Source: a virus. From it: a stretch of 42,386 nt of DNA. This document shows positions 1-42,386 of this stretch, in pieces (position 1 is the stretch's first letter; each line of letters opens with the position of its first letter). The stretch covers positions 1-42,386 of IMG/VR virus record IMGVR_UViG_3300037247_000910, one strand, 5' to 3'. The notes below the pieces were generated by a model. The model saw nothing but the letters and a program-made list of their open reading frames with translations, was not told the DNA's origin and did no database searches. Both the position numbers and the translations under genes were made by a program.

Positions 1-15
1 TTTTGAAACAAAATG

Positions 16-99
16 TGCCGAAGCGGGGATTCGAACCCCGACATCCTTGCGGACATTAGGTCCTGAACCTAACGCGTCTGCCAATTCCGCCACTTCGGC
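16..99 (-). tRNA. tRNA-Leu (anticodon CAG)
   Basis: On the minus strand a full cloverleaf folds: 7-bp acceptor stem GCCGAAG/CTTCGGC, D arm, anticodon stem TTAGG/CCTAA around loop TTCAGGA (anticodon CAG), a long class II variable arm, and T stem CGGGG/CCCCG with loop TTCGAAT. The 3' CCA is not encoded; the discriminator base A is followed by CAT. The 5' half (61-99) is the prophage attachment repeat, so everything upstream of the gene's 5' end is now prophage DNA. Confidence 0.95.
61..99. repeat. attL: attL core (39-bp direct repeat)
   Basis: This is identical to 42260-42298; the bases on both sides differ (60 is G against C; 100 is G against T). It covers tRNA-Leu nucleotides 1 to 39, from the 5' end to just past the anticodon loop. 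The strand crossover presumably lies near the anticodon arm. Confidence 0.92.
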
Positions 100-180
100 G
101 TAATGGGCGGTAGGTGTGTTGTATCGTGTTTTAGGCTCTTAAGCATTTTAAGGTAAATATCTTACACAGATTCAGCGTGT

Positions 181-186
181 ATTATA
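181..186 (-). promoter_or_regulatory. Possible -10 box feeding tRNA-Leu from prophage DNA
   Basis: A perfect TATAAT lies on the minus strand about 80 bases upstream of the tRNA 5' end. The best -35-like sequence (TTGATA, 209-214) is 22 bases away, which is too far for a standard promoter. The region 100-264 holds no gene and no visible terminator, so read-through from the leftward repressor operon is the alternative source of tRNA transcription. Confidence 0.3.
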
Positions 187-264
187 TTTCATTAAACATA
201 TTTATATTTATCAATACTTTTCTAAATTTCTGTTACAAAATCGGGACAATTTACCTTGCTTGTA

Positions 265-567
265 TTACTGATTTCCTATCGAACCTATCACACCTATAAA
301 AACTATTACAATACCAAAGGATATAATCCAGAATAGCAGAGACTGCCTTACCGTGCCCCAGACAATCCCTTTTGATGTGCCAGTCTTTCTTACATTTTCA
401 AAATCACATTTAGGGCATGTCCATATTTGTTTGGTTAATCTCCAGATTGAATAAATCAGGCCGGGAATTACAACTATCAGCCATAGCAATATCTCTATCC
501 AAAACGATCCCTTCATGATATGCTTGCCTGCTCCCTCATATTTGCAATTAGGACATTGTATTTCCAT
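265..567 (-). CDS. Zinc-ribbon membrane protein
   Basis: About 100 residues. An N-terminal CPNC and a CPKC about 50 residues later form a likely four-cysteine zinc ribbon, split by a hydrophobic segment (residues about 25-40). A second hydrophobic segment is at residues about 75-95. I chose the start at 567 because its ATG shares one base with the stop of the upstream gene (TAATG) and has a G-rich stretch before it; an in-frame ATG at 585 has no SD. It is the last gene of the leftward operon expressed with the repressor. A superinfection-exclusion or other lysogenic-conversion role is possible but not shown. Confidence 0.65.
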   Translation of the reverse strand: MEIQCPNCKYEGAGKHIMKGSFWIEILLWLIVVIPGLIYSIWRLTKQIWTCPKCDFENVRKTGTSKGIVWGTVRQSLLFWIISFGIVIVFIGVIGSIGNQ

Positions 568-797
568 TATAGCGTACCCCCACATCGCTTACAGTCGGCC
601 ATGTGTACCAGCCCGAAGTTTTCTTTGGTTAAATACTCATGACCTCTGAGTGTGTACACTTTAAACTCAAAATCAATCATCTCGAATTGTGCGGGGCTTT
701 TGCCTTTACTGGCTTCAAGCAATCCTGATCGGCCAGCGAGAATTACCAGGCCAACAATAAATACAACAAGCAAAGCATACTTTATAATCTGCCGCAT
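567..797 (-). CDS. Small one-TM protein of the lysogeny operon
   Basis: 76 residues. One N-terminal hydrophobic helix (residues about 4-22) is followed by a soluble tail ending in CKRCGG, half of a zinc-knuckle-like motif. The SD AAGGAGGGG sits 6 bases before the ATG at 797, which decides the start over an in-frame ATG at 818 inside the SD region. It is tightly coupled to the next leftward gene. Family not recognised; exposure at the envelope is inferred from the TM helix only. Confidence 0.65.
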   Translation of the reverse strand: MRQIIKYALLVVFIVGLVILAGRSGLLEASKGKSPAQFEMIDFEFKVYTLRGHEYLTKENFGLVHMADCKRCGGTL

Positions 798-834
798 ATT
801 TATCCCCTCCTTTTTCATTAATGAAGAAAATTAC

Positions 835-1143
835 TTAAAAAGCTCCTTCGCTATAGTCTTTTGGCTTGATTTCTTTGCCACAAACTCCACAAAAACACGG
901 ATCTGGTATATCAAAAAAGCCTTTTTTGCAATGGGGACAATAAAATAAAAGGTCAGAACCGCATAATTGACAAAAACGATTCTTCTCAGGAAGACCATGA
1001 TTAATTTCATCGAGCTCCTCTATGGTTTTATTTTTATTGTCAAACGTATCTACACCTAACATAAATTTAATGTCAGCGGCATTGTAAGGTTGGGAAAATT
1101 TACATGAATGTTGTGCGCAAATTGCATAAATTTGTTTTTCCAT
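835..1143 (-). CDS. Cysteine-rich zinc-ribbon protein
   Basis: 102 residues. The C-terminal half carries three CxxC pairs (CQLC, CPHC, CGVC), with a further Cys in the N-terminal part, consistent with a double zinc ribbon. The SD AAGGGG lies 6 bases upstream. It lies between the repressor and two membrane-associated small genes in the leftward operon. No enzyme motif is visible; it may bind nucleic acid or protein. Confidence 0.65.
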   Translation of the reverse strand: MEKQIYAICAQHSCKFSQPYNAADIKFMLGVDTFDNKNKTIEELDEINHGLPEKNRFCQLCGSDLLFYCPHCKKGFFDIPDPCFCGVCGKEIKPKDYSEGAF

Positions 1144-1158
1144 ATTATCCCCTTTTTA

Positions 1159-1623
1159 TTAATATGAATGTATTCTCTTACGTCTTTCGTGTCGGCCTTT
1201 GTGGCCTAGTGCCGGCCTTCTTTTACGTCTCTCAGGCTGTCCGGCTGCTATCCACTCCTTGTTGGAAGCTACTGTATCCAGGAAGCATGTAATCAGTTCT
1301 TTGATAGCATCATTCTTTCCCTGCAAGATGGCCATAAGCTTACTGACATACCTCCCCTCTTCAGGATCAAGCTTTTCTCCATATCCCTCCTGCCCCTCGG
1401 CAACCTTTTTATGTTCTTCGGCTCCCTGCTCCTTTTCGTCAGCAGCCAGATCTTCTACCGTTACGCCCAATGCCTTGGCTGCTTTATATGCTACGGAAAC
1501 GCCAACATCGCTGCCTCGCATAATGCTGGAAACCGCAGATTGACCTATTTTTTCTATCATCTCATTTGAGGCAGGCCCACCGAATTTTTCAGCAAATTTT
1601 ATGTAGTTGTCTTTAAAGGACAT
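1159..1623 (-). CDS. CI-like HTH repressor
   Basis: 154 residues. An N-terminal XRE-type helix-turn-helix (residues about 1-60) includes a QSAVSSIMRG recognition-helix region and the ALGVTVEDL segment typical of CI-family repressors. A charged linker and a helical C-terminal part follow, ending in a basic tail. No LexA-type Ser-Lys protease is evident, so RecA-stimulated self-cleavage is unlikely. It diverges from the early operon across two mirrored operator palindromes, the classic arrangement for an autoregulated prophage repressor. No clear SD precedes the ATG; the leader may be short. Confidence 0.8.
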   Translation of the reverse strand: MSFKDNYIKFAEKFGGPASNEMIEKIGQSAVSSIMRGSDVGVSVAYKAAKALGVTVEDLAADEKEQGAEEHKKVAEGQEGYGEKLDPEEGRYVSKLMAILQGKNDAIKELITCFLDTVASNKEWIAAGQPERRKRRPALGHKGRHERRKRIHSY

Positions 1624-1636
1624 AGGTCAAATCCAT

Positions 1637-1680
1637 CAACAATTGTTGAGATTAGCTATTGACAATCTCAACAATTGTTG
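1637..1680. promoter_or_regulatory. Paired mirrored repressor operators
   Basis: CAACAATTGTTG, a perfect 12-bp palindrome, occurs at 1637-1648 and 1669-1680. With flanks, 1637-1653 and 1664-1680 are perfect 17-base inverted copies separated by 10 bases. The pair lies between the divergent repressor and early genes, and the right copy fills the spacer of the early promoter. These are the expected binding sites of the HTH repressor. Confidence 0.85.
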
Positions 1681-1686
1681 TATACT
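1659..1686 (+). promoter_or_regulatory. Early rightward promoter
   Basis: A perfect -35 TTGACA (1659-1664), a 16-base spacer and -10 TATACT (1681-1686) read toward the early genes. The spacer is occupied by an operator palindrome, so repressor binding would directly block RNA polymerase. Confidence 0.8.
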
Positions 1687-1721
1687 TCACTCGGTATTTG
1701 TAGCACATAAAGGAGTCAATT

Positions 1722-1946
1722 ATGGTCGAATTAAAAGAGTATTTTGAGACAAACGATAAGACATTGCCAGCCGTCAGGGTATCTAAAAGCCTCCTGAAAC
1801 GGATAACAGCTAGAGCAACGGCACATAACACAACTAAGAGTAAATATATAAAGGCTGCAATCCTGATGATGTTAAGCGAAGACGAACCACAGCCAGACAC
1901 TGACCCCGACTCAACGGGACAAGACAATGCCCATCATGCTAATTAA
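1722..1946 (+). CDS. Ribbon-helix-helix (Cro-like position) regulator
   Basis: 74 residues. A short strand (LPAVRVS) is followed by two helices (residues about 22-48), as in Arc/CopG ribbon-helix-helix DNA-binding proteins. The C-terminal tail is acidic and disordered. The SD AAGGAG precedes the ATG. It is the first gene after the early promoter and faces the repressor, so a Cro-like antagonist role is likely though not demonstrated. Confidence 0.7.
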   Translation: MVELKEYFETNDKTLPAVRVSKSLLKRITARATAHNTTKSKYIKAAILMMLSEDEPQPDTDPDSTGQDNAHHAN

Positions 1947-1982
1947 TGTAGCACATTATTATATACGCATACTAAAAAGTAA

Positions 1983-2005
1983 AGGGAAAATCACAGATTT
2001 TCCCT
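1983..2005. other. Perfect 10-bp hairpin after the first early gene
   Basis: AGGGAAAATC and its exact complement flank a 3-base loop. There is no T-run after it, so it is not a standard intrinsic terminator. The 272-base gap 1947-2218 around it contains no convincing gene. It could be an antitermination, RNase or regulator-binding site. Confidence 0.5.
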
Positions 2006-2218
2006 ATGCAGATTATTGCAGATCAGAACCGGATTTTAAAGGTAATAGCTTTAATTCGATTCCCTGTACATGAAACCCATGAATTATTTTCAGAAAATGG
2101 GGAAAGATTTTCAATGGCATTCTGCATTTATTGGGAAATGGGGAGACTTGTATACCGACTGGTAATTTTTGCCATAAATTTACCAATCTTAGAAAGCTAA
2201 ATACTTACGACAAAAAAC

Positions 2219-2650
2219 ATGGGAATGAAATACACAAGATGGCAGATGTTTTTGTATGAGAAGCTGATTTTGTCTCAGCGTTACAGTGTCGAAGATTTAT
2301 CAAGGCGGATGGGTATACCGGCATCAACTCTGTACAACTACATAGAAGGACAAAGCACTTGCCCTCCCGAATTAATCTCACTGTTCTATAACGCAACGAA
2401 AGACCCTGACTTCCTGAACTTCATAATCAATGATACCGACCAGATCCTTGTCTCAAGGAAGGTTGGTGGTTCAGGGAAATCGACATTAGAAGTGGCGCTG
2501 GACATAGCATCGTCAACAGGGCAATTAGTTGCCAGCGTACAGAAGGCGCTTAAAAAAGGATTGATGCCAAATAACAGCAAGAAGGAGATTGTCAAGGGTA
2601 TCAATGCAACACAGAAAAACCTTGAGGGCCTGAGAAGAACGATTGAATGA
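2219..2650 (+). CDS. Phage regulatory protein CII-like (CP76 type)
   Basis: 143 residues. An N-terminal helix-turn-helix (LSRRMGIPASTLYNYIEG, residues about 25-43) is followed by a segment typical of the phage CII/CP76 regulator family, then a helical C-terminus containing paired Lys-rich helices. Such proteins set the lysis-lysogeny decision or early transcription. The position right after the early promoter fits. Family assignment is by overall pattern, without an alignment. Confidence 0.65.
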   Translation: MGMKYTRWQMFLYEKLILSQRYSVEDLSRRMGIPASTLYNYIEGQSTCPPELISLFYNATKDPDFLNFIINDTDQILVSRKVGGSGKSTLEVALDIASSTGQLVASVQKALKKGLMPNNSKKEIVKGINATQKNLEGLRRTIE

Positions 2651-2920
2651 TTGACGATTTTGAAAAGATGGTGCATGGATACTACAAAAACAATAGTTCA
2701 TAAGCATGATTCAGGGAAACGGGAAACGACATTATCTGCCGGAAGGGTATTTACCTTTCCGGATTTTCGTGCCTGCTTCACACGAGGGCGTATTTTCTCC
2801 AACAACGAGTTCAAATCCCGACGTGTTACCAGCAGGTTAAAGATCCCCGTCTTTAGTACGCTTGACGGGGTGATAGAAAAAGCCCGCCATACAGACGGCG
2901 GGCAGGGAGGTAAGCCATGA
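2651..2920 (+). CDS. Doubtful small ORF containing two hairpins
   Basis: An open frame of 89 codons from TTG (2651), or 81 from ATG (2675). It is supported by the ATGA overlap of its stop with the next start at 2917. Against it, two perfect hairpins lie inside: CCCCGTC/GACGGGG (2845-2870) and GCCCGCC/GGCGGGC (2882-2903). The second resembles a dispersed palindromic repeat. No domain is recognised and there is no good SD. It may be a non-coding regulatory stretch. Confidence 0.3.
   Translation: MTILKRWCMDTTKTIVHKHDSGKRETTLSAGRVFTFPDFRACFTRGRIFSNNEFKSRRVTSRLKIPVFSTLDGVIEKARHTDGGQGGKP
2882..2903. repeat. GC-rich palindrome (REP-like)
   Basis: GCCCGCC and GGCGGGC form a 7-bp GC stem around an 8-base loop, just before the SD of the glutaredoxin-like gene. 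A similar GC-rich double hairpin stands at 32006-32044. It may modulate translation of the downstream gene or be a dispersed genomic palindrome. Confidence 0.45.
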
Positions 2921-3117
2921 AATATATTTATGTGAAATCTAATTGCCCCAAGTGTGAATTACGGAGAAAAGAATATAAGGAACTGGGCACAGAATATGTC
3001 GAGAGGGATATTAGCAGGTTTAAGAACCCGAATATTCACAAGGACGATATTGATGTTACTGCGTGTATGAAAATGCTTATGGATGATGCGGCTTTGCCTA
3101 TAGTGGTAGAGGGGTAA
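2917..3117 (+). CDS. Glutaredoxin-like protein
   Basis: 66 residues, shorter than usual glutaredoxins. It begins with a beta strand followed by the CPKC active-site motif (residues 10-13), the thioredoxin-fold redox site, and ends with LPIVVEG, matching the cis-Pro strand region (LP) of the fold. It probably reduces disulfides in the cytoplasm, for example in support of nucleotide reduction. SD GGGAGG upstream. Confidence 0.75.
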   Translation: MKYIYVKSNCPKCELRRKEYKELGTEYVERDISRFKNPNIHKDDIDVTACMKMLMDDAALPIVVEG

Positions 3118-3135
3118 GCAATTAACGAAGGACGA

Positions 3136-3330
3136 ATGAATAAACAAAGGAGAAAAAAATTAGAACAGGCTATCGAAATTATAGCAGGTGCCATGATGGA
3201 GGAGGAGGAAGCATTAAACAACCTTCCCGAAGGCATTAGGGAATCTGGAAAAGCTGACAAAATGGAAGAGTATATAGGATACATGGATTCGGCCAAAGAA
3301 GAATTAGAGCAAATAACGATGGACGAATGA
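3136..3330 (+). CDS. Small acidic helical protein
   Basis: 64 residues, mostly charged helix with EEEE and a second helix near the C-terminus; no cysteines or membrane segment. An SD-like GAAGGA precedes the ATG. The flanking DNA has short GACGAATGA-like repetitions seen between several early genes. Similar small helical proteins are common in early phage regions, but I cannot assign a function. Confidence 0.6.
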   Translation: MNKQRRKKLEQAIEIIAGAMMEEEEALNNLPEGIRESGKADKMEEYIGYMDSAKEELEQITMDE

Positions 3331-3351
3331 TGAACAATGAAAGGAGTGTGA

Positions 3352-3543
3352 ATGATGGTTAGATGTATTGGGTTTGCTAATGAAGCAACAGGTGAAGAAT
3401 ATGTAACTTTTACAGAAGATTCAAAAGAGGAAACACCAACCGAAGAGTTTGTAAAACCTGGATGCAAGGTTATATATGAAGAAGAAATTGATGATTTTTC
3501 TTGTAGTTTTCCAATGGATCGCAGATTAAAAGTAGACGCATAA
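3352..3543 (+). CDS. Small acidic hypothetical protein
   Basis: 63 residues, rich in Glu and Asp, with two central cysteines. The SD AAGGAG lies 5 bases before the first of two adjacent ATGs. No motif is recognised. Part of the closely packed early operon. Confidence 0.55.
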   Translation: MMVRCIGFANEATGEEYVTFTEDSKEETPTEEFVKPGCKVIYEEEIDDFSCSFPMDRRLKVDA

Positions 3544-3553
3544 AGGATATGAC

Positions 3554-3862
3554 ATGAAATTAGAACCTGGAATGCTGATAGAAACTAATTACAGCGGTCC
3601 TTATCGGATAAAAAGCGTTACCCGTGGGTGTACGTGCCCTAATTATGTTGATACTATAAATCTTGAAAACCCACCACCACAATCGCCACATATTCATATA
3701 GTATGTAGTAATCCAGACAAGACAGGCGAATTTTATTTAAACGGATACGATGAAGAAACATTGCAAAGCCTTGACAAATCTTATTGTGAAAGCGACAAAC
3801 TAGAACATGACTACATAACAATATTGGAACAAGACAAACCTATACAAAAAACATTCTTTTAA
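3554..3862 (+). CDS. Hypothetical early protein
   Basis: 102 residues with strand-rich N-terminus, a CTCP motif near residue 26 and further cysteines around residues 51 and 78. SD AAAGGA just upstream. No family is recognised; a metal-binding fold is possible. Confidence 0.6.
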   Translation: MKLEPGMLIETNYSGPYRIKSVTRGCTCPNYVDTINLENPPPQSPHIHIVCSNPDKTGEFYLNGYDEETLQSLDKSYCESDKLEHDYITILEQDKPIQKTFF

Positions 3863-3875
3863 TGGAGATATTATT

Positions 3876-4088
3876 ATGGCAGCCGGAACATTACCAAAAC
3901 CAGGAGCAAAGGATTACGAGAGAACAGAGCTACTTTGCGTTGATGATTGCAAGCATACAGATTGTAATTATCTCAAAACAATGACAAAGAGTCTTTGCAA
4001 AATATGTCAAACCCCTATCGGTTATGATACTAGATATTACCGAGAGGACGATAAACAATTAGTTCATGCAAGGTGTGTTGAGGGATAA
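3876..4088 (+). CDS. Small zinc-finger protein
   Basis: 70 residues. A CKICQTPIG motif and a C-terminal HARC form a plausible treble-clef or LIM-like zinc site, with additional cysteines at DDCKHTDC. It belongs to the group of small cysteine-rich proteins in this operon. Partner unknown. Confidence 0.6.
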   Translation: MAAGTLPKPGAKDYERTELLCVDDCKHTDCNYLKTMTKSLCKICQTPIGYDTRYYREDDKQLVHARCVEG

Positions 4089-4113
4089 AGGAAGTAGAGG
4101 CAAATAACGAATA

Positions 4114-4410
4114 ATGAATGACGATAGACGAAGGACGAAGGAAAGGAAGAAGAAGGTACAGAGGGGGTTTGGGATATCAAAAGCGATGGATCTCCTGGGA
4201 ATGTCATATTCCACCTTGCTATGGCATATAAACCAAGTCAAGGAAGGTAAGGCCGAACTCCCAATTCCATATAAACAGCATAGGCCAGGGGGAGATTATA
4301 AGTTTGACCCTGAAGATCTCCGGATATGGGAATGGGATGTAACGCATGGTATCAAGCCATGTACCAAGGCGAAGAATAGAATAAGGATTGTGGGGTTAGA
4401 GAATGTTTGA
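4114..4410 (+). CDS. HTH (excisionase/MerR-like) protein
   Basis: 98 residues. After a basic N-terminus, residues about 20-70 read as a helix-turn-helix (SKAMDLLGMSYSTLLWHI) followed by a wing that ends in DPEDLRIWEWD, the pattern of MerR-type excisionase-like or DNA-binding small phage proteins. It could be the directionality factor for the integrase or a transcription regulator. No separate Xis is seen elsewhere. Confidence 0.55.
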   Translation: MNDDRRRTKERKKKVQRGFGISKAMDLLGMSYSTLLWHINQVKEGKAELPIPYKQHRPGGDYKFDPEDLRIWEWDVTHGIKPCTKAKNRIRIVGLENV

Positions 4411-4462
4411 ATTGGGATTATTGTCGTTAATTGTATTCGGGTTCTGGTGGGGGTGTAGATAA
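4403..4462 (+). CDS. Possible 19-residue membrane microprotein
   Basis: The ATG overlaps the end of the HTH gene and encodes a nearly all-hydrophobic peptide (FELGLLSLIVFGFWWGC) ending in TAA. A weak G-rich stretch precedes it. Small TM peptides occur in phages, but chance cannot be excluded at this length. Confidence 0.25.
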   Translation: MFELGLLSLIVFGFWWGCR

Positions 4463-4490
4463 TTTACGATTTACGATTTGGGATTGAAGA

Positions 4491-5078
4491 TTGAAAACAG
4501 GAACTAAATCAATTCTGTTTGGAATACATCAATTCATACTGCACCCTCTTATGGTTGTATGGGCATGGCGTATCCTTTATTACCGATGGCCTACCTTCCA
4601 TGAGTGGTGCGCCATCATTACGCATGATCTTGGATATTGGGGATCTCCGAATATGGACGGCATAACGGGAGAAAGCCATCCTGAAGCACCGGCACGTTGG
4701 TGGAGAAAACATTTTTTAAAATTTGGTGAAAAAGTGGCCTATGAGATTGTAGGCCACAGTCGTTTTTATGCTGCCTTGAATAACCAGGATCTATCCGGGT
4801 TGTTTCGTGCAGACAAATTAAGCATGGCCCTTTACCCAAGATGGTTATACCTATTGCTCGGAAATCTCAGCGGCGAAATAAAGGAATACATGACTCACGC
4901 CAGTACGAGAAAGGGTAAATATATAGACATAATCAAAGCGGGCAAAAGCCAAATCCAATGGTTAATTGAGACACAGGCCCACATGGCATTGATGGGTTTA
5001 CACGGTGACAATTATGGACCGGTGGCAAGGCAGATGAAAGCGGATAAAGAAAGGAGAATAGCAAGTGAAAATAATTAA
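4491..5078 (+). CDS. HD-domain-like phosphohydrolase
   Basis: 195 residues from TTG (4491). The stretch THDLGYW (residues about 44-50) provides an HD pair; further histidines follow at SHPEAP and VGHSRFY, a metal-ligand pattern of HD-type hydrolases, and FRADKLS resembles the distal Asp region. Substrate unknown; nucleotide hydrolysis would suit its place before thyX. The TTG start lies inside a spacer repeat; an in-frame ATG at 4551 is the alternative, but would cut conserved-looking HQFILHP residues. It overlaps thyX by 14 bases. Confidence 0.55.
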   Translation: MKTGTKSILFGIHQFILHPLMVVWAWRILYYRWPTFHEWCAIITHDLGYWGSPNMDGITGESHPEAPARWWRKHFLKFGEKVAYEIVGHSRFYAALNNQDLSGLFRADKLSMALYPRWLYLLLGNLSGEIKEYMTHASTRKGKYIDIIKAGKSQIQWLIETQAHMALMGLHGDNYGPVARQMKADKERRIASENN

Positions 5079-5757
5079 ACAGAGTTGGTCGTTTGTTGTA
5101 CACCCTGAATGGCTAGGGATGCTAAAGCTAATAGAAGATGCTGGGAAAACATGCTACAAAAGTGAGAGCGGAGGTACTGCGAGTTCTTATAAGGCTTTCG
5201 CAAAGAAGATGATTGATTCAGGACATCATTCCGTAATCGAACACGGCAATATATCTGTTCGGATAATAACAGATAGAGGCGTAACTCATGAATTAGTTCG
5301 TCACCGATTAGCCGCATACTCTCAAGAGAGCACGAGATATTGTAATTACAGCAAGGACAAATTCGGCAATGCGATAACCGTGATTTTACCTGTTTGGTTT
5401 TATAGTATACCCGATGAATGGCATTCCTATCAAACAATCCCTGGGGGTTACACATTGGGAGATGCTCAGACGAAAGAGAAACAATATTATGATTGGAAAA
5501 TAGCAATGGCAAGGAGTGAGGAAAGTTATTTCATGTTGCTAGATGATGGACAAACTCCGCAAGAAGCCAGAAGCGTCCTTCCAAATTCTCTTAAGACGGA
5601 AATTGTTATGACAGCAAACCTGAGAGAATGGAGACATGTATTCTCGCTAAGATGTTCACCTAAAGCACATCCTCAGATAAGAGAATTGATGATTGATATG
5701 CTAACTGAATTTAGAAATACGATTCCTGTAATATTTGACGACATACCGGAGGCATAA
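5065..5757 (+). CDS. thyX: Flavin-dependent thymidylate synthase ThyX
   Basis: 230 residues. The ThyX signature RHRx7S is present (RHRLAAYSQES, residues about 79-89), followed by STRY. HHSVIEH upstream and the C-terminal LREWRHVFSLR segment with CSPKAHPQIRE match the family. ThyX makes dTMP from dUMP using FAD, NADPH and methylene-tetrahydrofolate. The GTG start has AAGGAG 8 bases upstream and overlaps the HD-like gene. It supplies thymidine for phage replication. Confidence 0.96.
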   Translation: MKIIKQSWSFVVHPEWLGMLKLIEDAGKTCYKSESGGTASSYKAFAKKMIDSGHHSVIEHGNISVRIITDRGVTHELVRHRLAAYSQESTRYCNYSKDKFGNAITVILPVWFYSIPDEWHSYQTIPGGYTLGDAQTKEKQYYDWKIAMARSEESYFMLLDDGQTPQEARSVLPNSLKTEIVMTANLREWRHVFSLRCSPKAHPQIRELMIDMLTEFRNTIPVIFDDIPEA

Positions 5758-5763
5758 CTAGCA

Positions 5764-6009
5764 ATGGGCACTGATATTGATCATCCAAGTCACTATAACC
5801 AGGGCAAGATCGAGGTCATAGATTTTATCGAAGACCAGAAATTGGAGTTTAGCCTTGGCAACGTAATCAAATATATAGCCCGTGCCGGCAAGAAGGATAA
5901 GCAAAAAGAACTAGAGGATTTATACAAAGCCAATTGGTATCTGGAAAGGGAAATAGAGAGAATTGAAAAACAAACCCAAATACAAACTCGTGCCGAAGAA
6001 GGGATGTAG
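5764..6009 (+). CDS. DUF3310 family protein
   Basis: 81 residues. The motifs HPSHYNQGKIEVIDFIEDQ and LGNVIKYIARAGKKD are the hallmark of the DUF3310 phage family, often annotated as nucleotide-kinase-like, although a kinase activity is not established. The C-terminal helix contains KANWYLEREIER. It follows thyX directly, consistent with a nucleotide-metabolism or replication role. Confidence 0.9.
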   Translation: MGTDIDHPSHYNQGKIEVIDFIEDQKLEFSLGNVIKYIARAGKKDKQKELEDLYKANWYLEREIERIEKQTQIQTRAEEGM

Positions 6010-6056
6010 TAATCGCCTTGGACACGGGCGTGTTAAAAAAATAGAAATCGAGTAGT

Positions 6057-6110
6057 CCGGGGGCTGCCAAGAGGGTTCCTTCTGTTCTTTCCCTCTTGCG
6101 TAGTTCCCGG
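6057..6110. other. Long stem-loop between DUF3310 and a zinc microprotein
   Basis: CCGGG (6057-6061) pairs with CCCGG (6106-6110), and inside it CAAGAGGG (6068-6075) pairs with CCCTCTTG (6091-6098) around a pyrimidine-rich loop. No T-run follows. It lies in a 147-base gap without a gene and may control processing or translation of the downstream genes. Confidence 0.5.
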
Positions 6111-6156
6111 CTGCCTAAAAGAAGGGGATAGGGAGTAGGCAAAGGGCAAATACAAT

Positions 6157-6303
6157 ATGTATTGTGATTATTGTGGATTTCGTGACGACGAAAACAATTT
6201 TATTCATGAAAACTTTAATTTGCATTTCTGCCGCGAAGAATGCAGACGTTTTTATTATATAGAAACGAATAAAAATTATACCAAAGGAGTTGAGGAGAAT
6301 TAA
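6157..6303 (+). CDS. 48-residue zinc-finger microprotein
   Basis: ATG at 6157 to TAA at 6303. The peptide begins with CDYCG and has CREEC about 20 residues later, with a His just before, giving a compact four-ligand zinc site. AAAGGG is upstream of the start. Its 3' end contains the SD sequence for the sliding clamp gene, so the two may be coupled. Confidence 0.6.
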   Translation: MYCDYCGFRDDENNFIHENFNLHFCREECRRFYYIETNKNYTKGVEEN

Positions 6304-6306
6304 GAC

Positions 6307-7380
6307 ATGAAAATACAGGTGGATACGGAGGCAATCAGGAAGGGCGTGCAGGTGGTCCGGAATGTTGTATCGGGGAAGGGTGCTGATGCGTTTCTGCATG
6401 ACATCATGGTAAAGGCTGAAGGGGATCATATTGAACTGTCAGCGACTAACCTGGAGGTTAGTCTACAGTACCGGATTGCTGGCGCCACCATTGAAGACCC
6501 AGGCATGATGTTGTGTCCTGAATCGAAATTAGCTCCCATCTTGCAGGAGTGGCAGGCTGAGAGCATAGGTATAAACGAATCGAAAAGGACGTGCAGCATA
6601 AAAGGGAAGGGCACATCATTCAGGATAACGTGTGCTAACCCGCAAGCGTTCCCGGCTATACCAAAGTTTAATGATAAGGATTGCATCGAGATAGACAGGA
6701 ATGCGCTGGTGGACATGATAAAGAAGGTGGCGTTTATAGGCTGTGATGGTGTGTTCTTGTCAGTTGTGAAAGACGAGGCAATAATGGTGTCGAATGACGG
6801 ACGGAGGCTGGCGGAGGTCATCAAGAAAATAGGAGTTTCTAAAGATGCAAGCTGTATTATCCCCATGAAGACGATACCACAGATATTGAACGTTATCAAG
6901 GACCATGAGGGCGCCGTAAAGATAAAGATAGGAAAGAAACGTATTTTCGTACAGGCCGGAAACATAACGCTCTGTTCGCAGTTGATAGAAGGGCAATATC
7001 CTGATTATGCGGACGTGATACCGGCGGATCTGGATAAGGAAATCACGGCAGAGAGGGAGGTGTTTTTCTCCGCCGTGCGCAGGGCCGGCGTGATGACGAC
7101 TGACGAGTTTAAATTGTTGAGCTTTACATTTGGGGATAATAAGTTGCATTTAATGTGTAATTCGCCTGATGTGGGGGAGGCTCAGGTGGATATACCCGTT
7201 GAGTATGAGGGTGATAAGATCGTAATCGGCCTCAATCCGGATTATGTGGATGACCTGTCAAAGGTACTCGATACCGACAAAGTAACGATGAGGCTCAAGG
7301 ACAACAACACCGCATGTGTGTTTGAATCCCTTGCATACCGATATGTCCTGATGCCGATGGAGTTGAATGCAAATGTTTAA
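6307..7380 (+). CDS. dnaN: DNA polymerase III sliding clamp (beta subunit)-like
   Basis: 357 residues, close to the usual 366. It begins with a strand typical of DnaN, has NDGRRLAEVIK near residue 158 (the conserved DGHRLA region), the QLIEGQYPDY motif, and ends with YVLMPMEL, the conserved C-terminus. The loop before the DGRRLA region is shorter than in bacterial clamps. It encircles DNA and would tether the host polymerase to phage DNA; no phage DNA polymerase is present. SD GGAG upstream. Confidence 0.93.
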   Translation: MKIQVDTEAIRKGVQVVRNVVSGKGADAFLHDIMVKAEGDHIELSATNLEVSLQYRIAGATIEDPGMMLCPESKLAPILQEWQAESIGINESKRTCSIKGKGTSFRITCANPQAFPAIPKFNDKDCIEIDRNALVDMIKKVAFIGCDGVFLSVVKDEAIMVSNDGRRLAEVIKKIGVSKDASCIIPMKTIPQILNVIKDHEGAVKIKIGKKRIFVQAGNITLCSQLIEGQYPDYADVIPADLDKEITAEREVFFSAVRRAGVMTTDEFKLLSFTFGDNKLHLMCNSPDVGEAQVDIPVEYEGDKIVIGLNPDYVDDLSKVLDTDKVTMRLKDNNTACVFESLAYRYVLMPMELNANV

Positions 7381-7561
7381 TTACGAACGGCTTGAGAGGT
7401 CTAATTTTCTAACGTGGTTCAGGATATCTACCCTGAAAGAGTTCAAAGATGCGCTGAAAAACCACAAGAAAAAGCTGCGGTATCTGCTGGATAAATATGG
7501 AGACGAGATTAACGATACGGAGGAAGAGTTTAGGAAAGGAAAAGGAAAAGGAATAGGATGA
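7367..7561 (+). CDS. Small basic helical protein
   Basis: 64 residues (start 7367; ATG at 7373 also possible). It overlaps the end of dnaN and shares GGAG in the dnaN 3' end as SD. It has Lys-rich helices and a GKGKG tail. Family not recognised; translational coupling to the clamp suggests a linked role. Confidence 0.5.
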   Translation: MQMFNYERLERSNFLTWFRISTLKEFKDALKNHKKKLRYLLDKYGDEINDTEEEFRKGKGKGIG

Positions 7562-7872
7562 AAAACAAGATGGAAGCTGCAGAGGAAATAAAGAAGAAAA
7601 TAGAGGCCAGTGTAAAGATCATGATGGCGCTTACAGAGTTTGACGGCAAGATGGCCATTGAAACACTTACGGGTGTTTTAATCTCCATTGTAACCGTGCC
7701 CGCCAATAAAGGCAAAGAGGAAGAGATAATGGACTCCGTAATCAAGACGCTTAAAAGCGGCATGAAGTTCATGAAACATACGAAGCCGATTACCAACGCA
7801 ATTGACGCCATAATCGGTCAGCTGAAGAAGAAACAATCCGCCCGGCCCGGCGGGAATCCGGGGATGAATTGA
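7558..7872 (+). CDS. Helical protein, paralogue A
   Basis: 104 residues. It is alpha-helical, with a central amphipathic stretch (AIETLTGVLISIV) and a Pro/Gly-rich tail (GGNPGMN). The next gene is clearly related, with the same order of segments: EF.G..AIE.LTGVL, ANKGKE/ANAGKE, VIK.LK, and PGG at the end. The pair is a tandem duplication. Function unknown. Confidence 0.6.
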   Translation: MKNKMEAAEEIKKKIEASVKIMMALTEFDGKMAIETLTGVLISIVTVPANKGKEEEIMDSVIKTLKSGMKFMKHTKPITNAIDAIIGQLKKKQSARPGGNPGMN

Positions 7873-7921
7873 TAATGAGAAAGGCAGAAGGCACAAAGGC
7901 AGAAGGGAAAGGAGGAATTGA

Positions 7922-8224
7922 ATGAAAAGTAATATGGAACCAACTGAGGACGTGAAGAAAGAGATGACAGCGGTAGCAAATATCATGTTTACGCTTAAAG
8001 AGTTTGGCGGCCAGAATGCGATTGAAATACTTACGGGTGTTCTGTGTGCCATCATAAGCGCAACCGCTAATGCTGGCAAGGAAACTGAAATAACGGATGC
8101 CGTAATCAAGCAGCTTAAGCGCAATAAGAATGAAATGAAAAATATGAATCCGTTTGCCGTCTTAATCTGCCCACTGAAAAAGAATCAACCATCCTGTCCA
8201 GGCGGGGATCCGAATTTGAATTGA
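7922..8224 (+). CDS. Helical protein, paralogue B
   Basis: 100 residues, related over its full length to the preceding gene (roughly 40-50 percent identity by eye). Preceded by AAAGGAGG. The C-terminal part has diverged most (an added Cys), but the final PGGDPNLN is retained. Duplication followed by divergence suggests a heteromer or two specificities. Confidence 0.6.
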   Translation: MKSNMEPTEDVKKEMTAVANIMFTLKEFGGQNAIEILTGVLCAIISATANAGKETEITDAVIKQLKRNKNEMKNMNPFAVLICPLKKNQPSCPGGDPNLN

Positions 8225-8246
8225 GGAAGGGGAAGAGGAAAAAGAA

Positions 8247-8459
8247 ATGATAATCGAAGCAACAATAAAAGTTGATGGGATTAGCAAGACTCATATTCAT
8301 ATTGATTTTTTAGAGAATGTGAAGCTTACAACTAATAAATATCAGTACGAGATCTACACGCCTGGTAGGGGCAAGGCATATTCTCAAGGTGAGATCGTGC
8401 ACGACAATGACAATCCTATCGAGTTAGTTAAAAAGGTGTTGGAGAAGGCTGTAAGGTGA
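8247..8459 (+). CDS. Small beta-rich hypothetical protein
   Basis: 70 residues with alternating strand-like segments, a THIHIDF stretch and a C-terminal helix. SD-like GGAAGGGGAAGAGG precedes the start. Family not recognised. Confidence 0.55.
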   Translation: MIIEATIKVDGISKTHIHIDFLENVKLTTNKYQYEIYTPGRGKAYSQGEIVHDNDNPIELVKKVLEKAVR

Positions 8460-8533
8460 ATACTATTTTGTGGATTTATAACATACTATTACATTTAAGC
8501 ATTATGTTTATGGTCTATCATTTTGCCGGATAG
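8456..8533 (+). CDS. Possible 25-residue membrane microprotein
   Basis: The GTG start overlaps the upstream stop (GTGA), the classic coupling arrangement, with GGAGAAGG upstream. The peptide is one hydrophobic helix (WIYNILLHLSIMFMV) with TAG at 8531-8533. Alternatively, it is a chance open frame in AT-rich DNA. Confidence 0.35.
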   Translation: MNTILWIYNILLHLSIMFMVYHFAG

Positions 8534-8541
8534 AAAAGGAA

Positions 8542-8748
8542 ATGAGTTTAGTAGTTGAAAGATATTTAATTTGCGATGGTAATTGGTGCGAAGCCAATAC
8601 AATCGATAATGGTAAAGATTACCCCAATGGTTTTATATTAAGAATTGAAGCAAAAAAGAATGGTTGGCATAGCGAGGGGACACGTGATTTGTGTCCTGAA
8701 TGTTGGGCTAAAAGAGCAGGAGGAAAAGGATGGAAGCCAAGCCAATAA
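8542..8748 (+). CDS. Zinc-binding small protein
   Basis: 68 residues. N-terminal CDGNWC and C-terminal LCPECW provide four cysteines for one zinc site, with beta strands between. AAAAGGA precedes the ATG. This layout is common in small phage early proteins; partner unknown. Confidence 0.6.
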   Translation: MSLVVERYLICDGNWCEANTIDNGKDYPNGFILRIEAKKNGWHSEGTRDLCPECWAKRAGGKGWKPSQ

Positions 8749-8936
8749 CCAAAGAAGAATTCATAAGAAGGTTTAAAGGGTATATGGAGAGAGCAGGAGT
8801 ATGCCAAGAGACAATGACGGATTATGTGCCAGAGGCCGCAGAAGCAGCATATAGCGTATGGAATGATCCTTCAGAGGGGCTTAATGATATGACACCAGAA
8901 GAAATGGCAGAGGCGGACAGGGAATGTTGGGAATAA
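8730..8936 (+). CDS. Small acidic helical protein
   Basis: 68 residues, overlapping the previous gene by 19 bases and using its AGGAGG as SD. Helical, with a Glu-rich C-terminus (MTPEEMAEADRE). Family not recognised. Confidence 0.55.
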   Translation: MEAKPITKEEFIRRFKGYMERAGVCQETMTDYVPEAAEAAYSVWNDPSEGLNDMTPEEMAEADRECWE

Positions 8937-8940
8937 GAAT

Positions 8941-9738
8941 ATGAGCAAAACAACGATTGAATGGGTAGTTGATCCGGATGGTAAGTCTCAGGGGCGGACG
9001 TGGAATCCGGTAACAGGGTGTCATCATGGATGCAAGTATTGTTATGCGGAAAGAACATCGAACCGGTTCAGGGGGGAGCCTCTAAGGACGAAGCTTGCCG
9101 AAAAGAAAGAGGTTCAACAAGTGATTAACGGAAAGATAGAGGACAGGATCCTTAGTGCCTGGCCTGCCTTTGATATCCCTACACTTTGGAAGGCAAGATT
9201 AAGTGAGCCTTCAGCAGAAAAGAAACCTCGTACAATCTTTGTACCCAGCATGGCGGATCTGTTTGGCGAATGGGTGCCTAAAGAATGGATTGACGCCGTA
9301 TTAAAAACCGTAAGAGAGTGCCCACAACATACCTTCCTTTTTCTCACAAAGAAACCCTCACGTTATTTAGAGTTTGACATTCCCAATAATTGCTGGCTTG
9401 GAGCGACTACGGACACACCAACAAGCTCTGCATTGCGTTCTGAGGCATTAACCATCGCAGGCAATAACAATAAATTCATATCAGCTGAACCCTTGCTTGG
9501 AGATATATCAGGTTATGTCGATTATGACGGCCTGGACTGGATCATCATAGGATCGTTGAACGCCAGTAATAGTCCCGTGCCGGCAAGCAGAGGGGGCACA
9601 CACAGGGAGTGGGTTACGAACCTGATAAAAGAAGCGAAGGGAATACCGGTATTTATCAAGGACGGGCTGTATGATTTGTATTCAGATCTGCCAAGATTGA
9701 GGGGGTTGCCGTATTTGGGGAAAACAGAAAAGATTTGA
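8941..9738 (+). CDS. DUF5131 (Gp37/Gp68-type) radical SAM-like protein
   Basis: 265 residues. The N-terminus TTIEW..TWNPVTGC and the Cx3Cx2C motif CHHGCKYCYAE (residues about 28-38) match the phage Gp37/Gp68 family, which carries a radical SAM-type iron-sulfur site. Later segments FVPSMADLFGEWVP, FLFLTKKP, and the C-terminal PVFIKDGL are also family features. The reaction is unknown; neighbours in nucleotide metabolism make a base or nucleotide modification plausible. Cytoplasmic. Confidence 0.88.
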   Translation: MSKTTIEWVVDPDGKSQGRTWNPVTGCHHGCKYCYAERTSNRFRGEPLRTKLAEKKEVQQVINGKIEDRILSAWPAFDIPTLWKARLSEPSAEKKPRTIFVPSMADLFGEWVPKEWIDAVLKTVRECPQHTFLFLTKKPSRYLEFDIPNNCWLGATTDTPTSSALRSEALTIAGNNNKFISAEPLLGDISGYVDYDGLDWIIIGSLNASNSPVPASRGGTHREWVTNLIKEAKGIPVFIKDGLYDLYSDLPRLRGLPYLGKTEKI

Positions 9739-9768
9739 GAATTACGAATAACAAATAAATGCGTGATT

Positions 9769-10103
9769 TGGGCTACGACCGGACGTGATGTAGATAAGTG
9801 ATACCGACTCGAAAGAGGCCGAAAACTTATCATTTTATGTATGGGGGAGTAGTCCTTGAGGCAGGAGCGAAAGCTCGCTGTGGGTTTTAGTGGTGGAAAG
9901 GACACATAATTTGCTTGGATTGCGCATGAATTACGAATTGCAAATGAATGATTTTATTGGCAGTACATCACTTTAGAAAAACTGCTCCGTCCCGAAGGGT
10001 GATGTTACAGGGAGGCCACAGGTAGACGTGTGAATAGTGATATGAGGACGCCTGGAATCAAGCATTTACCAGAACGGCGTGACAGCCTGGAGAGACAGGC
10101 TTT
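9769..10103 (+). ncRNA. Candidate structured RNA region
   Basis: This stretch contains no plausible gene but many stems: GATAAGT/ACTTATC (9793-9799 with 9825-9831) enclosing CTC-GAAA-GAG; GTCCTT/AAGGAC (9852-9857 with 9898-9903) enclosing CAGGAGC-GAAA-GCTC(G)CTG (9862-9880); ACATCAC/GTGATGT (9965-9971 with 9999-10005); ACGCC(TGG)/(CCA)GAACGGCGT (10048-10080); and AGCCTG/CAGGCT (10084-10101). Two GAAA tetraloops argue for a folded RNA. I do not recognise a known family. Strand is assumed from the surrounding operon. Confidence 0.45.
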
Positions 10104-10130
10104 ATGATTTGGGGATTTGGAAAGAAGAGC

Positions 10131-10313
10131 ATGGAAAAATTCAAACAGGGTGACGTAATCAGGACAGAGGGAGAGTATTTTGCGGTGAGGGAAGTCCTTG
10201 GCGTGAATAAAAAGACCAACTCATATATAACCAAGTTTTTAGATGACAATTCGATTGTTGAAACTATGGTATCAGTGATTGATAGTAATTATAGTCTGAA
10301 GGAGAGCGAATGA
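10131..10313 (+). CDS. Small beta-rich hypothetical protein
   Basis: 60 residues. Start at 10131 is preferred because AAAGAAGAG lies just upstream; an in-frame ATG at 10104 sits at the base of the last hairpin of the structured region with no SD. The KFKQGDVIRTEGEYFAVREV segment looks like a small SH3-like barrel. Function unknown. Confidence 0.55.
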   Translation: MEKFKQGDVIRTEGEYFAVREVLGVNKKTNSYITKFLDDNSIVETMVSVIDSNYSLKESE

Positions 10314-10582
10314 CACCATTAGCATTGGAAATAATAATACACTATTTCTATTCACCTGAAGACTATAGACAAGGTGATGCTTCTGCCCCTGCAGTTAAAA
10401 ATACAATCCTTTTCCTTTTCAAGTACGGATTGTTGGAGGCTTCGGAGAATAGCCCTATCCGCAAATATAAAATTACAGGTATGGGGAAATTCTATGTCCA
10501 GGAGGGGCTGTGTAAGGTTCCATTACCAAAGAAAATAGAGGATCCGATTCTGTTTATAATTCCAGAAAAGGGGAGTGAGTGA
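10310..10582 (+). CDS. Winged-helix-like small protein
   Basis: 90 residues. ALEIIIHYFYSPEDY, a helix (FLFKYGLLE) and KYKITGMGKFYVQE read as a small winged-helix module seen in early phage proteins. It overlaps the preceding gene (ATGA) and the next gene by 4 bases, so the three are translationally coupled. DNA binding is possible. Confidence 0.55.
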   Translation: MTPLALEIIIHYFYSPEDYRQGDASAPAVKNTILFLFKYGLLEASENSPIRKYKITGMGKFYVQEGLCKVPLPKKIEDPILFIIPEKGSE

Positions 10583-10788
10583 GCAAGCACGAAATCGACT
10601 GGTCTGTGTTTGATGGTGAGCCGGAGCGTATTTGTTATTGTTATTGCGGCCACTCATTCAATACCCATGCCAAACTCATAAAAGATAAAAGCGGCACTTA
10701 TCACATAACAAGGAAGAAATGTTATATATGCGGCAAGAACGATAACAGCCGGATTATAAGGGATACTCCTGAACCCGAAATGATTTGA
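10579..10788 (+). CDS. Zinc-ribbon small protein
   Basis: 69 residues from a GTG overlapping the previous stop. CYCYCGHSF and CYICGKN supply two CxxC-type knuckles about 30 residues apart, a typical zinc ribbon. Likely nucleic-acid or protein binding; family unknown. Confidence 0.6.
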   Translation: MSKHEIDWSVFDGEPERICYCYCGHSFNTHAKLIKDKSGTYHITRKKCYICGKNDNSRIIRDTPEPEMI

Positions 10789-10827
10789 GAATTACGAATT
10801 ACGATTTGGGAATTGAAAGGAGAGTGA

Positions 10828-11493
10828 ATGTATTTAATAAAAGACACAGTAAAAGATGGGATTGTAGTTGCTGGTAGGTTTATTTTCAAACATTTTAAAA
10901 TAGAATATCATTTATGGAGTAACAGTTTTGGCTTTTGTTTTAGCGCTGATGAACATTATCTTTTTAATATAGCTATTCCCCCTCTTTCGCTATATCTGAC
11001 ATTTGGAAATGGGAAATATAGAGAAAAGGAAGTTTCTGTTTCTGTTCATGGTTGGGCTATATGGTGGAACTTTTGGACTTCATTTAATGAATGGAAAAGT
11101 AGTACACCCAAATATAGAAATGGAAGCTTTCATATAGATGATTTCTTGCTAGGCAAAAGGAAGTATAGAAGAACTATATTAGAAGACAGACCTGTTTTTA
11201 TACCAATGCCTGAGAAGAACTATATGGCAAACATCAAATTATGCAGAGATACTTGGAAACGGTCTCGATGGTTTACTGAAACGGTGATGAGAATTGATGC
11301 AGAAATTCTTAAAGGCATTCCGCATAAGGGCAAGGGCACAGCCGAATATAATTGCGGAGAAGACCGTACTTGGAGTATGTGTTGCCCTGCCACATCTATA
11401 GCAGAAGGCGTTGGTAAGATTGTTGGTAGTGTTTTACATGATAGAGTTAGGTATGGTGGTTGGAATGATTGGAATTATACACGTGAAAAATGA
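10828..11493 (+). CDS. Conserved-looking phage hypothetical protein
   Basis: 221 residues, rich in aromatic residues and beta strands in the N-terminal half (FNIAIPPLSLYLTFG, VHGWAIWWNFW). The C-terminal half has IPHKGKGTAEYNCGEDRTWSM, which resembles a motif I have seen in uncharacterised phage proteins, but I cannot name a family. SD AAAGGAGAG upstream. It overlaps the MazG-like gene by 4 bases. Confidence 0.6.
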   Translation: MYLIKDTVKDGIVVAGRFIFKHFKIEYHLWSNSFGFCFSADEHYLFNIAIPPLSLYLTFGNGKYREKEVSVSVHGWAIWWNFWTSFNEWKSSTPKYRNGSFHIDDFLLGKRKYRRTILEDRPVFIPMPEKNYMANIKLCRDTWKRSRWFTETVMRIDAEILKGIPHKGKGTAEYNCGEDRTWSMCCPATSIAEGVGKIVGSVLHDRVRYGGWNDWNYTREK

Positions 11494-11747
11494 GTGATCT
11501 TAAATATGCAGATATTGGTGAGCCTGAAGACAGCGTAATTGAAGAATGTTCAGAGGTTATAGGGGAATGTTCAACGTTGATTCAAGAGATTTGCAAGGCT
11601 CGTAGATTTGGATATCTCAGTTTCCATCCTGATGATCCTGACAAGAAGACAAACATCGATCGAATCAGGGCCGAAATGTCTGATTGTGTAGATGCGTTTG
11701 ACAAGCTGGAAGTGAAGATGAGAAAACTGATATGCAAACACAAATAA
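11490..11747 (+). CDS. MazG-like nucleotide pyrophosphohydrolase-like protein
   Basis: 85 residues. EECSEVIGECS, RRFGYLSFHPDDPDKKTN and RIRAEMSDCVDAFDKL follow the EExxE...ExxD helical pattern of phage MazG-like proteins, whose acidic residues bind magnesium and hydrolyse nucleoside triphosphates. The match is to the fold pattern; activity is not shown. Confidence 0.6.
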   Translation: MSDLKYADIGEPEDSVIEECSEVIGECSTLIQEICKARRFGYLSFHPDDPDKKTNIDRIRAEMSDCVDAFDKLEVKMRKLICKHK

Positions 11748-12079
11748 AGTCGAAAAACCGGAAGGTGTTGTCACTGGACAGTTGCGAGATCTGCGGGAAG
11801 GAGATTGAGCGGCCTGCATATAACCAGAAGGCGTGTGTCCATACAGACAAAAATATAAAGACCCCCTGCCAGCAGGAATCTCATCGCCGGCAGATGAGGG
11901 AGGCTAAAACCCGCCGTTATCAAGAGAAGAAGAAAATGGTTAATTCAGAAAAGCCATGTCTTAAGTGTGGTAAGGGGTTCAGGAGTGTCGGGAAGCATGA
12001 CAGGGTTTGCGAGGATTGCGAGATGTCGAATTCACACGTCCAATACCGGGCTTATAAGATACCAATAGCAACAAACTGA
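11732..12079 (+). CDS. Double zinc-finger protein
   Basis: 115 residues. CEICGKEIERPAYNQKACVH and CLKCGKGFRSVGKHDRVCEDC are two CxxC...C-type zinc fingers joined by a strongly basic helix. This layout suggests nucleic-acid binding. It starts inside the MazG-like gene and precedes the helicase. Confidence 0.65.
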   Translation: MQTQIKSKNRKVLSLDSCEICGKEIERPAYNQKACVHTDKNIKTPCQQESHRRQMREAKTRRYQEKKKMVNSEKPCLKCGKGFRSVGKHDRVCEDCEMSNSHVQYRAYKIPIATN

Positions 12080-12104
12080 ATAGAGGCGCTAGGCCAATAT
12101 ATAG

Positions 12105-12998
12105 ATGAAGGATGAAATAGAGAAGAGGATAGGCAGGGAGGGTCTGCCGTGTGATACGGATACCGAGCTGGCGGCCATTGCGTGTATGCTTATAGACCAG
12201 ACCTGCATTGAGGAAGCCCTTAATCTGGACATTGGCGATGACCATTTTTACGATGCCAGGTACAGGGTTATCTATAATAAGATCGTTGATATTAAGTATA
12301 ATGACGGCGCTGACGTTGATTTGGTCTTATTAAAAACCAAGCTGCGGGAGTGTAAGGAGTTTAAGAATTATGACGAGAGAGGCATTAACATATTCCTTGT
12401 GGAGCTTGTGGAAGAGCCCATGCTCCCTGTCAACTTCCGCCAGTATGTTGAACGGCTGGAGGACTTCAGGCAAAGACGCAAGGCTGTACAGGACAGCGCA
12501 AAGAGTGTTGATGCTGCTTATGATTTTTCTATGCCGATTGCCGCAGATATTACATCACGAAAGGACATCCTCAAGAAGTTCGACATTGCTACATGCCTGG
12601 ATAAGCCCGCCCCGCCCCGGAAGTGGGTGCTCAGGGGGTTTCTCCCTCAAGGGATTGTGGCTGCTTTCAGTGGTGCAGGGGGCACGGGAAAGAGTAAGTT
12701 CGTCTTATATGCTGCAGTATCTGTAGCAGCAGGGATGAGGGTGTTTGATTGTTTCAGGCCGGAACAGCCGCGTCCTGTTATTTGTTGGTTTGGTGAGGAT
12801 TCGGAAGTGATTGTATGGGAAAGGCTGAGGTGTATAGTTGATTCTTGCGAGGGGGTAGATACCGGACTCCTTAGTGATAACTTGAATATTTATTGTGAAC
12901 AGGCCATGCCGTTGATGGAGTTGGAATACAATAAGCCTATACGTACTGATGCATATCACTGGTTAAAAAAAAAATTGCCGAGCTTAATCCGGGCCTGA
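12105..12998 (+). CDS. RepA/DnaB-type replicative helicase, N-terminal part (frameshifted)
   Basis: 297 residues in the 0 frame. Residues 1-150 resemble the DnaB N-terminal helical domain (DTELAAIACMLID..., HFYDARYRVIYNKI). A RepA-type AAA ATPase then begins, with Walker A GAGGTGKSK near residue 190 and GEDSE after it. The frame ends 8 codons after a run of ten A (12965-12974), before Walker B. The missing part continues in the -1 frame. A -1 slip on the A run would join both into one protein of about 509 residues ending at 13633. Confidence 0.8.
   Translation: MKDEIEKRIGREGLPCDTDTELAAIACMLIDQTCIEEALNLDIGDDHFYDARYRVIYNKIVDIKYNDGADVDLVLLKTKLRECKEFKNYDERGINIFLVELVEEPMLPVNFRQYVERLEDFRQRRKAVQDSAKSVDAAYDFSMPIAADITSRKDILKKFDIATCLDKPAPPRKWVLRGFLPQGIVAAFSGAGGTGKSKFVLYAAVSVAAGMRVFDCFRPEQPRPVICWFGEDSEVIVWERLRCIVDSCEGVDTGLLSDNLNIYCEQAMPLMELEYNKPIRTDAYHWLKKKLPSLIRA
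12965..12974 (+). promoter_or_regulatory. A10 slippery run (putative -1 frameshift site)
   Basis: Codons TTA AAA AAA AAA TTG contain the heptamer A AAA AAA, a known -1 ribosomal slippage sequence; ten A can also cause transcriptional slippage. No strong downstream pseudoknot is evident. Confidence 0.5.
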
Positions 12999-13633
12999 TA
13001 ATAATAGACCCCAAGTCAAAGTTTTACGGGCTGCCAGAGGATTGTAATACGAGCGCTGCGATATGGATGAACCATATCCAGGAACTTATTATGAATGTTG
13101 ATGCTACTATATTAATACCTCACCATGTTAGCAAGGCCGGGGCGCACTTCCTGGACTCCTCTTCCTCCCGGGGAGCTTCTGCCTTTATAGATGCCTGCCG
13201 GTGGGGGGCTAATATAAAGATGATGGATGAGGAGACGGGGGAAAAGCTTGATGTAGATAATCATAAATCTTATATTGAAGTGATGATTACGAAGAGTAAT
13301 TACACGGCACTTCCGCCCGAGCCGTTGAGGTTCAAGCATGTAGAGGGAGGGCTTGAACAGGTGGAGCTGGGACAAAAGAGAATGGAGGGCATAGCTGTTT
13401 TGATACGTGCTGCGTTGGAAAAGAACCTTCATAAGAATGTTTCTCATAATGAAATCTCGAAGCTGAAGGAGGGGGAATTTGTGAGGAAGTATATCAAGAA
13501 GCATGATAAAAAAGCATCAAGAGGTGATATTGATAATGCTATAATTTATGGGCTGCAGATGGGTATATTTTACGAGCTCGATATTCCGGCCGGCACGAAA
13601 ACGAGGAAGGTAATATGTGTACGAAAGGACTAG
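12974..13633 (+). CDS. RepA-type helicase, C-terminal part (-1 frame)
   Basis: Read in the -1 frame from the A10 run, the sequence continues IAELNPGLIIIDPKSKFYG, which is Walker B, then ILIPHHVSKAG, the conserved histidine/sensor segment of RepA-like ATPases, and a C-terminal winged-helix-like region. It has no good independent start at the junction; the first internal ATG (13067) would lose Walker B. So this is either made by frameshifting or the gene carries a homopolymer mutation or sequencing error. Confidence 0.75.
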   Translation: MAELNPGLIIIDPKSKFYGLPEDCNTSAAIWMNHIQELIMNVDATILIPHHVSKAGAHFLDSSSSRGASAFIDACRWGANIKMMDEETGEKLDVDNHKSYIEVMITKSNYTALPPEPLRFKHVEGGLEQVELGQKRMEGIAVLIRAALEKNLHKNVSHNEISKLKEGEFVRKYIKKHDKKASRGDIDNAIIYGLQMGIFYELDIPAGTKTRKVICVRKD

Positions 13634-13639
13634 CGAGAG

Positions 13640-13802
13640 GACTGGACAAGACTGGACATAAATCAATGTCCAGTTATACAGCATGTGTAACTTGTTGTGA
13701 TATAAAAGATTATGAATAAAAAGGACTGGACAAAAAGGGGGACTGGACAAGTGTATTTGTCCAGTCTTAATCGTTTGTATATCAATAGGTTAGGACTGGA
13801 CA
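13640..13802. repeat. ori: Iteron-like repeats: putative replication origin
   Basis: GACTGGACA occurs five times on the plus strand (13640, 13650, 13724, 13741, 13794), with complementary copies TGTCCAGT at 13667-13674 and TGTCCAGTC at 13758-13766. A partial copy is at 13843-13848, and one-mismatch variants GACAGGACA lie at 13957 and 14315. They follow the helicase gene directly and lie in a 795-base stretch without a gene. Iterons beside a replication initiator are a standard theta-origin layout. Confidence 0.65.
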
Positions 13803-13809
13803 GGACTGT

Positions 13810-13859
13810 CCTCCCCCTAAAGGGGGGAGGAGGGAGCTGTTTAGTCCAGCTCCTCCTCC
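13810..13859. other. Two overlapping, mutually exclusive GC hairpins
   Basis: CCTCCCCC (13810-13817) pairs with GGGGGAGG (13823-13830). Alternatively GGAGGAGGGAGCTG (13826-13839) pairs with CAGCTCCTCCTCC (13847-13859) with one bulged G. Both cannot form together. The second loop contains TTTAGTC, part of the iteron motif. Possible origin structure or RNA switch. Confidence 0.5.
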
Positions 13860-13952
13860 TTGGGCTTGAGGGGAAAAGGTACTTTGAAAGGCTGCAAGCG
13901 GTAAGGATAGCAAAGCAGCGTAGGTTTTTGTTAGTCGGGTAAGAGTTTAAAT

Positions 13953-14327
13953 GGTTGACAGGACAGCATTTAATTTGACAGGGATGGAGAGTCGGAAGCA
14001 TGGCCTTTTTGCGGGCCTGCAGGGGCACAGATGGCACCAGTTTTAAGCAATAATACGGTTGTATGGTGTGGGATATATTGATGTGAAAGAGGGCACAGAA
14101 GCGATCCTGTAGCGTTTTTGGTTTGTTTTTTAATCTTATATTTATAGAATTGACAATACAGTGTTTTAGATGTGGCGGTGGCGGAACTGGTAAACGCAAA
14201 GTGAATGCATCATCATACAATACTTGTCGTTGGCTTGGGATGCGCTAAAGCTATTCAAAACAAACGACTTGCAAGTTCAAATCTTGCCCGCCACAGCTAA
14301 AACATATAAGGGTTGACAGGACAACAT
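13953..14327. repeat. 17-base direct repeats flanking the tRNA-like element
   Basis: GGTTGACAGGACARCAT is found at 13953-13969 and 14311-14327 with one difference. Each contains a perfect TTGACA and a GACAGGACA variant of the iteron. They may be outlying iterons, promoter elements or a duplication that brought in the tRNA-like sequence. Confidence 0.5.
14172..14295 (+). tRNA. Unusual tRNA-like element (class II-like)
   Basis: A 124-base element has a perfect 7-bp acceptor stem GTGGCGG/CCGCCAC with discriminator A, positions TG, a Leu-type D arm (GCGGAACTGGTAAACGC), and a perfect T arm GCAAG-TTCAAAT-CTTGC. Between them a weak anticodon stem AAGTG/TACTT (14199-14203 with 14221-14225) closes a 17-base loop, and GTCGTT/AACGAC (14226-14231 with 14263-14268) forms a variable stem with a 31-base loop. 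No CCA is encoded. Too divergent to assign an anticodon; it may be a non-coding tRNA mimic, an intron-bearing tRNA or a decayed tRNA. Confidence 0.5.
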
Positions 14328-14371
14328 ATAAATAAATTAAATTGAAAACAGGCTATTAAAGCAGAGGGCTT

Positions 14372-14408
14372 AAGGCCGAATCAGCATCAGCTGGTTTAAT
14401 CCTTTTTT
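14372..14408 (+). terminator. Possible terminator/attenuator before the methyltransferase
   Basis: AAGG (14372-14375) can pair with CCTT (14401-14404) around an inner CAGC-ATCA-GCTG hairpin, followed directly by six T. It would end transcription from the origin/tRNA-like region before the methyltransferase, or attenuate it. The outer stem is short. Confidence 0.4.
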
Positions 14409-14428
14409 GAGTAAAGGAGGGCTGCCCT

Positions 14429-15766
14429 TTGTCAGAGAAAATAGAAAACAAGATAGGTGAATTAGTGTACAAAAGAATTGAAGAATTACAGAATTTCCAG
14501 GGTGACCTAAAAGAGCTTTCTCCGGAGAGCGGCGAAAAGCTTGAGGCAAGTTTTATGAGGCATGGGAACATTGCACCTGTATTTATTTGGGAGAGTAATA
14601 TCCTTGATGGCCGCCAACGCATTAGAACGTTACTCAGATTAAGAAACAAAGGAGTGGCAATTCCGGAAGAACTCCCTTGTGTAAAAATAAAAGCCGAAAG
14701 CGAGAAAGAGGCCAAGAGGTTCCTGCTGCAATACGTCAGCCAGCAAGGCAGGGTTACAGAGGATGGGCTATATGCGTTTCTGAATGAAGCAGATCTGCAA
14801 GACGAACTTGCGGAATTGAAACTCGAACTCGATATCCCCAGCCTTGATTGTCTTGATCTGGACGCATTTGAGGAAGAATATTTTAATAATTCATCTGATG
14901 GTGATAGGGAAGATGAGGTGCCAGGCGTACCCCGCAAAGCAAGGTCAAAGGAGGGAGATCTCTACGAGCTTGGAAAGCACAGAGTCTTATGCGGAGACGC
15001 TACAAAAAAAGAAGACATTGAGAAGTTAATGGCGGGACAGAAAGCTAAATTATGTTTCACGTCTCCGCCTTATAACATGGCAGGAAAGATGTATCAAAAT
15101 TATAATGATAATCTAAAGAGTCAAGAATATATAGATTTTAATTTAAGGGTAATAAAGAACATTAGAAACGTATTACATGGGTTTCTATTTTGGAACATTT
15201 CTTACAATAAAAATGCGAAATGGGAGTGGATAGAGATTTTCTATCGAATCACAAAAGAAACAGGGTTGAAGTTTTTAGAGAAAATTGTTTGGGATAAGGG
15301 ACACGGAACACCAATTACATCAAGCCAGTCCATAACAAGGCAATATGAAGATATCTTGTTTGCAGGCACGGAGGCCGATATAGAAGCCGATTTGACAGAG
15401 GGATATATAGGGACAACATTGCAAAAATATAAATTCAACAAAAGAACACAAAAGGGCATAACTAACTATTGGAGAATTACAACAGGAAATACACAGCTGG
15501 AAGAACACAAGGCATGTTATCCGGTTGCATTGCCAGTAAAAGCAATTTTGTTAATGACGGAAACCGGCGAAATAATGATAGATCCATTTGTAGGGAGCGG
15601 GACAAGCCTGATCGGCGGCGAAAAGACAGGCCGGATATGTTATGGCATGGATTCAGATCCTTTATATATAGACGTGACTGTACAGCGGCATGTTGATTAT
15701 ACCCAAAACAGAAAGATTAAGCTGAATGGCCGGGAAATAACCTGGGAAGACATTGATAGAAATTAA
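14429..15766 (+). CDS. DNA methyltransferase with N-terminal ParB-like domain
   Basis: 445 residues. Residues about 1-130 form a ParB/sulfiredoxin-like domain (ILDGRQRIRTLLR). Residues about 165-430 are a beta-class amino-methyltransferase: catalytic TSPPY (residues about 212-216) precedes the SAM-binding FVGSGTS (about 391-397). It methylates adenine N6 or cytosine N4; the target is unknown and no restriction enzyme is adjacent, so it is a solitary phage methylase. The start is TTG at 14429 with AAAGGAGG 8 bases upstream. The following gene is a Com-like regulator. Confidence 0.9.
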   Translation: MSEKIENKIGELVYKRIEELQNFQGDLKELSPESGEKLEASFMRHGNIAPVFIWESNILDGRQRIRTLLRLRNKGVAIPEELPCVKIKAESEKEAKRFLLQYVSQQGRVTEDGLYAFLNEADLQDELAELKLELDIPSLDCLDLDAFEEEYFNNSSDGDREDEVPGVPRKARSKEGDLYELGKHRVLCGDATKKEDIEKLMAGQKAKLCFTSPPYNMAGKMYQNYNDNLKSQEYIDFNLRVIKNIRNVLHGFLFWNISYNKNAKWEWIEIFYRITKETGLKFLEKIVWDKGHGTPITSSQSITRQYEDILFAGTEADIEADLTEGYIGTTLQKYKFNKRTQKGITNYWRITTGNTQLEEHKACYPVALPVKAILLMTETGEIMIDPFVGSGTSLIGGEKTGRICYGMDSDPLYIDVTVQRHVDYTQNRKIKLNGREITWEDIDRN

Positions 15767-15810
15767 TTAAAATTTTCTTGACTTTGGAAGGATAGAAGCG
15801 TAGTTTAATC

Positions 15811-15942
15811 ATGTCAGAGAAGAAGAAAAAAGAGAAATTAAAGTGTTGCTTTTGCGGTAGAACATTAGCAGCAAATCATAAAGACAGTAAAAAACACATT
15901 ACCATTAGATGTCCGAAATGCGGAAAAGACACGAAGTTTTAA
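15811..15942 (+). CDS. Com-like zinc-finger (mom-type translational regulator family)
   Basis: 43 residues. CCFCGRTLA...HITIRCPKCGK matches the Mu Com pattern: two CxxC knuckles separated by a short linker with HIxIRCPxC. Mu Com binds mRNA and switches on translation of the DNA-modification gene mom. Here the neighbour is a DNA methyltransferase rather than mom. No clear SD is visible at a normal distance. It is followed by the late-operon control region. Confidence 0.7.
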   Translation: MSEKKKKEKLKCCFCGRTLAANHKDSKKHITIRCPKCGKDTKF

Positions 15943-15974
15943 GCTCCATTGATTTAACACAAACCAAATATTAG

Positions 15975-16048
15975 AGAGCATCAGAGAATGCCATTGCTTA
16001 ATATATTAAGCAACTAATCATATAACACGCAGAGCCTCAGAGAAGGCC
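15975..16048. promoter_or_regulatory. Late-operon control region: palindrome between direct repeats
   Basis: A perfect 20-base palindrome (TTGCTTAATA and its complement, 15994-16013) lies between two 18-base direct repeats, AGAGCATCAGAGAATGCC (15975) and AGAGCCTCAGAGAAGGCC (16031), which differ at two positions. This is the only sizeable gap before the packaging and structural genes, so a late regulator probably binds here. Confidence 0.55.
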
Positions 16049-16101
16049 GAATTAGTACACATCTGGAATTAACCAGGTGCGTATTGATTCGGCCTTTTTT
16101 T
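16043..16101 (+). terminator. Rho-independent terminator ending the early region
   Basis: AAGGCCGAAT (16043-16052) pairs perfectly with ATTCGGCCTT (16087-16096), followed by a run of seven T. An inner hairpin ATCTGG/CCAGGT (16061-16077) fills the loop. It stands between the early and late operons and could be the target of antitermination. Confidence 0.8.
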
Positions 16102-16128
16102 ATTGGATTTTTTTCAGGATAAAAACAC

Positions 16129-16740
16129 ATGGCGGAATTTTTTAAGATGCATATTAATATGAGGGAGTTGGAGAGGGAGTTTGACGACCTCCCCATTGTT
16201 ACTCAGAAGGCAATGGTGAACGCCCTCAACAAGGTTGGCAGGCTAGCGAATAAAGCGATAGCGAAATTTATTAAGGATAATTACAACATACCTGCTAAAT
16301 CGCTTAAGATTGGCTATTTGGTCAAGCTTATCAGGGCTGATGCCAGGAAGGCATCTGATACAGGGCGGGCATGGAGGGCATTCTTTACGATTGTTATTCG
16401 CAAAAGAGCTATTAATCTGATTATGTATGGAGGCGAACAGATAATAGGTGGTGGCGTTAGTGTGAGGGTCAAACGTACAACCAAAGTAATAAGAAGAGCA
16501 TTCGTCTCTGTTTGGAAATCAGGATCACATAAACGTTTTATTTTTGTCCGGGATCCTAAATTGGGGACGTTTATGAGTAAATACGGTAAGCGCACTAAAC
16601 GCCGAGCACTCTATGGTCCTTCCATTGCAGACCTGTACGGATCCATCCGGGCACGAAAGATTATTGATGATACGATTGAGAAGAATTTCCAGCCGATGCT
16701 TGATAAGGAGTTTGAGAGGCAGTTTGAGAGACGCCGGTAG
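16129..16740 (+). CDS. Minor tail protein Z (GPZ)-like
   Basis: 203 residues. The basic C-terminal half with RFIFVRDP, KRTKRRALYGPSIADLYGS is the recognisable pattern of prophage minor tail protein Z (lambda gpZ family), which acts at the head-tail end of the tail. In lambda, Z lies among the tail genes; here it stands ahead of the terminase, so the order is rearranged. AGGA precedes the ATG. Confidence 0.75.
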   Translation: MAEFFKMHINMRELEREFDDLPIVTQKAMVNALNKVGRLANKAIAKFIKDNYNIPAKSLKIGYLVKLIRADARKASDTGRAWRAFFTIVIRKRAINLIMYGGEQIIGGGVSVRVKRTTKVIRRAFVSVWKSGSHKRFIFVRDPKLGTFMSKYGKRTKRRALYGPSIADLYGSIRARKIIDDTIEKNFQPMLDKEFERQFERRR

Positions 16741-16770
16741 GCGGGTTCGGAGTTCGGAGGAATTTAGATT

Positions 16771-17049
16771 ATGACAGAACGAACATATATACAAGCCGCC
16801 CACGCAATGCAATCAGGGGTAGCTACAATGATGGGCTTAGATCCAAGTGAAACCAACCCAAAACAGCTCCGCGTAGGGGTTAATGTTGCATTACGAGATC
16901 ACGGATCTTTAGTGGAACTGCTAATCAAGAAAGGTATTATTACCGAAGAAGAAAATCTGGAAGCTATAACCGCCGGCATGAATAAAGAAGTTGAAGATTA
17001 CGAAAATAAATTGAGTGTAAAAACCGGGAAGAAAATTAGATTAGGGTAA
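16771..17049 (+). CDS. Conserved-looking phage protein near terminase
   Basis: 92 residues. AMQSGVATMM...DPSETNPKQLRVGVNVALRDHGSLVELLIKKGIIT is a pattern I associate with an uncharacterised family next to terminase genes. Helical, no catalytic motif. SD-like GGAGGA upstream. A packaging accessory role is inferred from position only. Confidence 0.65.
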   Translation: MTERTYIQAAHAMQSGVATMMGLDPSETNPKQLRVGVNVALRDHGSLVELLIKKGIITEEENLEAITAGMNKEVEDYENKLSVKTGKKIRLG

Positions 17050-17054
17050 ACAAT

Positions 17055-17627
17055 ATGAGTCCAGCGACTATTGACAAAACAGATAAATTAGAGCTGCTCA
17101 GTGAAGCTAAGTTTGAGGAAAAGCAGGGAGTCAGCCAGGCCGAGTATGCCAGGATGCGGAACATGACAAGGCAGAATGTGCATAAACACATCCAGAGCGG
17201 CATTATTACAACACTCCCAAACGGCAATATCGACCCGGAGGCAGCTGATAAGGAGATGGCGGATAAGCTGGATCCTGCTCATGCACAGGGGAATAAGGGC
17301 ACGGAGCACATCGCCCCTACAAACGGCAAAGGTGCTAAAGGCGAAGACTCCAATACTTTCAACTTTAATAGGATTAAGACACTTGAGAAGGGTTACGACG
17401 TCAAGATTAAGGAATTAGCTTACAAAAAAATGGCGGGGGAGGTTGTAAACAAGAAAAAGGTAGAGAGTGCTTTTTCCAGCAAAATCACAGCAGTTGTACG
17501 TAGGCTGCAAAAAATCTCTAAAAGGATAAGCCCTGCAGTCGCGAAGGAAAGTGACAGGGTCAAATGCGAAGCCATGATTCTTAATGAAATAAAAGAAGCC
17601 GTGGAGGAATTCGGGCAACATGGTTAA
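17055..17627 (+). CDS. Terminase small subunit-like protein
   Basis: 190 residues. A helix-turn-helix near residues 28-50 (SQAEYARMRNMTRQNVHKHI) is of the type used by Nu1-like small terminases to bind DNA at cos/pac. A Gly/Lys-rich linker and a helical oligomerisation region follow. It directly precedes and overlaps the large subunit by 8 bases. It selects phage DNA for packaging. Confidence 0.75.
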   Translation: MSPATIDKTDKLELLSEAKFEEKQGVSQAEYARMRNMTRQNVHKHIQSGIITTLPNGNIDPEAADKEMADKLDPAHAQGNKGTEHIAPTNGKGAKGEDSNTFNFNRIKTLEKGYDVKIKELAYKKMAGEVVNKKKVESAFSSKITAVVRRLQKISKRISPAVAKESDRVKCEAMILNEIKEAVEEFGQHG

Positions 17628-19533
17628 TCTGAAAAATCCGAGTGTTAGTAAATCAGAGGAAGAGGAACTTGTTGATTGTGTTTTCGAGAGGAATTTCCGC
17701 TTCCCACCGGAGCTTACGATAGATAAATTTGCGGACGCAGATCGCGTGCTGTCCTCAAAGGAGTCCGCATTGGACGGTAGATGGCAGACTAGACGGACAC
17801 CTTATCTCAGGGAGCCGATGGAATGCCTGTCCCCCTCTCACCCATGTCAGATCGTGGCTATTATGGGGGCAACGCAGGTTGGGAAGACCGAGATCATGGT
17901 TAATGCCGATGGCTTCAGTATAGTTCACGATCCGTGTGCGATGATGAATGTGTTCCCAAACGGCGCGCTATTCTCTGATTTTTCAGTGCAGAGATTAAAA
18001 TCCATGATTAACAACACGCCTAGTGTCAGGGAAAGGATGGCGCCGGACAAGAGCCGTGATTCGAGCAACACCATTGGCCGTAAGGAATTTGACAACGGTA
18101 TCTTGTTCCTTGTGACGGGGGCAAGCGAGATAAGCATGATATCCAGGCCGCTGAAGAAGGTATTTATTGACGAAGTGGACCAGATGGAACCGTGGGTCAT
18201 CTCTATGGCGGACGACAGAATGAGAACTTACAAGCCCTATAACAAGTTGTATCTCGTCTCCACGCCAAAGAAGAAACAGAGCTCTATCATATACGTTAAA
18301 TTCATGAATGGAGATCAGAGACACTACTACATCGCATGTCCGGAATGCGGACATCATCAGATATTAGTGTGGAACAATATCAAGTTTGACCGTGACGACC
18401 ACTATAACCTTGCATCAGAGGTGACTTATGCATGCAAGGGATGCGGAGACCATATTTCCGAATACAAGATGAAGGACGGCATGGATAGCAGGGCGGAGTG
18501 GAGACCTCATAATCAGGAGAACGGGCAATATCCCTCCTTCCATCTCCCCCAGTTTTACAGCACTCTGGGTGATGCGGGCTGGGAAAGCGCCGTAGAGAAG
18601 TTCCTTGAATTCACCAAACTCAAGAACGAGAAAAACCCGATGTTTTTAGAATTGCAGGAGGCATGGACAAACAGCGTCCTTGCGGAGCCGTGGGACGAAC
18701 CGGTTGGAGAGTCCCCGGATTGGGAAGTATTGTACAACAGGCGCGAAGATTATTCACATGAGAAAATAGACGGCAATATATTAGCCGTTTTATGCGGTGT
18801 CGATGTGCAGGGCGACAGGATAGAGGCGAAGACGATCGGCATCGGGCTTAATTATCAGATATGGATATTAGAGTATAAGTATATTTACGGCAAGTTGACA
18901 GACCCCACAATATGGGCACACCTCGACCAATTCTTATTAAAGACATACAGCCATCCACGCGGCAAGATGCGGATACTCGGCACGGCCATTGACACAGGGT
19001 ATAAACCGGATGAAGTTTGTGAGTTTGTCAGGACGCGATACATTCCCGGCCAGCGATATGTCTTTGGCATCAAGGGATCCAGTCTCCATCATCAGCCGAT
19101 TGTAAGCGCACCTTCAAAAAACAAGGGCATCCTCCTTTTCAGCATCGGCACCGATACAACGAAAGACAAGATTGATGATCTTCTTAAGGTTGCGGAGCCG
19201 GGACCGGGATATGTGCACTTCCCGCTTACGCTGCCGAAGGAATATTTCCAGCAGTTGTGTGTGGAAAAGAAGAAGAAGGAATGGAACCCGAAGTTGCGCA
19301 AACACATGAATGTCTGGCGGAACCCGAATAAGGCAAGGAACGAGTCTCACGACAATTTTGTATATGCGATTGCAGCGTTGAATATCTTGAGGTTTCTCGA
19401 ATATCCAAATAATAGTACTACGCAGATGTTGGAGTTGTTGGCAAAACAACAGAAGGAGATGTCTGCTCCGGAGCAGGGCGCTGCGGCAAAACCTAAGAGC
19501 AGAATGATTAATGAAGGAGTGAGAATAGAATGA
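17620..19533 (+). CDS. Terminase large subunit (lambda GpA family)
   Basis: 637 residues, normal for the GpA family. Walker A MGATQVGKTE (residues about 87-96), Walker B VFIDEVDQM (about 182-190), a CPECGHHQ...CKGCGD zinc motif in the middle and the nuclease-domain GVDVQGDR (about 394-401) in order. It cuts the DNA concatemer and pumps DNA into proheads. The family implies cohesive ends are possible. Confidence 0.96.
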   Translation: MVNLKNPSVSKSEEEELVDCVFERNFRFPPELTIDKFADADRVLSSKESALDGRWQTRRTPYLREPMECLSPSHPCQIVAIMGATQVGKTEIMVNADGFSIVHDPCAMMNVFPNGALFSDFSVQRLKSMINNTPSVRERMAPDKSRDSSNTIGRKEFDNGILFLVTGASEISMISRPLKKVFIDEVDQMEPWVISMADDRMRTYKPYNKLYLVSTPKKKQSSIIYVKFMNGDQRHYYIACPECGHHQILVWNNIKFDRDDHYNLASEVTYACKGCGDHISEYKMKDGMDSRAEWRPHNQENGQYPSFHLPQFYSTLGDAGWESAVEKFLEFTKLKNEKNPMFLELQEAWTNSVLAEPWDEPVGESPDWEVLYNRREDYSHEKIDGNILAVLCGVDVQGDRIEAKTIGIGLNYQIWILEYKYIYGKLTDPTIWAHLDQFLLKTYSHPRGKMRILGTAIDTGYKPDEVCEFVRTRYIPGQRYVFGIKGSSLHHQPIVSAPSKNKGILLFSIGTDTTKDKIDDLLKVAEPGPGYVHFPLTLPKEYFQQLCVEKKKKEWNPKLRKHMNVWRNPNKARNESHDNFVYAIAALNILRFLEYPNNSTTQMLELLAKQQKEMSAPEQGAAAKPKSRMINEGVRIE

Positions 19534-19736
19534 CTGTAGCAAGTACATTATTAGCGGAATATGAGACGGCGATATCAAAGGTATTGACAGGGCAAGCTTA
19601 CAGCATAGCGGGGAGATCAGTGACAAGGGCGAATCTGGCCGAGCTTGAACGAGGCAGGGACAAGTATAAGCGTGAAGTTGCCAGGGAGACAACCGGTGGC
19701 ATGCCGGCGACCGGGATGACGCCGATGGATGATTAG
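19530..19736 (+). CDS. gpW-like head-tail joining protein
   Basis: 68 residues, overlapping the terminase stop. A helix, then GQAYSIAGRSVTRANLAELERGRDKY, which is the pattern of small gpW/DUF6148 connector proteins that sit between terminase and portal in lambda-like genomes. It would stabilise the DNA-filled head and form the tail docking site. Confidence 0.75.
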   Translation: MTVASTLLAEYETAISKVLTGQAYSIAGRSVTRANLAELERGRDKYKREVARETTGGMPATGMTPMDD

Positions 19737-19758
19737 TGATTCACCGCAAAGGGAAAAC

Positions 19759-20112
19759 ATGAATAGTGAAAATATCTTAAACAAAATTGAGGATTTTGCG
19801 TTGGAGCTGTTTGACGGTTCGATGTCTACCTATACCAATAATGTAGCTGGGCAAGACTTAACATTAGAGACAATATTAGAAGCCAAAAAACTAATTGAAA
19901 ATATAAAAGATCCATTTGCGGAACTTATGAAGGACAAAGGATATGATCCAGAAAAAGGAGATATACTTGTCTGGCCAAAACACATGTTAAATATATTTGG
20001 TGGTCTACCGATACCGTCATACGTGCGAGTAACTGAACTTATAGACGTTCCGCATTGTGTCAAGGGTTTAAGTCGGGATATTAACGATCTAAAAATGAGT
20101 ATAAAAATATGA
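19759..20112 (+). CDS. Hypothetical protein inserted in the head operon
   Basis: 117 residues from the ATG at 19759, which has AAAGGG upstream; an earlier in-frame ATG at 19729 overlaps the previous gene without an SD. Helical N-terminus followed by WPKHMLNIFGGLPIPSYVRV. Family not recognised. Position between gpW-like and portal genes suggests an accessory (moron) gene. Confidence 0.5.
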   Translation: MNSENILNKIEDFALELFDGSMSTYTNNVAGQDLTLETILEAKKLIENIKDPFAELMKDKGYDPEKGDILVWPKHMLNIFGGLPIPSYVRVTELIDVPHCVKGLSRDINDLKMSIKI

Positions 20113-20327
20113 AGAATGTTAAACAAACACAACTGGAACGATTCAAGATTGAGACGGCAACGAAGATTTATTGCCTTAATGCTACATGCGTCAATCTCGT
20201 GCCGGAGGATTGTTGTTGTAATCTCAAGCGAGTTGTAATTAACGCAGAGGGTAAATGTGCCGGGTTTGTAAAGATGGAGCCGGAGAAGCCAGAGACAGAG
20301 AAGAAAGAGGAAGTAGATAAAAAATGA
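20109..20327 (+). CDS. Cysteine-rich small protein
   Basis: 72 residues with five cysteines in the centre (CLNATC, CCCN, C) and a Lys/Glu-rich tail. It overlaps both neighbours by 4 bases. Metal binding is likely; function unknown. Confidence 0.55.
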   Translation: MKNVKQTQLERFKIETATKIYCLNATCVNLVPEDCCCNLKRVVINAEGKCAGFVKMEPEKPETEKKEEVDKK

Positions 20328-21895
20328 ATATAAAAATAAATCTTGATATGGTGCCGGATTTTGCAAACAAGCAGTTACACACGAGCAGGTCTATTGAGGC
20401 TTTGTCAGGCGCGTATTATGGCGGGTCGAAAAAGCGCAGGCAAACGCATGGTTGGAGCCCGATCGGAGGCGATGCCGATGCCGATACCTTGTGGGACCTC
20501 GAATCCCTCAGAAACCGCAGCCGGGATCTCCTTAGAAACCAGCCCATAGCCACCGGTGCGGTAAGTACCACCTGCACAAACGTAGTCGGGTCGGGGCTCA
20601 AGATGCAGTCGAGGATAGACCGTAAGATTTTAGGCATGGAGGAAAAAGAGGCCGAGGAGTGGCAGAGGAATACGGAAAGGGAATGGAAGTCGTGGGCAAA
20701 TAATCTGGACTGCGCTTTAGACCGGGGCGCTAATTTCTACGACTGCACAAACCTTGTTTTCCGTTCGGCATTGGAGAGCGGAGACGTGTTTGTCCTCATG
20801 CCGTTTAAAGAACATCCATTACGAAACTATGGCCTCAAGCTTCAGATAATAGAGGCAGACCGTATCTGCAATAAAGATAGAGTACGCGACACAGATAAAC
20901 TAACCGCAGGTGTCGAGAAAGACAGTAATGGGGCCCCTACAAAATACCACATACGCACAAAACATCCGGGTACGGATAAGGGACCTTATGTGAACAAATG
21001 GGACACAAGAGACGCCTTCACAAAAGCAGGACGGCGTAACATCATACACATATATGAGAAACTCCGCCCCGGACAGACCAGGGGAGTGCCATACCTCGCA
21101 CCAGTCCTCGAGATATTCAAGCAACTGGGCAAATATACAAACGCCGAGATTATGAACGCGGTTATCAGCGCATACTTTACCGTGTTTGTAAAGTCACCGG
21201 GAGGCGATACAGGGATTGCGCCGTTTGAACCCCAGACAGAGACAGGCGGTAAGGCATCTGACAAGGATTACAAAATGGGGATGGGGGCGTTTGTACAGCT
21301 TGCAAATAATGAAGAAGTAGTGTTTGCCGACCCTAAACGCCCGAATCAGAACTTTGATCCTTTTATACTTGCCATCTTGCGGCAGGCAGGAGTCGCTCTT
21401 GGCCTGCCATTTGAGATACTTATTCAACATTTCCAGAAGAGCTATTCTGCAGCACGTTCAGCATTTCTCCTCGCCGGGAAGATGTTCAGTACTCGTCGAG
21501 TGTGGTTGGTAAACCACTACTGCAACATTGTATACGAGGCATGGATGGAGGAGGCTGTTTTCCGGGGCAGGGTGGCAGCTCCGGGCTTCTTTGATGACCA
21601 TATTATCAGGCAGGCGTATCTTGGCAACACTTGGATAGGCCCTGCACCGGGACAGATAGACCCGACCAAGGAGACAAAGGCAGCAGGCGAAAGAATCGAA
21701 CTGAGGTTGACAACCAGGTCAGGCGAAGCGGCAGCGATAGGTGAAGACTTTGATCAGAACATCGAACAGGCGGCGAAGGAAGAGAGATTGATTAAGGAAT
21801 CGGGGTTAAGCAGTGGGCAAGTGACAGCAGGCAATAAGCAAGGGACAGAAAACGATAACACGGATGAAGATAAGGAGGAAGATAAAGATGCATAA
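20324..21895 (+). CDS. Portal protein (lambda gpB family)
   Basis: 523 residues, typical size. RSRDLLRNQPIATGAVSTTCTNVVGSGL near the N-terminus, QIIEADRICN, HIYEKLRPGQTRGVPYLAPV and QHFQKSYSAARSAFLLAGK are hallmark segments of the Phage_portal_2 family. It forms the dodecameric vertex ring through which DNA passes. Its end overlaps the protease gene. Confidence 0.95.
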   Translation: MNIKINLDMVPDFANKQLHTSRSIEALSGAYYGGSKKRRQTHGWSPIGGDADADTLWDLESLRNRSRDLLRNQPIATGAVSTTCTNVVGSGLKMQSRIDRKILGMEEKEAEEWQRNTEREWKSWANNLDCALDRGANFYDCTNLVFRSALESGDVFVLMPFKEHPLRNYGLKLQIIEADRICNKDRVRDTDKLTAGVEKDSNGAPTKYHIRTKHPGTDKGPYVNKWDTRDAFTKAGRRNIIHIYEKLRPGQTRGVPYLAPVLEIFKQLGKYTNAEIMNAVISAYFTVFVKSPGGDTGIAPFEPQTETGGKASDKDYKMGMGAFVQLANNEEVVFADPKRPNQNFDPFILAILRQAGVALGLPFEILIQHFQKSYSAARSAFLLAGKMFSTRRVWLVNHYCNIVYEAWMEEAVFRGRVAAPGFFDDHIIRQAYLGNTWIGPAPGQIDPTKETKAAGERIELRLTTRSGEAAAIGEDFDQNIEQAAKEERLIKESGLSSGQVTAGNKQGTENDNTDEDKEEDKDA

Positions 21896-23327
21896 ATTAA
21901 AAGCATTTCCGCTTATATGGGCTATTTTGCCGGAGGAATTGATGGGGCTTGAGCAGGCATATCAAGCGTATTTGAAGGGGGAAACGAACCCAAAGGGAGA
22001 GGACAAAGGGAAAGTAGAAGCAGCGGGAGCGTTCAACATAGACACATCAAGAGTGGCGGAGACGTTTACCATGCATGGTGATATCGCCGTGATGTCTATT
22101 GCTGGTATGATAACACCAAAGGCAAGTATTTTTTCTCTTATCTTCGGAGGAACAACCCTTGATGTAATGACGAGAGATTTTCAGGCGCTTGTAAATAATG
22201 ACGATGTTAAGGCAATCGTACTGGACATTGATTCATCCGGAGGCAATGCATTCGGGATAGAGGAATTCGCCAATCTGGTATTCGAGAGCAGATCAAGCAA
22301 GCCGATTGTAACCGTTACGTCTACCGTGATGGCATCCGCCGCGATGTGGATCGGCGCAGCGGCTTCGGACGTATTTATCACCGGAGAAACAACAGTGACG
22401 GGTTCCCTGGCAGCATTGACATCGCATTTAGATATATCTGGACTTGAACAGAAACTTGGCGTCAAGACCACAGAGATATCTTCAGGTCCGCAGAAAAGAA
22501 TAGACTCCCGCTTTGCCCCTCTTACAGATGAAGGCAGGAAGGAATTACAAAGCAGGGTGGATTATATAGGCAATGTTATTGCCGAAGATATCGCACGTTT
22601 CAGGGGAATGGATATCAAGGCTGTCACGGAAAATATATCCGATGGCAGCATATTCATAGGATCTCAGGGAATTGAAGCAGGGCTGGTCGATAGGAAGATG
22701 AGCTTTGATGAACTGATAGATAATATTAACACGGAGCTATCGGGCTCCGAGAACAACAAGGACACTTTAATTGGAGGACAAGGCATGTTTGGAAAAGGTG
22801 TAAAAGCAAGCGTGGAAGCATTGAAGGAAGGGCATTTGGATATTTATAATGCGGTGCTCGCTCTCGGCAAGACAGAGGAGAGGGACAGTATAAACGGTGA
22901 GATCGCTGATGCGGCTGATAAGGCAAGGATTGAGGGACAAACGGCGGGTGAAGCGATAGGCGCAAAAGCGGAGTTGGCAAGGATACTGGACGTGGAGGCT
23001 CAGTTGATGCCAGGGCATGAAAAGCTAATAGCAAAGCTCAAGGCTGATGGCCACACTACCGGCACGGAGGCGGCGGCGGAAGTAGTAAAGGCCGAGAAAA
23101 CAAAACTGTCATCCGGCCTGAATACGCTGAAGACGGATTCTCCTGATCCGGCGGACAACAGCGCTGAGGAGGAAGCAATAAAGGCCGAAAACACAAAGAC
23201 AGCAAAAGAGAAGTGGGACGCAGATCCTAAATTGCAGACCGAGTTCAAGGGTGATTTTGCAGCATACGAATCGTATGTGAAGAGTGTCGAGGATGGCAAC
23301 GTCAAGGTCTTAGGGCAGACGAAGTAA
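21888..23327 (+). CDS. S49-type head maturation protease with C-terminal scaffold region
   Basis: 479 residues. Residues about 60-280 form a ClpP/SppA-like S49 peptidase (VKAIVLDIDSSGGNAFG, then TVMASAAMWIGAAASDV, with the nucleophile Ser, and GPQKRIDSRF). The C-terminal 180 residues are helical and charged, as in lambda gpC, where the 3' part also encodes the Nu3 scaffold. An internal ATG with GGAGG before it (about 22784) could start a separate scaffold product. Start 21888 is set by AAGGAGG. Confidence 0.9.
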   Translation: MHKLKAFPLIWAILPEELMGLEQAYQAYLKGETNPKGEDKGKVEAAGAFNIDTSRVAETFTMHGDIAVMSIAGMITPKASIFSLIFGGTTLDVMTRDFQALVNNDDVKAIVLDIDSSGGNAFGIEEFANLVFESRSSKPIVTVTSTVMASAAMWIGAAASDVFITGETTVTGSLAALTSHLDISGLEQKLGVKTTEISSGPQKRIDSRFAPLTDEGRKELQSRVDYIGNVIAEDIARFRGMDIKAVTENISDGSIFIGSQGIEAGLVDRKMSFDELIDNINTELSGSENNKDTLIGGQGMFGKGVKASVEALKEGHLDIYNAVLALGKTEERDSINGEIADAADKARIEGQTAGEAIGAKAELARILDVEAQLMPGHEKLIAKLKADGHTTGTEAAAEVVKAEKTKLSSGLNTLKTDSPDPADNSAEEEAIKAENTKTAKEKWDADPKLQTEFKGDFAAYESYVKSVEDGNVKVLGQTK

Positions 23328-23407
23328 AAAATTTAAGATTTAAGATTTAAGATTTCCGATTTACGAATAGCGAATCAGAATTTTAATTTAATTATTGGAG
23401 GTAGAAA

Positions 23408-23863
23408 ATGAGTGATCTGGACAGAATCAAGGAGTTGGAGGGCCAACTAACCGAAAGCCAGAACTCCGTTAAAGCATTGGAAAACCAGCAAGTCAAATCT
23501 GAGAAAGTGATTAACAGGCTGAAAAACCAGTTGGCAGAATTACAAAGCAGTAAACCCGGGGACAAAGCAAAAGCGTTGAAGATGTCGCAAGGATCTCTAA
23601 AGAAGGCGTTGGAGGCTCAGTTAGATAAAGCAAGGGACAAGATCAGTAATCTGCTTATCAGGGCCAAGAATGTCACGGGCAAAGGGCTTAAGATCCAGAC
23701 CCGTATCACCATGAAAAACAGTGATGACGACAAGGCAAAGGATGCCCTTACTGAGAAGCTGGAATCTTTGATACGCGAATCCGGAGACGGGTTCAGCCAG
23801 GTTATTGTTAGCATTACACCGGTCAAGGGTAAAGAAACGAGAGTCAGTATAAATATAGTATAG
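23408..23863 (+). CDS. Coiled-coil head-region protein
   Basis: 151 residues. Residues about 1-75 form a long coiled coil (LEGQLTESQNSVKALENQ...), then a mixed domain. TTGGAGG precedes the start. Lies between protease and decoration protein, where a scaffold or head accessory would be expected; not recognised. Confidence 0.6.
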   Translation: MSDLDRIKELEGQLTESQNSVKALENQQVKSEKVINRLKNQLAELQSSKPGDKAKALKMSQGSLKKALEAQLDKARDKISNLLIRAKNVTGKGLKIQTRITMKNSDDDKAKDALTEKLESLIRESGDGFSQVIVSITPVKGKETRVSINIV

Positions 23864-23881
23864 AAATAGACAAGATAGAAG

Positions 23882-23911
23882 ATTTACGAATTACGAATTA
23901 CGAATTACGAT
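23882..23911. repeat. ATTACGA 7-bp tandem array
   Basis: About four consecutive ATTACGA units followed by ATTTCAG units lie between two head genes. Similar arrays, in either orientation, occur at 26979-26991, 31089-31124, and shorter forms at 4463-4490, 9740-9756, 10789-10815 and 23337-23367. Confidence 0.75.
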
Positions 23912-23958
23912 TTCAGATTTCAGATTTAAGAATTATAACATTTTAACTGGAGGTAGAA

Positions 23959-24726
23959 ATGACGACTTTGGCGGTAGATATAACACGGGACCAGATACTC
24001 GGCGATATTAACGAGTTCCCGGTCATAGCGGCAGATATTATTTATGAAATGGCAGCGGTTGGCCTGGTGAATGCCAGTGGACATGCAAGGCCGCTGACAA
24101 GCGTTGACGATTTTGTGGGATTCGCACAGCGCAAGGCAGATAATTCGGCAGGTATAGCAGCAGCCATAAACGTAAAGGTTATCAAGAGAGGGGTGGTAAA
24201 ACTGTCAGTATCCGGGGCGGTGATTACAGACTATGGACAGCCGGTTTATGCAACGGATGATAATACCTTTGTCTTCTCTCCGGTCGGTGCAAAATATATC
24301 GGCAAGGTGATCAGGTTTGTTTCAGCAGGCGTGGTAGATGTTGCATTTGACGCGCTTAACGGCGTTGATCCGTATGGCGGCAGGGTGTGGGAAACTGTTT
24401 CTGTCGATTTAACACTTGACATTGAAGACAATGGAAAGGGTTTGTGGTTCGATACAGACACAAAAACAATAACTTTATTAACCTACGCCGCAGCGACAGC
24501 GTTGGACGTGCTTATTGTGAACGGAGGAGCATTTGGCACGGTAGCACTTCTGGTGGATCCAGCCGCAGGTGATAAAGTTGCGGGTCCCAATGACACTGGC
24601 GCAGACGGTGGGATTATGACTAATACCAAGGCAACTGCAAGACGTGGAGATTCCGTACATTTGCAGTCCGGTGGTGACGATGGCTACATTGTAAAAGCCA
24701 TCAAAGGTATCTGGACGATTGCATAG
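23959..24726 (+). CDS. Head decoration protein (DUF2190/gpD-like)
   Basis: 255 residues. The N-terminal half (GHARPLTSVDDFVGFAQRKADNSAGIAAAINVKV) resembles capsid-cement proteins that stabilise expanded heads; the C-terminal half is another beta-rich domain (DLDIED..., DDGYIVKAIKGIW). GGAGG precedes the ATG. Stands directly upstream of the major capsid gene, as in other lambda-like heads. Confidence 0.75.
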   Translation: MTTLAVDITRDQILGDINEFPVIAADIIYEMAAVGLVNASGHARPLTSVDDFVGFAQRKADNSAGIAAAINVKVIKRGVVKLSVSGAVITDYGQPVYATDDNTFVFSPVGAKYIGKVIRFVSAGVVDVAFDALNGVDPYGGRVWETVSVDLTLDIEDNGKGLWFDTDTKTITLLTYAAATALDVLIVNGGAFGTVALLVDPAAGDKVAGPNDTGADGGIMTNTKATARRGDSVHLQSGGDDGYIVKAIKGIWTIA

Positions 24727-24737
24727 GGAATAACAAC

Positions 24738-24773
24738 CCCCTTTTCCCCCTTTTTTAAGGGGGAAATAAGGGG
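24738..24773. other. GC/T-rich hairpin after the decoration gene
   Basis: CCCC-TTTT-CCCCC pairs with GGGGG-AAATAA-GGGG around a TTTTTT-rich loop. It is followed by ACTATGAGG, not a T-run. A possible weak terminator, RNA-stability hairpin or dispersed palindrome. Confidence 0.45.
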
Positions 24774-24800
24774 ACTATGAGGAATTGCAGGAGTGGTTGA

Positions 24801-24983
24801 ATGACAGAAAAAACACATAATCAGAAAACAAGAGCAAGGATAACCGAAGCATTAAAAGGGGAGTCTCTCTATGTTAATGGCACCAAGGTGCCATTACTTG
24901 GGGAAAACACCAGACGGATTATCCTTGACTGCAATGATTGTGCGATTGCTGAAATCCAACCAGGTTATAACATAATTAAATAA
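24801..24983 (+). CDS. Small hypothetical protein before the capsid gene
   Basis: 60 residues. Basic N-terminus and strand-rich middle (ESLYVNGTKVPLLG). AGGAG precedes the start. Family not recognised. Confidence 0.5.
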   Translation: MTEKTHNQKTRARITEALKGESLYVNGTKVPLLGENTRRIILDCNDCAIAEIQPGYNIIK

Positions 24984-25023
24984 ACCGTATCGGTAAGTTT
25001 CACCCTCCCAAAAGAGGCCACTG

Positions 25024-25069
25024 AAAGCCCGATTGTTCAAATTTATTTTTGTGCAGTTGGGCTTTTTTT
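25024..25069 (+). terminator. Intrinsic terminator just upstream of the major capsid gene
   Basis: AAAGCCCGATTG (25024-25035) pairs with CAGTTGGGCTTT (25054-25065) over 12 bp including G-T pairs, followed by a run of T to 25069. The capsid SD starts at once afterwards (GGGAGG). It must either be partial or be overcome by antitermination, since the late genes run through it. Confidence 0.75.
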
Positions 25070-25085
25070 ATTGGGAGGTAAAGAC

Positions 25086-26015
25086 ATGGGAGCACAAGCA
25101 TTATCAAGCAGGGCGATCATAGGGTGGTTCTTTAATCGTTTAGCGCAAAGCATAGGCTCCGAGTGGATTGGCCCGCTCGGAATGCTATCAGAATCAGACC
25201 AGGAGAGCGAGACATACAAATGGCTCGGCATGGCTCCGATGATGCGTGAATGGATAGGCGGCAGAAACGCCAAGGGCTTCAGAGAAAATGGCATCACCAT
25301 CATAAACAAGAAGTATGAAGCAACGATAGAGGTGCTAGGTGAGGAGATCAGGCGCGACAAGACAACACAGGTAAGGACAAGGATCAATGAGCTTGCAGAC
25401 AGGACTAATGCACATTGGGCAAAGCTATTAACCACTCTCATAGAAAATGGTGAAACCAGTCTGTGCTATGACGGCCAGGCTTTCTTTGACACAGACCATA
25501 GCGAAGGCGATTCAGGTACTCAGGACAATGACATCACTTATGACGTTGCTACTACCACAGCGCCAACCGCCGCAGAGATGGAGCTGATTATACTTGCCGC
25601 AGTTGCAAAGATACTGGGCTATAAAGACGACCAGGGTGAGCCAATGAACGAGGGGGCGAATGATTTCAGGATAATGGTCCCGGTTCCATTTATGGCCGCA
25701 GCCATGGCCGCACTCAGGAATGCCACTATCGTTGACAGCAGTGGTTCCAGGGCAAACACAATTCTCAGCAGCGGGTTCAGGTTCTCATTGGATGTTAATC
25801 CAAGGCTGACCTGGACTACGAAGCTTGCAGTCTTCAGGGCCGATGCCAATACCGCGCCATTTATCAGGCAGTCAGAGAAACCTGTCCAGCTCAAGGCAAA
25901 GGCTGAAGGATCTGAGTTTGAGTTCGACAATGACAAACATCAGTATGGCGTGGACTGCAACCGAAACGTAGGGTACGGCTACTGGCAGCAAGCTTGTTTA
26001 ACTACATTGACATAG
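25086..26015 (+). CDS. Major capsid protein (Mu gpT-like)
   Basis: 309 residues. Segments SETYKWLGMAPMMREWIGGR, NKKYEATIEVLGEEIRRDK, GQAFFDTDHSEGDSG, FRIMVPVPF and the C-terminal KHQYGVDCNRNVGYGYWQQA are those of Mu-like prophage major head subunit gpT, an HK97-fold capsid. The start at 25086 has GGGAGG upstream. The preceding terminator makes its expression a likely control point. Expected to be the most abundant virion protein. Confidence 0.92.
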   Translation: MGAQALSSRAIIGWFFNRLAQSIGSEWIGPLGMLSESDQESETYKWLGMAPMMREWIGGRNAKGFRENGITIINKKYEATIEVLGEEIRRDKTTQVRTRINELADRTNAHWAKLLTTLIENGETSLCYDGQAFFDTDHSEGDSGTQDNDITYDVATTTAPTAAEMELIILAAVAKILGYKDDQGEPMNEGANDFRIMVPVPFMAAAMAALRNATIVDSSGSRANTILSSGFRFSLDVNPRLTWTTKLAVFRADANTAPFIRQSEKPVQLKAKAEGSEFEFDNDKHQYGVDCNRNVGYGYWQQACLTTLT

Positions 26016-26089
26016 TGAATAATTAAGGAATTTGGGGATTGAGGAATTGAAGGATTAATTCTTAAATCCCTGAATTCTTGAATCTGATT

Positions 26090-26398
26090 ATGACAACATT
26101 CAAAGACGACTTATTAACGGATCGGGATATATTTCTGGATGATGACGAATTCGCCGAAGAGTTTGTCTTCAGCCGATCAGGGGCAACGATTAAATGTATT
26201 TTTAACAATGCATTTGTCGTTGTGTTGGATGATGTGGAATCAACAGCTCCGGCCATAGAGGCAGTGAAGGATAGTGATATTACGGGCATTATACATGGTG
26301 ACACACTTACAAGGGTATCTACCGGCATTGTGTACAAGGTCACAGGCGTACAACCTGACGGCACGGGGATGACGATGGTTTTATTGTCGCAAGGTTAG
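26090..26398 (+). CDS. Head-tail joining (lambda FII-like) protein
   Basis: 102 residues from the ATG at 26090 (a TTG at 26078 is in frame). Strand-rich, with FDDDEFAEEF-type acidic N-terminus and GDTLTRVSTGIVYKVTGVQPDGTGMT, the pattern of Phage_attach/FII-like connector proteins following the capsid gene. It would form the gateway to the tail. Confidence 0.65.
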   Translation: MTTFKDDLLTDRDIFLDDDEFAEEFVFSRSGATIKCIFNNAFVVVLDDVESTAPAIEAVKDSDITGIIHGDTLTRVSTGIVYKVTGVQPDGTGMTMVLLSQG

Positions 26399-26455
26399 GG
26401 CGCAGGCACTGCGCCCCTACATCGTAAATCTAAAATCTGAAATCATAAATCCAAA

Positions 26456-26917
26456 ATGGCTGATTCCGTAAGACAACAAATTGTAGATGCGTTTATAGCT
26501 TTATTGACGACCATTACGACTGTAAATGAGTATGAGACTAATCTTGGGTTGAATATAACTGAATGGCGTACTGAGGATTGGCAGGAGTCGGATCTGCCGG
26601 GGTGCGATGTCAGAGATCCGGACGAAACCACAGAAGTCAAGGGCCAGCATCACTACAACACAGTCAGTATCGAGCTAGAGGCGAAGGTGAAGAACACAGC
26701 AGCTCCGGGTGTAGTAAGGGACGTAATTGCGGACATCAATAAGGCAATCGGTACTGTGGCCAAAACAGACGCACTCGGCAGTCTTGTGACGCAGATATCA
26801 CCGGTTGAAAACGAATCGATTGATTTCGAGAAGAAGGACAGGAGTTTTGGCGGAGTATTAATGAAACTTAATATTTCATACAGAATAAAGGCATTTAAAC
26901 CTTATACAGTAGCTTAA
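26456..26917 (+). CDS. Tail terminator/completion-like protein
   Basis: 153 residues. N-terminal helix QQIVDAFIALLTTI and later YNTVSIELEAKVKN, with a beta-rich end. The size, position between connector and tail tube, and strand-helix pattern suit a tail-end completion protein (gpU or similar). Family not firmly recognised. Confidence 0.55.
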   Translation: MADSVRQQIVDAFIALLTTITTVNEYETNLGLNITEWRTEDWQESDLPGCDVRDPDETTEVKGQHHYNTVSIELEAKVKNTAAPGVVRDVIADINKAIGTVAKTDALGSLVTQISPVENESIDFEKKDRSFGGVLMKLNISYRIKAFKPYTVA

Positions 26918-26978
26918 TAATGATTTACGATTTGGGATTTACGATTTGGGATTTAAAAAATTCGTAATTCGTAATTCG

Positions 26979-26991
26979 TAATTCGTAATTC
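26979..26991. repeat. TTCGTAA tandem array
   Basis: About four TTCGTAA units (26980-27000) follow several TTTACGATTTGGGA units (26921-26965), so the gap contains complementary halves that could fold back. The major tail gene SD starts at 27000. Confidence 0.7.
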
Positions 26992-27010
26992 TAACTAGAG
27001 GGAGGTAAAC

Positions 27011-27784
27011 ATGGGTACAAACGACATTACAATTGGAGGAGCGAGGTTATTCTTCAATGACGGAGGGCAGGATGGAAACGACGGTAACGGATTTCTTGAT
27101 CTTGGGAATATTCCGGAGGTAGCTATCCAGCGTCTCATAAGTGAGATTGAGCATTTTTCATATAACGCAGCTGCAGCGGCAAGGCTGAAGGACCTGAATA
27201 TTGTTACAGACTTAGGCTTTAAGATTCCGGTAACGATAGATGAATTCTTCCCGGAGAACTGGAACATCCTTCTATTCGGTGACGGCACGACAACACAGTC
27301 ACAATCAGCATCATCCGCAACAACCGAATTGCATAATGCACCCGTCATACTCGACAGGTCAATCTTTACGGTATATACAAACATATCAGCACTGGTAGTG
27401 AAAGGAGACTCAGGCACTCCCACATACGTGCTGGATACGGATTATGAGCTTATCAATGCCAAGACCGGAGAAATCAAGATACTTTCTTCAGGATCGATAA
27501 CAACGGGACTTGCGCTGGAGCTTGATTACTCATACGCCGCACGTTCCAGGGAGAAGATAGTTCCGGGCAACGACACATCGATCAAGGGATCTGCAAGGCT
27601 GGAATTCGAGGGAGGCATCAACGGTAATGACGTTACATGGATAATCCAGAACTGCGAACTCAAACCGGAGGGAGATAATTCATTATCATCAACCGAACCC
27701 TCAACGGCGCAACTGGTACTGAATATATTGGTGGATAAGTCCGTCACCCCGTCAGAGCCGTTTGGCTATGTATTAGTAGAATAG
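27011..27784 (+). CDS. Major tail tube protein
   Basis: 257 residues. Beta-rich with ITIGGARLFFN, FKIPVTIDEFFPENW and GSARLEFEGGINGNDVTWIIQNCELKPEG, the usual progression of siphophage tail tube proteins. GGGAGG upstream. Position between head-completion and tape-measure genes fits. Confidence 0.8.
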   Translation: MGTNDITIGGARLFFNDGGQDGNDGNGFLDLGNIPEVAIQRLISEIEHFSYNAAAAARLKDLNIVTDLGFKIPVTIDEFFPENWNILLFGDGTTTQSQSASSATTELHNAPVILDRSIFTVYTNISALVVKGDSGTPTYVLDTDYELINAKTGEIKILSSGSITTGLALELDYSYAARSREKIVPGNDTSIKGSARLEFEGGINGNDVTWIIQNCELKPEGDNSLSSTEPSTAQLVLNILVDKSVTPSEPFGYVLVE

Positions 27785-27785
27785 C

Positions 27786-28295
27786 ATGGAAGATTTATTT
27801 GGTGAAGGGAAAGCTGTATTTATCAAGACCGATTACGGGGAGACCGCAGAGAGATTTATGCGCTTCCTTAAAGTAAAGGAACTCCCCGAGTTTTACCGCA
27901 TAAATGAGATAAAGGATGAGAGGGAGAGGACGCTTGCCTTTATCGCCATGATCAAGGAAAAGGTTACAGGAGAGATAGATAGCCTTCCTGCCAACGATGT
28001 ACGAGATGCGTTTATAGATATGAATTTCGGCAGCCCTGCCGAGCGGGACAAAAAGAAAGTAGGGGCAGAAGATTTTCTGCCCGTACACAACCTTGCAAGC
28101 GCTATTGGCTTCCTGGTCAGCCAGGGCCACCGCTTAAGCGACATTATGGAATATCCCCTGCCACGTTTCAGGCTATATGGAGATACGGCAAGTGACCGGG
28201 TGTATGGTAAAAAAGAGAAACCGAAAAAGATGGATCCACTTGATGCGTTTATAAAACTAGGATTCCCGATAAAGAGAAAACCAAAAAATGGCTAA
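27786..28295 (+). CDS. Putative tail assembly chaperone
   Basis: 169 residues between tube and tape-measure genes, where gpG/GT chaperones lie. Helical, with VHNLASAIGFLVSQGHRLSDIMEYPLPRFRLY. It is a single frame; no slippery site joining a second chaperone frame is obvious. Ends overlapping the tape measure by 8 bases. Confidence 0.6.
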   Translation: MEDLFGEGKAVFIKTDYGETAERFMRFLKVKELPEFYRINEIKDERERTLAFIAMIKEKVTGEIDSLPANDVRDAFIDMNFGSPAERDKKKVGAEDFLPVHNLASAIGFLVSQGHRLSDIMEYPLPRFRLYGDTASDRVYGKKEKPKKMDPLDAFIKLGFPIKRKPKNG

Positions 28296-31053
28296 GAAAA
28301 AACATATAGATATTACGGCGGATGGCACCCAGGCAAGGACCACTATCGGCCAGCTCGAGGACTACACCAAGAAGTCCATGAAGGAATCTGCTCGGGCGGT
28401 TGATAAATCCAGCAAGGATATAGCCGGCGCATACAAGAAGATGGGGATCAGGACCGATGAATCAATCAGGAAAAGCACAAAAGCCGCAAAAGATAATTAT
28501 GCAAAGATAAAACACAGCGGCACAGCATCCGCCCGGGAGATCAAGGCCGCGCATAACAAAATGACCGCAAAGATCAAGGCCAATAACATGGAGATGCGCG
28601 GTGGCGCAGGGATGCTGTCGAAAATGTACGGATCGTTAAAGACCAAATTCGTAGCGTTTGCAGCCGTAGCCGCAGCAGCAGCCGTGACGTTTGCCACATT
28701 CACATTCGGCAAAAAAGCATTGTCCGAATCCATAAAGTTCGAGAGTGCATTACTGGACCTACAGAAAGTAATGGATGATACGGAGGGTTCCGCTGAGAGA
28801 TTTACCGGCACGGTAAACAAGATGGCAAAGAAGTACGGAGTGTCCGCCGCCGAAATATTACAGGGCGCCGCAAACTTCAAACAGGCCGGGTTCGATCTCG
28901 AAGAAGTCTTTACTCTGCAAGCCGCAGCGCTTGATCTTGTTATAGCCGGTGACATCGAAGCGGCGCAGGCATCCGACCTCCTGGTAGCATCCCTGAAAGG
29001 GTTTAAAGCCCCTGCATCCGAAGCGACAAGGCTGATAGATGTGATGAACGAAGTATCCAACAGGTACGCAACGAACCTTGAGGAGCTTGCAATCGGCATG
29101 GCCGAATTTTCTCCTATCGCCGCAAAAATGAATCTAAGCTTTGAAGAGACGGCGGGTTTATTAACGCCCATCATAGAGATATTCAGATCAGGTTCGGAAG
29201 CAGCCGTAGCTTTAAAGATGGGGATGTTGAGGCTTGTCAGTGATCAGGCACCCGTACTGGAGGGTCTCCGTAGACTTGAAATCAACCAGAGAAAGGCTAA
29301 TGGCAGCCTGAAATCTGGCAGAGACATACTACTCGAAGTTGCTGCGGCATTCCGGACCGTGGAAGAAACTGAGAAGTTAAAGCTAACAGCGGATCTGGTT
29401 GGCATTAGACAGGCAGGTAAAATGGTAGAAGTATTCGATGGCCTGAATAAGACTCTTGAGATCACGCAGGTAGCAATGAACGCAACAGGATCAGCGGCAA
29501 AAGAAGTTGCCATCAGGCTGGGATCAACAGAGAAGAAAATAGACAAGATGAAGGTTACTTTCAGTATTATGGCGAAGACTGTGGGTGACGAACTCAAGCC
29601 TGCCTTAAGGTGGCTTGTAGATTGGGCAACCACAATCATTCCCATTATGACACCCATAGCAGTTTTTGTTTCAGGTACGCTGGCCGCAGCCTTCAATATA
29701 GCCAAGGCTGCTTTTTTAACTGCGTCACAAGGAGTGCTTTATTTCGCCAAAGGAATTGCGTTTCTGACAGATAAATTCGGCATCACGAACGATGCAACGT
29801 CAACCCTTAACGAGATGTTGAAAGACATGGACAAGCAGATGAAGAAAACGCAAGACAACATAGCAAGGGCTGGCAGGAAAATGATAGGGCTGGCAGAGGC
29901 AGAAGACAAACTAACTGTGGCAACTAAAAAATCAAAGAAGGAAGCGGAGGCACTTGAAAAACGACAACAGGAAGTTATTGATGCGTACGAAGAATCTGCC
30001 AAGGCCGCCGCAGAAGAATCGGATAAAAGGATTGAAGCGCTTAAGAAACAGGAAGATGCGCAGAAGTCCGTAAACACCGAGACCAGGAAAAGGATCAGCG
30101 ATGCAAAGCAGGCTCTTAAGGACCTGCGAAGTGATATCACTGCCATAGACGCTCTCCTTGAATCCATAAGGGCATCCATGGCGGCAGCGGATGTCACCAA
30201 AGAACAGCAGGGGCTTACCTCGGCTCAGGTATTAATAGACAATGTCAACAGGGCCGTCGAACTATCAAAACAAGCGGACAAGGCGTTTAAGGAAGGCCGT
30301 AAAGATGAGGCAATAGCACTGACAAAGGCAGTCATAGACGCACGGAATGCAGTAGCATCCGCAAACAAATTAGAAATGCAGGAGGCAGGCATAAGTCCGG
30401 CAGGGCTGGACGAAGCAAGGGAACTTGCAGAACGCCTGGCCGTAGACGTACAGAAAATGGCTACGACGTTCAGCGAATTACAAGCGGATAAGATCCCCGG
30501 AGCTACCGAGGAGATAGCAAAACTGGAAGTCGAATTAACTACAGGCAAAGAAATACTCAAGGAATATGTGACATTAATAAAAGAAGCCACAACCGAAGCA
30601 ACGGCACTCAAAGACAAGCTCAGCCTGGACACTACGTCCACACACACGCAAATAATCAAGACCGTACAGGCACAGTCAGAAGGCGGGCCTATACAGCCTA
30701 TCAAGGCTAAGACAGGCAGATACCTCCCCGGATATGGCGGCGGTGACAGGAGACACATATTGGGAGAGGACGGCGAATTTATGATGCGGAAAGAGGCCGT
30801 GCGGGATCTCGGGCTGGACGCCGCTTACGCATTTAACAACAGAGACATCCCTGCATTACTTGCCAGCTTGGCACCGGCACAGAGGATGGCAGAAGGCGGA
30901 CCTGTGAAAGGACCCGTAGAAACAGTGAATTGGAATATTACAGCCGGAGGGAATACGGTCAAGACAACCGCGCCGAAGGATTCAACAACGACATTTATGA
31001 ACGGCATCAAGAGGATGAATATTATATACGGGAGAGGGGATAGAGTCTTTTGA
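28288..31053 (+). CDS. Tape measure protein
   Basis: 921 residues. Long helical regions, an Ala/Gly-rich hydrophobic segment (residues about 110-135), the KYGVSAAEILQGAANFKQAGFDLEEVF segment of the TP901-type tail minor protein family, several coiled-coil stretches (about 500-620 and 680-760) and a C-terminal domain. By the usual 1.5 angstrom per residue this suggests a tail of about 140 nm, an estimate only. It sets tail length and enters the host envelope at infection. Confidence 0.95.
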   Translation: MAKKKHIDITADGTQARTTIGQLEDYTKKSMKESARAVDKSSKDIAGAYKKMGIRTDESIRKSTKAAKDNYAKIKHSGTASAREIKAAHNKMTAKIKANNMEMRGGAGMLSKMYGSLKTKFVAFAAVAAAAAVTFATFTFGKKALSESIKFESALLDLQKVMDDTEGSAERFTGTVNKMAKKYGVSAAEILQGAANFKQAGFDLEEVFTLQAAALDLVIAGDIEAAQASDLLVASLKGFKAPASEATRLIDVMNEVSNRYATNLEELAIGMAEFSPIAAKMNLSFEETAGLLTPIIEIFRSGSEAAVALKMGMLRLVSDQAPVLEGLRRLEINQRKANGSLKSGRDILLEVAAAFRTVEETEKLKLTADLVGIRQAGKMVEVFDGLNKTLEITQVAMNATGSAAKEVAIRLGSTEKKIDKMKVTFSIMAKTVGDELKPALRWLVDWATTIIPIMTPIAVFVSGTLAAAFNIAKAAFLTASQGVLYFAKGIAFLTDKFGITNDATSTLNEMLKDMDKQMKKTQDNIARAGRKMIGLAEAEDKLTVATKKSKKEAEALEKRQQEVIDAYEESAKAAAEESDKRIEALKKQEDAQKSVNTETRKRISDAKQALKDLRSDITAIDALLESIRASMAAADVTKEQQGLTSAQVLIDNVNRAVELSKQADKAFKEGRKDEAIALTKAVIDARNAVASANKLEMQEAGISPAGLDEARELAERLAVDVQKMATTFSELQADKIPGATEEIAKLEVELTTGKEILKEYVTLIKEATTEATALKDKLSLDTTSTHTQIIKTVQAQSEGGPIQPIKAKTGRYLPGYGGGDRRHILGEDGEFMMRKEAVRDLGLDAAYAFNNRDIPALLASLAPAQRMAEGGPVKGPVETVNWNITAGGNTVKTTAPKDSTTTFMNGIKRMNIIYGRGDRVF

Positions 31054-31088
31054 TTTTAGATTTACGATTTGAGATTTCAGATTTAAAA

Positions 31089-31124
31089 ATCGTAATTCGT
31101 AATTCGTAATTCGTAATTCGTAAA
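31089..31124. repeat. CGTAATT tandem array, fold-back with preceding TTACGA
   Basis: Five CGTAATT units follow GATTTACGATTTGAG units (31060-31085); the outer GATTTACG and CGTAAATC are exact complements, so the spacer could form one long hairpin. The next gene starts at 31127 with little room for an SD. Confidence 0.7.
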
Positions 31125-31126
31125 TC

Positions 31127-31531
31127 ATGAATGATATTAAATTCATAGAAATAATCCCGGATTCCGGAGCACTTGGAACAAAGATAATTTATATCAATGA
31201 TTCTCCGGAGGGGATGTCGTTCAGGCGTAAACATATCAGTCCACGTTCCCCGCGCAGACTGCAGAACGGCACCTTGGTAACACAGGCAGTACGGTACAAC
31301 AAGAAGGAATTCAGCCTGGCATGGATATTATACGAGATAACAATACATACGTACCTGGAATCATTATATGAATCCGGCATAGGCGCAACCCTGAAGGTGT
31401 GGTATGAGGATTCATCGGATTATTCACCCACAACAGAATTTAACGGGTCGGTCAGCTTTATCGATTACAACGATGATGGGGACCAGACGGGAAACAAACG
31501 AAACATTAACGCAGTTTTTGCGGAAGTGTAG
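31127..31531 (+). CDS. Tail-region hypothetical protein
   Basis: 134 residues. Strand-rich; SFRRKHISPRSPRRLQNGTLVTQAVRYNKKEFSLAWILYE. Lies directly after the tape measure, where distal tail proteins are found. No SD is visible after the repeat array, so translation may be coupled or use an unusual leader. Confidence 0.6.
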   Translation: MNDIKFIEIIPDSGALGTKIIYINDSPEGMSFRRKHISPRSPRRLQNGTLVTQAVRYNKKEFSLAWILYEITIHTYLESLYESGIGATLKVWYEDSSDYSPTTEFNGSVSFIDYNDDGDQTGNKRNINAVFAEV

Positions 31532-31588
31532 AAGGAAAGCCGATATCTGACATCTGAGGTCGGACGTCGGAACCAAAGGAGGCCATAA

Positions 31589-31996
31589 ATGGGCGGAAAA
31601 TTAACAGACGAAGGTGAAAACGATGTTGCAGCCTGGTATATAAAAAACGATCAATCATCAAGGGGTGCTGATGGATTATATCTCGGTCTATATACGGATT
31701 CAACCGAACCGTTGGAGACAGCGACATTAGCAACCATAACGGAACTCGCACTGACAGGCTACGCAAGGATCCAGCTGCTTGATGCTGACTGGACGATTAC
31801 GGATGACGTTGCAGAAAATATCGCAAAGACGTTTACGGCAGGTGAGGCATGGGGGAATATATACGGGTATTTTATATGCAATATTGTAAGCGGTACGGCA
31901 GGGGAGCTGATCTTTGTCGAGCACTTCTCTACAGGGCCTTTTAACGTTGCAGATACCAAGACAATAGAAATAACACCAAAAATCACAGTGGCGTAG
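31589..31996 (+). CDS. Phage tail-region protein
   Basis: 135 residues. LTDEGENDVAAWYIKN..., LYLGLYTDSTEPLE and the rest resemble a small tail protein family (GxxLxLYT-type beta proteins) often near fibres. AAGGAGG upstream. Role not established. Confidence 0.6.
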   Translation: MGGKLTDEGENDVAAWYIKNDQSSRGADGLYLGLYTDSTEPLETATLATITELALTGYARIQLLDADWTITDDVAENIAKTFTAGEAWGNIYGYFICNIVSGTAGELIFVEHFSTGPFNVADTKTIEITPKITVA

Positions 31997-32005
31997 TAAA
32001 AGAAG

Positions 32006-32044
32006 TTGCCCGCCCGAACGTACCCGTTCGGTACGGACGGGCAA
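32006..32044. repeat. Nested GC palindrome
   Basis: TTGCCCG (32006-32012) pairs with CGGGCAA (32038-32044); inside, CCGAACG (32014-32020) pairs with CGTTCGG (32025-32031). No T-run follows, so this is more a dispersed palindrome than a terminator. Confidence 0.55.
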
Positions 32045-32136
32045 AGTTAAAAGTTTGAAGTGCCTAAAGTTAAAAGTAAATTCCTTAACTTTAGTCACTT
32101 TAGTTCACTTTCCACTTATAACTTAACAAGGAAAAT

Positions 32137-34020
32137 ATGGCGGATTTCAATTATACGGGAACTCTGGTTTTCAATCTGACGCCAGGTAGTCAGGCCCTCG
32201 GGGATTATCAGTATACGGGAGGGCTTTTGTTTTCGCTTACACCAGAGAGCGCCTACTCAGCCATATTCGGATACACGGGCAGCTTATCATTCTCCCTGAC
32301 ACCGGGGAGCGATTACGATGGCAAATTCAACTACACAGGAACTGCGACTATTACCCTCAAGGCCCCAGATACCGGCGTTACAGTATTCACCGGCAACGTG
32401 CCCTACTTCGTCATGGCAGCGGCAAGAATCGACGGAGAGGACTATTCATCAGCCACAGAAGGTGAGGCCAATGTAACACGCCAAGACAATGCGGCTGCAA
32501 CATTCTCCCTCATAATAAAAAATACAACCAGGAAGCCAGCCGAATTTATTAATAAGGAAATCGAAATAGCATTCCAGGCAGCGGATGAGAATGGCATTGT
32601 GGCTGATTACATCCCGCTCTTTAAGGGCATAATCAAAAGAGTTTCCTTTAACGAGAGCATCCCGGGAGCGCTTAACCTGAGTGGATACGATTATGGCGGC
32701 GTTCACGGCAGTCCCGGCGAACTCATCTCCGATGACATCACTTCGGTACTGACAGGCAGTAAATATATTACAGGAACAGGGACATATTCGACAGGGTTTG
32801 CACCTATATGGGCTGTCACATATACAGGGACGGATGACATTGTAGACGGCAGAGACTACTTTGTAAATACACTGACCGGTGAGATTGTAGTACCCATAAC
32901 AAGCAACTTTAACTTTACCCCCGGAGGATTAACGTTCAGCTATGCAGTACCATTTGAATCTATGAAAAAACAAATAGAAGATGTAATAGCAAGAAAAGGA
33001 TGGTCACTGCAGGAAGACGGGGTGACGATTACCGATTATACAGCCCCTGCCAAACAACCGGTACTGAGCGTGTCCGATGAAAGCATTATAGATATAACAC
33101 GCAAATTCCTTGAGCTCTCCGGCGCCAAGGCCGAGACAAACCGATTCCCAAACATGCGTGTTTATTCAGAGACAGAAAACATCATAGGGGCAGATAACCA
33201 CGTCATCGACGAATCCATATACTACGAAGACAGCCTGGATATAGACATTAATATTGACGACCTTATCACAGAGCAGACCGTTCGCAGTGTGGCCAAGACG
33301 TTTGCGAACATACAGATTGGCTCATCTGAAGAGCTGGCTGGTAAATCAGAGCATGTGGCCAAAGACGTATTGATGGATGTCATTGCCTGGGGACCGGTGA
33401 CGTATTCCATGGTGCCCAAGACCCTGGCCGAAGTCAGGATATCGAAGTCGAACACAAACAGTGTTTCATTCGTAGCAGGCGGGACGTTCGACATAATTGG
33501 CACAGATATAAACATACAGGATTCCGACTGGACGCAAACCATAGAAGATAACGACATTGTCTTCCGCCTGAAGGTAATGCCAAAAATAGCCATCTTGTTT
33601 TTCAGGGTAATCGTTTACTATCCGGGGGCTGACTGGACGCTGACTGTAAACGGTACAAAAATCAACTACGGTGACGGCACTGTTGAGCAGACTGTAGAAG
33701 TGACGGGATCACGCCCAATAACCGGCATCAGCGATACACTGGCAGGAGATGTATACGAACACCCCTGGGCGGAGACAGCACCCCATTGCGGTAAATGTGC
33801 AAACTCAATCCTGACCGAGAGAGGGAACATATACAAGGCAACCTGCGAGATGCCTTTGCATAAAGCACCAGCCATGCAGATAGGCGATAAGATTAATATC
33901 AAGAGATCAGGATCCGTAGTGTTCAAAGGCATTATCAAAACGCTGGACTACAGCCTGAACACAGAAACCGCAGAAGCCCCCGTAAGCATAGAGGCCAAGG
34001 GGGTTGGGGTTGGAATATAA
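32137..34020 (+). CDS. Baseplate/tail-hub protein with N-terminal repeats
   Basis: 627 residues. Residues about 3-95 contain four copies of a roughly 22-residue unit built on YTGxLxFxLTPGS. A long mixed region follows with VTRQDNAAATFSLIIKN and IEIAFQAADENG, and the C-terminal part ends with CANSILTERGNIYKATCEMPLHKAPAMQIGDKINIKRSGSVVFKGIIKT, a pattern of tail-hub proteins. A central hub that binds the tail tip is inferred; repeats are probably an attachment or adhesion module. Confidence 0.7.
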   Translation: MADFNYTGTLVFNLTPGSQALGDYQYTGGLLFSLTPESAYSAIFGYTGSLSFSLTPGSDYDGKFNYTGTATITLKAPDTGVTVFTGNVPYFVMAAARIDGEDYSSATEGEANVTRQDNAAATFSLIIKNTTRKPAEFINKEIEIAFQAADENGIVADYIPLFKGIIKRVSFNESIPGALNLSGYDYGGVHGSPGELISDDITSVLTGSKYITGTGTYSTGFAPIWAVTYTGTDDIVDGRDYFVNTLTGEIVVPITSNFNFTPGGLTFSYAVPFESMKKQIEDVIARKGWSLQEDGVTITDYTAPAKQPVLSVSDESIIDITRKFLELSGAKAETNRFPNMRVYSETENIIGADNHVIDESIYYEDSLDIDINIDDLITEQTVRSVAKTFANIQIGSSEELAGKSEHVAKDVLMDVIAWGPVTYSMVPKTLAEVRISKSNTNSVSFVAGGTFDIIGTDINIQDSDWTQTIEDNDIVFRLKVMPKIAILFFRVIVYYPGADWTLTVNGTKINYGDGTVEQTVEVTGSRPITGISDTLAGDVYEHPWAETAPHCGKCANSILTERGNIYKATCEMPLHKAPAMQIGDKINIKRSGSVVFKGIIKTLDYSLNTETAEAPVSIEAKGVGVGI

Positions 34021-34036
34021 TTAAAAGGATAATAAA

Positions 34037-35245
34037 ATGGCATTAGATCCTGTAATCAATTTTGGAAAAGTTGAGGTTTCAACTGGTTATGACGCATCAG
34101 CCGTTACCATAGTCTTGACAACTGGTGAAGGCGCCAGCTTGCCGGCGTTGTTTCCTTACAATCTAGTGTGGTGGAACTCCACGGACTATGACGATCCTTC
34201 TGACGATCCCAATGTTGAGATAGTTAGATGTACGGCTAGGGCAACAGACACACTTACAGTTACCCGGGCTCAAGAAAGCACATCAGCAACAACTAAGAAC
34301 ACGGCGGGAAAAACATACAAGATGATCCTCGCTGTAACCAAAAAGATGATTGATGATATAGGCGGGTACTTCGATGGGACTAATGCTTTTACAAAATTAA
34401 AAATAGCCAACGGCACGGTTGGTGCCGGTGCTGCCGATATGGTTAAGATGGGATCAGAAGACAATGGGGCAGGAAATGCGTCCTGGTTATTACAACCAGA
34501 ATTGGGGGCAGCGCTTCGTTACGGGAATAACATCCTTGATACTGTAACTGGTGATCTAATTTTAGGTGCATACGGTGTAACTGGTTTCTTAATTAATAGG
34601 GATGGTAATCATACCTCAACTTCCCTTCTCGATGCCCCCACAGGCAATGAAGCTGCCTTCTCATTCAATTACACAACTAACAAGGCAGCGGGAAACGATA
34701 CCGGACTTCGTGTCAACAAGACCATAATCGCCAACCCAGGGACATCATTGTTGTTGGATTTGCAAGTTGGTGGCGCATCTAGATTTAGTGTAGATCAACT
34801 AGGCTTTATGATCTTCGGCGGATCAGATTCAAGCATAGCCTACCGTGGCGGCGGTGGGACAGCTATCATTTTTCAAGATGGCGGAGCTTCAGAGAGTATT
34901 TATGCAAGAGATATAAGGCTAGGAGCTAGCTGGTCTACACTTGATTCAAACGATCCCGGTATAGGTGGTATTTATGCTAATAGAATTAAATTACCACAAG
35001 TCAATGAACCATCAACCCCAACAATGGGTTTTGGTAATGGTGATACCGGAGTATATGAAGAAACCGACGATGTTTTAGTTTTTGTAGCCGGCACATTAGC
35101 CGGCATAAAGATAGAAGAAAACGCATCAGCGATAAGATTGGGGTTTTATTCTGGCACGACACCGGTAGCGCAACAAACAGGAGTGGCGGTTACTACTGCT
35201 GCTATACATGCAGCGCTAGTAAATTTAGGATTAATAACAGCATAA
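34037..35245 (+). CDS. Tail fibre-like protein
   Basis: 402 residues. Residues about 1-110 are beta-rich with a TVTRAQESTSATTKNTAGKTYKMILAVTKKMIDDI attachment region seen at fibre N-termini; the rest is Gly/Asn/Ser-rich, with segments like GFLINRDGN and FGNGDTGVYEE typical of virion fibres and collar-type proteins. AAAGGAT upstream. Likely trimeric and contacts the host. Confidence 0.7.
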   Translation: MALDPVINFGKVEVSTGYDASAVTIVLTTGEGASLPALFPYNLVWWNSTDYDDPSDDPNVEIVRCTARATDTLTVTRAQESTSATTKNTAGKTYKMILAVTKKMIDDIGGYFDGTNAFTKLKIANGTVGAGAADMVKMGSEDNGAGNASWLLQPELGAALRYGNNILDTVTGDLILGAYGVTGFLINRDGNHTSTSLLDAPTGNEAAFSFNYTTNKAAGNDTGLRVNKTIIANPGTSLLLDLQVGGASRFSVDQLGFMIFGGSDSSIAYRGGGGTAIIFQDGGASESIYARDIRLGASWSTLDSNDPGIGGIYANRIKLPQVNEPSTPTMGFGNGDTGVYEETDDVLVFVAGTLAGIKIEENASAIRLGFYSGTTPVAQQTGVAVTTAAIHAALVNLGLITA

Positions 35246-35259
35246 TGAGAGGTGGGAAA

Positions 35260-35514
35260 ATGGAAAGATCTGTTAAGGCAATAACACCGGATGGCACAGT
35301 AGAAAGGATCGAGGACGTACAAGTCGAGGTTGATGAACCCGTAAGCAAAAAGGAAATACTTACTTTAAGCGAGCTTGACATTAGAATTGCCCAAGAAGAA
35401 AAATATGTAACAGATTACCAGGCATCGGTAACAAGTTTAAAAGCATTGAGGGTACAACTACAGACCGAGGCCGGGAAGGTAACACTTAAACAGGCCGTTC
35501 CGGAAAGCGAATAA
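35260..35514 (+). CDS. Small coiled-coil protein
   Basis: 84 residues from ATG 35260, chosen for the GAGGTGGG upstream; an ATG at 35245 shares a base with the previous stop (TAATG) and is also possible. C-terminal half is a coiled coil. Perhaps a fibre chaperone or connector. Confidence 0.55.
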   Translation: MERSVKAITPDGTVERIEDVQVEVDEPVSKKEILTLSELDIRIAQEEKYVTDYQASVTSLKALRVQLQTEAGKVTLKQAVPESE

Positions 35515-35557
35515 TTTTTATGTTTCTATGTTTTTATTGTGAAAGGAATTTTACGTC

Positions 35558-35797
35558 ATGGCAGAAATAGATAAAAAAGTTATACAAGACCGTATTGATA
35601 AATTAAATTCAGAAATCAGAGAAGGAGAAATTGTAAAAAATAACCATCTTGATCTGGCTAATAGAATACAAATACAGATAACATCAAAACTCGGTGCAAT
35701 AAACGAATTAACGGAACTAATTAAAGATGAGAAAAAACCACAAAAAAAAGGTGTAAAAAATAAAAAAACGACGAATAAAAAAAAGAAAAGGAGCTAA
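35558..35797 (+). CDS. Small coiled-coil protein with Lys-rich tail
   Basis: 79 residues. Coiled coil over residues about 5-55, then a strongly basic tail of lysine clusters (KKKKRS at the end). GAAAGGA upstream. Family not recognised; similar size and layout to its left neighbour. Confidence 0.55.
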   Translation: MAEIDKKVIQDRIDKLNSEIREGEIVKNNHLDLANRIQIQITSKLGAINELTELIKDEKKPQKKGVKNKKTTNKKKKRS

Positions 35798-35804
35798 AAA
35801 ATAA

Positions 35805-36014
35805 ATGCCATACGGTAGCGGTGTATTAGGTTCACGGGCCTATGGCGGTGCAGGGCTAGCAACAATTACACCAACAGGGATAATAGCATCAGAAACCTTA
35901 ATACTGCTTACTTTAAATATAGACCAAAGCATAAACCTTACTTCATATATAGACCAGAGCAAATCATTAACTTTAAATATTGATCAAGCAAGAAGCCTTG
36001 ATCTGGAGCTATAA
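35805..36014 (+). CDS. Small repeat-containing tail-region protein
   Basis: 69 residues. The C-terminal half repeats a 10-13-residue unit with IDQ(S/A)xxLxL. The N-terminus is Gly-rich (YGSGVLGSRAYGGAG). Probably a structural or adhesion element; the family is not recognised. Confidence 0.55.
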   Translation: MPYGSGVLGSRAYGGAGLATITPTGIIASETLILLTLNIDQSINLTSYIDQSKSLTLNIDQARSLDLEL

Positions 36015-36016
36015 AA

Positions 36017-36325
36017 ATGCCAGCTAATGAAATACATAAAAATGATATCGGGACGGTTTTTGAGATAACAATAAAAGACGGACCGCTTGTGATAGATATC
36101 TCCGGCGCCACTACCAAGAATATACTACTTAAACCGCCCACCGGTACGTTGCTGACCAAGGCCGGAGTTTTTGTTACAGACGGCACAGATGGCAAAATAA
36201 AATATACAACCATCAGTGGCGATTTAAGCGAGGTGGGAGTGTGGCAGGTACAAGGACATATAGCTACTCCCGACGGAGAGTGGAAATCAGATATCTTAAA
36301 CGTTTCTGTCCATGACAATTTATAG
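36017..36325 (+). CDS. BppU-like N-terminal beta-sandwich protein
   Basis: 102 residues. HKNDIGTVFEITIKDGPLVIDISGATTKNILLKPPTG...GVWQVQGHIATPDGEWKSDILNVSV follows the usual layout of baseplate upper proteins (DUF2479-type) and similar beta sandwiches in phage tails. Likely a virion surface or fibre-attachment module. Confidence 0.7.
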   Translation: MPANEIHKNDIGTVFEITIKDGPLVIDISGATTKNILLKPPTGTLLTKAGVFVTDGTDGKIKYTTISGDLSEVGVWQVQGHIATPDGEWKSDILNVSVHDNL

Positions 36326-36335
36326 GAGGTGTAAT

Positions 36336-36878
36336 ATGAGAAGATTTGGAGCATTGATTATTTGTGTGATTGCTTTATTTAGTTTTACTGGATGCACCGG
36401 CATGATAGCAAGGGCAATCGTGCCTGATGTCAGGACCCATCTAAACGAAGATGAACTGAACCATTTAGACAAGGTCAATAAATGGACAAAGGAAGACCTT
36501 TTGTCTCTTAGTAAACTGGATAACAAGAAAACCGCCGTAATGCTTGCCAAGTTTATTGATAAGTCATCGAAAAGGGCAAGCGATATCAAGCCAAGCGCTG
36601 CGGAAAACGCAATGCAGCAATACATGAGAATGGTAGGCAGGGAAGGCGTTGAAGAACAGATTGGTGTTGGTATAGAATGGACAAAAGGACTTGTAACACA
36701 AGTAGCAGGTGGTGGACTGGCAGGTAGTGGAATGATAGCGGGACTGGTTGGGTTATTAAGGAGAGGAAATAGAAAAGACAGGGCTTTGAAAGTAGTTAGT
36801 AGCGAATTAGATGAGAACGCAAAGGCAAAAGTTAAAAAAGCATTAGAACATACCGGGATGGAGAAGGAAATAACATAA
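36336..36878 (+). CDS. Putative lipoprotein
   Basis: 180 residues. Start 36336 has AGGAGGTG in front; a 24-base-earlier ATG overlaps the upstream gene. The N-terminus RRFGALIICVIALFSFTGC is a type II signal peptide with lipobox FTGC, so the mature protein is anchored in the membrane by Cys20. A later hydrophobic Gly-rich segment is at about residues 130-145. Possible lysis (spanin-like) or exclusion function; none proven. Confidence 0.7.
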   Translation: MRRFGALIICVIALFSFTGCTGMIARAIVPDVRTHLNEDELNHLDKVNKWTKEDLLSLSKLDNKKTAVMLAKFIDKSSKRASDIKPSAAENAMQQYMRMVGREGVEEQIGVGIEWTKGLVTQVAGGGLAGSGMIAGLVGLLRRGNRKDRALKVVSSELDENAKAKVKKALEHTGMEKEIT

Positions 36879-36960
36879 ATCACTCTAATTTCTTCTCCCC
36901 TGGAGGGAGAGGATTCTTGTCCGACGTGCTTTTTGGCGGGAAGGTGAGGGGGAATAAAGA

Positions 36961-37251
36961 TTGTGTGATGAAGCTGCTATCGAACGGGCCGTTACGAAGG
37001 TACTCGAAAGGAAGATGGATCCTCTCTTTGTAGAAAGAGAACGGCACTTCAAAGATCATTTGAAGATAAGCAAGTTGTCAATAGCAGATGTCTTATTCCT
37101 GGTGGAATTGAATAAACTGTTCAGCGATATAAAAAGCACATCTTTAAAAGCTATCGTCAAAATTGTTGTACCGGCCACTCTCGGCCTATTGGCACTTGGC
37201 CTGGGAGCCTTGATCTGGACAAAAACAAATCTTTTCAAATTCTTTTCATAA
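36961..37251 (+). CDS. One-TM, holin-like small protein
   Basis: 96 residues from TTG (AGGGGG 8 bases upstream). Charged helical N-terminus followed by one TM helix (residues about 66-86, IVKIVVPATLGLLALGLGALIW) and a short positively charged tail, the topology of XhlA/class III-type holins and some membrane-bound tail proteins. With the lipoprotein it could form a lysis cassette, but no endolysin is recognised. Confidence 0.55.
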   Translation: MCDEAAIERAVTKVLERKMDPLFVERERHFKDHLKISKLSIADVLFLVELNKLFSDIKSTSLKAIVKIVVPATLGLLALGLGALIWTKTNLFKFFS

Positions 37252-37388
37252 CATAGAAATATAGGCAGCCATTCAAGTAGTTAGTTTGAAATTCCTTAAC
37301 CTGCGGGCCTTCTCCTTTCCCCCGCCTGGAAAATGATAACTTAACGAAAGAGTGGTTGCCCTTAATATTCCTCGTTCCAAAACCCCTT

Positions 37389-38540
37389 ATGAGCATAAAA
37401 GACCTTGTCAGTGCAATAAATAAAAAAGAAGATTATGACAACTTCGCAGAGGAAGTCACCATACTCAGCGAGGCCAAATCTGGCAATAACTACAGCCTGT
37501 ATACCGTCAAGAACAAAAACAACGTGACATTCCAGAACGTACCGGGCGCCGGAGGGATAACAGACAATGGGGTCATGGGATTTATAAACGGAGACAGGGC
37601 AAGGCCAACCCTCCTGGGATCAGGTACCAAAGTAAACAACACGGCATCGAACGTATCAGGAGCCGGCTGGCCGGCAGTGAATATAGAAGCTGATGTCAGG
37701 GCATTATTTGCCGGGGGCAAAAAAACCGGTGGAGAAAGCAATGTAATTGATTATGTAAATATCCAGACATCAATGAACGCCCTAGACTTTGGAGATCTAA
37801 CTATAGACCAATTCGATTTAACCTCAAGTAGCGATGGCACGAAAGCATTATTTGCTGGGGGCTTTAATGGTGTCACGACAGACACCATCGATTATGTAAC
37901 GATAGCGATACTAATGAATGCCCTTGATTTCGGCGATTTGACGGTAGCCCGAGGTACTTTAGCCTCAAGCAGCGACGGCACGAAAGCAGTATTCGGCGGG
38001 GGATGGCCGGTAGCGGGCTTTGACGTAATCGATTATGTGACGGTAGCTACATTAATGAATGCCCTTGACTTCGGAGATCTTACAGCGGGGCGATTTGAAC
38101 ATTCCTCAAGTAGCGACGGCACGAAAGCAGTATTCGCCGGGGGATGGGATACTGATAATTCAAATGTAATCGATTATGTGACGGTAGCAACGACAATGAA
38201 CGCCCTGGACTTTGGAGATCTTACGATCGCCAGATACGGTTTAGCCTCAAGTAGCGACGGCACGAAAGCATTATTCGGCGGGGGCGCAGAGGGAGGCTTT
38301 GATACAATCGATTATGTGACGGTGGCCACCCTGATGAATGCCCTCGATTTTGGAGATCTGACCGTGGCCAGATATTACTTAGCTTCAAGTAGCGATAGCA
38401 CAAGGGCGTTGTTTGGCGGAGGCACAGGCCCATACTTTAATGTAATCGATTATGTGACGGTAGCGACATTGATGAATGCTCTGGACTTTGGCGATCTGAC
38501 AGTCGCTAGATCCAGATTCGCCTCAAGTAGTGGGAATTAA
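37389..38540 (+). CDS. Beta-propeller receptor-binding-like protein A
   Basis: 383 residues. Residues about 1-105 are an attachment domain nearly identical in DNA to that of the next gene. Six 45-residue Kelch-like repeats follow, each with (N/D)xIDYV, MNALDFGDLT and (K/R)AxFxGG. Six such repeats predict a six-bladed propeller. Start 37389 is chosen because the protein then aligns with its neighbour; no SD is visible. Similar repeat proteins are tail adhesins in other phages. Confidence 0.75.
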   Translation: MSIKDLVSAINKKEDYDNFAEEVTILSEAKSGNNYSLYTVKNKNNVTFQNVPGAGGITDNGVMGFINGDRARPTLLGSGTKVNNTASNVSGAGWPAVNIEADVRALFAGGKKTGGESNVIDYVNIQTSMNALDFGDLTIDQFDLTSSSDGTKALFAGGFNGVTTDTIDYVTIAILMNALDFGDLTVARGTLASSSDGTKAVFGGGWPVAGFDVIDYVTVATLMNALDFGDLTAGRFEHSSSSDGTKAVFAGGWDTDNSNVIDYVTVATTMNALDFGDLTIARYGLASSSDGTKALFGGGAEGGFDTIDYVTVATLMNALDFGDLTVARYYLASSSDSTRALFGGGTGPYFNVIDYVTVATLMNALDFGDLTVARSRFASSSGN

Positions 38541-38547
38541 TATAACA

Positions 38548-39720
38548 ATGAGCATAAAAGACCTTATCAGTGTAATGAATAAAAAGAAAAACTATAAGAA
38601 CTTCGCAGAGGAAGTCACCATACTCAGCGAGGCCAAATCTGGAAACAACTACAGCCTGTATACCGTCAAGAACAAAAACAACGTGACATTCCAGAACGTA
38701 CCGGGCGCCGGAGGGATAACAGACAATGGAGTCATGGGATTTATAAGCGGAGACAGGGCAAGGCCAACTCTTTTAGGATCAGGTACCAAAGTAAACAACA
38801 CGGCATCGAACGTATCAGGAGCCGGCTGGCCGGCAGTGAATATAGAAGCTGATGTCAGGGCATTATTTGCCGGGGGCCGGGAACCCACAAAGGTAAATAC
38901 AATTGATTATGTAACGATCACAACGACAATGAATGCCCTCGACTTTGGAGATCTTACGGTTGCCAGAATGGAGTTAGCAGCAAGTAGCAGTAGTTCACGG
39001 GGATTGTTCGGGGGCGGTTATCTTTCGTCAGATCTTAACGTAATCGACTACGTAACATTCGCAACGACAATGGACGCCCTTGACTTTGGCGATCTTACCG
39101 TTGCAAGGGAGTATTTGGCTTCATGTAGTAGCGGAACCCGGGCGCTATGGGGCGGGGGCACACTTTGGTCTAGTCCGGCACAAAACGTAATTGATTACGT
39201 CACGATCGCAACGCTAATGAATGCCCTTGACTTTGGCGATCTTACCATAGCCAGAGGGGGTATAGCTGCATGCAGCAATACAACACGGGGATTATTTGCA
39301 GCCGGATGGTTAGATGCCGATCCATGGATTGTAAATGTCATTGATTATGTCACGATCGCAACGATAATGAACGCCCTTGACTTTGGCGATCTTACCGTAC
39401 TTAAACAAGTTTTAGGCGCAGCAGCTAATGATACCCGGGCCTTATTCGGGGGCGGAACTAACGGTTCCAATTATAATGTAATTGAATACGTTACCATAGC
39501 AACGACAATGGATGCCCTTGACTTTGGAGATATTACCGTTGCAAGATATGACATAGTTGCAACCAGTAGTGAAGAACGTGCGCTATTTGCCGGTGGGTAT
39601 GATGGCGGTGGTTATCAAGACACGATCGATTACGTAACGATTGCGACAACAATGAACGCCCTGGACTTTGGAGATCTTACAGCGCCAAGAAAAGAAATGG
39701 GCGCATGTAGCGGGAGTTAA
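38548..39720 (+). CDS. Beta-propeller receptor-binding-like protein B
   Basis: 390 residues, a tandem duplicate of the previous gene. The first 330 or so bases differ at only a few positions, while the six Kelch-like repeats have diverged at variable sites but keep the IDYV-MNALDFGDLT framework (one repeat has IEYV, two have MDALDFGD). Suggests two alternative or co-displayed adhesins sharing a common anchor. The start has only a weak GGAA. Confidence 0.75.
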   Translation: MSIKDLISVMNKKKNYKNFAEEVTILSEAKSGNNYSLYTVKNKNNVTFQNVPGAGGITDNGVMGFISGDRARPTLLGSGTKVNNTASNVSGAGWPAVNIEADVRALFAGGREPTKVNTIDYVTITTTMNALDFGDLTVARMELAASSSSSRGLFGGGYLSSDLNVIDYVTFATTMDALDFGDLTVAREYLASCSSGTRALWGGGTLWSSPAQNVIDYVTIATLMNALDFGDLTIARGGIAACSNTTRGLFAAGWLDADPWIVNVIDYVTIATIMNALDFGDLTVLKQVLGAAANDTRALFGGGTNGSNYNVIEYVTIATTMDALDFGDITVARYDIVATSSEERALFAGGYDGGGYQDTIDYVTIATTMNALDFGDLTAPRKEMGACSGS

Positions 39721-39726
39721 TTAATT

Positions 39727-40563
39727 ATGAATGATATAGAAAAAACCCACACAAACAACATGGTCGGTGAAGCAAATATAAAGCTGGCGAAAACCATCAA
39801 GAATTATCAGATCTTAAAATCGAGCTTCGGCAGATCAAAGTCACAGTGGATGGAAAGCAATATGGCCATATCTGCCCAAACACCGCTGAGAAACGTAAGA
39901 CACCTACTGGCACGAATAGAGAGATCTCACCAGGCATGTAAAGAGGCAGAATATAAAATAAAAAAGCTGCAGATCCGGCAGCAAATAAAAGAACGTGATA
40001 TCAGCAAAGAGAAAGATGATTTAAAGAAGAAAATCATGGAGGTTGAGATAGAGGAGATCTCACATAAGATAAAGTCTGCTATGTATTATTTTGAAGGCGC
40101 CGTAAAAAAGATACATCATAATTACGACTGCATACAACAGATTATGGATGCAAACAAATATACCAGTTTTGACGAGATCGATTTCGAGAAGGAAGAGGAG
40201 GAATACCATATCAAGACAGCCATAAACCAGAGTGTAAGATGCGTAAGGCAGTCTGGCCGGATTGACCTTGGTAATCAGGAATACCTTGAACAATGCGGGA
40301 TAAATCCGGGCGTAGCACAAAGAGCGATAGAGGGGTTTCTCCATGTTGAAAACGTACAGCTCAAAGCGGAATGCTACGATTCCTCAACCACAAGCCTCTA
40401 TAAATTTCTGGAAAAATGCTATCAGGATTTCAAAGGATCTTCAAAGAAGAGATTGGAGGAGCTGGGTATTGAACGCGGATTCATGGAAGGCGTGATGTAT
40501 AAAACGACAGACGAAGATAAAAAACTTTTGAAGGCGCCGCCAGAACTAAACCTACCTACGTAG
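39727..40563 (+). CDS. Coiled-coil phage protein after the adhesins
   Basis: 278 residues. Residues about 60-150 are strongly coiled-coil and basic (KIKKLQIRQQIKERDISKEKDDLKKK). C-terminal half is mixed (RQSGRIDLGNQEYLEQCGINPGVAQRAIEGF). Family not recognised; its place as the last late gene suggests a virion or late accessory role. Confidence 0.6.
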   Translation: MNDIEKTHTNNMVGEANIKLAKTIKNYQILKSSFGRSKSQWMESNMAISAQTPLRNVRHLLARIERSHQACKEAEYKIKKLQIRQQIKERDISKEKDDLKKKIMEVEIEEISHKIKSAMYYFEGAVKKIHHNYDCIQQIMDANKYTSFDEIDFEKEEEEYHIKTAINQSVRCVRQSGRIDLGNQEYLEQCGINPGVAQRAIEGFLHVENVQLKAECYDSSTTSLYKFLEKCYQDFKGSSKKRLEELGIERGFMEGVMYKTTDEDKKLLKAPPELNLPT

Positions 40564-40615
40564 GGGCGTATTGAATATGCCCTAACCACATCTTGTACAG
40601 AGGGAGTATTGCAGT

Positions 40616-40635
40616 CGATTTTCAACGATTTTCAA
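40616..40635. repeat. CGATTTTCAA direct repeats
   Basis: Two adjacent copies at 40616-40625 and 40626-40635, a third degenerate copy (CAATTTTAC), and an inverted GTTGAAAA at about 40673. They may be integrase arm-type or regulator sites; the distance to the att core (1.6 kb) argues for caution. Confidence 0.35.
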
Positions 40636-40703
40636 CAATTTTACGGTCCTTTTTCTTGTCCTACCTCTCCCAGTTGAAAACACTAAACTTATGATTTTTC
40701 TTG

Positions 40704-40740
40704 AGCTCCGGGGCCCAGCGGATCCTCCGGATCAGGAGCT
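40704..40740. other. GC-rich nested palindrome
   Basis: AGCTCC (40704-40709) pairs with GGAGCT (40735-40740) and GATCC (40721-40725) with GGATC (40729-40733). It is rich in palindromic hexamers, unlike its AT-rich surroundings. The 608-base gap 40564-41171 has no gene; this is one of its structured elements. Confidence 0.4.
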
Positions 40741-40818
40741 GCCGGCCGCCGCCTCTCCACAGGTACAAGATGTTGATTGTGATATATCAAGAAAAACAAT
40801 AATATTATTATTTTTTAT

Positions 40819-40846
40819 TTGACATATATAAAACATTGTTTAACAT
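40819..40846 (+). promoter_or_regulatory. Candidate promoter of the small RNA
   Basis: TTGACA (40819-40824) is followed after 16 bases by TAACAT (40841-40846), within very AT-rich DNA. Two ACATTGT copies and an ATCATAA-CTA-TTATGAT hairpin (about 40857-40873) follow, which may be regulator sites. The -10 is imperfect. Confidence 0.45.
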
Positions 40847-40897
40847 TGTGTTACATATCATAACTATTATGATGTAGTAATATATTATTATAAAAAA

Positions 40898-41057
40898 AAA
40901 GAAAGACACAACTGGCAGGGGGTTGGACGCCCTGCCTCACAAATCCGGCCGGATAGTTAAGGTTCTGGAAGCCTTAACTAAGGGAGTCCCAAACAGATTT
41001 GCGATGTTATGTCTTTCTTATAATAAAGCCCGGGTAAGAAATTGCTTGGGCTTTTTG
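40898..41057 (+). ncRNA. Candidate structured small RNA
   Basis: An outer stem AAGAAAGACA/TGTCTTTCTT (40899-40908 with 41010-41019), extended by AAC/GTT, encloses GGCAGGG/CCCTGCC (40914-40936), TAGTTAAGG/CCTTAACTA (40954-40980) and GGGAGTCCC (40982-40990). An ATCCGGCCGGAT palindrome (40943-40954) overlaps the second stem. A 13-bp terminator hairpin follows. No open frame fits. The compact, closed fold with its own terminator strongly suggests a real RNA; it does not look like a family I know. Confidence 0.65.
41025..41056 (+). terminator. Strong intrinsic terminator of the small RNA
   Basis: AAAGCCCGGGTAA and TTGCTTGGGCTTT form a 13-bp stem (with G-T pairs) capped by a GAAA tetraloop, followed by TTTTT. 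It may also stop leftward integrase transcription on the other strand, where the T-run is poorer. Confidence 0.85.
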
Positions 41058-41171
41058 TATTTACATCTTGCAGCATGTTGGCATAAAAATACAGGCGTGT
41101 CAAGATTTTTTAAGCCAAAATCCCCAATTATCGGAATTATTTCATGGGGTAGGATTTTAAAGCCAAATCCC

Positions 41172-42197
41172 TTAAATCTGCAATTTGTCAATCTCCCGTC
41201 TATCCGGGCATAGGTGGCCGTACAATTCAGTAATATAAACACTCGAATGACCTACCCATTTGGAAACTTCCCAGGGCGATATACCCCGCGTCAGGCAATA
41301 ACTGATAAACGTATGACGCAATGTATGTATTGTCACATCGTGCAATCCTATCTCGTCAGCAACCCTCCTGAAGTCCCTGGCAATGGTATCCTTGTGGATC
41401 TTCTCATTATTACGCAGAAAACAATAACCTTCTTTGTGGCCATTGAAGATAGTTAATTCCTGATGCAGCGGCACCGCCCGTTCCTTGCGTGACTTCGTGA
41501 GAAAACCATCCTTGTTTTTGACATAGATTAACCTCTTTCTTGGATCCACGTCTCCGTATTCAAGGTTTATGAGCTCCGACTTTCTCATGCCGGTATAGAT
41601 CGCTGCTAATATGAATGTTTCAAGATACGTGCCCTTCGTTTCATTTAATATGGCCTTCGTCTCATCTTTAGATAGGAATCGTTTCTTATTTTTCTGGATA
41701 CCCCGGATCGGATCAAGCTTCCGAATAGGATTAGATTTGATATGGCCGAGTTTACAGGCATGATTAAGCATTGCACCTATTGTGGTTATATGGTTTTTGG
41801 CGCTTTTTGGCTGCATGGATCCTAATAATTTATCCTGATATTTTTCAAAGTGATGATAATTGGTAGTGAGGCCGAGTTCGCTGATATACTGCAGGTCAGT
41901 TTCATTATGTATATAATCCAGGAATGATCTGAGGTAATGGGCCTTGACTGGATACCAATTTAGGGAGGAATTCCCACCCTTGAGCTTCAAATGATATCCA
42001 ACAAACTCATCTATTCCTACCTTCTTCAGTTGGGGGATATCAAATTCTTGCCTGTATACCTTTTCATACTCTCGACTGGCAAACTCAACAGCGAGGATCC
42101 TTGCCTTGGTCTTTGTGCTGCCAAATGACAGGTGACCATTCAAAATGAACCGATAATGCCAGAATTTACCTCTTTTCCGCAACCCAAAATCACTCAT
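41172..42197 (-). CDS. int: Tyrosine integrase
   Basis: 341 residues. N-terminal arm-binding and SAM-like core-binding regions, then the catalytic domain with TGMRKSEL (Arg I), HTLRHTF (His-x-x-Arg), WVGHSS (His/Trp position) and the nucleophile Tyr in ITELYGHL. It integrates and excises the prophage at the tRNA-Leu. Its 5' end is 62 bases from attR. In the lysogen it lies downstream of the displaced host tRNA promoter. No SD is evident. Confidence 0.95.
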   Translation of the reverse strand: MSDFGLRKRGKFWHYRFILNGHLSFGSTKTKARILAVEFASREYEKVYRQEFDIPQLKKVGIDEFVGYHLKLKGGNSSLNWYPVKAHYLRSFLDYIHNETDLQYISELGLTTNYHHFEKYQDKLLGSMQPKSAKNHITTIGAMLNHACKLGHIKSNPIRKLDPIRGIQKNKKRFLSKDETKAILNETKGTYLETFILAAIYTGMRKSELINLEYGDVDPRKRLIYVKNKDGFLTKSRKERAVPLHQELTIFNGHKEGYCFLRNNEKIHKDTIARDFRRVADEIGLHDVTIHTLRHTFISYCLTRGISPWEVSKWVGHSSVYITELYGHLCPDRREIDKLQI

Positions 42198-42202
42198 ATC
42201 AT

Positions 42203-42227
42203 TGACAAAAACGAAACAAAATTGTCA
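42203..42227. promoter_or_regulatory. Inverted repeat between int and attR
   Basis: TGACAA (42203-42208) and TTGTCA (42222-42227) are exact complements with a 13-base A-rich centre, just upstream of the int start. It could be an operator for int or an arm site for the recombination complex. Confidence 0.4.
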
Positions 42228-42259
42228 TAACCCCATACATACTAATAAAAGTCGTTATC

Positions 42260-42298
42260 TCCTGAACCTAACGCGTCTGCCAATTCCGCCACTTCGGC
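42260..42298. repeat. attR: attR core (5' half of tRNA-Leu)
   Basis: The same 39 bases as 61-99. This copy is a truncated tRNA gene without a 3' half. Host DNA begins at 42299. Confidence 0.92.
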
Positions 42299-42386
42299 TG
42301 TTGTAACAAATCAGGTTAGTTTTGGCTAATATGTTCTATTTAAAGGGTTTATACAAATCCACTCGATAGCTACCTGGGACTATCGA
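42299..42386. other. Host flank carrying the original tRNA-Leu promoter
   Basis: The 88 host bases were upstream of tRNA-Leu before integration. On the minus strand TTGTAT, a 17-base spacer and CATATT can be read as a weak promoter pointing into the half tRNA and int. A TCGATAG/CTATCGA hairpin (42363-42386) at the window edge may be the terminator of the neighbouring host gene. Confidence 0.4.

Follow-up and report, generated by a model that had tools for sequence, protein, structure and literature searches.

The window analysed here, a temperate-phage record of 42,386 nt, is a prophage with a little host flank, because the 5′ half of a tRNA-Leu(CAG) gene at 15–99 (Rfam 15 match at 16–99) recurs as a 39-bp direct repeat that marks the att sites. 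At the right end, rightward tail-like genes run to 39720, the phrog_1409 gene follows to 40563, and a 608-bp non-coding stretch then leads to int on the opposite strand. Within that stretch lie a predicted structured element, a promoter-like site and a terminator. The features concerned are these:

61–99 and 42260–42298: attL and attR, a 39-bp direct repeat equal to the 5′ half of tRNA-Leu(CAG)
39727–40563, plus strand: last rightward late-region gene, a PHROG match to phrog_1409 (function unassigned)
40819–40846, plus strand: putative promoter-like site, TTGACA-16-TAACAT, matching at 10 of 12 positions
40892–40900, minus strand: T9 run (A9 on the plus strand) at the 3′ base of the closing stem as read on minus, a likely termination site of the int transcript
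40899–41019, probably minus strand: structured core element of 121 bases, a predicted closing stem enclosing a 9-pair side hairpin and a long arm
40899–40912: low-coordinate arm of closing stem H1, AAGAAAGACACAAC, pairing with 41006–41019
41006–41019: high-coordinate arm of H1, GTTATGTCTTTCTT, pairing with 40899–40912
40914–40936: side hairpin H2, GGCAGGG/CCCTGCC (40914–40920/40930–40936), a perfect 7 bp plus two inner pairs
40937–41004: long arm H3–H5, comprising an 11-position stem (two positions A·C on plus, G·U on minus), an inner stem and a 9-bp hairpin
40944–40955: 12-base palindrome ATCCGGCCGGAT
41025–41057, plus strand: intrinsic terminator for rightward (late) transcription, with a 13-bp stem, GAAA loop and T-run
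41172–42197, minus strand: int, a phage tyrosine integrase of 341 aa (Pfam PF00589, 2.8e-23; PHROG_1, 2.5e-52)

Sequence matches at the integration site identify this as a phage of anammox bacteria of the Candidatus Scalindua type. In a collection covering 84,980 species, only six genomes contain the exact 83-bp tRNA sequence; four belong to Candidatus Scalindua, one to Candidatus Brocadiaceae and one to another planctomycete. One contig of Candidatus Scalindua sediminis matches window positions 1–164 at 88%, covering the tRNA and 65 bp of the phage left end. A second contig carries the matching right junction and then the start of a homologous integrase (55–61%), where the contig ends. The tRNA matches and these junctions together argue for an anammox-bacterium phage, and in Candidatus Scalindua sediminis the same tRNA-Leu site holds a related prophage whose assembly breaks off within int (L126, L127).

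Several other features lie along the window. An inverted repeat TGACAA...TTGTCA (42203–42227), located between the start of int and the att core, may be a site where a regulator acts on the int promoter. A near-perfect 17–18-bp palindrome, CAACAATTGTTGAGATT...AATCTCAACAATTGTTG (1636–1683), sits amid divergent regulator genes, with a leftward HTH protein at 1159–1623 on one side and rightward genes from 1722, including a CII/CP76-like gene at 2219, on the other; it is a probable lysogeny-switch operator. The phage encodes a DnaN DNA polymerase sliding clamp (6307–7380) and a ThyX thymidylate synthase (5065–5757). Two tandem paralogous tail-region genes (37356–39720) have a 330-bp stretch in common at 95% identity, with a repeated motif like VIDYVTIATLMNALDFGDLT, possibly allowing receptor-protein variation via recombination. 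Repeats built on the unit AATTCGTA lie between late genes in both orientations (23881–23910, 26957–26991 and 31085–31126).

Architecture, fold strength and strand of the element

The stems described in the first-pass annotation, a 10-bp outer stem and perfect 7-bp and 9-bp inner stems, are all present, and the outer one is really a 14-position stem. Read directly, AAGAAAGACA (40899–40908) and TGTCTTTCTT (41010–41019) form ten of ten pairs. Past one mismatch this stem extends as AAC/GTT, giving 13 of 14 positions paired on plus and all 14 on minus, with a U–G pair. The 9-bp hairpin, TAGTTAAGG/CCTTAACTA (40954–40962/40972–40980), is perfect at every pair. The 13-bp GAAA-capped terminator with its T-run was also correctly placed, and the stretch between the last late gene and int is non-coding as described: an overlapping 96-aa frame has no Pfam match, and no coding sequence was recognised. 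The palindrome had been offered as a dimerisation site, a role that loses its footing because the predicted fold, on both strands, already pairs most of the palindrome's bases.

Folding models confirm a real and statistically strong structure at 40899–41019. The core has a minimum free energy of −56.9 kcal/mol on minus (z −7.8) and −48.9 kcal/mol on plus (z −4.7), each against 500 shuffles, and 44–48 of its 45–48 pairs are retained in all longer transcripts tested on both strands. Over 40898–41060 the plus strand reaches −68.6 kcal/mol (z −6.6), a value matched by none of 200 shuffles. Comparably strong folds (z −6 to −8) occur elsewhere in the phage, at 13741–13860, 16021–16140 and a few other places. 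On inspection these are mostly simple terminators, plus an iteron-like cluster at 13.7 kb, and the nested, multibranched architecture of the element distinguishes it from them. The iteron-like cluster (13640–13960), with six copies of GACTGGACA where 0.32 are expected, nested hairpins and the strongest-folding window of the phage, is a candidate replication origin or regulator-binding array. Elsewhere in the same intergenic stretch, an 11-bp perfect inverted repeat, ACATCTTGTAC/GTACAAGATGT (40588–40598/40763–40773), surrounds 164 nt, and the block it encloses has no significant fold (z −1.5 to −1.9).

The element probably lies on the minus strand, that of int, having originally been misassigned to plus. 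The minus core gains 8.0 kcal/mol over plus because A·C mismatches on plus become G·U pairs. Three isolated mismatches in the two long stems (40909/41009, 40939/41002 and 40946/40995) are C·A or A·C on plus and G·U on minus, and further such positions (40949/40992, 40950/40991 and 40953/40988) extend the arm on minus only. The opposite, plus-favouring preference appears at only two positions, both at inner-stem ends. The closing-stem duplex itself is worth −16.9 kcal/mol on minus versus −12.6 on plus. Where selection acts on a stem as RNA, transitions are expected to persist as G·U pairs on the expressed strand. When undirected transitions were simulated from the minus fold, a minus preference of this size arose in about 3% of trials, an indicative figure from a strand test on few positions. 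The same simulation gives no significant result when taken two-sided (0.38), since its starting sequence, with all pairs intact, already favours plus.

The ends and flanks of the fold also differ between strands. The T9 at the minus-strand foot is one of four A or T runs of at least 8 in the whole 42-kb window, although local AT-richness makes such a run less surprising than this count implies; GC is 19% over 40800–40919, the block beside the element that holds the promoter-like site. The stable stem and following U-run of an intrinsic terminator are both found on minus, as the 14-position stem and T9, in an atypical form in that the stem closes a multibranch loop. Loops of functional RNAs are usually A-rich; in the minus fold, C is by far the commonest unpaired base (12 C, 7 A, 5 T and 1 G), and the plus-strand loops are richer in A and G. 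The neighbouring hairpin at 41025–41054, AAAGCCCGGGTAA-GAAA-TTGCTTGGGCTTT followed by TTGTATTT, has 13 pairs and is worth −17.9 kcal/mol on plus versus −8.9 on minus. Its asymmetry is opposite to that of the core, as expected of the terminator of a convergent operon. We found no other intrinsic terminator for the late operon in the intergenic stretch, and no simple intrinsic terminator on minus between the int stop and the element.

Searches for relatives and comparison with known systems

Searches recovered no homolog with which the element could be aligned or compared for compensatory changes. With blastn, the region had no match among phages (best noise E 6) and only AT-rich noise among plasmids. 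In IMG/VR, int and the neighbouring late protein used as baits found no relatives; the terminase retrieved a distant match at 24% and, from a single metagenome, a pair of roughly 10-kb fragments that lack the int end. Structural DNA patterns in IMG/VR gave 17 matches for the closing stem, one for the side hairpin and 21 for the 9-bp hairpin. Closing-stem matches have different folds and are chance-like, and those of the other two patterns do not fit the model, the side-hairpin match being a plain terminator. A covariance model found no match in 61 Brocadiales and 392 Planctomycetota genomes, a scan that a diverged relative could escape, as the model came from one sequence and ran with stricter filters in large scans and no positive control. 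With filters off, parts of two related prophages (Scalindua sp. SCAELEC01, G004; and G036) gave weak noise only; these prophages have head or tail genes in common with the phage and different sequence at the corresponding end.

Among close int homologs (43–47%), at least two stand beside Zot-like genes of filamentous-phage type and yielded no comparable region. Such close relatives of this tailed-phage integrase adjoin Zot-like genes in filamentous-type prophages of Brocadiales genomes (L075, L076 and L079), contexts that suggest exchange of the integrase between unrelated phage types. In another Brocadiales genome, a hairpin with a T-run end (L035:1501–1534; ATGTCTTTCTTTTTTTT-GTAATAATA) resembles the minus end of the element at 86% over 35 positions, probably by chance.

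The element matches no known RNA family, in line with the first-pass annotation, which had recognised none. Across the whole window, only the tRNA at 16–99 passes the Rfam 15 gathering threshold; permissive settings gave a best match in the element region of 17.1 bits against a cut-off of 50. Two roles suggested at the outset drew no support. For defence, there is no PADLOC match near the element. For action on host RNA, a 25-nt match (88–92%) in two Brocadiales genomes, within coding sequence resembling the alpha-CTD part of rpoA, was considered as a possible antisense and rejected, being absent from all six Scalindua/Brocadiales genomes checked. A retron was also rejected: the closing stem of inverted repeats around internal hairpins is similar to retron ncRNA (msr-msd), but the record holds no reverse transcriptase (RVT_1) match.

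In phage lambda, the folded sib element beyond int reduces Int expression from one of two promoters (PMC2951348, PMC5300877). As with lambda tI/sib, the present element is predicted to fold as RNA 3′ of int, on the strand of int, and to finish in a terminator-like end; like sib it would affect what becomes of the int message. It may work like sib in part. The two have no sequence match, and RNase III processing and antitermination are features of lambda. Integration parts sib from int in lambda, where attP lies between the two; here the element and int are on the same side of att (repeats at 61–99 and 42260–42298) and are not separated. Bacterial small RNAs that derive from 3′ UTRs or contain terminators likewise combine a stable fold with a U-run ending a coding message, whereas here the closing stem spans a multibranch loop rather than forming a simple hairpin, and no such Rfam family reaches threshold. 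ROOL and GOLLD are non-coding structured prophage RNAs without a known protein partner (PMC12286853). The predicted RNA here is like them in both respects, but they are several times larger, have conserved multi-domain folds and give no Rfam match here.

Readings of the element

The element is a real structure of no known family. Most likely it belongs to the integrase message, on the other strand from that of the first annotation. As its probable strand is that of int, it is best read as the 3′ end of the int mRNA. Our tentative preference, held at somewhat under an even chance, is for an int 3′-end module combining a terminator with a protective structure. The better minus fold, the G·U orientation, the T9 foot and the persistence of the fold in long minus transcripts favour it; the unusual terminator stem closing a multibranch loop, the C-rich loops and the lack of a homolog, and hence of covariation, count against it.

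The original proposal, an independent plus-strand small RNA of about 160–205 nt running from the 40819 promoter to the 41025–41057 terminator, is possible but doubtful. What it said of a novel RNA holds as far as a real structure without a copy in the searched collections; the independent plus-strand unit fares less well, as G·U orientation, energy and T9 all favour the int strand. Its promoter is consensus-like, yet is weak evidence because sites of this quality occur at near-chance frequency (four found versus 1.7 expected in the stretch), and the surrounding block, at 81% AT, would be expected to yield such matches. Correctly oriented and 6 nt beyond the closing stem, the terminator can also be explained as that of the late operon. 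The z of −6.6 for the whole unit, retention of the full fold in a 40853–41057 transcript and the more RNA-like loop composition in A and G speak for plus, against a core z of only −4.7 and three isolated long-stem mismatches that all become G·U on minus.

A locus without an RNA role and maintained by nothing seems distinctly unlikely, be it a plain region of convergent terminators or a cluster of hairpins that arose by chance or is a relic, such as a decayed mobile element. It would fit the lack of conservation in any collection searched, the element's absence from the two related prophages and the several other phage windows, mainly plain terminators, that fold about equally well. It fits poorly with a z of −7.8 and a three-part nested architecture under a 14-position closing stem. 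No second copy was found in the window or in 61–62 Brocadiales genomes, which makes a spread MITE unlikely, and we rejected that identity. Highly improbable is a structure acting as DNA: a folded single-strand site, a replication element beside the AT-rich block, where GC falls to 19%, or an attC-like recombination site. Consensus attC ends are RYYYAAC...GTTRRRY. The element is an imperfect palindrome adjoining a tyrosine recombinase gene, and its ends, ACACAAC...GTTATGT, resemble attC with one mismatch each, but the integrase scores far under the integron-integrase cut-off (TIGR02249, 52.4 bits versus 265), leaving no IntI partner, a 23-nt hairpin occupies the place of attC spacers and the true att site is the 39-bp tRNA-Leu repeat. 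An iteron-type origin is likelier at 13.64–13.80 kb, and a role as DNA would leave the strand bias unexplained.

For the int 3′-end module, the sequence features, the predicted fold with its strand asymmetry, the T-run and the gene order are observed, and we infer how the message would be transcribed, terminated and stabilised. Leftward int transcription would run about 150 nt beyond the stop codon, producing the 121-nt multibranched structure, and stop in T9 at its foot, near 40890. The closed structure would both act as intrinsic terminator and shield the message from 3′ exonucleases; a stable small RNA derived from int might be left over. The plus hairpin at 41025–41054 would end the convergent late operon at about 41057. 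Late and int messages would thereby overlap at their 3′ ends by about 165 nt, and, speculatively, late transcripts could anneal to the int message within this overlap and reduce expression of int, somewhat like lambda sib.

It is also conceivable, if rather unlikely, that the element represents a structured RNA not yet described and confined to a lineage of anammox-bacterium phages, located where int and the late genes converge. Such an RNA, either set free from the 3′ end of int or transcribed from a promoter of its own, would set the lysogeny–lysis balance via late/int pairing. A paper search on prophages and Scalindua yielded nothing on lysogeny regulation in anammox-bacterium phages, a subject on which, to our knowledge, little is known. 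A general lesson is that any fold read on one strand needs scoring on the opposite strand too. If the locus is merely a convergent-terminator region, it is ordinary. If the element is transcribed, it would place a defined RNA where the late and integrase messages collide, and would extend control of integrase from the 3′ end beyond enteric phages.
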